DNA from: an uncultured Pseudomonadota bacterium
Lineage (GTDB): Bacteria > Pseudomonadota > Alphaproteobacteria > RUG11792
Length of the DNA: 34,888 nucleotides
Direction of reading: 5' to 3'
Assembly: GCA_902796345.1 (NCBI GenBank)
Contig: CADBOF010000002.1
Location: 1-34,888, forward strand
Below, one piece after another: positions 1 to 34,888 of the stretch (positions are counted from its first letter, which is position 1; every line of letters begins with the position of its first letter). A program made the translations under genes and the position numbers. The notes below the pieces were generated by a model. It did no database searches. It saw only the letters and a program-made list of their open reading frames with translations, and had not been told where the DNA came from.

Positions 1-969
1 TTTATTAACCATTTTGATATCATCGGTTTGTAAACGCTCTTGCAAAGCTTGCGTTTTATTTCGATGATATCGAATACGTTTTGTATGTCTTGTTACCATA
101 TGAGACAAATATAATGCCCGATCTTTCAACTGAAATAAATGGGATTTTATTACACATTTTGGATCAACATTAAACTTAATTTCATCTTTTAAAACTGTTA
201 ATGGCGTAATACCAAGAATAACGCAATTAAAAAAATCCTTAGAAGTACACAAGTTATTTATCATACTTTCCGTTATTACACTACTTCGCATTACTTCTTG
301 CCAAAAGTTTTGGCACATTCGTGAAAATTTATCGTAAGTATAAAGTTTAAACCAATCTTTTTTATTATCATCTAGTTGTGCAAGTTTTTTATTTTTCTTA
401 AGAATTTTTATATCGGCTAACAAAGCCTTTATATCAAATACACTTTCAGTATTAATGCTATCAATTTTATTAATAACGTTAGTGTTGTATTTATTTGATG
501 TTGTCGTATCTTTGTTGCAATTTACTTTGATATCTTTTATGAATGTAGTGTTTTTGTCAGTATCAATTTTGATACTATTGTTGTTGTCGATATCGATAGT
601 ATTACTATTTTTGTTGTTTAATATTGTTTCTTCGGCATTTTGGTCGTTTTTTTTATTAATGTTATTCAAAACTTGTACGGTTTTATCTATGTCAAGAACG
701 CTCAACTCATTGGTAATATCTTTTACTGTATCTTTACTATTGTTTTGATTTTGTTTAATGTCTTCAACACTTTTGTTATCAGCATTAACAACCTTAGTTA
801 GTGTAACGTCTTGTGTATCAGTTTTTGTTACATCGTTTATTGTGTTGTTGTTTTTGACCTCTTCAGTAGTTTGTTTTATGTCTATATCGCCTATCGGTGT
901 AGTTGGAATACTTTCCATAGCATAAGAACAGCTTACTGTCAGTGCCAAAATACTTAGTTGTTTAAACAT
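1..969 (-). CDS. Exported Asn-rich hypothetical protein, C-terminus beyond left edge
   Basis: An open frame of 323 codons runs leftward from ATG 969-967 to base 1 without a stop, so the gene continues outside the window. An AAAGGG ribosome site lies about 5 bases upstream of the start. Residues 1-17 (MFKQLSILALTVSCSYA) look like a Sec signal peptide. Residues about 20-175 are a low-complexity linker rich in Asn, Asp, Thr, Lys and Ile. A more ordered part follows from about 177, with Asp-Trp at 205-206, EVMRS at 225-229, NNLC at 238-241 and FQLK at 279-282. I do not recognise a family. These spaced motifs resemble those of the exported protein at 27323-28807, so distant homology is possible. 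The product is probably periplasmic, outer-membrane or secreted. The gene diverges from comEC across the origin-like repeat region. Confidence 0.8.
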   Translation of the reverse strand, partial: MFKQLSILALTVSCSYAMESIPTTPIGDIDIKQTTEEVKNNNTINDVTKTDTQDVTLTKVVNADNKSVEDIKQNQNNSKDTVKDITNELSVLDIDKTVQVLNNINKKNDQNAEETILNNKNSNTIDIDNNNSIKIDTDKNTTFIKDIKVNCNKDTTTSNKYNTNVINKIDSINTESVFDIKALLADIKILKKNKKLAQLDDNKKDWFKLYTYDKFSRMCQNFWQEVMRSSVITESMINNLCTSKDFFNCVILGITPLTVLKDEIKFNVDPKCVIKSHLFQLKDRALYLSHMVTRHTKRIRYHRNKTQALQERLQTDDIKMVNK

Positions 970-1081
970 TTTTAACCCTTTAAAATAAGAACCTTTTTTT
1001 TGGATACCTTAACAATCATTAATTTTTGGTTAAAAATTCGTTAACGATTATGCACTATCGGTGGTTTTTTTGTTAACAAGT

Positions 1082-1112
1082 TGTTGATAACCTGTTGATA
1101 ACCTGTTGATAA
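1082..1112 (-). repeat. Three tandem DnaA-box-like 9-mers, reverse orientation
   Basis: TGTTGATAA (reverse complement TTATCAACA) occurs at 1082-1090, 1093-1101 and 1104-1112, an exact 11-bp period with CC between units. The 36 bases at 1079-1114 are inverted-complementary to 1307-1342 with one mismatch. The 9-mer differs from the classical DnaA box TTATCCACA at one position. Confidence 0.9.
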
Positions 1113-1286
1113 CTTTGCAAGAAGAACATTTTTTGATAAGTCTGTAGATAATATTTATCTAAAAAAAGATATATCTTGTTTTGTAAAAAATAAGTCTTTT
1201 CAAATTAAATTAACTGTAACTTGCCGACTTCCACCCAAAAGCGAATCCCCCGAAAAAATCTACCTCAACGAGAATATTCAAAAAAG

Positions 1287-1350
1287 TTATCAACAAGTTA
1301 TCAACAACTTATCAACAGGTTATCAACAGGTTATCAACAACTTATCAACA
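1287..1350 (+). repeat. Six tandem DnaA-box-like 9-mers, forward orientation
   Basis: TTATCAACA occurs at 1287, 1298, 1309, 1320, 1331 and 1342, an exact 11-bp period with two-base spacers (AG, AC, GG, GG, AC). All copies point the same way and face the three reverse copies about 175 bp to the left. One turn of the helix per unit puts every site on the same DNA face, as expected for a cooperatively assembling protein. Confidence 0.92.
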
Positions 1351-1517
1351 GGCAAAAGTCTTATATTCCAATATGTTGAAGGCATTATTGTCATATTTTT
1401 TGCGGACACAACAACAACAATATATATATAAATAAAGAGAAAAAATTCAAAATATGCGTAACCAAACTTTAATTTCGAAGTTGTAAATTTAGCTAAGTAT
1501 GTGCTAAAAACTCGTAA

Positions 1518-2657
1518 ATGAATTTTTCAAACTATTTTTTTAGAGAAGAACCAGAGTTATTTGCTCCAGTTGTTTTAGGTATTGGAATACTAATTGGAGT
1601 AAATTACCCAAATTGGCAAATACCGTTATGTATACTAATAATAGCATTTATTTTTTATAGGAATAAACTTTGGCGTAATACGATACTATTATCAATTTTG
1701 GGGTTTTATATTGCACAAACAGGAGGGATTTTTAAAACTGAGTTATTAACAAACAAAAAATATATAACAAAAGAATATACATTACTATTTGAAGCAAATG
1801 TTAAGTATATAGAAGACACTCACCCGATAATGAAAAATATGCGACGAATTATTTTCGAAAACATAAAATTTAAAAATAACAAATTGGATTTTATAAGGAC
1901 AACTAAAATGACGTGTGCACAAAAAACAACTGAAAATATAAATCCAGGTGACAAGGTATCAGTTTTTGGGCGTATTATGCCTTTTAAACAAGCGGTAGTA
2001 CCATTCTCATTTAATCAAAAACAGTTCTATACATTGCAGGGATTAGATGCAACTGGAATTGCTTTTAAAATTTCAAAGACTAAAACATCTGATCGTAAGA
2101 ACGTTTTCAATAGTTGGCGACGCAATTTAACCAAAAATATAATTGCCAAACTTGGCAGTATAACAGGAGGAATTGCAAGCGCATTAATAACAGGCGATAA
2201 ATCGTCAATACCTGCAAACGTTAGAGATGTATTTATAAAATCAGGAACGGCTCATATTCTCGCAATTTCAGGACTACACATGAGTCTTGTAGCGACTATT
2301 ATATATTTATGCCTTCTTAGAATATGTTTGTACATAAGTCATTTTTATTTAAAAATAAATCCACAAAAAGTGACATCAATTTTAACGATTTTACTGACAG
2401 GATGTTACTTAGCACTGTCCGGTTTTTCTCCTTCTGCTGTAAGAGCATACATGATGACATCTACGGGATTTATTGGGTTAATGTTCGGGCGTACAGTAGT
2501 CTCAATGAGGAATGTATCATTCGTTGCGTTTTTAATTCTATTAGTTGATTCTGGAGCGTTATTTTCAATAAGTTTTCAGTTGTCGTTTAGTGCTGTTGTT
2601 GCATTAGTTGCGTTTTATGAACGCTTTGGAAATATTTTTAAAAAAAATATACTCTAA
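1518..2657 (+). CDS. comEC: ComEC/Rec2-family DNA-uptake channel, N-terminal part (frameshifted)
   Basis: ComEC forms the inner-membrane channel that passes single-stranded DNA into the cytoplasm during natural transformation. This 379-residue frame holds the N-terminal membrane anchor and soluble segment (DUF4131-like, about residues 10-195), then the Competence domain, recognised by ILAISGLHMSLV starting at residue 247 and by several hydrophobic helices. The frame ends abruptly after a run of eight A (2640-2647), where homology continues in the +1 frame of the next entry. Taking one base out of that run would give a single protein of about 619 residues. There is no clear ribosome site before ATG 1518. 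The gene may be a recent pseudogene, may be rescued by polymerase slippage on the A-run, or may reflect a sequence error. Confidence 0.85.
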   Translation: MNFSNYFFREEPELFAPVVLGIGILIGVNYPNWQIPLCILIIAFIFYRNKLWRNTILLSILGFYIAQTGGIFKTELLTNKKYITKEYTLLFEANVKYIEDTHPIMKNMRRIIFENIKFKNNKLDFIRTTKMTCAQKTTENINPGDKVSVFGRIMPFKQAVVPFSFNQKQFYTLQGLDATGIAFKISKTKTSDRKNVFNSWRRNLTKNIIAKLGSITGGIASALITGDKSSIPANVRDVFIKSGTAHILAISGLHMSLVATIIYLCLLRICLYISHFYLKINPQKVTSILTILLTGCYLALSGFSPSAVRAYMMTSTGFIGLMFGRTVVSMRNVSFVAFLILLVDSGALFSISFQLSFSAVVALVAFYERFGNIFKKNIL

Positions 2658-3378
2658 AAGATTAATAGTAAGAATTATGATATATTTGCTGTCATCTTTA
2701 ATAACAACAATTATTGCAACAATAGCAACAACTCCAATATCGATTGCAACATTTAATAGACTAAGTTTATGTGGAGCAGTTGGAAATGTAGTAACAATTC
2801 CTATTGTTTCGTTCTTCATAGTACCGATAGGTTTGTTATGCCTAGTAACTTTAGGTAATATCGCGTGGCTATTAAATTTATTTTCGTTCTGCGTCAATGA
2901 GTTAGTTACATTTTTAACTTTTTGTTCAAATTTACCTTATTCAGACATAACAATCAAATCTCCACATGTAAATACTGTGTATATTATAATAATGGGCGGT
3001 ATTATTTTGTGTTTATGTAAAACAAAATTACGACACGTCGGTACATGTTTATCAGCTATTGGTTTTGTAATATGGAATTTTGAACAAAATCCAGTATGTA
3101 TAATTTTGCCAGAACAACAAATAATATGTTTCGTTCAAGATGAAAAATTTTACACAACGGCAAAAGGTAAAGGACGAAATCTTGTCAGTTCTATACAGCG
3201 TAATTTGGGTTTTTCGGGGCGTGCAAAACGTTTTCAGCTTGATTGGACATCTATACCTCAAGAATTTAAAAGGCACCCTCAGGGGTGCTTTATTTGGAAA
3301 AATGGCACAGTTAAGACTCTAACCGTCCCATTACATCCGTATGCTCCAGCGCAGTACACGTGTGCATATTCCAAATAA
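2617..3378 (+). CDS. comEC: ComEC/Rec2-family protein, C-terminal part (frameshifted)
   Basis: This frame continues ComEC after the shift near 2640-2647. It carries about four more hydrophobic helices, including a segment beginning LSSLITTIIATIATTPISIA, then a soluble tail ending with FIWKNG and a Pro-rich terminus. I see no HxHxDH metallo-beta-lactamase motif, so the zinc-hydrolase domain found in some ComEC proteins is absent or unrecognisable. The FIWKNG end resembles the short tail of alphaproteobacterial ComEC, so the 3' end looks natural and the frameshift is the only visible lesion. The first in-frame ATG is 2617, but independent translation is doubtful because true homology probably starts around 2648. 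The next gene, ybaB, converges from the other strand. Confidence 0.75.
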   Translation: MNALEIFLKKIYSKRLIVRIMIYLLSSLITTIIATIATTPISIATFNRLSLCGAVGNVVTIPIVSFFIVPIGLLCLVTLGNIAWLLNLFSFCVNELVTFLTFCSNLPYSDITIKSPHVNTVYIIIMGGIILCLCKTKLRHVGTCLSAIGFVIWNFEQNPVCIILPEQQIICFVQDEKFYTTAKGKGRNLVSSIQRNLGFSGRAKRFQLDWTSIPQEFKRHPQGCFIWKNGTVKTLTVPLHPYAPAQYTCAYSK

Positions 3379-3488
3379 ATTTTATTAATCTACAGTTGGC
3401 TAAATTCTATCAAATAAGTCATCAAAAACTTCACAAAAACAATGTCTATCTATCGTTACCGAGTATTAAAACACAATAATCGATATTA

Positions 3489-3803
3489 TTAAAACAATCC
3501 TGGAATTGATATTCCGCCGGTTATTGCGGACATTGCACTTTCAGATGTTTTGTCTGCTTTTGTTTTTGCATCGTTAAAGGCTGTTAAAATCAAATCTTCT
3601 AACATTTCTTTATCGTTCGGATCGATTACTTCGGTTTTTATCGACACAGCTTTTAAATTACCAGTCGCAGACATTCTTATAATAACAGCATCATTACCAG
3701 CAGAGCCTATAACTTCAGTGTTTTTTAAATCTTCTTGTACACGGCTCATTTCGGTTTGCATTTTCCTCGCCTGAGATAACAAGTTGTTCATATTTGGGGT
3801 CAT
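3489..3803 (-). CDS. ybaB: YbaB/EbfC-family nucleoid-associated protein
   Basis: This 104-residue protein matches the small DNA-binding YbaB/EbfC family: an N-terminal helix with QARKMQTEMSRVQEDL, a central beta segment (VIIRMSATGNLKAVSI) and a C-terminal helix with LILTAFNDAKTKADK. The family forms dimers that bind DNA and bulk the nucleoid, and it is often next to dnaX and recR. Here it is instead the last gene of the rpsP-rimM-accB-accC-pgeF run, 16 bases after pgeF. Start ATG 3803-3801 is the most upstream one; ATG 3791 (MNNLLSQ) is possible. Neither has a clear ribosome site, so translational coupling to pgeF is plausible. Confidence 0.9.
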   Translation of the reverse strand: MTPNMNNLLSQARKMQTEMSRVQEDLKNTEVIGSAGNDAVIIRMSATGNLKAVSIKTEVIDPNDKEMLEDLILTAFNDAKTKADKTSESAMSAITGGISIPGLF

Positions 3804-3819
3804 TGGAAATCTATGTAAT

Positions 3820-4554
3820 TCATATATTTTTCATCATTATACCTGAAAATTGTACACCATTTCGTGATGATGTTTTATTACAATTCTCATTAACAAATCG
3901 TCTATAACTAAAAAAATTATTGTTTTCAAAAGTATTGATATTTAAATCTTCAAAATTAATGTTTTTCATTGTATTGTACAAAAAATCTTTAAGGTCAAAT
4001 ACGTTGTTACCGTCAAAAAATTTTCGATACTCCTGAGGAACATCGTTTTTACTAAGAGTTGTTTTATGAATAAAAGCACCTGATGCAATTGTTAAATTTT
4101 CACATCCCAAATTACGCATACACGTTAATGCTTCTGTTAACATTCTTTTAAAAGCCCCACGCCATCCGCAGTGAATTGTAGCGATATATTTTTTATGATT
4201 ATCGTACATAAGCAGCGGTATACAGTCTGCCGTATAAACCCCTATTAAAATTCCTGGAATATTTGTAACTAATCCATCACCTGCTATTTGATCGTTTTGA
4301 AAATCTGAAATATTATCTTTCGTAATAACATGTATCGTTGTACTATGCACCTGATTGAGAGTAATTAAATTTATTGGTTTAATCCCAAAATACGTTGCTA
4401 TTTTTTCACGATTTTTAAAAGCATTTTCATCGCCCCTGTCAAGACCTACATTTAACGATTTGAATGAGCCAGTACTGTAACCATCGGTTCTATCAAAAAA
4501 GCCGTATTGTATATTTTCAAACTGTGATAAATTCTTTACTTTATATATATTCAT
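3820..4554 (-). CDS. pgeF: PgeF/YfiH-family purine nucleosidase (peptidoglycan editing factor)
   Basis: This 244-residue protein has the family's metal-site signatures: NQVHSTTIH with His70, YTADCIPLLM with Cys111 and IHCGWRGAFKRM with His128. Characterised members (old DUF152, multicopper-oxidase-like or LACC1-like) act on purine nucleosides. E. coli YfiH/PgeF prevents misincorporation of serine in place of alanine in peptidoglycan precursors. The later Gly-Pro-containing segment usual in the family is replaced by an IASGAFIHKTTLSKND-like stretch, so that part looks degenerate although the His/Cys/His triad is intact. The start ATG 4554 lies 4 bases after the accC stop, so coupled translation is likely. 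Confidence 0.88.
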   Translation of the reverse strand: MNIYKVKNLSQFENIQYGFFDRTDGYSTGSFKSLNVGLDRGDENAFKNREKIATYFGIKPINLITLNQVHSTTIHVITKDNISDFQNDQIAGDGLVTNIPGILIGVYTADCIPLLMYDNHKKYIATIHCGWRGAFKRMLTEALTCMRNLGCENLTIASGAFIHKTTLSKNDVPQEYRKFFDGNNVFDLKDFLYNTMKNINFEDLNINTFENNNFFSYRRFVNENCNKTSSRNGVQFSGIMMKNI

Positions 4555-4558
4555 AAAA

Positions 4559-5899
4559 TCATACTGTTTTTATGTACTTCTCAAGCCAGTGTATATCAAA
4601 CTGACCGTTTATTATGTCTTTATGTTTTACTAAATTCTTATGCAAATCTGCAGTTGTATTTATTCCATCAATTACTAGTTCATCTAATGCTTGAGCAGAT
4701 TTCATAAGACATAAATGCCGTTCTGAAGAATGTATTATAACCTTAGCTACCAAGCTATCATAATACGGAGGAACAGTATATCCACGATGTATGTGAGAAT
4801 CTATGCGTACTCCATTTCCTCCAGGAAAATATAGCTCTTCAATTGTTCCAGGACATGGCATAAAAGTTTTCGGGTCTTCCGCGTTTATTCGAAATTCTAT
4901 TGCATGACCTGTTATTTTGATATCTTCTTGTCTAAATGAAAGTTTTTCACCTGAAGCAATACGTATTTGCTCCTTAACAATATCAATGCCAGTAATTTCT
5001 TCTGTTACGGAATGCTCAACCTGTAACCTTGGATTAACTTCCATAAAGTAAAACTTTCCATTATCATAAAGAAACTCGACTGTTGCAACACCGACATACC
5101 CTATTTGACGAAGCGCGTTTGTAACGAGTTTTCCCATTGTTTCACGTTCTTCTTGCGTTATTGCTGTTGATGGAGCTTCTTCCATAAGTTTTTGATTGTT
5201 ACGCTGTATAGAACATTCACGCTCTCCTAAAGACACAACATTACCAAACTTATCAGCGATTACCTGAAACTCTATGTGACGTGGATTTGTAAGATATTTT
5301 TCAAGATATACACGATCGTCACCGAAATTTGCTTTAGCCTCTGATTTTGCAAGGTTAAAGTTTGATTTTAGATATTCATCATTCCAAGCAACTTTCATGC
5401 CTTTTCCTCCACCACCTGATGAGGCTTTTAAAATAACTGGATAACCAATTTTTTCTGCAATTTCCAACGCTTGCGCTAAACTTTCGAGAACCTTTGCTGA
5501 ACCATTTACTGTTGGAACTCCGAAACTTTCCATTGTATGTTTTGCAGTTATTTTGTCGCCCATCATTGTGAGGTGTTCTGAGCTTGGACCTATAAACGTT
5601 ATTCCATGGGCTTCAACAATTTTTGCAAAGCTTGCATTTTCTGATAAAAATCCAACTCCCGGGTGTATAGCATCAGCACCTGTTATTTCTGCTGCACTCA
5701 GTATTGCTGACATATTTAAATAACTGCTTGTTGCTTTGTTATCCCCAATACAAACACTTTCATCAGCAAGTTTTACATGCATTAAGTTTTCATCAACAAC
5801 CGAATGTACAGCAACAGTTTTAATTTCTAATTCTTTGCATGCACGTAACACTCTTATTGCAATGTCGCCTCTGTTGGCAATCAATATTTTTTGCAACAT
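4559..5899 (-). CDS. accC: Biotin carboxylase subunit of acetyl-CoA carboxylase
   Basis: AccC carboxylates biotin on AccB using ATP and bicarbonate, the first half-reaction of fatty-acid synthesis. The 446-residue length is normal. The N-terminal fold opens with KILIANRGDIAIRV, the ATP-grasp glycine loop SGGGGKGMK sits near residue 161, and the catalytic segment EVNPRLQVEH keeps the Arg and Glu used in catalysis. A usual GYGFLSEN segment reads GVGFLSEN (Val82), a mild change. The ATG overlaps the accB stop by one base (TAATG), so AccB and AccC are translationally coupled. The carboxyltransferase genes accA and accD are not in the window. Confidence 0.97.
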   Translation of the reverse strand: MLQKILIANRGDIAIRVLRACKELEIKTVAVHSVVDENLMHVKLADESVCIGDNKATSSYLNMSAILSAAEITGADAIHPGVGFLSENASFAKIVEAHGITFIGPSSEHLTMMGDKITAKHTMESFGVPTVNGSAKVLESLAQALEIAEKIGYPVILKASSGGGGKGMKVAWNDEYLKSNFNLAKSEAKANFGDDRVYLEKYLTNPRHIEFQVIADKFGNVVSLGERECSIQRNNQKLMEEAPSTAITQEERETMGKLVTNALRQIGYVGVATVEFLYDNGKFYFMEVNPRLQVEHSVTEEITGIDIVKEQIRIASGEKLSFRQEDIKITGHAIEFRINAEDPKTFMPCPGTIEELYFPGGNGVRIDSHIHRGYTVPPYYDSLVAKVIIHSSERHLCLMKSAQALDELVIDGINTTADLHKNLVKHKDIINGQFDIHWLEKYIKTV

Positions 5900-6474
5900 T
5901 ATTCTATTACCAAAAGTAGTTGTCCAAATTCTGTTGGCTGAGCATCTTCAACAGCGATATATACTATTTTTCCATCTTTTGGGGCTTTTATATAATTCAT
6001 AACTTTCATAGCTTCAATAATGAGGAGTGGCTGATCTTTTTTCACAAAATTTCCAACTTCAATAAATTTTGGAGCACCCGGTTCAGGTGACAAATAACAT
6101 GTGCCAACCATGGGGGATTTTATAGCTCCTGGATGTTTTGAATAATCGGTATGTATTGCTTTTTTGTTTGCTGAGGAGCTAGTAACGTCGGGAGCTTGAG
6201 GAATACTAATTGATGGAGAAGTAGGATTAATCTGAGGTACAATTACAGATTGTGATACACTTCCAAACGGAGATGGTTGGGATGCTGGAACGCTATTAAT
6301 TGGCTGAACATTTGTTTGAGCGACAACTTTTATCTCTACTTCGTTCGTTTCGTACTTTATCTCTGCAAGATTGTTATCTTTTAATATTTTGACTATTTTT
6401 TTTATATAAGAGACGTCGGGATTTTTATCACATTGTTTGTTTTTTGCTTTAATTGCTGTTTTGTTTTTGTTCAT
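5899..6474 (-). CDS. accB: Biotin carboxyl carrier protein of acetyl-CoA carboxylase
   Basis: AccB carries the biotin that shuttles carboxyl groups between AccC and AccAD. The 191-residue chain has an N-terminal helix region (to about 50), a Pro/Ser/Gln-rich flexible linker (about 55-100) and a C-terminal biotinyl domain with EAMKVMN, where Lys157 is the biotinylation site. It is longer than the E. coli protein because of an extended N-terminus rich in Lys and Asn and a longer linker. The start ATG 6474 has only a weak purine-rich site before it. The gene lies 84 bases after rimM and overlaps accC by one base. Confidence 0.95.
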   Translation of the reverse strand: MNKNKTAIKAKNKQCDKNPDVSYIKKIVKILKDNNLAEIKYETNEVEIKVVAQTNVQPINSVPASQPSPFGSVSQSVIVPQINPTSPSISIPQAPDVTSSSANKKAIHTDYSKHPGAIKSPMVGTCYLSPEPGAPKFIEVGNFVKKDQPLLIIEAMKVMNYIKAPKDGKIVYIAVEDAQPTEFGQLLLVIE

Positions 6475-6558
6475 TAGCTTATACCGACAGATTGATTACT
6501 ATCCGATGTTATCAAAGTGAGAGTAATGCATCAAACTGAATTCAATCTAATAAAAAGA

Positions 6559-7083
6559 CTAAACAAGAATATAATTTTTGTTCACAATAATTCTCGAATG
6601 CTGTAAATTTACTGTTACAACAGAATTTTTATTAAAAGGTATGGTTCCAATCTTGTTGTCTTCAGTCCTAATTTCCAAGAATGAGCCAGCTCCATAGTCT
6701 AATACCGCTCGAACTTTTCCTAAAAGTAATCCGAATTCGTCGTAGACATCCAGGTTTTGTAAATCTTCAAAATAATATTCCCCTTCATCTAGTGGAATTA
6801 GTTGTTTGCGATCTATGTACAAATTTTTTAGACGATACTTTTCCAAAACATCATGCTTTTCAATTCCTTTTATCGTACAAGAAAATTTATCTTGTTCAAT
6901 GTGTTTTAGATTACTAAATTCGATATTTTCACTTGTGTTTTCTCCTGTATATATTATGAATTTTGACAATTTAAGAAATTCGACAGGTGATGACATAAAG
7001 GAACGTACCTTTACCGCTCCTTTTATGCCTATCGGTTTTAAAATTTGACCGACAAGTAATATCCCTTTGTTGTAATCCGACAC
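6559..7083 (-). CDS. rimM: Ribosome maturation factor RimM
   Basis: RimM helps mature the 3' (head) domain of 16S rRNA with ribosomal protein S19. The N-terminal RimM fold (LLVGQILKPIGIKGAVKVRS) and the C-terminal PRC-barrel with YYFEDLQNLDVYDE and DYGAGSFLEI are clear. I chose GTG 7083-7081, giving 174 residues. It sits one base after the rpsP stop and has AAGGAA at 7093-7088. An upstream in-frame GTG at 7116 would overlap rpsP by 32 bases and add eleven atypical residues. The usual downstream partners trmD and rplS are missing; accB follows instead. Confidence 0.93.
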   Translation of the reverse strand: MSDYNKGILLVGQILKPIGIKGAVKVRSFMSSPVEFLKLSKFIIYTGENTSENIEFSNLKHIEQDKFSCTIKGIEKHDVLEKYRLKNLYIDRKQLIPLDEGEYYFEDLQNLDVYDEFGLLLGKVRAVLDYGAGSFLEIRTEDNKIGTIPFNKNSVVTVNLQHSRIIVNKNYILV

Positions 7084-7084
7084 G

Positions 7085-7435
7085 TCATTCCTTAGACGCT
7101 GAAGCTTCTGCGTCACGCGCCATGCGTTCTTGAGCTTTTTTCTTAGGAGCTGACTTTTTTGGACGGTTTGGAATTACAGGAGCATCACATAATCCTCTTG
7201 ATGCTAATAATTTTTGAACCCGTTCCGTCGGCTTCGCACCAACAGACAACCAATATTTTGCTCGTTCATCTTTTACAACCAAACGTTCTGGATTTTCTGA
7301 AGAAAGAAGAGGATTGTAAAAACCAAGTTTCTCAACGAATTTACCGTCTCTAGGAGCCGTATTTTCTGCAACAACAAGACGATAGAAAGGTCGGTGTTTC
7401 GAACCGCCGCGGGCTAATCTTATTCTTAAAGCCAT
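7085..7435 (-). CDS. rpsP: Small ribosomal subunit protein bS16
   Basis: S16 binds 16S rRNA early in 30S assembly. The chain starts [19 protein letters not shown] and continues with [22 protein letters not shown], both diagnostic. At 116 residues it carries a basic and then acidic C-terminal tail ([19 protein letters not shown]) beyond the conserved core of about 80 residues, a common alphaproteobacterial extension. It is the first gene of the leftward cluster and is probably transcribed from the promoter predicted at 7469-7497. Confidence 0.97.
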
Positions 7436-7468
7436 TTAAGTGCTTCTCTGCACAGTAATCACATTGAT

Positions 7469-7497
7469 ATTGTAACAAAGTTTAAGGTACTCCGCAA
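7469..7497 (-). promoter_or_regulatory. Predicted sigma70-type promoter for rpsP-rimM cluster
   Basis: Read leftward, TTGCGG (7497-7492) is followed by a 17-base spacer and TACAAT (7474-7469). The implied transcript start is about 27 bases before the rpsP ATG. The -10 matches consensus at five of six positions; the -35 is weak. The placement between divergent genes supports it. Confidence 0.45.
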
Positions 7498-7602
7498 TTC
7501 ACTAAACGTTAGGAATTCAGTTTTTTTAATTAATACATTCAATTTAAAATCATGTTAGACTACTTAAAGTATAAGTTCAGCACAATGTTTAGGACAAAAA
7601 AT

Positions 7603-9654
7603 ATGAAAAGATTAATAAAATTTTTAATCTTTGGTTCTCTTTTAACACCGTTTTGCTTAAATCAATCAGTCAATGCTTGGTCATTCGGCAAATCTGATAA
7701 AAAAAATGAGAAAAAGTCGAAAAATGGTTCAAAAAATGAAAAAAATACTAATACTTCAAAAAAACTTGACGACGCAAAAACAACTGACAAAAAAGAAGTC
7801 GATATAAACACTTCGAGCTCGACAACATCAGTTGCAAAAACAGAAGAAGGCGAAAATTCATCAACTTCAAGCCCAAGAGTTGAAGAAAAAACGAACGTTA
7901 CCGGAACTGCAATATCTAATGCTAACGAGAAAGATGCAGCAGTTGTTTTTACTGATGGCTCTACAATTTCAAAAAACGTTGTTAATGACGAGCTGAAGGA
8001 TCTACCGCTTGATGTGACCTCACACATGCCGTACCAGCAATTATTACAACTGTTATCGTTTAAACTTGCATATAAAAAAATAATTGATACAAAAGCTGCG
8101 GAATTAAACCTTATCAATGATAAAAATATAGAAGAGTCGATTAAAAGCCGTTGTAAAACATTCGCGTCTTCAAAGTATTTGGACGAGCAAGTTGAAAAAA
8201 TGATGACGGATGATGAAGTAAAGAAGTATTACGACGAAACTTGGGAAAAGCACATAAAAGGTACTCAGGAGATTTCTGGAATTCTTATAAACGTGAGTTC
8301 AAAGGCTCAAGCAGACCGGTTAATAAAGGAAGTAAAAAACGAAGAGCAATTGAATAAAATCGTTGCTGAATATAAAACGAATGGTAAAGAAGCAATCGCC
8401 ACAATGCCTTTAGACGACTATCCAGAGGGAGGATTACCTGTTGATATATCAAAACAAATTAAGGCCAAAGGAGTAAATTCAGTAGTCGGCCCGTTCAATA
8501 TTCAAGGAATATCGACTTTGTTTTTTGTAAAATCAATTCATCTTGCAGTGAAAAAACCGTTTTCTGATGAAATAAAGACTCAATACAAACAAATCGGCAG
8601 ACGAGAATTTATAAATAAATATATAGACAAACTGATGACTGATCTAAAAGTTACCGTTTATGATTTAAACGGAAAAGTTCTTGATATGAATGCAAACGGA
8701 GATAAAAATAAAAATAAAAATAATAAAGATAAAAGTAAAAAGGATGATAAACCAGTTGATTTATCAAAAATAAAGGATGATTTTGTAATAGCAAAAATAG
8801 GTGATAAACAAACGGTTAAAATTACCGATTTGTATAAAATGTACAACGTAACAGCTCTTGAAAACGAATTATTTGCATCAATGTCATTTCAATTAAAAGT
8901 AAGCATGGAGGAGGTAATACAAAGTGCGATAAAACTTTGCGTTCAAGAAAGGTTAATCGTTGATGAAATGGAACGTTCCGGTTTTATGAAACGAAGCGAT
9001 ATTGTTTCCAAAATTGACGCTCTAGAAAAACAACAACTACGTCGCGCATATTTTAATAAAACAGTAAAAATAACAGAAAACGATGCTAGAAAAGAATTTA
9101 ATAAATACACTAAAATGATGAAAGAATCAATAAAGGACGATCAAGAAATCTCCGTAAAAATGATGTTATTCAAGACACGAGCGGAGGCTGACAAAAAGCT
9201 TTCTTCTTATAAAGAAGATAGCAAAAAATTCAGCGACGATTTTGATGCTGCTATAAAAAATTCAAAACCTGCAATTGATCTAGGTTATATTCGTAAAAGT
9301 AATCCAGACGCTGGAATTCGAACAATTTGGGAGGCTGTTAAAACCGCTGGCGGTTCGACGTGTTACGGTAAAGTAATAAACTTAAAAGGTGAAACATTTG
9401 GATTTAGTGGTTCTGATTTTGCAATTGTCCGAGTAGGTGAACGTCGACCTATTCAGTTACCTAAATTCGAAGAAACATCACAATTTTTCAGAAAAGTTGC
9501 GGAAAAAATACAGGCTGTAGCGATCATCGATAAATTAATGGAACAACAAGTTAAGATTATTGGAGATATTCCTTTTTCTAAAATAAAACCAGAAGAGAGA
9601 AATAAAATTTTAGTATCTATAATTACAGAAGATACAGAACGTGCTGATGGATAA
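7603..9654 (+). CDS. Periplasmic SurA/PpiD-like peptidyl-prolyl isomerase-family protein with two modules
   Basis: This 683-residue protein looks like an exported folding factor. ATG 7603 has AGGA eight bases upstream and gives a signal peptide MKRLIKFLIFGSLLTPFC ending near NQSVNA; an earlier in-frame ATG at 7552 lacks a ribosome site. A Lys/Asn/Ser/Thr-rich linker covers about residues 30-110. Module 1 (about 112-355) has a SurA-N-like helical part, then TDDEVKKYYDETWEK and QEISGILINVSSKAQAD. A charged linker (about 365-385) leads to module 2 (about 390-680), which repeats the order: TENDARKEFNKYTK, then QEISVKMMLFKTRAEAD. The parvulin catalytic residues are not obvious, so it may be a chaperone rather than an active isomerase. 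It is probably involved in outer-membrane protein folding. Confidence 0.75.
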   Translation: MKRLIKFLIFGSLLTPFCLNQSVNAWSFGKSDKKNEKKSKNGSKNEKNTNTSKKLDDAKTTDKKEVDINTSSSTTSVAKTEEGENSSTSSPRVEEKTNVTGTAISNANEKDAAVVFTDGSTISKNVVNDELKDLPLDVTSHMPYQQLLQLLSFKLAYKKIIDTKAAELNLINDKNIEESIKSRCKTFASSKYLDEQVEKMMTDDEVKKYYDETWEKHIKGTQEISGILINVSSKAQADRLIKEVKNEEQLNKIVAEYKTNGKEAIATMPLDDYPEGGLPVDISKQIKAKGVNSVVGPFNIQGISTLFFVKSIHLAVKKPFSDEIKTQYKQIGRREFINKYIDKLMTDLKVTVYDLNGKVLDMNANGDKNKNKNNKDKSKKDDKPVDLSKIKDDFVIAKIGDKQTVKITDLYKMYNVTALENELFASMSFQLKVSMEEVIQSAIKLCVQERLIVDEMERSGFMKRSDIVSKIDALEKQQLRRAYFNKTVKITENDARKEFNKYTKMMKESIKDDQEISVKMMLFKTRAEADKKLSSYKEDSKKFSDDFDAAIKNSKPAIDLGYIRKSNPDAGIRTIWEAVKTAGGSTCYGKVINLKGETFGFSGSDFAIVRVGERRPIQLPKFEETSQFFRKVAEKIQAVAIIDKLMEQQVKIIGDIPFSKIKPEERNKILVSIITEDTERADG

Positions 9655-9694
9655 CACAGCATCTTTTTACGAAAATTAATTTTTGAAATATTAT

Positions 9695-9730
9695 AGGCTT
9701 ACTATTCATTATGTAAGCCTTATTTTTTAT
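9695..9730 (+). terminator. Rho-independent terminator after the PPIase-like gene
   Basis: AGGCTTAC (9695-9702) pairs perfectly with GTAAGCCT (9713-9720) around a ten-base loop. It is followed by TATTTTTTATT. It sits 40 bases after the stop and before the lysC promoter element. Confidence 0.75.
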
Positions 9731-9742
9731 TACTACAAAATA

Positions 9743-9751
9743 TGATATAAT
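9743..9751 (+). promoter_or_regulatory. Extended -10 promoter element before lysC
   Basis: TGATATAAT gives a perfect TATAAT (9746-9751) with an upstream TG, the extended -10 arrangement that works without a good -35; none is visible. A start near 9758 would leave about 23 bases of leader before lysC. Confidence 0.45.
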
Positions 9752-9780
9752 ATTTTTACAAACAATTAGATTTATTCAAC

Positions 9781-10842
9781 ATGTCATTGTATGTTTTAAA
9801 ATTCGGCGGGTCATCTGTTGCTGGAATTGAAAGAATGAAACATGTAGCAGGCATTGTTTCGAAATTTGTGAAAAAAAGTCACAAAGTCGTTGTTGTTACG
9901 TCTGCCATGCACGGAGAAACAGACAAACTCGTTCTTCTTTCTAAATCTATATCAGTTGACATAGATCGTGAATATGATGCTATCATAAGCTGTGGAGAGC
10001 AGATAGCCGCAGGAATGCTTGCTCGGACCCTCCAAACGACTGGTATCCCGGCACAGTCTCTCTCCGCTTGTCAAATTCCGATATTTGCGGAAGGATCTTT
10101 TGGTAACGCGTCAATCACAAATATAAATACAGAAAAGATAACAAAACTTTTAAACAGTGGAATTGTTGCTGTTGTGACGGGGTTTCAAGGAATTAACAAT
10201 AATGGAGATGTTATTACATTAGGACGAGGAGGATCGGATGCTACAGCTTGTGCTCTAAGTTATTACATCAATGCGGATGAATGTTACATATATACGGATG
10301 TGGATGGAATATACACTGGAGATCCACGAATTGCCATTAACGCCAAACTAATTCCTGAAATTTCGTATGACGAGATGTTTGAACTTTCATTATGGGGAGC
10401 TAAGGTTCTTCAGTATCAATCTGTTGAAATAGCTAAAAAATATAATGTAAAAGTTAGAGTGTTATCAAGTTTTTCCAGTGGTGATGGTACTCTTATTACA
10501 GAAAATATTAGCAATGATGAAAGAATAATTGGCGTTACGCATAGTGTTAACTACAATTTAGTGGCAACTTCAAAAAAATACGTAAATTTTATGAAAGTTG
10601 ACAGTAATATATATTTAACGCCTAAGGAATTTAACATTGAAGGGAGCGTCAATGTTGATGTTGGAACAATTACTGTTGTTGGCAGGGGAGCGCATAAAAT
10701 GACAACAAAGTTTTTAAATATATTAAAGTCACTTGATATCGTTCCAAAATTTACTATACAACGAAAGTTATCTGTTACTTTTGTTGTTCGGCACGCTCAG
10801 GTTGAACGAGGAGTAAATGCTGTCTTGGATTATGTGTTTTAG
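9781..10842 (+). CDS. lysC: Aspartate kinase, short regulatory region
   Basis: Aspartokinase phosphorylates aspartate, the first step toward diaminopimelate/lysine, threonine and methionine. The kinase domain is clear: VLKFGGSSVAG at residues 5-15, then SAMHGETDKL, a GFQGINNNGDVITLGRGGSD stretch, and YTDVDGIYTGDPR. At 353 residues it is about 50 shorter than the usual 400-410-residue class. The loss is mainly in the C-terminal part after about residue 240, where two ACT domains normally bind effectors; only about 110 diverged residues remain. Feedback control may therefore be altered or absent. In a reduced genome the enzyme would most plausibly serve diaminopimelate for peptidoglycan. The start is ATG 9781 with a weak ribosome site; an isolated promoter and terminator flank the upstream side. 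Confidence 0.92.
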   Translation: MSLYVLKFGGSSVAGIERMKHVAGIVSKFVKKSHKVVVVTSAMHGETDKLVLLSKSISVDIDREYDAIISCGEQIAAGMLARTLQTTGIPAQSLSACQIPIFAEGSFGNASITNINTEKITKLLNSGIVAVVTGFQGINNNGDVITLGRGGSDATACALSYYINADECYIYTDVDGIYTGDPRIAINAKLIPEISYDEMFELSLWGAKVLQYQSVEIAKKYNVKVRVLSSFSSGDGTLITENISNDERIIGVTHSVNYNLVATSKKYVNFMKVDSNIYLTPKEFNIEGSVNVDVGTITVVGRGAHKMTTKFLNILKSLDIVPKFTIQRKLSVTFVVRHAQVERGVNAVLDYVF

Positions 10843-10849
10843 TCAATCA

Positions 10850-10886
10850 TTTGCAATTACTCTGATATAATCAGATAAATTGCGAA
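10850..10886 (+). promoter_or_regulatory. Palindrome with embedded extended -10, between lysC and mlaA
   Basis: Two nested stems form an imperfect palindrome: TTTGCAATT (10850-10858) with AATTGCGAA (10878-10886), and TCTGAT (10861-10866) with ATCAGA (10870-10875), loop ATA. A TGATATAAT extended -10 (10863-10871) lies in its centre, the same nonamer as before lysC. It begins eight bases after the lysC stop and lacks a T-run, so it suits an operator over the mlaA promoter better than a terminator. A transcript start near 10878 would give a leader of about 30 bases. Confidence 0.4.
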
Positions 10887-10907
10887 CAGATTATCAAGAA
10901 AAAATAT

Positions 10908-11663
10908 ATGCAACATATTTCGTGTACTGTTCTTTTAGTCACATTACTGTCAAATAGTTATATATATGCGAAAAGCAACGCGCTTAATGATGCAATTGAT
11001 GTTGATGATGTAGGAGACGAAGATATAGAAGATGAAGAGCTATCAGACGATGAAGAAGTTACACGTGATGATCCATATGAACGTTTTAATAGAAAGATCT
11101 TTGTTTTCAATAAAAAATTGGATAAGGCTTTTAATGAAATTTTTAAAAGTGAGAAAAATCCAGGAGTAATTCGTCGTGGGATAAGTAATTTCGCTCAGAA
11201 TTTTTTCGAAGTTCCACGTTTTATAAATTATACACTGCAAGGAAACGGAGACGACGCGACTAAAACTATTGGGCGGTATATAATCAACACATGCTTAGGT
11301 TTTTTTGGTTGTATCGACGTTGCTGAAAAAATAGGTCTTGAAAAAAAACGAACAACATTTAACGACACATTAAAAAAATGGGGGGTAGTATCTGGACCTT
11401 TTGTTGTTTTACCGTTTTTAGGTCCCACGTGCATGAGGGGGGTAGTTAGTCAGGCAGTGCACCTTTCCTTGGATACAACTGCTTTAATTCCAATTAAAAA
11501 TATAAACACAGTGGCGAAAGGAGGTGTATATTGGATCTCATGGTTTTTTGACGCTTTAAATACTAGATCTGCATATGCTGATTTTTTGGGAAATATTACA
11601 GCAATGTCAAAGGATGAGTATAAAACTGTTCGTAGTCTAGTAATGGCTGTTGAAAATCAGTAG
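10908..11663 (+). CDS. mlaA: MlaA/VacJ-family outer-membrane lipid asymmetry protein
   Basis: MlaA removes mislocalised phospholipids from the outer leaflet of the outer membrane and passes them to the MlaC/MlaFEDB system. The family signature DPYERFNRKIFVFNKKLD starts at residue 55, followed by the usual hydrophobic-helix segments and WGVVSGPFVVLPFLGP. The 251-residue length is normal. Two features are odd. The N-terminal signal (cleavage near YIYA) has no lipobox cysteine, although many MlaA proteins are lipoproteins. Residues 28-55 form an acidic linker with about 17 Asp/Glu. No other mla genes are in the window. Start ATG 10908 has no strong ribosome site. The next gene, rpsL, begins 133 bases downstream without a visible terminator between them. 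Confidence 0.92.
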   Translation: MQHISCTVLLVTLLSNSYIYAKSNALNDAIDVDDVGDEDIEDEELSDDEEVTRDDPYERFNRKIFVFNKKLDKAFNEIFKSEKNPGVIRRGISNFAQNFFEVPRFINYTLQGNGDDATKTIGRYIINTCLGFFGCIDVAEKIGLEKKRTTFNDTLKKWGVVSGPFVVLPFLGPTCMRGVVSQAVHLSLDTTALIPIKNINTVAKGGVYWISWFFDALNTRSAYADFLGNITAMSKDEYKTVRSLVMAVENQ

Positions 11664-11796
11664 TATCGGAGTTCGTGTAATTATTTTATTAGTGTAGACA
11701 CAATCTATATAATTGTTTTTTCGAAATGTATGTTGTGCCACAGGATGCGTAAATGTTACAATATAAGATGACTTGGTAATGTTTGAAAGCTAAAGG

Positions 11797-12168
11797 ATGC
11801 CAACAATAAATCAATTGACACGTCATCCCAGGAAGAAGGTTATATACCGTAGTAAAACTCCTGATATGGAACATTGCCCTCAAAAAAGAGGTGTATGTTC
11901 ACGTGTCTATACAACCACACCTAAAAAACCAAACTCGGCGTTACGTAAGGTAGCACGTGTTAGGTTGACGAACGGTAACGAAGTTACATCTTATATTCCA
12001 GGTATAGGGCACAATTTGCAGGAACACTCGGTAGTGTTAATTCGCGGAGGTCGTGTCAAAGACTTACCTGGTGTCCGTTATCACATAATCCGTGGCACAC
12101 TTGATACTCAGGGTGTCAAAGATAGAAAACAAGCCCGTTCTCGTTACGGTGCAAAAAAACCCAAATAG
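11797..12168 (+). CDS. rpsL: Small ribosomal subunit protein uS12
   Basis: S12 sits at the decoding centre and tunes accuracy. The 123 residues start with the canonical MPTINQLTR and include KKPNSALRK, the loop where streptomycin-resistance changes occur; the visible residues are the sensitive, wild-type form. [13 protein letters not shown] contains the Asp that RimO methylthiolates in many bacteria. The AAAGG purine run touches the ATG (11792-11796), so spacing is unusually short. A TATAAT at 11708-11713 in the 133-base leader could be the promoter -10, but no good -35 precedes it. This is the first gene of the long translation cluster. Confidence 0.98.
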
Positions 12169-12179
12169 TTGGAGGTAAT

Positions 12180-12650
12180 ATGTCAAGACGCAGAGCTGCG
12201 GAAAAAAGAAAAATAGATGCAGATCCAAGATTTGGAGATCTTGCAGTTGCAAAATTCATGAACTGTCTCATGTATGACGGGAAAAAAGCTGTAGCAGAGA
12301 AAATAGTTTACTCAGCTTTTGAAAAAATAGACGGTAAGGATGGAAAGACTTGTGTCGAGTTATTTAATACTGCACTTGAAAATGTCAGTCCATTGCTAGA
12401 AGTTCGGTCCCGTCGTGTTGGTGGTGCTACATATCAAGTGCCTACAGCTGTTTCTCCAAACAGAGCTCGAGCTTTAGCAATGAGATGGATAATAAATTCT
12501 GCACGTAGCAGAAATGAAAAAAGCATGGAAGAGAAGCTTGCCGGAGAATTGCTTGATGCTATATCTAACAAAGGCGGAGCAGTTAAGAAAAAAGAAGATA
12601 CTCACAAAATGGCTGAAGCAAACAAAGCGTTTGCCCATTATAGTTGGTGA
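12180..12650 (+). CDS. rpsG: Small ribosomal subunit protein uS7
   Basis: S7 organises the 3' (head) domain of 16S rRNA and contacts the E and P sites. The 156-residue length matches the family, with [11 protein letters not shown] at the start and the diagnostic [24 protein letters not shown] near residues 80-103 (only part of the motif is quoted: [12 protein letters not shown]). GGAGGT ends three bases before the ATG. It lies 11 bases after rpsL. In E. coli S7 represses its own operon; no such leader structure was identified here. Confidence 0.98.
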
Positions 12651-12658
12651 GGTCTTAT

Positions 12659-14740
12659 ATGGCTGAAAATAATGAAAACGTACCGATAAGCCGATATCGA
12701 AATATCGGCATAATGGCGCACATCGATGCCGGAAAAACAACGACAACGGAGCGTATTCTTTTTTATACTGGAAAGTCTTACAAAATTGGAGAAGTCCATG
12801 AAGGTGCTGCGACAATGGACTGGATGGAACAAGAACAAGAACGTGGAATTACTATAACATCGGCTGCTACAACTTGCTTTTGGAAAAACCACAGAATTAA
12901 TATTATCGACACTCCAGGGCATGTGGACTTTACTGTTGAAGTTGAAAGGTGTCTTCGCGTACTAGATGGGGCTGTAACTGTATTTGACGGTGTAGCAGGC
13001 GTAGAACCACAATCGGAAACGGTATGGAGACAGGCAGATAAATATAACGTTCCTCGTATATGTTTCGTCAATAAAATGGATAGGATGGGGGCTAATTTTT
13101 TCCGATGTGTCGATATGATCGTTGACAGATTGGGAGCTACACCAGCTGTCATTGAACTACCGGTTGGATGTGAAGCTGATTTTAAAGGCGTTGTAGATCT
13201 CGTCGAAATGAAAGCTTATATCTGGCACACGGAAGATATGGGGGCTCATTACGATACTGTAGATATTCCTAGTGAATTAGAAAAACAAGCGAATGAATAC
13301 CATAAAAAACTAATCGAAACGGTTGTTGAAGCTGATGATGAAGCTATGGAGATGTACCTTGAAGGCAACGAGCCGTCAGTTGAATTATTAAAAAAATGTT
13401 TACGTAAAGGTACTATCTCAGCAAAGTTTGTGCCCGTTTTATGCGGAACGGCATTTAAAAACAAAGGCATTCAACCGTTATTGGATGCTGTTGTTGCATA
13501 TTTACCATCACCAGAGGATTTGGGACAAGTCGAGTGTACAACTCCAAGTGGAGAACCGGCGGTTAGAAAATTAGTTGCCGACGAACCTCTTTCAGGTCTA
13601 GCATTTAAAATAATGACTGACCCATTTGTTGGGAGTTTGACTTTTTACAGAGTGTATTCTGGAACAATTGAGTCTGGTTCAACTGTACTAAACTCAATTA
13701 AAGATAAAACAGAGCGTATTGGTCGTATGCTTTTAATGCATGCAAATAAACGTGAAGAAATAAAAGTTGCGCACGCTGGCGATATTGTTGCGTTAGTCGG
13801 GCTTAAGAATACGACCACTGGTGATACGCTTTGTGATCAAAATAAACCGGTCGTTCTTGAAAAAATGGATTTCCCAGAACCTGTTATTGAAATAGCTATT
13901 GAACCTAATACAAAAGCTGATCAGGAAAAAATGGGACTTGCCTTAGCTCGTTTAGCAACTGAAGACCCTTCATTTAAGGTTTCATCCGATGTTGAAAGCG
14001 GACAAACAATAATGAAAGGTATGGGAGAGCTTCATCTTGAGATTATGGTTGACCGATTGAAGCGTGAGTACAAAGTTGATGCAAAAATTGGTGCCCCTCA
14101 GGTTGCGTATAGAGAAACGATTACGAAACAAAATGAAATTGATTATACACACAAAAAGCAAACAGGTGGTGCGGGTCAGTTTGCTCGGGTAAAAATTGTA
14201 TTTGAACCACTGCAACCGGGCGAGGGTTTTGTTTTTGATAATAAAATAGTTGGTGGTGCAATTCCAAAGGAATATATTCCCGGTGTTTTGAAAGGTTTAC
14301 AGTCAGCCAAAGAGACAGGTGTAGTAGCTGGATTTCCAATGATTGACTTCAAGGCGACATTGATTGATGGTGCTTTTCATCCGGTTGATTCTAGTGTACT
14401 AGCCTTCGAAATAGCCGCACGTGCTGCATTCAGAGAGGGGATAGGTAAATGTGCTCCGAGACTTTTGGAACCTATTATGAAAGTTGATGTTGTAACTCCT
14501 GAGGAATATATGGGGGACATTATCGGGGACTTGAATAGTCGCCGAGGTCAGGTTTCAGAGATGAACCAACTCGGAAACGCAAAGCTAGTTTCGGCAATGG
14601 TTCCGTTATCAAATATGTTTGGTTACGTTAATACTTTACGTTCTATGAGCCAAGGGCGTGCTCAGTTCAGTATGTTCTTTGATCATTACGATCAGGTTCC
14701 ACAGAGCGTTGCCGATGAAATAAAAAAGAAAATGTCGTAA
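12659..14740 (+). CDS. fusA: Elongation factor G
   Basis: EF-G is the GTPase that drives ribosomal translocation and, with RRF, ribosome recycling. ATG 12659 gives 693 residues and has GAGGT five bases upstream, overlapping the rpsG stop. A TTG at 12644 in the same frame would add five unlikely residues. The P-loop [14 protein letters not shown], the G3 motif DTPGHVDF, the [10 protein letters not shown] guanine-binding motif and the C-terminal [18 protein letters not shown] are intact. The length is normal and no second fusA is in the window. Confidence 0.98.
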
Positions 14741-14786
14741 AATGACTAAAGGTTGTTGTAAAATCCAATTTTTCGGAGAATGAAAA

Positions 14787-15983
14787 ATGGCAGAAAAAGA
14801 AAAGTTCGTTCGCAATAAGCCGCATTGCAACATTGGAACTATAGGTCACGTTGATCATGGAAAGACGACGTTGACCGCGGCTATTACTACAGTTTTGGCA
14901 AAGAAAGGTCAAGCTCAAGCTAGGTCGTATGATCAAATAGATGCTGCACCGGAAGAAAAGGCACGCGGTATAACTATTAATACGGCTCACGTGGAATATG
15001 AGACTTCAAAGCGTCATTACGCTCACGTAGACTGTCCTGGGCACGCGGATTATGTGAAAAATATGATAACTGGTGCCGCACAGATGGATGGCGCTATCCT
15101 AGTTGTCGCGGCTACAGACGGTCCTATGCCACAAACACGTGAACACATATTATTGGCTCGCCAAGTTGGTGTTCCAAAAATTGTTGTTTTTTTAAATAAA
15201 TGCGATATGGTTGACGATCCAGAACTCGTTGATCTTGTTGAAGAAGAAGTTCGTGATTTGTTAACAAGTTATGAGTTTGATGGAAAAAATACTCCTGTTG
15301 TTCGTGGTTCAGCATTAAAAGCTCTTGAGGGAGACGAAGGCGAATTGGGAACTCAAGCCATAATGAACTTGATGGACGCCGTTGATAATTACATACCTGA
15401 TCCTGTTCGTGAAATAGATAAACCGTTTGCGTTAGCAATCGAGGATGTATTTACAATCACTGGGCGTGGAACTGTTGTTACTGGGCGTATAGAACGTGGC
15501 GTTGTTAATCTCAACGATGAAGTCGAAATCGTTGGATTGAGGGAAACTAAAAAAACAACGGTAACAGGAATTGAGATGTTCCGGAAATTGTTAGATCGTG
15601 GTGAAGCTGGCGATAACGTTGGAGTGCTCTTAAGGGGTATTGATAGAACAGAAGTTGAAAGAGGGCAAGTATTAGCAAAACCAGGTAGTGTTACGCCTCA
15701 TACAGAATTCGAAGCGCAAGTTTATGTTTTGACAAAAGAAGAGGGCGGGCGTCACACAACGTTTGGAGCACATTATCGTCCTCAATTCTATTTCAGAACA
15801 ACCGATGTTACTGGCTCTATTGAATTGCCAGATGGCGTTGAGATGATTATGCCGGGTGATAACGTTAATGGTTTAAAAGTAACGTTAATAAGTTCTGTGG
15901 CAATGGAAGAAGGTCTTAAATTTGCTATCCGTGAAGGCGGTAGAACTATCGGAGCAGGCGTTGTTTCCAAGATTTTAAAATAA
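14787..15983 (+). CDS. tuf: Elongation factor Tu
   Basis: EF-Tu delivers aminoacyl-tRNA to the ribosome as a GTP complex. The 398 residues include [14 protein letters not shown] (P-loop), the switch I segment [28 protein letters not shown], and NKCDMVDD for guanine recognition; domains 2 and 3 are complete to VVSKILK. GGAG lies about eight bases before ATG 14787. It follows fusA after 46 bases, and the S10 genes continue directly, so str and S10 genes look like one transcription unit. Confidence 0.98.
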
Positions 15984-16005
15984 TCTTTTTAGGGAATAGG
16001 AACTT

Positions 16006-16314
16006 ATGAGTGCTGAAAAAATTCGTATTAAGTTGAAAGCCTTCGACCACAGGTTGTTAGATCAGTCAGTGAAGGAAATAGTAAAAGCTGCAAAGCGTAG
16101 CGGGGCCGCCGTAAGTGGTCCTATTCCTCTGCCGACTAGGATAAAAAGGTTTACAGTCAATAGATCTCCTCACGTGGATAAAAAATCTCGAGAGCAGTTT
16201 GAGATGAGAACGCACACGAGATTAGTTGACATAAAAGAATATTCACCTCAGACTATAGACAGTCTTATGAAACTCGATTTAGCTTCTGGGGTTGATGTCG
16301 AAATAAAGGTATAA
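16006..16314 (+). CDS. rpsJ: Small ribosomal subunit protein uS10
   Basis: S10 has two roles, as a head protein of the 30S subunit and as NusE in transcription antitermination. The 102-residue chain shows [16 protein letters not shown] and the loop [19 protein letters not shown], both diagnostic. It begins 22 bases after tuf with AGGGAA nine bases upstream of the ATG. The short gap gives little room for the S10-operon leader that L4 uses for autoregulation in E. coli, and none is seen. Confidence 0.98.
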
Positions 16315-16327
16315 GAAAGAGATAGGT

Positions 16328-16978
16328 ATGAGAGTAGGGTTGATTGCCGAAAAAGTCGGTATGACTCAGTTTTTTGACGACAATGGCGTACTAGTGCCGG
16401 TTACTGTTTTGAAAGCCGAGCCTTGTACGGTTGTTGCTCTGCGAACCAAGGGTAAGGAGGGGTATGATGCCGTACAACTTGGTTCAAAAAAAGAAGAAGG
16501 TGGGAAACTTATAAAGAAACCTCAACTTGGAACTTTTAAAAAACTGGGATTGGATAATTTTCGTGTTTTAAAAGAATTCAGAGTTGATGATGTTAGTAAA
16601 TACAACGTCGGTGATGTCATTACCGTAGAACATTACAGGAAGGATGATACTGTCGATGTTACAGGTATTACTAAAGGCAAAGGATTTGCTGGAGCTATGA
16701 AACGTCACGGATTTGGCGGGTTAAGAGCCACACACGGTGTTTCATTAACACATAGGTCTATTGGATCGACTGGAAATAGAACGTTACCTGGACGTGTCTT
16801 TAAAGGAAAAAGAATGTCTGGGCATATGGGAAATAGTCGCGTAACGACATTGAACTTGTCCGTGTATGGAACGGATCTTGAAAAAGGTTTGTTGTATATA
16901 CGTGGTGCGGTTCCGGGGTGTAAACGAAGCACTGTATATGTTCGCGACGCCATAAAAAAACCAGCTGTTGTTAGATAG
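16328..16978 (+). CDS. rplC: Large ribosomal subunit protein uL3
   Basis: L3 is an early 50S assembly protein whose extension reaches the peptidyl-transferase centre. The 216-residue chain opens MRVGLIAEKVGMTQFF. The central loop has GFAGAMKRHGFGGLRATHG, then LPGRVFKGKRMSGHMG. The Gln methylated by PrmB in E. coli falls in a region that reads differently here, so that modification is doubtful. It starts 13 bases after rpsJ. Confidence 0.97.
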   Translation: MRVGLIAEKVGMTQFFDDNGVLVPVTVLKAEPCTVVALRTKGKEGYDAVQLGSKKEEGGKLIKKPQLGTFKKLGLDNFRVLKEFRVDDVSKYNVGDVITVEHYRKDDTVDVTGITKGKGFAGAMKRHGFGGLRATHGVSLTHRSIGSTGNRTLPGRVFKGKRMSGHMGNSRVTTLNLSVYGTDLEKGLLYIRGAVPGCKRSTVYVRDAIKKPAVVR

Positions 16979-16993
16979 TGTCGGAGACGAATT

Positions 16994-17605
16994 ATGAAGA
17001 TTAAGATTTTTGATTTTAACAACAATGTGACCGGAGAGTTGGATTGTTCTGATTCTGTTTTTAATGTAGAAAATCGTCCTGATGTAGTAGCTCGAGTTGT
17101 TAATTGGCAATTAGCAAAAAGACGTAGTGGCAGTCATAACGTTAAAAGCAAATCAGAGGTTCATGGTACAACAAAAAAATTTGTCAGGCAAAAAGGTTCC
17201 GGAGGTGCACGGCACGGTTCAAAAAAAGCTGCCCAATTTAGAGGCGGCGGAATTATTTTTGGACCTGTAAATAGAGAACATGGGTATTCTTTGCCGAAAA
17301 AAATAAGGAAACTTGGATTGAAAATTGTTCTATCGAATAAAGTTCAAACGGGTAATTTGATAGTTTTTGACACATTTAATTCACAATTAACAAAAACAAA
17401 AGAATTTGTGAACCGTTTTGGTGATTTGGGGACAGCGTTATTCGTTGATGTTGATAAAAACGATATGTTTGAAAAATTATTAAGAAATGTGTCTGGATTT
17501 GATTTTATTCCGCAAATTGGAGCTAACGTATACGACATTATTCACAAAGAAAAATTGATTCTTTCAAGTGGAGCTGTTAAAGCTTTGGAAAGTAGGTTAA
17601 TATGA
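16994..17605 (+). CDS. rplD: Large ribosomal subunit protein uL4
   Basis: L4 lines the nascent-peptide exit tunnel and in E. coli represses the S10 operon. The 203-residue protein has the conserved internal loop: KKFVRQKGSGGARHGSKKA, followed by FRGGGIIFGPVNREHGYSLP. This loop reaches the tunnel constriction. GGAG at 16983-16986 lies seven bases before the ATG. Its last four bases overlap rplW (ATGA type). Confidence 0.96.
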   Translation: MKIKIFDFNNNVTGELDCSDSVFNVENRPDVVARVVNWQLAKRRSGSHNVKSKSEVHGTTKKFVRQKGSGGARHGSKKAAQFRGGGIIFGPVNREHGYSLPKKIRKLGLKIVLSNKVQTGNLIVFDTFNSQLTKTKEFVNRFGDLGTALFVDVDKNDMFEKLLRNVSGFDFIPQIGANVYDIIHKEKLILSSGAVKALESRLI

Positions 17606-17913
17606 CCTCTGCAAAAAAAGCATTTGGAAAACACTTTGATATAATCCGGTATCCGGTAAATACCGAAGCGAGTAATAAGGTATTATCCGCGAACAACGCA
17701 TATACATTTGTGGTTGATATGAAAGCCAACAAGCCTGAGATAAAACAAGCAATTGAAGGCATTTTCGATGTCAAGGTTGTTTCAGTAAAGACAATGATCA
17801 GAAAAGGCAAAAGAAAAGTTTTTAAAGGGCGTATTGGACGACGAGCTGATATTAAAAGAGCTATAGTTCGGTTGGCTCCAGAAAATAAAATAGAATTAGG
17901 TATGGGAGTATAA
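17602..17913 (+). CDS. rplW: Large ribosomal subunit protein uL23
   Basis: L23 is at the tunnel exit and is the docking site for trigger factor and SRP. The 103-residue chain has [11 protein letters not shown], the usual [19 protein letters not shown], and [20 protein letters not shown] near the C-terminus, as in family members. The start overlaps the rplD stop by four bases, implying coupled translation. rplB starts after a single base. Confidence 0.96.
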
Positions 17914-17914
17914 T

Positions 17915-18739
17915 ATGGCATTAAAAAGATATAAGCCAGTTACTTCGTCACAGAGGGGATTGATTAATATAGATCGGTCTCATTTGTGGAAAGGGAGACC
18001 TGTCCGAAATCTTACCGTATCCAAAATAAACAGAGCGGGAAGGAATGCACACGGTCATATAACAGTATGGAATCGTGGCGGTGGACATAAGCAACGTTAC
18101 AGAATAATCGACTTTAAAAGGGATAAACGCGATGTTGAAGCGACTGTTGAACGTATAGAATATGATCCAAATAGGAGTGCATTTATTGCTTTATTAAAGT
18201 ACGACGACGGAGAACTTCGTTACATAATTTCTCCAGACGGATTACGCCCGGGGGATAAGGTTGTTTCTGGAGATAAAGTTGATGCACGTCCTGGAAATTC
18301 AATGCAGCTGCGCAATATTCCAGTTGGTTCATTTATTCACAATGTAGAGTTAAAACTAGGCAAAGGAGCACAGTTAAGTAGATCTGCGGGCGCATCTGTT
18401 CAGTTAGTGGGGCGAGATGGTGAAAACGTTATTTTAAGATTGCCTTCAGGTGAACAACGAATTGTTAGTGGTTTGTGTTATGCAACTATAGGCGTAGTAT
18501 CCAATTCCGAACATCAGAAACGTAAGTACGGAAAAGCGGGACGAAACCGTTGGCTCGGAAAGCGACCTCATGTAAGAGGTGTTGCAATGAACCCTGTTGA
18601 CCACCCACATGGTGGCGGTGAAGGTAAAACAGCGGGAGGTCGTAATCCTGTTACACCTTGGGGCAAATCCACTAAAGGTAAAAAAACTCGTAATAACAAG
18701 CGTACCGATAGGTACATTATTTCCAGACGAAAGAAATAG
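17915..18739 (+). CDS. rplB: Large ribosomal subunit protein uL2
   Basis: L2 is needed for subunit association and supports the peptidyl-transferase centre. The 274 residues begin [15 protein letters not shown] and carry [18 protein letters not shown] and [18 protein letters not shown]; the conserved His within the latter is the residue essential in E. coli. GGGAG lies six bases before the ATG, inside the end of rplW. The length is typical. Confidence 0.98.
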
Positions 18740-18747
18740 GAGGAATA

Positions 18748-19023
18748 ATGCCAAGATCTGTTTGGAAAGGTCCGTTTTTTGATCGTTATTTGTTGAAAAA
18801 AGCGGAAAAAGTAAGGGCGTCAGGACGTAATGATGTTATTAAAACATGGTCGCGTCGTTCAATGATTATTCCCGAATTCGTAGGTTTAACATTCGGAGTG
18901 CATAACGGCAAAAAATTTATACCTGTGTCTGTTTCAGAAAACATGGTTGGACATAAACTAGGAGAGTTTTCCCCAACGCGTACGTTTTATGGGCACAGTG
19001 GAGACAAGAAAGCGAAGAAATAA
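18748..19023 (+). CDS. rpsS: Small ribosomal subunit protein uS19
   Basis: S19 lies in the 30S head near bridge B1 and partners with RimM during maturation. The 91 residues start [12 protein letters not shown] and contain [20 protein letters not shown] and the C-terminal [14 protein letters not shown], all diagnostic. A strong AGGAGG (18738-18743) precedes the ATG. It lies eight bases after rplB and two bases before rplV. Confidence 0.98.
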
Positions 19024-19025
19024 TT

Positions 19026-19376
19026 ATGAAGTTAAATCGCAACGAAACAAAGGCTGTGTTACGGCAAATTCGCGTAAGTCCTCAAAAACTCAATCTTGTA
19101 GCTCAAATGATACGTGGGATGAAAGCGGTTTCTGCATTGGGGAACTTGTTGTATTGCAAAAAACGAGTAGCTATAGATGTAAGGAAAACACTACAATCTG
19201 CTATAGCGAATGCTCAAAACAATCAAGGGTTAAACCCAAGTAGTTTGGTCATTAGAGAAGCGTTTGTTGGACACAGCATCAGATTAAAAAGGTTTATGCC
19301 ACGAGGACGTGGTCGAAGCAATGTTATAAGGAAGCCTTTTAGTCATTTGACAATAGTGTTAAGGGCGGAGGTGTAG
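19026..19376 (+). CDS. rplV: Large ribosomal subunit protein uL22
   Basis: L22 lines the exit tunnel opposite L4; its beta-hairpin is a macrolide-resistance site. The 116 residues include [18 protein letters not shown], then [17 protein letters not shown], and the hairpin end [16 protein letters not shown]. It starts two bases after rpsS and ends one base before rpsC. No strong ribosome site of its own is visible, so coupling to rpsS is likely. Confidence 0.97.
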
Positions 19377-19377
19377 T

Positions 19378-20052
19378 ATGGGACAGAAAGTTAATCCAAT
19401 CGGGTTACGATTGGGCGTTATCAGGAATTGGAATTCTTGCTGGTACTCAGATAAGAAGAATTATTCAACAAATTTGATAGAAGATTTAAAAATTAGAGAA
19501 TTTATTGAAAAGGAATGTTTTGCGTCAGGAATTTCGAACGTTGTTATAAATAGAACTGCAAATAAAATTCATATAGAAATACGTGCTAGCAAGCCTGGTG
19601 TCCTAATTGGAAAAGGCGGGGCAGATTTAGAAAAACTGAAATCAAAAATTTTAAAAATGCTTCGTCCAGAAAGTGAATTAACAATGAACATTGTCAGCGT
19701 TCACAAACCTGAGCTTGATGCCAAAATTGTTGCAGATAATATCGCGACACAAATTGAAAAAAGGGTTTCGTACCGTCGCGCAATGAAAAAGGCTGTACAG
19801 TCTGCTCTAAAGCTTGGAGCTGGAGGTATAAGAATCAATATTTCAGGACGTATAGGCGGTGCTGAAATAGCCAGGATGGAGTGGTATCGAGAAGGTCGCG
19901 TTCCTCTACATACGCTACGATCTGATGTCGATTATGCATTAGGCGAAGCAAAAACGACATACGGAGTTTGTGGTATTAAAGTCTGGATATATAGAGGCGA
20001 ACCTGATGTCAAGAGTTTATCATCAACCGATAAAAGTAATGGAGGTCGGTGA
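19378..20052 (+). CDS. rpsC: Small ribosomal subunit protein uS3
   Basis: S3 is at the mRNA entry tunnel and contributes to helicase activity there. The 224-residue protein opens [20 protein letters not shown]. The KH-type RNA-binding loop [15 protein letters not shown] lies near residues 75-90, and the C-terminal domain has [26 protein letters not shown] sits five bases before the ATG, inside rplV. rplP begins just after the stop. Confidence 0.98.
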
Positions 20053-20054
20053 TT

Positions 20055-20465
20055 ATGTTGTTTCCAAAAAAAACGAAATTTAGAAAGGCTTTTAAAGGGC
20101 GTATAAAAGGCGTAGCGACTGTTGGGACGGACGTAAGTTTTGGTAGCTTTGGATTAAAGGCCCTTGAGCCTGCCCGTATTACAGAACGTCAGATTGAAGC
20201 CGCGAGAAAAACTATATCTAGATGTATGAAACGTGCAGGACGCATTTGGATAAGAATTTTTCCGGATGTTCCTGTATCTAAAAAACCGGCTGAAGTCCGA
20301 ATGGGGAGTGGAAAAGGATCCCCAGAGTATTGGATTTGTCGTGTAAAACCAGGTCGAATTCTTTTTGAATTAGATGGTATCTCGGAAGACGTTGCGACCA
20401 CGGCATTTGAATATGCTGCGGCAAAGCTTCCTATAAAAACAAAGATTGTTAAGAGAATGGCATAA
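20055..20465 (+). CDS. rplP: Large ribosomal subunit protein uL16
   Basis: L16 organises the A-site tRNA pocket of the 50S subunit. ATG 20055 gives 136 residues, the same as in E. coli, starting [16 protein letters not shown], and has GGAGGT at 20041-20046. The in-frame GTG at 20049 overlaps rpsC and is less likely. [20 protein letters not shown], the loop at the peptidyl-transferase centre, is intact. The Arg hydroxylated by RoxA/YcfD in E. coli lies in this general region but cannot be judged here. Confidence 0.97.
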
Positions 20466-20467
20466 CT

Positions 20468-20683
20468 ATGAACAACAAGTATAAAAAATTAATCGATGGT
20501 TTTGATAAAACCGCTTTGGTTGAATCTTTTTTAAATATGAAACGTGAGTATTTGAACTTACGTATAAGAAAAGCTTCACCAATGGATGGATTTAATCCCT
20601 CGGTAATCAGAGAATGTCGTAAAAACATCGCGAGGTTAAAAACTCGTTTAAAGCAGTTGAGTATGAAGAAAGAGGGGAAATAA
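20468..20683 (+). CDS. rpmC: Large ribosomal subunit protein uL29
   Basis: L29 is a small helical-hairpin protein next to L23 at the tunnel exit. The 71-residue chain has [17 protein letters not shown] and [16 protein letters not shown], fitting the two helices. Sequence conservation is weak, as usual for this protein; its position between rplP and rpsQ makes the call firm. It starts two bases after rplP and its stop overlaps the rpsQ ATG by one base. Confidence 0.93.
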
Positions 20684-20928
20684 TGTCGCGCAGAATTTTA
20701 AAAGGAACTGTTGTCAGCGATAAATGCGATAAAACCGTCACGGTTCAAGTTGTTAATCGCGTTATACATCCCATATATAAAAAAAAAAAAAAAAAACGTA
20801 AGAAGTATGCTGCTCATGATGAAAAAAATATATGCAGAGTTGGCGACGAAGTAAAAATCGCAGAGCATAGACCTATATCAAAAACGAAAAAATGGATTGT
20901 ACTGTCTAGAAATGGAGAGACATTATGA
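20683..20928 (+). CDS. rpsQ: Small ribosomal subunit protein uS17, with an 18-A tract
   Basis: S17 is a primary binder of 16S rRNA. The 81 residues begin [21 protein letters not shown] and keep [19 protein letters not shown]. Between HPIY and KYAAHDE the gene has 18 consecutive A (20779-20796), encoding six lysines. The segment length from HPIY to HDE equals that of E. coli S17, so the frame is right as read. Such a tract is a hot spot for polymerase slippage and sequencing error. GAGGGG lies just before the ATG, inside rpmC; the end overlaps rplN by four bases. Confidence 0.96.
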
Positions 20929-21293
20929 TTCAAACCGAAAGTCGAATGGTTGTTGCCGATAACTCAGGAGCACGCGAGGTTTTGTGTATTAAAGTTCTAG
21001 GCGGATCTAAGCGACGCTATGCGGGAATTGGTGATGTTGTTATAGCGTCAGTGAAAGAAGCTATTCCTAATGGAAAAGTAAAAAAGGGTGACGTTGTACG
21101 ATGTGTTATTGTTCGTACAAAGGCTCCTGTTCGTCGTCCCGATGGAATGCAGATAGAGTTTGATACAAATGCAGTCGTCCTTATAGACAAACAAGGGGAA
21201 CCGGTTGGTACTCGTGTTTTTGGACCTGTCCCAAGGGAGTTAAAAACTGCGGGATATATGAAGATAATTTCCTTGGCACCGGAGGTGTTATGA
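20925..21293 (+). CDS. rplN: Large ribosomal subunit protein uL14
   Basis: L14 is at the 30S-50S interface (bridges B5 and B8) and is the target of the silencing factor RsfS. The 122-residue protein has [20 protein letters not shown] and later [24 protein letters not shown] (quoted in part: [16 protein letters not shown]), matching the family end to end. ATGA overlaps join it to rpsQ upstream and rplX downstream; GGAGAG precedes the ATG. Confidence 0.98.
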
Positions 21294-21631
21294 GAATACA
21301 TTTTAAAGTTAGAAAAGGCGACCTTGTCGAAGTAATTGTTGGAGGGGCAAATAAAAAAGGTCAGCGTGGTGTTGTAAAAAAAGTGTTTCCTAAAAAACGA
21401 AAACTTATTGTCGATGGGGTCAACAAAGTAACGCGCCACATAAAACCTGATTATAGGTATCCACAAGGTAGTGTTACAAAGGAGATGCCTATCGATTTAT
21501 CGAATGTTGCTTTAATCGATCCTTCGACCAACAAGCCTGATCGAGTTGGCTTCAAAATTGATGAAAGCGGAAATAAAGTCCGTTATTTCAAAAAAAGTGG
21601 GAATTTAGTCCCAAAGGTGGAAAAACTATGA
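21290..21631 (+). CDS. rplX: Large ribosomal subunit protein uL24
   Basis: L24 initiates 50S assembly. The 113-residue chain has a KOW-type RNA-binding start ([20 protein letters not shown]), then [19 protein letters not shown] and the C-terminal [19 protein letters not shown]. The GGAGGTGTT site ends right before the ATG. Four-base overlaps on both sides indicate tight coupling with rplN and rplE. Confidence 0.96.
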
Positions 21632-22167
21632 GTTATACAAAAGAAAGGTATTTTTCTGAAATAAGACCAGCGTTGAAAAAAGAGTTGGGAATTTCTAATG
21701 ATTATATGATACCGAGGATTGAAAAAATCGTCATAAACTGCACATCAAAGGATGCTGGACATGACAAAAAGATTATGCAATCTATAATCGATGATCTAAC
21801 AGCGATAGCGGGACAAAAAGCCATAGTCACGACGGCAAAAAAGTCTATTGCTAATTTTAAACTTCGAGAAGGGTCTGAAATTGGAGGTAAAGTTACTTTA
21901 CGCCGAGATAAAATGTATGAATTTGTAGACAGGCTTGTATATATGGCGTTGCCAAGAGTTAGAGACTTCGGCGGTCTTTCAAAAAAGGGGTTTGATGGTC
22001 GAGGTAATTACTCAATGGGAGTTAAAGAGCAAATCGTATTTTTTGAAATAAATTACGATAAGATCGATAAAATCAGAGGGTTTGATATAAATATTTGCAC
22101 GACTGCAAAAGATAATAAGTCGGCAATGGCTTTGTTAAAAGCGTTGAACTTCCCTTTTCGAAATTGA
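21628..22167 (+). CDS. rplE: Large ribosomal subunit protein uL5
   Basis: L5 binds 5S rRNA and contacts P-site tRNA. The 179 residues match family length. IPRIEKIVINCTSKDAG opens the fold; the conserved RVRDFGGLSKKGFDGRGNY and INYDKIDKIRGFDINI are present. A purine-rich AAAGGTGG precedes the ATG, which overlaps rplX by four bases. Confidence 0.98.
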   Translation: MSYTKERYFSEIRPALKKELGISNDYMIPRIEKIVINCTSKDAGHDKKIMQSIIDDLTAIAGQKAIVTTAKKSIANFKLREGSEIGGKVTLRRDKMYEFVDRLVYMALPRVRDFGGLSKKGFDGRGNYSMGVKEQIVFFEINYDKIDKIRGFDINICTTAKDNKSAMALLKALNFPFRN

Positions 22168-22173
22168 GGTTTT

Positions 22174-22479
22174 ATGGCAAAAAAGAGTTCAATTCAAAAA
22201 GATTTAAATCGCAGAGCTTTAGTTGCTCGTAAAAAGGCAACACGTGATGCTTTGCGTAAAAAATTTAAAAACAGATCGTTGTCTGTGGAGGAACGATTGA
22301 AAATAATGTTTAAACTTTCAGAAATGCCTCGCAATTCTTCGAAAGTGCGTATCCGTAATAGATGTGCCCTTACAGGTCGTTCTCGAGGATACTACAGATT
22401 ATTCGGGCTATCAAGGATTTCTTTAAGAAAATTGGCATCTGAAGGTATGTTGCCTGGTGTTACGAAAGCGAGTTGGTGA
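22174..22479 (+). CDS. rpsN: Small ribosomal subunit protein uS14 (zinc-independent form)
   Basis: S14 is a late-assembling head protein. The 101-residue length and the absence of CxxC pairs identify the long, zinc-independent type. KVRIRNRCALTGRSRGYYR and LRKLASEGMLPGVTKASW are diagnostic of the C-terminal half. It starts six bases after rplE. A zinc-free S14 alongside a zinc-type adenylate kinase indicates no general avoidance of zinc. Confidence 0.98.
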   Translation: MAKKSSIQKDLNRRALVARKKATRDALRKKFKNRSLSVEERLKIMFKLSEMPRNSSKVRIRNRCALTGRSRGYYRLFGLSRISLRKLASEGMLPGVTKASW

Positions 22480-22484
22480 AAACT

Positions 22485-22880
22485 ATGATTACTGATACTA
22501 TAGGTGATTTAATAACAAGAATTCGAAATAGTCAGATGGCGAGATTAAAAACGACAAGATCGCCTTTTTCAAAATTTCGTGAAAACGTTTTAAAAGTATT
22601 GTCATCGGAGGGGTATATTGGTGGATATACTGTTGCTAATGACGATGCTGGGCATAAAATGCTACAGATTGACTTGAAGTATTATAACGGAAAACCTGTT
22701 ATAGCTGAGATTAAAAGAATTTCAAAGCCGGGTCGTCGCGTTTATTCGGCGATAAAAAAACTTCCGTACGTACGGAATGGGTTGGGAATACATATATTGT
22801 CAACCAATGAAGGTGTTATGTCCGATGTCGAGGCAAGAAAAAAGTCACTTGGTGGCGAAGTTCTTTGTTCCGTGTTTTAA
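22485..22880 (+). CDS. rpsH: Small ribosomal subunit protein uS8
   Basis: S8 binds the central domain of 16S rRNA and in E. coli represses the spc operon at rplE. I chose ATG 22485 (131 residues, MITDTIGDLITRIRNSQ), close to the usual 130. An in-frame TTG at 22473 inside rpsN would add four residues without family support. The C-terminal KSLGGEVLCSVF corresponds to the family's GGE(I/V)LC end. It begins five bases after the rpsN stop. Confidence 0.97.
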   Translation: MITDTIGDLITRIRNSQMARLKTTRSPFSKFRENVLKVLSSEGYIGGYTVANDDAGHKMLQIDLKYYNGKPVIAEIKRISKPGRRVYSAIKKLPYVRNGLGIHILSTNEGVMSDVEARKKSLGGEVLCSVF

Positions 22881-22890
22881 GGAGTAAGTT

Positions 22891-23424
22891 ATGTCTAGAG
22901 TTGGAAAGCATATAATTCCTATTTCTGATGGGGTTACTGTTAAGTTTGAAAACGGGGTTCTTAATATAACAAAAGGCACCATTAAGGAGCAGTACAAAAT
23001 TCCCTCTTGTCTAAATACAGAAATTTCTGAGGCAGGAATTAAATTTATTCCGGTAAATAATGACCGTAACACAAAAGCGATGTGGGGTACTTCACAAAGG
23101 AATGTCTCAAACCTTATATCTGGCTTAAATAAGGATTTTACTACAATGCTTAAGCTCAGTGGGGTTGGCTATAAAGTTGCGGTGAAGGGCAAACAGGTCG
23201 TTCTACAGTTGGGATTTAGCCATGATGTTAATTACGATATTCCGGAAGGGATATCGATTTCATGCCCAGATCCTACGACAATTGTTATAAGTGGAAGGTC
23301 TAAAAACCTCGTTGGAGATGTCGCAGCTGACTTGCGTCGTTATAGAAAGCCTGAACCGTATAAAGGAAAAGGAATAATTCGTCAAGGAGAGTTTGTATAT
23401 CGTAAAGAAGGGAAGAAAAAATAA
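22891..23424 (+). CDS. rplF: Large ribosomal subunit protein uL6
   Basis: L6 lies near the factor-binding stalk base. The 177 residues match the family length. [11 protein letters not shown] opens the chain, [20 protein letters not shown] marks the second repeat of the duplicated fold, and [14 protein letters not shown] the C-terminal signature. AAGGAG precedes the ATG at a good distance. It overlaps rplR by one base (TAATG). Confidence 0.98.
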
Positions 23425-23786
23425 TGATTAGGTATAAAACATTGCGGGAACGTCGTAAATTACGGCAGCGTTTCAAAATTTCCCGTGTTTCTAAAGGCAA
23501 GTATAGATTATTAGTTCATAGAACGAACAATCATATATATGCCCAAATTTTAGATAAGGACACAAAAAACACGGTTGTTGCTGCATCAACTTTATCTAAA
23601 GCGATCCGAGACAAAATAAAATACGGCGGAAATGTTGCGGCTGCGGCTCTTGTCGGTCAACTTGTCGCGCAAAAGGCTAAAGAGAAAAACATTTCTGAAG
23701 TGATATTTGACAGATCGGGATTTTTGTATCACGGAAGAGTTAAGGCCTTAGCTGAAAACGCTAGAGAACAAGGGCTTAAGTTTTGA
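23424..23786 (+). CDS. rplR: Large ribosomal subunit protein uL18
   Basis: L18 binds 5S rRNA with L5 and L25. The 120-residue chain has [17 protein letters not shown] and the C-terminal [20 protein letters not shown], both diagnostic. The end GLKF fits the family's REAGL(K/E)F terminus. It is coupled to rplF by a one-base overlap and followed nine bases later by rpsE. Confidence 0.97.
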
Positions 23787-23795
23787 GGAATTAGT

Positions 23796-24377
23796 ATGGC
23801 AAAAGAATTTAATGAAAACGGAAAACAGCAGGAACAGCTTATTGAGAAACTGATAAGCGTCCGTCGTGTTACAAAGGTTGTCAAAGGCGGAAAAAATATG
23901 AGATTTTCTGCATTGGTGGTAGTCGGTGATGGTAAAGGTCGCATTGGATATGCGACAGCTAAAGCTCGCGAAGTTCCTGACGCTATAAAGAAAGCTGGCG
24001 ATAGAGCTAAGCGTTCGATGATTAGAGTTTCTTTATTTGACGGTAGAACTATTCGTTGTGATATTTCATCAAAAGTTGGTTCTGGCCACGTCTTTTTAAA
24101 AACCGCTGGTTGTGGAACCGGCGTTATAGCCGGTGGCGCAATGAGAGCTATTTTTGATGCTTTAGGTGTTAAAGATGTTGTCAGTAAATCAGTTGGTTCT
24201 CGTAATTATCATAACGTTGTGAGGGCAACATTTGACGCTTTGAAAAAAACAGCATCACCAAAGTATGTGGCATCAAAACTTGGTAAAAGTTTTTCGGATA
24301 TAATAGCTCGTCGAATTGATGCGTCTGGTAAACAAAATGACAGAAAAACGTCGGAAACGGAGGCTATCAATGAGTGA
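23796..24377 (+). CDS. rpsE: Small ribosomal subunit protein uS5
   Basis: S5 acts in decoding fidelity and lines the mRNA entry. The 193 residues include VRRVTKVVKGGKNMRFSALV, GKGRIGYATAKAREVPDAIK and a C-terminal domain with GCGTGVIAGGAMRAIFDALG. The tail after about residue 165 is longer and more polar than in E. coli (166 residues) and ends TSETEAINE. GAGGAA precedes the ATG. The last eight bases overlap rpmD. Confidence 0.97.
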   Translation: MAKEFNENGKQQEQLIEKLISVRRVTKVVKGGKNMRFSALVVVGDGKGRIGYATAKAREVPDAIKKAGDRAKRSMIRVSLFDGRTIRCDISSKVGSGHVFLKTAGCGTGVIAGGAMRAIFDALGVKDVVSKSVGSRNYHNVVRATFDALKKTASPKYVASKLGKSFSDIIARRIDASGKQNDRKTSETEAINE

Positions 24378-24573
24378 ACAAAGAAAAACAATAAGGGTTA
24401 AACAAATCGGCAGTCCAATTCGCAGAAATAAAAAACAGAGGCTATATTTGAAGTCTTTAGGATTACGTCACATTGGGTCTGAACGCGAGTTGGAAGCTAA
24501 CGGTTCTGTATTGGCTTTGATAAAAAAAGTTGGTCACATGGTAAAAATTGTGTCTGAAGGAGATGCCGTATGA
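24370..24573 (+). CDS. rpmD: Large ribosomal subunit protein uL30
   Basis: L30 is a small 50S protein dispensable in some bacteria. ATG 24370 gives 67 residues with KTIRVKQIGSPIRRNKKQR and the signature LKSLGLRHIGSERELE. GGAGG at 24359-24363 supports this start; a longer frame opening at 24316 lies inside rpsE and adds residues without family support. It overlaps rpsE by eight bases and rplO by four. Confidence 0.95.
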   Translation: MSEQRKTIRVKQIGSPIRRNKKQRLYLKSLGLRHIGSERELEANGSVLALIKKVGHMVKIVSEGDAV

Positions 24574-25070
24574 GTGTTGAGTTATTGACGTTAGGAAACA
24601 TTAGAGAAAACCCTAGAGCAAGACATCGTCGCAAAACTGTCGGACGAGGTATTGGCTCAGGTAAAGGAAAAACATCAGGACGTGGTGGAAAAGGACAAAC
24701 TGCACGTTCTGGAGTTAGATTAAACGGGTTTGAGGGAGGACAAACGCCTATTTATAGGAGAATGCCAAAGAGAGGATTTAATAATCCGTTTCGTAAGGAT
24801 TTTTACGAACTTGATTTTTTGAAAATATCAAGAATACTGAAAAATGGATTGTTGCCTGATGGGGAAATGATAGACCGGAAATTTTTAATAAAAATTGGAT
24901 ACATGCCAAAGTATATTAAAAATACGGTGCTACTCTCGAATGGAAAATTGGAAAAACCGATAAAAATACATGTTACAAAAGCCACTGCTGGTGCTAAAGA
25001 AGTTTTAAAAAAATCTGGAAGTACGCTAATTGAAACATGGCACTGTAACGAGTCTGATAGTCAGGGTTAA
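24570..25070 (+). CDS. rplO: Large ribosomal subunit protein uL15
   Basis: L15 joins late in 50S assembly. The 166-residue protein has the glycine-rich RNA-binding stretch GRGIGSGKGKTSGRGGKGQ near residues 25-43, then GFEGGQTPIYRRMPKRGFNN, both diagnostic. The C-terminal half is more diverged, with KATAGAKEVLKKSGST matching the family end, plus a short extra tail. Coupled to rpmD by ATGA; secY follows nine bases later. Confidence 0.96.
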   Translation: MSVELLTLGNIRENPRARHRRKTVGRGIGSGKGKTSGRGGKGQTARSGVRLNGFEGGQTPIYRRMPKRGFNNPFRKDFYELDFLKISRILKNGLLPDGEMIDRKFLIKIGYMPKYIKNTVLLSNGKLEKPIKIHVTKATAGAKEVLKKSGSTLIETWHCNESDSQG

Positions 25071-25079
25071 GGAGGATAA

Positions 25080-26423
25080 ATGGCTTCTGCGGTTGAATAC
25101 TTAGCTAAAAATTTTAGTTTTGAGACTTTTAAGAAGTCGAAAGATCTTAAAAATCGGATCTGGTTTACATTAGCCATCCTTATAATTTACAGGTTGGGGA
25201 CGTTTATTCCGTTGCCCAACATTAATCCATCTGTAATAGCTGAATTTACTCGTAACCACGCAAGTGGACTTTTTGGAATTCTGGATATGTTTTCTGGTGG
25301 AGCAATGGGGCGTATGACGGTTTTTTCGTTAAATATTATGCCTTATATATCCGCCAGCATCATTGTTCAATTGTTAACAACAATGTCGCCACAACTTGAA
25401 GCTTTAAAAAAAGAAGGTCACTCAGGTCAACAGAAATTAAACCAATATACGAGATATGGAGCCGTTGCATTAGCTTTAGCGCAGGGTTATGGAATATCAA
25501 TTGGGCTTGAACGAATGATGGGTCAATCCGGTAGTGCTGTGCTTGATCCAGGATGGTTGTTTCGATTTACAACTATGACATCCCTTACTGGTGGAACGCT
25601 GTTTATAATGTGGCTTGGTGAACAGATAACGAAACGTGGACTTGGAAACGGGTCATCTATGATAATTTACGCTGGTATTGTGGCAAACTTGCCTGCGGCA
25701 CTGTTTAATACATTTGCTATGGGTAAGCAGGGAGCGTTATCGATGATGGCATTGCTGTTTTTGCTAGTAATGGTACTTGGAGTAATTCTTTTTATCGTTT
25801 ATATGGAAAAAGCCATAAGAAAGATTCCAATTCTTTACCCCAAGAGGCAAGTGATGAGTGGAGGAACTCAACAACAGTCAACTCATTTACCATTGAAGAT
25901 AAACAGTGCTAATGTTATCCCGCCAATATTTGCATCATCAATACTTTTATTACCGATGACAATAGCAGGGTTTGCCGATCTTGATCCTACTTCTTGGTTT
26001 GGAAAATTCTCAAGGCTTATCAGTCATGGACAGCCTTTGTATATGATTTTGTTTTCGGCAGCAATAGTCTTTTTTGCGTTTTTTTATACGGCCATAATGT
26101 TTAATCCAAAGGAAACCGCTGATAACTTAAAAAAGTCAGGAAGTTTTATTCCAGGTATAAGACCGGGCGAAGCAACCGCTGAATACATAGAAACTGTTTT
26201 AGATAGGCTAACGCTTGTTGGAGCTTTATATTTGTGTGCGGTATGTTTATTACCTGAAATTTTATTATCGCAGGTATCTCTTCCTTTCTATTTTGGGGGA
26301 ACAAGCTTGTTAATTGTAGTGAATGTATCAACAGATACAATAACTCAGTTTCAATCTCACCTTATGGCACAAGAGTATGATAAATTGTTTAAGAAAAATC
26401 GTGTAAAAGGATTATTCGGATGA
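25080..26423 (+). CDS. secY: Protein translocase subunit SecY
   Basis: SecY is the channel of the Sec translocon in the inner membrane. The 447 residues contain about ten hydrophobic helices. Typical segments are RLGTFIPLPNINP, GRMTVFSLNIMPYISASII, the cytoplasmic loop YPKRQVMSGGTQQQSTHLPL, KINSANVIPPIFASSILLLP, and GIRPGEATAEYIETVLDRLT. GGAGGA lies three bases before ATG 25080. The placement between rplO and adk is standard. secE and secG are not in the window. It is the route for the exported proteins predicted elsewhere in the window. Confidence 0.98.
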   Translation: MASAVEYLAKNFSFETFKKSKDLKNRIWFTLAILIIYRLGTFIPLPNINPSVIAEFTRNHASGLFGILDMFSGGAMGRMTVFSLNIMPYISASIIVQLLTTMSPQLEALKKEGHSGQQKLNQYTRYGAVALALAQGYGISIGLERMMGQSGSAVLDPGWLFRFTTMTSLTGGTLFIMWLGEQITKRGLGNGSSMIIYAGIVANLPAALFNTFAMGKQGALSMMALLFLLVMVLGVILFIVYMEKAIRKIPILYPKRQVMSGGTQQQSTHLPLKINSANVIPPIFASSILLLPMTIAGFADLDPTSWFGKFSRLISHGQPLYMILFSAAIVFFAFFYTAIMFNPKETADNLKKSGSFIPGIRPGEATAEYIETVLDRLTLVGALYLCAVCLLPEILLSQVSLPFYFGGTSLLIVVNVSTDTITQFQSHLMAQEYDKLFKKNRVKGLFG

Positions 26424-27091
26424 ATTCCGGTAAATGGATAGTTTTATTAGGAGCTCCAGGGTGTGGCAAGGGTACGCAAAGCGAACTACTTGTCAACTCT
26501 GATTTTTCTTTTAAGGTAATTTGTGTTGGGGATATATTAAGGGAAAATCTTCAAACTGTTGTTCCTCAATTAGGAAAAACTGTTGGTGAAATAATCGGAA
26601 ACGGTACACTGTTGCCTGACGCTGTTATTGTTGATTTTGTAAAAAATGCAATGGCAAAAATAGACGATTTTTTAAACACGAACCTTATATTCGACGGTTT
26701 TCCAAGGACGCTAGGACAAGCTGAGGCGTTGTTGACTATGACAAAAGCATTAGGTCACAAAATATCGCACGTTATAAATTTTGAAATAGATGATGATGTT
26801 CTTGTAAAAAGAATAACTGGCCGGTCGAAGTGTAAAGACTGTGGAAAAATATACAATGATTACTTTAGTAAGCCAAAAATTTCTGGGGTATGTGATATAT
26901 GCGGATGTAAAGAGTTTGTCCGACGCTCAGACGACAACGAGACAGCTTTGAATAAGCGTTTGTCGGAGTATTACTCAAAAACCCAACCTCTTATTGAATT
27001 CTATAAAAATCTAAATTTGCTATATTCTGTGAAAGCAGACACCGATACGTCAATTGTTTACAAAAACGTAACTGAAATTCTCAGTAGATAA
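26420..27091 (+). CDS. adk: Adenylate kinase (zinc-binding lid form)
   Basis: Adk interconverts 2 ADP with ATP and AMP and keeps adenylate pools balanced. The 223-residue chain has the P-loop GAPGCGKGT (residues 11-19), the AMP-binding segment FDGFPRTLGQAEAL, and a long lid with Cys138, Cys141, Cys158 and Cys161, a complete zinc-binding set. The lid Arg and the RRSDDNETALNKRL segment are intact. The start overlaps the secY stop by four bases. It is the last gene of the cluster: a terminator follows at 27121-27150. Confidence 0.98.
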   Translation: MNSGKWIVLLGAPGCGKGTQSELLVNSDFSFKVICVGDILRENLQTVVPQLGKTVGEIIGNGTLLPDAVIVDFVKNAMAKIDDFLNTNLIFDGFPRTLGQAEALLTMTKALGHKISHVINFEIDDDVLVKRITGRSKCKDCGKIYNDYFSKPKISGVCDICGCKEFVRRSDDNETALNKRLSEYYSKTQPLIEFYKNLNLLYSVKADTDTSIVYKNVTEILSR

Positions 27092-27120
27092 AAACATTTT
27101 GGTTTAATTTCGACAGATGG

Positions 27121-27150
27121 GACTTGTCTCTTTTATGAGATAAGTCTTTT
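27121..27150 (+). terminator. Terminator closing the rpsL-adk gene cluster
   Basis: GACTTGTCTC (27121-27130) pairs with GAGATAAGTC (27137-27146), ten pairs with one G-U, around TTTTAT. Only four T follow before C, so the U-run is short. It lies 30 bases past the adk stop. Confidence 0.6.
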
Positions 27151-27234
27151 CGTCATATCGTAATAAAATTACAGATTTTTTATAAAAAACTATTGTAGAC
27201 AATAACACAATAGAAGTTTATGAATGTTTTATAT

Positions 27235-27307
27235 TTGACATTACAAAAAAACTACATTTAAAATATTGATCTAAAATATTGACACGCAAAATAATTTAAT
27301 GTATTTA
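27235..27307 (+). promoter_or_regulatory. Tandem promoter-like elements before the 27323 gene
   Basis: A perfect TTGACA (27235-27240) is followed after 18 bases by TAAAAT (27259-27264). A second perfect TTGACA (27279-27284) has TATTTA at 17 bases (27302-27307), a weaker -10. Between them AAAATATTGA occurs twice as a 13-base-spaced direct repeat (27260-27269, 27273-27282). The first pair gives a leader of about 50 bases. Confidence 0.45.
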
Positions 27308-27322
27308 TAATGTAGAGGTAGT

Positions 27323-28807
27323 ATGTTTTTCAAAAAAATGTTTATAAAAAAAATAGGTTTAATATTAATTTCGTTTTGTATATTAACGGTAAGCAATGAT
27401 TTATTAGGAACAGAGACAAAAGGTGAAGATTTAAATTTTTTAGCGGACAAAAATAGTGATGTTTATAAATGTGTTAGTTACAATATAGATCAAAATATAA
27501 ACATTGCGTCGGATTTGTATGGTAAAAATTATTGGGCATACAAAGCTATTACAGATAGAGAGGATCCTTTTTATTCCTCGATTGAGATTTTAAAACAAAT
27601 AGTTACTTTCATGTACAAATACACGATAAAAGAAAAGTGTTGTGTTTCGGATAAAATCAACATAACACTTTTTTTTACTAAGTATTTTGTCAACGGCTTT
27701 TTTGACGATTCAACGAGCGAAATTGACGGTAATGATTATTCAAGCAAATCGTTAGATGATCCGGTAATAAAAAGTATATTTGGAAAGATAAATTTTTTAT
27801 CGGTGTTTTATGGTATTTATTTTTGTTTTATACGTAACGAATATAATTTCGAAAAGGTTTGGAAATTGAGTATACGAGAAGTAGATAAAGAATTAAAATT
27901 ATCAAAATTACAATCAGGAATGAGTTTGTATGAATATCTGGTTGCAAAATTTAACAATGAACAAGACTTTAAAAACTACATAAAACATGATTGGATGTGT
28001 TATTTACAACAATTTAATGTATTATTTTATAATAAATGTGAGGTAATGCAGAGTATTTATAATAATAGCGTGTGTGGAAAGCTATTATCGTTGTTTTATT
28101 GTAATCTTAACCAGATTAAAATTTTTGAAGCAAAACTCAGGTATGTAAACTATTTTAATCTCAAACAGATGGCAAACCATCTTTATAACGAACAAAAAAA
28201 CAAAAATGGAAATTGTAATAAAGAAGCTTTGTTATTAGAAAAATTCAGGAAAGATGTTAGTAGCTGTAAAGAATTTTGTTTTAAGTATAATGAACTACTA
28301 CAAAAACACGGTTTTTATGATAGTGTATATAAAATTAATAACAACGACTACGATTTTGATTATATTTTTGTATTAAAAGAACTTCGTGAGAATAATAAAG
28401 ATAAAGCGTTTTCTTCTGACGAGTTCTTGAGTATTGCTGAGAAATCAATAATTTTTACAAAAAAACTGATTGATGAAGGAATTTTGATAAATACGGAATC
28501 CCGACTTTATGGAAATCCAAAAGTGATATTTAAAATTATGTGTGAATTAAAAAATTTTAAGCCTTATAAAAAAACACTTACTGTATTTTATCAGTTATTT
28601 AAAAGGTTTAGTGAGCTCCAATTAACTAATGTCTTTCCTTCTGTGGTAAGAAACATAGTGTTTTACTTGTTGCGTGGTACAAATAAATCGATAGAAGAAC
28701 TTGCCGACTACACAAAACGGAAAGATGCGTTTAGAACAACAAAAGATTTTTCAAAACTTATCGATGAAGAAGAAATAAAAAAATTTTTTGAGCCCTCGAA
28801 CAATTGA
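27323..28807 (+). CDS. Exported hypothetical protein, 494 residues
   Basis: I do not recognise a family. ATG 27323 has GAGG six bases upstream. Residues 1-29 are a signal peptide: Lys-rich start, hydrophobic core IGLILISFCILTV, cleavage near residue 29. The mature chain is rich in Asn, Lys, Tyr, Phe and Cys (about 15 Cys), with predicted helices and no clear transmembrane segment. Landmarks are KHDWMCYLQQF at 221-231, EVMQS at 240-244, AKLRY at 270-274, FNLK at 278-281, KHGF at 328-331 and ENNKD at 356-360. Similar landmarks occur in the two edge proteins (1-969 and 33104-34888), suggesting a family. The base composition is clearly more AT-rich than the ribosomal genes upstream. It has its own promoter elements and looks monocistronic. 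A secreted host-interaction protein is possible but unproven. Confidence 0.85.
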   Translation: MFFKKMFIKKIGLILISFCILTVSNDLLGTETKGEDLNFLADKNSDVYKCVSYNIDQNINIASDLYGKNYWAYKAITDREDPFYSSIEILKQIVTFMYKYTIKEKCCVSDKINITLFFTKYFVNGFFDDSTSEIDGNDYSSKSLDDPVIKSIFGKINFLSVFYGIYFCFIRNEYNFEKVWKLSIREVDKELKLSKLQSGMSLYEYLVAKFNNEQDFKNYIKHDWMCYLQQFNVLFYNKCEVMQSIYNNSVCGKLLSLFYCNLNQIKIFEAKLRYVNYFNLKQMANHLYNEQKNKNGNCNKEALLLEKFRKDVSSCKEFCFKYNELLQKHGFYDSVYKINNNDYDFDYIFVLKELRENNKDKAFSSDEFLSIAEKSIIFTKKLIDEGILINTESRLYGNPKVIFKIMCELKNFKPYKKTLTVFYQLFKRFSELQLTNVFPSVVRNIVFYLLRGTNKSIEELADYTKRKDAFRTTKDFSKLIDEEEIKKFFEPSNN

Positions 28808-28810
28808 TAT

Positions 28811-28835
28811 TGCAACAAACGACTGTTGTATTTAT
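28811..28835 (+). terminator. Weak terminator-like hairpin after the 27323 gene
   Basis: TGCAACA (28811-28817) pairs with TGTTGTA (28824-28830) around AACGAC, with one G-U, followed by TTTAT. It starts three bases after the stop codon. The stem is short and AT-rich. Confidence 0.35.
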
Positions 28836-28952
28836 ATCATTCTTGCAAAAATTTTATTGGGGCGTCTGTTATTACATATACAACCTTTGTTTTATACAAT
28901 TAAAACATTTCGTTTTTTGAAATGGCGTTGCAACAAAAGATTCTATATAAAG

Positions 28953-28982
28953 GTGAATTAAATTCACATGCTAACGTATAAT
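28953..28982 (+). promoter_or_regulatory. Operator-like palindrome overlapping a tyrS promoter
   Basis: GTGAATT-A-AATTCAC (28953-28967) is a perfect 15-base palindrome. A perfect TATAAT lies at 28977-28982, so the palindrome covers the -35 position and part of the spacer, a usual place for a repressor or activator. No TTGACA-like -35 is present. The transcript would have a leader of about 75 bases. Confidence 0.45.
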
Positions 28983-29015
28983 AAACTTAGTTTGTATTTT
29001 TTTGACGCGGACTAC

Positions 29016-29044
29016 TTCGGCATTAAAAAGTTTGGAATGCTGAG
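29016..29044 (+). other. Leader hairpin upstream of tyrS
   Basis: TTCGGCATT (29016-29024) pairs with AATGCTGAG (29036-29044) around an eleven-base loop, nine pairs with two G-U. It lies inside the inferred tyrS leader and ends about ten bases before the AGGA ribosome site. It has no U-run, so it is not a terminator; an effect on translation is only a possibility. No T-box features are seen. Confidence 0.3.
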
Positions 29045-29065
29045 ACGTTGGCACAGGATAATATT

Positions 29066-30274
29066 ATGGAATATAAATTTAAATCTGAGTTACTAAACGA
29101 ATTAAACAAAAGGCATTACATTTATCAAATGACAAATGCATCTGCTACTGATGAATTATTTTGTGGGAAAGAACCAATTGTTTTTTATATAGGTTATGAC
29201 CCTACCGCGAAAAGTTTACATGTCGGGCATCTTTTGTGGATAAAGCTTGTTAAAAAGTTACAAGATGCTGGTCACAGACCAATAGTTCTTTGCGGAGGTG
29301 CTACTGGTAAGATAGGTGATCCTACATGGAAAGAAACTCAACGTAAAATGCTGTCATATGACGCAATATTGGATAACATTAAATCAATTAATAACAAACT
29401 ATCAACACTAATTGATTTTGATGTTGAACATGGGGCAATTCCAGTAAATAACGATGATTGGCTTTCAAAACTTAAATATATTGATTTTCTCAGAGATTTT
29501 GGAGTATTGTTTTCAGTCAATAAAATGCTCGCAATGGATAGTGTTAGCGCAAGATTAGAACGGCAACAACATTTAAGCTTCTTGGAATTTAACTACATGA
29601 TTTTGCAAGCGTATGATTTTCTGCATCTGTTTGAAACATATAACTGTGTTTTGCAAATAGGCGGACAAGATCAGTGGTCAAACATGACGCATGGTGTTGA
29701 TTTAGTACGTCGTAAAACTAGCAAGGAGGTTTTTGGACTGTCAATTCCGTTGTTGCTCAACTCTGACGGCAAAAAAATGGGAAAAACAGAATCGGGTACG
29801 GTGTGGCTTGACGAAAACCTACTATCTCCGTTTGACTTCTGGCAATATTGGCGTAATGTCGATGACAGAGATGTTATTCAATTAATGGAAATTTTTACCG
29901 ACTTACCCTTAGATGAAATTGCAAAATATGTTGCATTTATTGGAACTTCAAAAATTAATGACGCCAAAATAGTTTTAGCCGATAGTATAACTTCTTTTGT
30001 GCATCCATCAGCAGATTTAAACGCAATTCATCAATCTGCGTCAGAAGGAGTCCATTCCGATGCTATCGAAGTAGTTAAGTTGAGCGCGTCAATGGCTTTA
30101 GACAAGGTTTTAAAGGAAGTTGGGCTTGCAGAAAGTGCAACGCAAGCAAAACGTCTTATTGAAGGTGGAGGGGTTAGAGTTGACAATGTGCCAACTGATA
30201 AATACGATACGTTAATTGATAAAGATTGTTTAATTTCTGTCGGTAAAAAGAAATTTAGAAAAATTACTTTTTAA
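29066..30274 (+). CDS. tyrS: Tyrosyl-tRNA synthetase
   Basis: TyrRS charges tRNA-Tyr. ATG 29066 has AGGA seven bases upstream and gives 402 residues; an upstream TTG at 29048 has no such support. The Rossmann fold has FYIGYDPTAKSLHVGHL, with the HIGH-like HVGHL at 52-56. Other marks are QIGGQDQWSNM for tyrosine recognition, the KMSKS-like KKMGKT near 236-241, and a C-terminal S4-type RNA-binding domain (QAKRLIEGGGVRVDNV). The length fits the bacterial TyrS type. It stands alone, with a predicted regulated promoter, and uppP follows 57 bases later. Confidence 0.97.
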   Translation: MEYKFKSELLNELNKRHYIYQMTNASATDELFCGKEPIVFYIGYDPTAKSLHVGHLLWIKLVKKLQDAGHRPIVLCGGATGKIGDPTWKETQRKMLSYDAILDNIKSINNKLSTLIDFDVEHGAIPVNNDDWLSKLKYIDFLRDFGVLFSVNKMLAMDSVSARLERQQHLSFLEFNYMILQAYDFLHLFETYNCVLQIGGQDQWSNMTHGVDLVRRKTSKEVFGLSIPLLLNSDGKKMGKTESGTVWLDENLLSPFDFWQYWRNVDDRDVIQLMEIFTDLPLDEIAKYVAFIGTSKINDAKIVLADSITSFVHPSADLNAIHQSASEGVHSDAIEVVKLSASMALDKVLKEVGLAESATQAKRLIEGGGVRVDNVPTDKYDTLIDKDCLISVGKKKFRKITF

Positions 30275-30331
30275 TGACTATCGGATGACGCCAGGTGTGC
30301 GTTATCCTAAAAAAAATGGATAGTGAACGCA

Positions 30332-31120
30332 ATGGATTTTTTCCAGACTTTTATTTTTAGTATTGTCCAGGGGGTTGGTGAGTTTTTACCAATAAGTTCT
30401 TCTGCGAATATGGATATTGTATCAAAAATACTTTCCGTAAGAGAGTTTGATTTTGGAATGAAAATAACATTCCACGCAGGCAGTCTTATTAGTCTGATAA
30501 TATATTTTAGAAAAACGCTTTGGCGTATTATTCTCGGTTTGTTCACCAATAATGTAAAACTTTCACAAACGGCTTTTAGTACATTAGTTTTAGCGACAAT
30601 TCCGGTTATTTTTGTAGGAGTTGTTGCACATAGTTTTATAAAAAATTTTAATTCAACGGTCGTCTCAGGGCTTATGCTTATAACGTTTGGAATTATTCTA
30701 TGGTTAAGCGATACTGTGTCGGGTAAGAAAATCGCACAACGTTGTACAACGTGCACGTATGTAAGAGATTTTTGTATAGGTATGGCTCAGTCAATGGCGT
30801 TTATTCCAGGTGTAAGTCGATTGGGGATATGCACAACTGCATGTAGATTGTTTGGACTTAATCGTAAACAAGCAATATCAATTTCGTTATTGCTTGCAAT
30901 ACCAAGTATTGCAGGTTCCTTGTGTATCGAAATAGTTAATATTTTAAAATCTGGTTTGCCATGTGAGTTTTCTTTCAACCATGCATTAGGTATAGCACTT
31001 ACTGGATTAATAGGGATTGTCGCTTTACCGATATGTGTAAAATATATGGAAAACCGCGGATTTTTTGGTATTATGTGTTACAGAATTATTATTGGACTTG
31101 CGACAATATTTTGGCTATGA
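30332..31120 (+). CDS. uppP: Undecaprenyl-diphosphatase (UppP/BacA family)
   Basis: UppP dephosphorylates undecaprenyl pyrophosphate to recycle the lipid carrier for peptidoglycan and O-antigen. The 262-residue protein from ATG 30332 has about seven to eight hydrophobic helices and the signature QGVGEFLPISSSANM near residues 13-27; GTG 30323 could add three residues. Deviations from the usual motifs are notable. TEFLP reads GEFLP, the His after the Ser-Ser pair reads Asn26, and PGVSRSGAT reads PGVSRLGICT, although the Arg and the Glu of EFLP remain. Catalysis may be altered. Its stop overlaps the next gene by four bases. Confidence 0.88.
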   Translation: MDFFQTFIFSIVQGVGEFLPISSSANMDIVSKILSVREFDFGMKITFHAGSLISLIIYFRKTLWRIILGLFTNNVKLSQTAFSTLVLATIPVIFVGVVAHSFIKNFNSTVVSGLMLITFGIILWLSDTVSGKKIAQRCTTCTYVRDFCIGMAQSMAFIPGVSRLGICTTACRLFGLNRKQAISISLLLAIPSIAGSLCIEIVNILKSGLPCEFSFNHALGIALTGLIGIVALPICVKYMENRGFFGIMCYRIIIGLATIFWL

Positions 31121-31656
31121 AATGGTTTTGTAGACTATTTCTATTTATATTTTCCGTTCAATCTGTAAATGCTGATAGTTTCAAGCAGAATGTTAATAAC
31201 TACATAACAATGTGGATTGATAAAAATCCTAAAGCTGTGAAACAGTATTTGTTAGCTAATATTAAAGAACCTTATTGCTGTTTTATGTATGGTACATTGT
31301 TTTTGTATGAAAAGAATATGAAAAAAGCTGATATATATATAACAAAAGCTGCCAATATGGGATTGCCGGAAGCTCTTAATTCAATAGGAGATGGATATTA
31401 TTCGGGAGATATAAGACCTAAGAATCATAAAAAAGCACTTGAGTATTATCGCTTGTCTGCTAAAAAGGGCTATGGCGTAGCTCAGTTTAATGCAGGTGTT
31501 GTTTTCTTAAAATATGCAAAAACTAAAAGGGGTGTTCGTAAGGCAATATATTGGCTGAATAAAGCAATAAATAATCCTCACATGAAAGAGTTTAAACCTT
31601 ATATACTTATATCCAAGAGAAATGCAATTGAAAAGCTTAAAAGTATTGAAAAATGA
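31117..31656 (+). CDS. Exported Sel1-repeat protein
   Basis: ATG 31117 overlaps the uppP stop by four bases (ATGA) and gives 179 residues; a longer frame from 31033 lies inside uppP. Residues 1-19 (MKWFCRLFLFIFSVQSVNA) form a clear signal peptide. The mature part has Sel1-like (TPR-type) repeats: EALNSIGDGYYSGDIRPKNH, then KKALEYYRLSAKKGYGVAQF and RKAIYWLNKAINN. Such solenoids mediate protein-protein contacts; some act in envelope homeostasis, others as host-directed factors. Its coupling with uppP and lnt favours an envelope role, though the partner is unknown. Confidence 0.85.
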   Translation: MKWFCRLFLFIFSVQSVNADSFKQNVNNYITMWIDKNPKAVKQYLLANIKEPYCCFMYGTLFLYEKNMKKADIYITKAANMGLPEALNSIGDGYYSGDIRPKNHKKALEYYRLSAKKGYGVAQFNAGVVFLKYAKTKRGVRKAIYWLNKAINNPHMKEFKPYILISKRNAIEKLKSIEK

Positions 31657-33025
31657 AATTAAAAATATAAAAACTCACGCTGAGTTTTTATTTGTTAAAT
31701 ATCCTAAATTATCTGCGTTTATATTGGGGTTGTGTTTGAGAAATTCATTTAACAAATCAGAACAATTTATATTTTTTTTGTTAGCAATACCGACACTTTT
31801 ACGTGTCCTAGAAATTAATCCTAAAATTAAGTCTTTTTTTATAGGATACTCGTTTGGATATGGTTATTTTTTTAGTACATTGTATTGGATTGCTAATTCA
31901 TGTAAATGCGTTGGAATGGGTAATTTAGGATACTTAGCTGTAATGTTCCTTGTTGCATATCTAGCATTATATCCCGCACTAACATGTTATTACTCACGTA
32001 AATTTAATTTAATTATTTTTCAACGAATATCATTTGCTATATTCTGGACTATATTCGAAATTATAAGGGGATTACTATTTACTGGTTTTCCGTGGAATTT
32101 AGCAGGATATGTAACATACAAAATACCTTACTTTGCTCAAATTGCTGATTTAGTTACAGTTTACGGCGTATCGTTTTTCCTATTGTTGGTTATTGTTTTA
32201 TTTACAAGAAAAACATATAAATATGCTTTTGCTTTAACAACAATTATTATTGTATATGGAATTTACAAAGTCGAATTGTGTAAAAGTTACACCAAAGAAG
32301 AATTGAATATATCTATAGTTCAACCATCTATTTCGCAACAGGAAAAATTTAATCCTAAAAAATTTTGGAATAATTTAGATTTACATATTGTTCTATCAAA
32401 ATTTGGCTCAGAGGAAAAAAGGTTAATAATATGGGCTGAAAGTGCGGTTGGTACAACACTTGAGCCACACCTTTTACAATATATTGCGTCACATATTGGA
32501 AACAATGAAATATTAATCACTGGAATTGACCGAGTTGAGAATAAAAAAATCTATAATAGTGTTATTGCTATGAATAATAAATGTAAAATTTTACAGATCT
32601 ATGATAAAAAACATTTGGTTCCATTTGGCGAATATGTTCCAGATTGGGTTTCAAAATTAGGATTACGTAAATTAACTGATGGGATGGAAAATTTTAGTAA
32701 AGGTTTTTTATGCAAAACTTTCAAGTTGTCAGGAATACCGCAATTTGATGTTAACATCTGTTACGAAATTGTGTTTCCGCGAGAAGTAACCTCTGATAAA
32801 AATTCAAAATGGATTTTAACAATAAGTAATGATGCTTGGTTCGGAAATAGTGATGCACATTATCAGCATATGAAAACAACATGTTTTAGAGCTATCGAAG
32901 AACGAAAACCAGTCATTCGATGTGCAAACAACGGCATTTCTTGCGTTATTGATCAAAAAGGCAGGATAATAAAAAAGCTTGATACCAATACAGTTGGTCT
33001 GATTGATCTTTCACTATTTTTGTAA
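31622..33025 (+). CDS. lnt: Apolipoprotein N-acyltransferase
   Basis: Lnt adds the third acyl chain to the N-terminal Cys of lipoproteins in the inner membrane, allowing export by Lol. The 467-residue protein has several N-terminal membrane helices (to about residue 215) and a C-terminal nitrilase-type domain. The catalytic triad is visible: Glu273 in WAESAVG (usually WPE), Lys329 in YDKKHLVPFGEYVP and Cys380 in NICYE. FTGFPWNLAGY is also typical. It is somewhat shorter than E. coli Lnt (512). Start ATG 31622 overlaps the Sel1 gene by 35 bases, a longer overlap than elsewhere here; a later TTG start cannot be excluded. Confidence 0.93.
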   Translation: MQLKSLKVLKNEIKNIKTHAEFLFVKYPKLSAFILGLCLRNSFNKSEQFIFFLLAIPTLLRVLEINPKIKSFFIGYSFGYGYFFSTLYWIANSCKCVGMGNLGYLAVMFLVAYLALYPALTCYYSRKFNLIIFQRISFAIFWTIFEIIRGLLFTGFPWNLAGYVTYKIPYFAQIADLVTVYGVSFFLLLVIVLFTRKTYKYAFALTTIIIVYGIYKVELCKSYTKEELNISIVQPSISQQEKFNPKKFWNNLDLHIVLSKFGSEEKRLIIWAESAVGTTLEPHLLQYIASHIGNNEILITGIDRVENKKIYNSVIAMNNKCKILQIYDKKHLVPFGEYVPDWVSKLGLRKLTDGMENFSKGFLCKTFKLSGIPQFDVNICYEIVFPREVTSDKNSKWILTISNDAWFGNSDAHYQHMKTTCFRAIEERKPVIRCANNGISCVIDQKGRIIKKLDTNTVGLIDLSLFL

Positions 33026-33028
33026 AAC

Positions 33029-33069
33029 AAAACAAAAATAGAGCTGTCTAGGCGTTCTATTTTTGTTTT
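33029..33069. terminator. Bidirectional terminator between lnt and the right-edge gene
   Basis: AAAACAAAAATAGA (33029-33042) and TCTATTTTTGTTTT (33056-33069) pair perfectly over 14 bases around a 13-base loop. A-rich and T-rich arms serve both strands, fitting the convergent genes on either side. It starts four bases after the lnt stop. Confidence 0.8.
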
Positions 33070-33103
33070 AATCTTATTTATTAATTTTAAATTTGTATAA
33101 TCA

Positions 33104-34888
33104 TTACTTTTCATAGAAGGTGATAGGCGGAACCTCGCTTTGATTACCTTTATCGCTGTCGTTTTTGATAAATACATCAATAAAATCGTCTTCATTGTTA
33201 CTTTTTTTAACCGCGTCCAATTGCATTCTTATCATCCTGTTAGATACATAATTTGAGACGGCATAGTCACAGCCTCGAAAATTTTTGTATTTCGAAAAAT
33301 ATATATTATTTTTCCTTATCAAATATTCTGCAAGTTTTGACATTTTTTCAAAATCCTTTGTATACTCCTTTAAGTTATTTGATAATAATATTGCTATGTC
33401 AGTGTCAATATTATTTTCATATAATGTTTTTGCAAGCTTTTCTATATTCTGTGTTGGCTTGTCGTCACTGGGAAGTTTAAAACCGTATTTAATTGCGGTA
33501 TCTTTTAAATCTTTTAAGATTTCTGCTAAAAGTGAGTTTTCAACATATTGCAAAGCGACGTTTTTGTTAATAGCTATTTCTTCTCCGTTAAGAGCTTTTT
33601 TACGGGGATTTTTTATAAGACTATAAGTTAATTCGCAAATTCTTTCTATATCTCTTTCGTAACGATACTTTGCATTTTTTAAAGTATATTCAAGTAATCC
33701 GTTAAATTCACCTATGTCTAACCTCTGTGAACGAATTTTTTGTACTAGATCGTAAATAAAATTCATTTCGAATTGTTCAACCTTTGCAAATTTGTGTATC
33801 GTATTGTATATGAGGTTTACGTCGGTAACAATGTCTAACTGAAAAATTCTCCAAAGTTTCGGTTGACTATCGTCTTGAGCAAAAATATAATCATTAATGT
33901 CTTTTAATATTTTTGTTACAAGTTGATTTATTGAGCTGAAGTCCTGTTTTGGTTTCTCGTCTAACAAGTTTTTCAAAATATAGTGAACGCTGTCGGTACC
34001 CATAGCTAATACGTCTTGGATTTTTTTATTATCTTGAATAGAATGTTGTTTTTTAAACTCATAGCAAATGTCTAAATATTTGTTGATAACTGTGTAGAAT
34101 ATCAAAACCTTTTCATTTATTGAAAGTTTGTTTAATGATACTTTTTCAATAGTATTAGTCAAGTTCCATACTTCAGAAAGAATTTTTGGTGAAAAAAATG
34201 GTAATTTTTGTAAGCCTTCCTGGATCTCTTCGTACACCTTGGCATTTGTGAGATCGTTGAATTTTGTCGCATTTGTAGTATTAAGATGTTCATCTATTTT
34301 TTGTAAAATCTTCTGTGCATGTATGTCTATTTCATCGTTGCATTTGTTAAGTTCTAGCGCAAAATTACTGACCTGTTCATATTCTTTGGGTTCGTTGAAC
34401 CATTCAGAAGAGCTTAACTGTTTATTAATAGAATTGGCTCTTTTATCAAAAATATTTTTTGCTTTATCTTCTGAACTAATATTTTTGTGTTCTGAATTAA
34501 CATTTTTTGTACCATGTTTCCCAAAGTCAGTATTGTTATATAAAACCTTTTCACTGCTATCTAACTCTATGGGTTCATCTGACCATGAAACGGTTTTGTG
34601 TTCTTCATTTTTCTCACTTTTAATTTTTTCTTTAATTTTGTTGATGTTTTCGTTTTTAATTTCGTTGGTATTATTGTTTTCATTGGAGTTTTCTTGATTA
34701 TTGGAGTTGTCTTGATTATTGGAAGTGTCTTGTTCTTTTTCATCTCTTTCAGAGTTAACATCTCTTCTTAAAATTTCTTTTTCTTGAACCTTTCCAACAA
34801 TGCTTTTGATATCATTACCATTTTTATTTTTAATATCACAAATAACGCCGAATTGAGTTAAATAACAATCCCAATCGTGTTTTAAAAA
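33104..34888 (-). CDS. Asn/Lys-rich hypothetical protein, N-terminus beyond right edge
   Basis: The leftward frame has no stop from base 34888 down to the stop at 33104, so at least 594 residues are encoded and the start is outside. A GTG at 34237 would yield only the C-terminal 377 residues and is probably not the true start. Near the right edge, KHDWDCYLTQF (34850-34882) matches KHDWMCYLQQF of the protein at 27323-28807. It is followed by a linker rich in Asn, Glu, Lys and Gln, including three six-residue repeats (34682-34735), then a helical region. Toward the C-terminus AKYRY (33659-33673), KYGF (33479-33490) and YENNID keep nearly the same spacing as in the 27323 protein. No known domain is recognised. 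It was probably exported like its relative, but the signal region is not visible. Confidence 0.8.
   Translation of the reverse strand, partial: FLKHDWDCYLTQFGVICDIKNKNGNDIKSIVGKVQEKEILRRDVNSERDEKEQDTSNNQDNSNNQENSNENNNTNEIKNENINKIKEKIKSEKNEEHKTVSWSDEPIELDSSEKVLYNNTDFGKHGTKNVNSEHKNISSEDKAKNIFDKRANSINKQLSSSEWFNEPKEYEQVSNFALELNKCNDEIDIHAQKILQKIDEHLNTTNATKFNDLTNAKVYEEIQEGLQKLPFFSPKILSEVWNLTNTIEKVSLNKLSINEKVLIFYTVINKYLDICYEFKKQHSIQDNKKIQDVLAMGTDSVHYILKNLLDEKPKQDFSSINQLVTKILKDINDYIFAQDDSQPKLWRIFQLDIVTDVNLIYNTIHKFAKVEQFEMNFIYDLVQKIRSQRLDIGEFNGLLEYTLKNAKYRYERDIERICELTYSLIKNPRKKALNGEEIAINKNVALQYVENSLLAEILKDLKDTAIKYGFKLPSDDKPTQNIEKLAKTLYENNIDTDIAILLSNNLKEYTKDFEKMSKLAEYLIRKNNIYFSKYKNFRGCDYAVSNYVSNRMIRMQLDAVKKSNNEDDFIDVFIKNDSDKGNQSEVPPITFYEK
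34682..34735 (-). repeat. Three 18-bp coding repeats (Asn/Gln/Ser hexapeptide)
   Basis: Units at 34682-34699, 34700-34717 and 34718-34735 are 18 bases each. The first two differ by one base and the third is more diverged. On the coding strand they encode variants of a six-residue Gln-Asp/Glu-Asn-Ser-Asn-Asn unit in the low-complexity linker, a place where copy number may vary between strains. Confidence 0.85.

Follow-up and report, generated by a model that had tools for sequence, protein, structure and literature searches.

A region at about positions 1019 to 1436 of the DNA we analysed (a stretch of 34,888 nucleotides, here called the window) very probably serves an uncultured alphaproteobacterium as oriC, the origin of chromosome replication. 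Judged from its sequence, DnaA would bind here and replication would start here. A preliminary description had proposed a candidate replication origin at this place. The proposal is supported by the uniqueness of the box cluster, its conservation in the genus despite a change of neighbours, the presence of the same arrays at dnaA in other phyla, a layout like that of known DNA unwinding elements, and the local divergence of genes and skew around the site. Of the marks of an oriC, we find here the densest box cluster of the genome, an adjoining AT-rich element and conservation independent of gene content.

Two facing arrays of one 9-mer

Nine copies of the 9-mer TTATCAACA lie between positions 970 and 1517, three on the minus strand and six on the plus strand, at a start-to-start distance of 11 bp (Table 1). 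Their number, identity and exact period had been described before and are borne out by the coordinates and by TRF, which recovers both 11-bp arrays. The gene-free gap indeed measures 548 bp, from the start of the left gene at 969 (minus strand) to the start of comEC at 1518. It is AT-rich, with a GC content of 0.14 to 0.48 in 50-bp windows, and not AT-only. The two arrays are approximately inverted repeats of each other; the earlier figure of 36 bases with one mismatch gives way to 46 nt at 87% complementarity or 32 nt at 94%. Across the window there are 11 matches to TTATCAACA, against a mean of 0.86 and a maximum of 5 in 100 shuffles, none of which reached 11. Every one of the nine boxes has A instead of C at position 6, as do the boxes of both sister species, so that none fits the canonical DnaA box TTATNCACA, which has C there. 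An Rfam search of the window matched no families.

Table 1. Features in and around the proposed origin (window coordinates).
Feature	Position	Strand	Basis
Left neighbour, N-terminus resembling a signal peptide, open at contig end	1-969	-	Translation
Two overlapping TTAA-N7-TTAA motifs, candidate CtrA sites	1019-1033, 1030-1044		Pattern match, weak
Degenerate unit TGTTAACAA, in 11-bp register with left array	1071-1079	-	Direct-repeat family; same TGTTAACAAGTTGTTGATAA in G002
Left array, three TTATCAACA DnaA boxes	1082-1090, 1093-1101, 1104-1112	-	TRF; kept in G001 and G002
Inter-array spacer, 174 bp			1113-1286		Near-boxes TTATCAAAA 1131-1139 (-) and TTATCTACA 1143-1151 (-)
Right array, six TTATCAACA DnaA boxes (starts 1287, 1298, 1309, 1320, 1331, 1342)	1287-1350	+	TRF; kept in G001 (4) and G002 (5)
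Conserved linker, starts GGCAAA, ends in T tract and TGCGGA (1401-1406)	1351-1407		Three-species alignment
Trinucleotide repeat, ACAACAACAACAA on plus, TTGTTGTTGTTGT on minus	1408-1420	-	Conserved in genus; position where other origins have DnaA-trios
Proposed DNA unwinding element, TATATATATA (1421-1430) and following AT-only bases	1421-1436		Alignment
Right neighbour comEC, two overlapping frames (1518-2657, 2608-3378)	1518-3378	+	Pfam Competence, NCBIfam ComEC_Rec2

The genome is assembled to 747,058 bases in 43 contigs and is 97% complete. It holds 53 copies of TTATCAACA, 9 of them in the arrays, and nowhere else are two copies separated by 2 bp. When perfect and one-mismatch boxes are scored in a sliding frame of 350 bp, the array site reaches 20 and the runner-up 6. 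The preliminary description would have given up the origin if similar arrays or a better box cluster lay elsewhere; we searched the assembly and found neither. We also considered a genome-wide excess of TTATCAACA and dropped it: a maximal-order Markov model predicts 50.7 copies and 53 were seen, and the comparison is weak since the model includes the arrays.

A pair of TTATC(A/C)ACA boxes spaced by 2 bp occurs in 8 of 397 other Pseudomonadota genomes, none with more than one pair, and in 6 of 301 genomes of a Chloroflexota sample, where the centre genome, picked for its array, is among the matches. The three-box pattern occurs in 1 of 392 genomes of the G058 phylum sample, again with the centre genome, picked for its array, among the matches. 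No 2-bp-spaced pair was found in family genomes outside the genus, the sister genus G006 has no box array in 575 kb of its genome, and sister genera yielded no recognisable origin.

Conservation and competing readings of the site

The two facing arrays recur in both other genomes of the genus, G001 and G002, with one copy in each of the three species, and every array box is TTATCAACA. The arrangement is 3+6 boxes around 174 bp here, 3+5 around a 175-bp gap in G002 and 4+4 around an 18-bp gap in G001. The neighbours of the G002 arrays resemble those of the window, with a similar N-terminus to the left and a ComEC-like frame to the right (both by eye). G001 has different genes on both sides: a BspA-type leucine-rich protein to the left and a type II/IV secretion ATPase to the right. 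That the element persists while the genes around it change fits an origin better than a promoter region.

We then looked for three TTATCAACA boxes with 2-bp spacers in 84,980 species, which gave 30 loci. In half of them (15) dnaA lies in the same 8-kb locus as the array: 12 Poribacteria, Orenia, a Eubacteriaceae MAG and a Bacilli MAG. The presence of identical arrays at dnaA in other phyla makes it very likely that TTATCAACA is a real native DnaA box in several lineages and not private to one. It has also been mentioned as a possible box in phytoplasmas and on the linear chromosome of Cyanothece. Arrays of Anaerolineae and Dependentiae have no dnaA within the examined stretch. Four Anaerolineae/Chloroflexi MAGs (L134, L135, L138 and L148) carry 12 TTATCAACA boxes over ~380 bp in one pattern, likely a conserved origin, and their DnaA has N433. 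In Dependentiae and relatives (L136, L141, L123, L124, L151) the arrays face each other, as in the window, and in most of them AT-rich DNA with trios of the TAA/TAG type lies outside one of the two; these facing arrays are the probable oriC of Dependentiae. We sought a skew minimum at the facing arrays of one Dependentiae contig and did not find it. The Eubacteriaceae MAG (L145) has about 18 TTATCAACA boxes flanking dnaA on both sides, with Q423 and Y434 in domain IV of its DnaA.

DnaA also acts as a transcription factor. The true origin could lie elsewhere, and this could be a DnaA-titrating or reactivating site (datA- or DARS-like) or a promoter region under DnaA control; it sits between two divergently transcribed genes, and dnaA is on a different contig. 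We consider this improbable. The left neighbour in G001 is not only different but aimed at the array, the 97% complete assembly offers no other box cluster to be the origin, a conserved AT and trinucleotide element stands beside the array, and identical arrays are found at dnaA in other phyla.

A second reading, an origin of plasmid or phage type integrated into the chromosome, or iterons bound by another initiator, is very improbable. Perfect tandem repeats do look iteron-like, and the three-box pattern is present in seven viral contigs, one of them with phage genes. However, the contig carries housekeeping genes, among them the cluster for ribosomal proteins, and the window proteins that were scanned include neither a Rep nor an integrase. 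There is one copy of the element in all three species, and its unit is a DnaA-type 9-mer found at dnaA elsewhere. Among the viral contigs, IMG/VR contigs L152 to L156 have 4 to 5 tandem TTATCAACA at 2-bp spacing before a short gene (6560-6612 in L156), and L156 has a terminase and Pam3-like phage genes; such phages may borrow or titrate host DnaA. A functionless tandem repeat made by replication slippage, which the perfect short units and the differing box numbers of the species would allow, is just as improbable: the 9-mers stay identical on both strands in three species while their 2-bp spacers vary (AG, AC, GG, AT), which argues for selection on the 9-mer.

The comEC gene is split at window positions 2600-2660 near an A-rich run, by a frameshift, a pseudogene or an assembly error. 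The ribosomal cluster is transcribed away from the site, as had been described, but an intervening block (3489-7435) runs the opposite way. Long reading frames without a Pfam match lie at 27323-28807 and 33104-34237.

A proposed unwinding element, strand asymmetry and a proposed mechanism

Next to the right array, at the side of its ACA box ends, GGCAAA, a short stretch containing G/C, ACACAACAACAA and TATATATATA are common to all three species. The combination of the repeat with TATATATA occurs at one place in the whole genome; the minus strand of the G002 element reads TATATATATTGTTGTTGTTGTGTCGTGGAAAAAATTGTTGATAA. The order, repeat and then TATATATATA, is also that of unwinding elements beside Dependentiae and Poribacteria arrays. 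The sequence at L123, a Dependentiae-like locus, is TATATATAATAATAATAATAAGCAGACGTTTTTTTGTGGATAAC; at L129, a Poribacteria locus next to dnaA, the plus strand has TTATCAACAGCCCCTACTACTACTACTAAGG.

DnaA-trios are recognized as at least three NAN trios, with a central adenine, on the box-proximal strand; the repeat here is TTG and does not have this form. In the BUS of Bacillus subtilis, a DnaA box is followed by a G/C-rich spacer and DnaA-trios (PMC8287927). A box lies within ~16 bp of the repeat in G002, where the linker holds an extra TTATCAACA box at 47900. The window and G001 have degenerate sequence there, and in the window 57 bp separate the repeat from the nearest perfect box, more than the usual BUS spacer. 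When the central adenine of the B. subtilis trio was changed to T or G, growth was poorer and initiation less than after a change to C (PMC10721633), and deviant trios without central adenine were suspected earlier (PMC8287927). Alternatively, the TTG repeat could correspond to the E. coli-type TTGT motif (PMC5742627). The DnaA of B. subtilis contacts the central adenine through Asn187; the DnaA proteins of the genus have Tyr at the aligned position. Tyr or Phe at this place is general among sampled alphaproteobacteria, and the Tyr may be a property of the whole class.

Gene orientation and strand-controlled GC skew tend to diverge from the array. Coding sequence to its left is mostly on the minus strand (28.7 vs 12.3 kb in G002, 7.8 vs 4.8 kb in G001), and to its right mostly on the plus strand (24.0 vs 5.8 kb in the genome of the window, G000; 4.6 vs 1.0 kb in G002; 1.4 vs 0.7 kb in G001). 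Intergenic skew is -0.05 to the left in G002 (p=0.02), -0.07 to the left in G001 (p=0.09) and +0.135 to the right in G000 (p=3e-6), and fourfold sites in genes that oppose the presumed fork deviate from the genome mean as expected (p=0.003 and 0.04), all p values being taken over neighbouring sites that are not independent. The skew is local, given a fragmented assembly of 43 contigs with only 1 kb left of the array in the window contig, and in G001 it is weak and partly carried by gene orientation. The strand asymmetry agrees with an origin at the array.

We propose that two facing head-to-tail DnaA oligomers would form on the arrays, with one protomer per 11-bp unit. The boxes of the right array have their ACA ends toward the right, and the right oligomer would act on the adjoining AT element. 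It would open TATATATATA and capture the minus strand carrying TTGTTGTTGTTGT, leading to helicase loading. CtrA, acting at the left edge, may influence these steps. The TTAA-N7-TTAA pattern occurs six times in the AT-rich window; one of the 1019-1044 motifs is present in G002, and none is near the G001 array. Away from this site, the genome encodes a CtrA homologue. Its best NCBIfam match is CtrA (313 bits, below the cut-off of 350), its receiver matches solved CtrA, and it is the only Trans_reg_C protein found.

The initiator protein and comparison with known origins

The genome has one intact dnaA, on another contig (TIGR00362, 464 bits). In E. coli numbering its product has Y422, S423, N431, N433, S435, I438 and Y439. 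The preliminary description had suggested a possible lineage-specific DnaA specificity, an idea that holds only in part. The D433N change is present here, but the sister species share Y422, S/A423 and N431 and keep D433, and such arrays are also found in Poribacteria, Dependentiae, Anaerolineae, Eubacteriaceae, a Bacilli MAG and Orenia. D433N as the sole cause of A at position 6 is thus out, as the boxes of G001 and G002 are the same although both genomes have D433. Loss of P423 is out as well: Chloroflexota and G811 with TTATCCACA pairs are also without P423 (Fisher p=0.66).

DnaA proteins of genomes with the arrays depart variously from P423/D433/L438. Readable genomes with TTATCCACA pairs have D433 and L or M438, and P423 is often lost. 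A changed 433 or I/V438 is found in 8 of 11 TTATCAACA lineages vs 0 of 8 TTATCCACA lineages (p=0.003), a count in which the positions were picked after inspecting several, and the lineage grouping is our own; I438 occurs, too, in family members with D433 and P423 to which no box type is assigned. Exceptions are Orenia (both box types), Paludibacter and Sphaerospermopsis (no dnaA near the array). The count is suggestive of a link between a changed 433 and/or I/V438 and TTATCAACA arrays. Residues 433 and 438 have been assigned to box position 7 (PMC8235120), and a role of theirs in reading position 6 is therefore our inference.

It is conceivable, although we would not favor it over its negation, that origin and initiator changed jointly in the genus. 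Domain IV would prefer A over C at position 6 (via ~422-423, 431, 433 and 438), and domain III would capture TTG in place of central-adenine trios; several phyla would have made the position-6 switch independently, via few residues such as N/S433 and I/V438. The gathered loci allow the reading of box position 6 by DnaA to be studied as a natural experiment, and the extreme regularity of the arrays makes them a clean substrate for studies of DnaA oligomer assembly. Origin searches usually use TTATNCACA, so origins built from TTATCAACA would score poorly. A wild origin whose trio position lacks the central adenine would be the case suspected in PMC8287927.

As far as sequence can tell, the site is ordinary in function and distinctive in form, departing from the strict box consensus and from the strict trio rule. 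The oriC of E. coli combines boxes of different strength, strong or weak, around TTATNCACA. It resembles the region described here in having two facing sets of boxes, some with 2-bp spacing, and an AT-rich unwinding element outside (PMC10316083), as well as TTGT motifs on the strand captured by E. coli DnaA (PMC5742627). The boxes here, in contrast, are a uniform 9-mer with A at position 6. The E. coli origin has a well-defined IHF bend between its boxes. The likeness to the BUS lies in the succession of box, short G/C-containing stretch, trinucleotide repeat and AT-rich DNA, and is clearest in G002; the difference is a TTG repeat, lacking the central adenine, in place of TA(A/G) (PMC8287927, PMC10721633).

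The arrays of Poribacteria and Dependentiae have the same 9-mer and 2-bp spacing, and those of Dependentiae face each other ~100 bp apart. They differ in having canonical TAA/TAG-type trios, and most Poribacteria ones adjoin dnaA. These phyla are unrelated to ours, so the resemblance is probably convergence. With the oriC of Caulobacter and Rickettsiales the region shares an intergenic location of ~400-550 bp apart from dnaA and AT-richness, to which candidate CtrA sites and a putative ctrA gene in the genome may be added (PMC1914354). The usual neighbours of an alphaproteobacterial oriC are hemE and COG1806 (PMC1914354), whereas here a secreted-looking protein and comEC adjoin, and the DnaA boxes are far more numerous and uniform.
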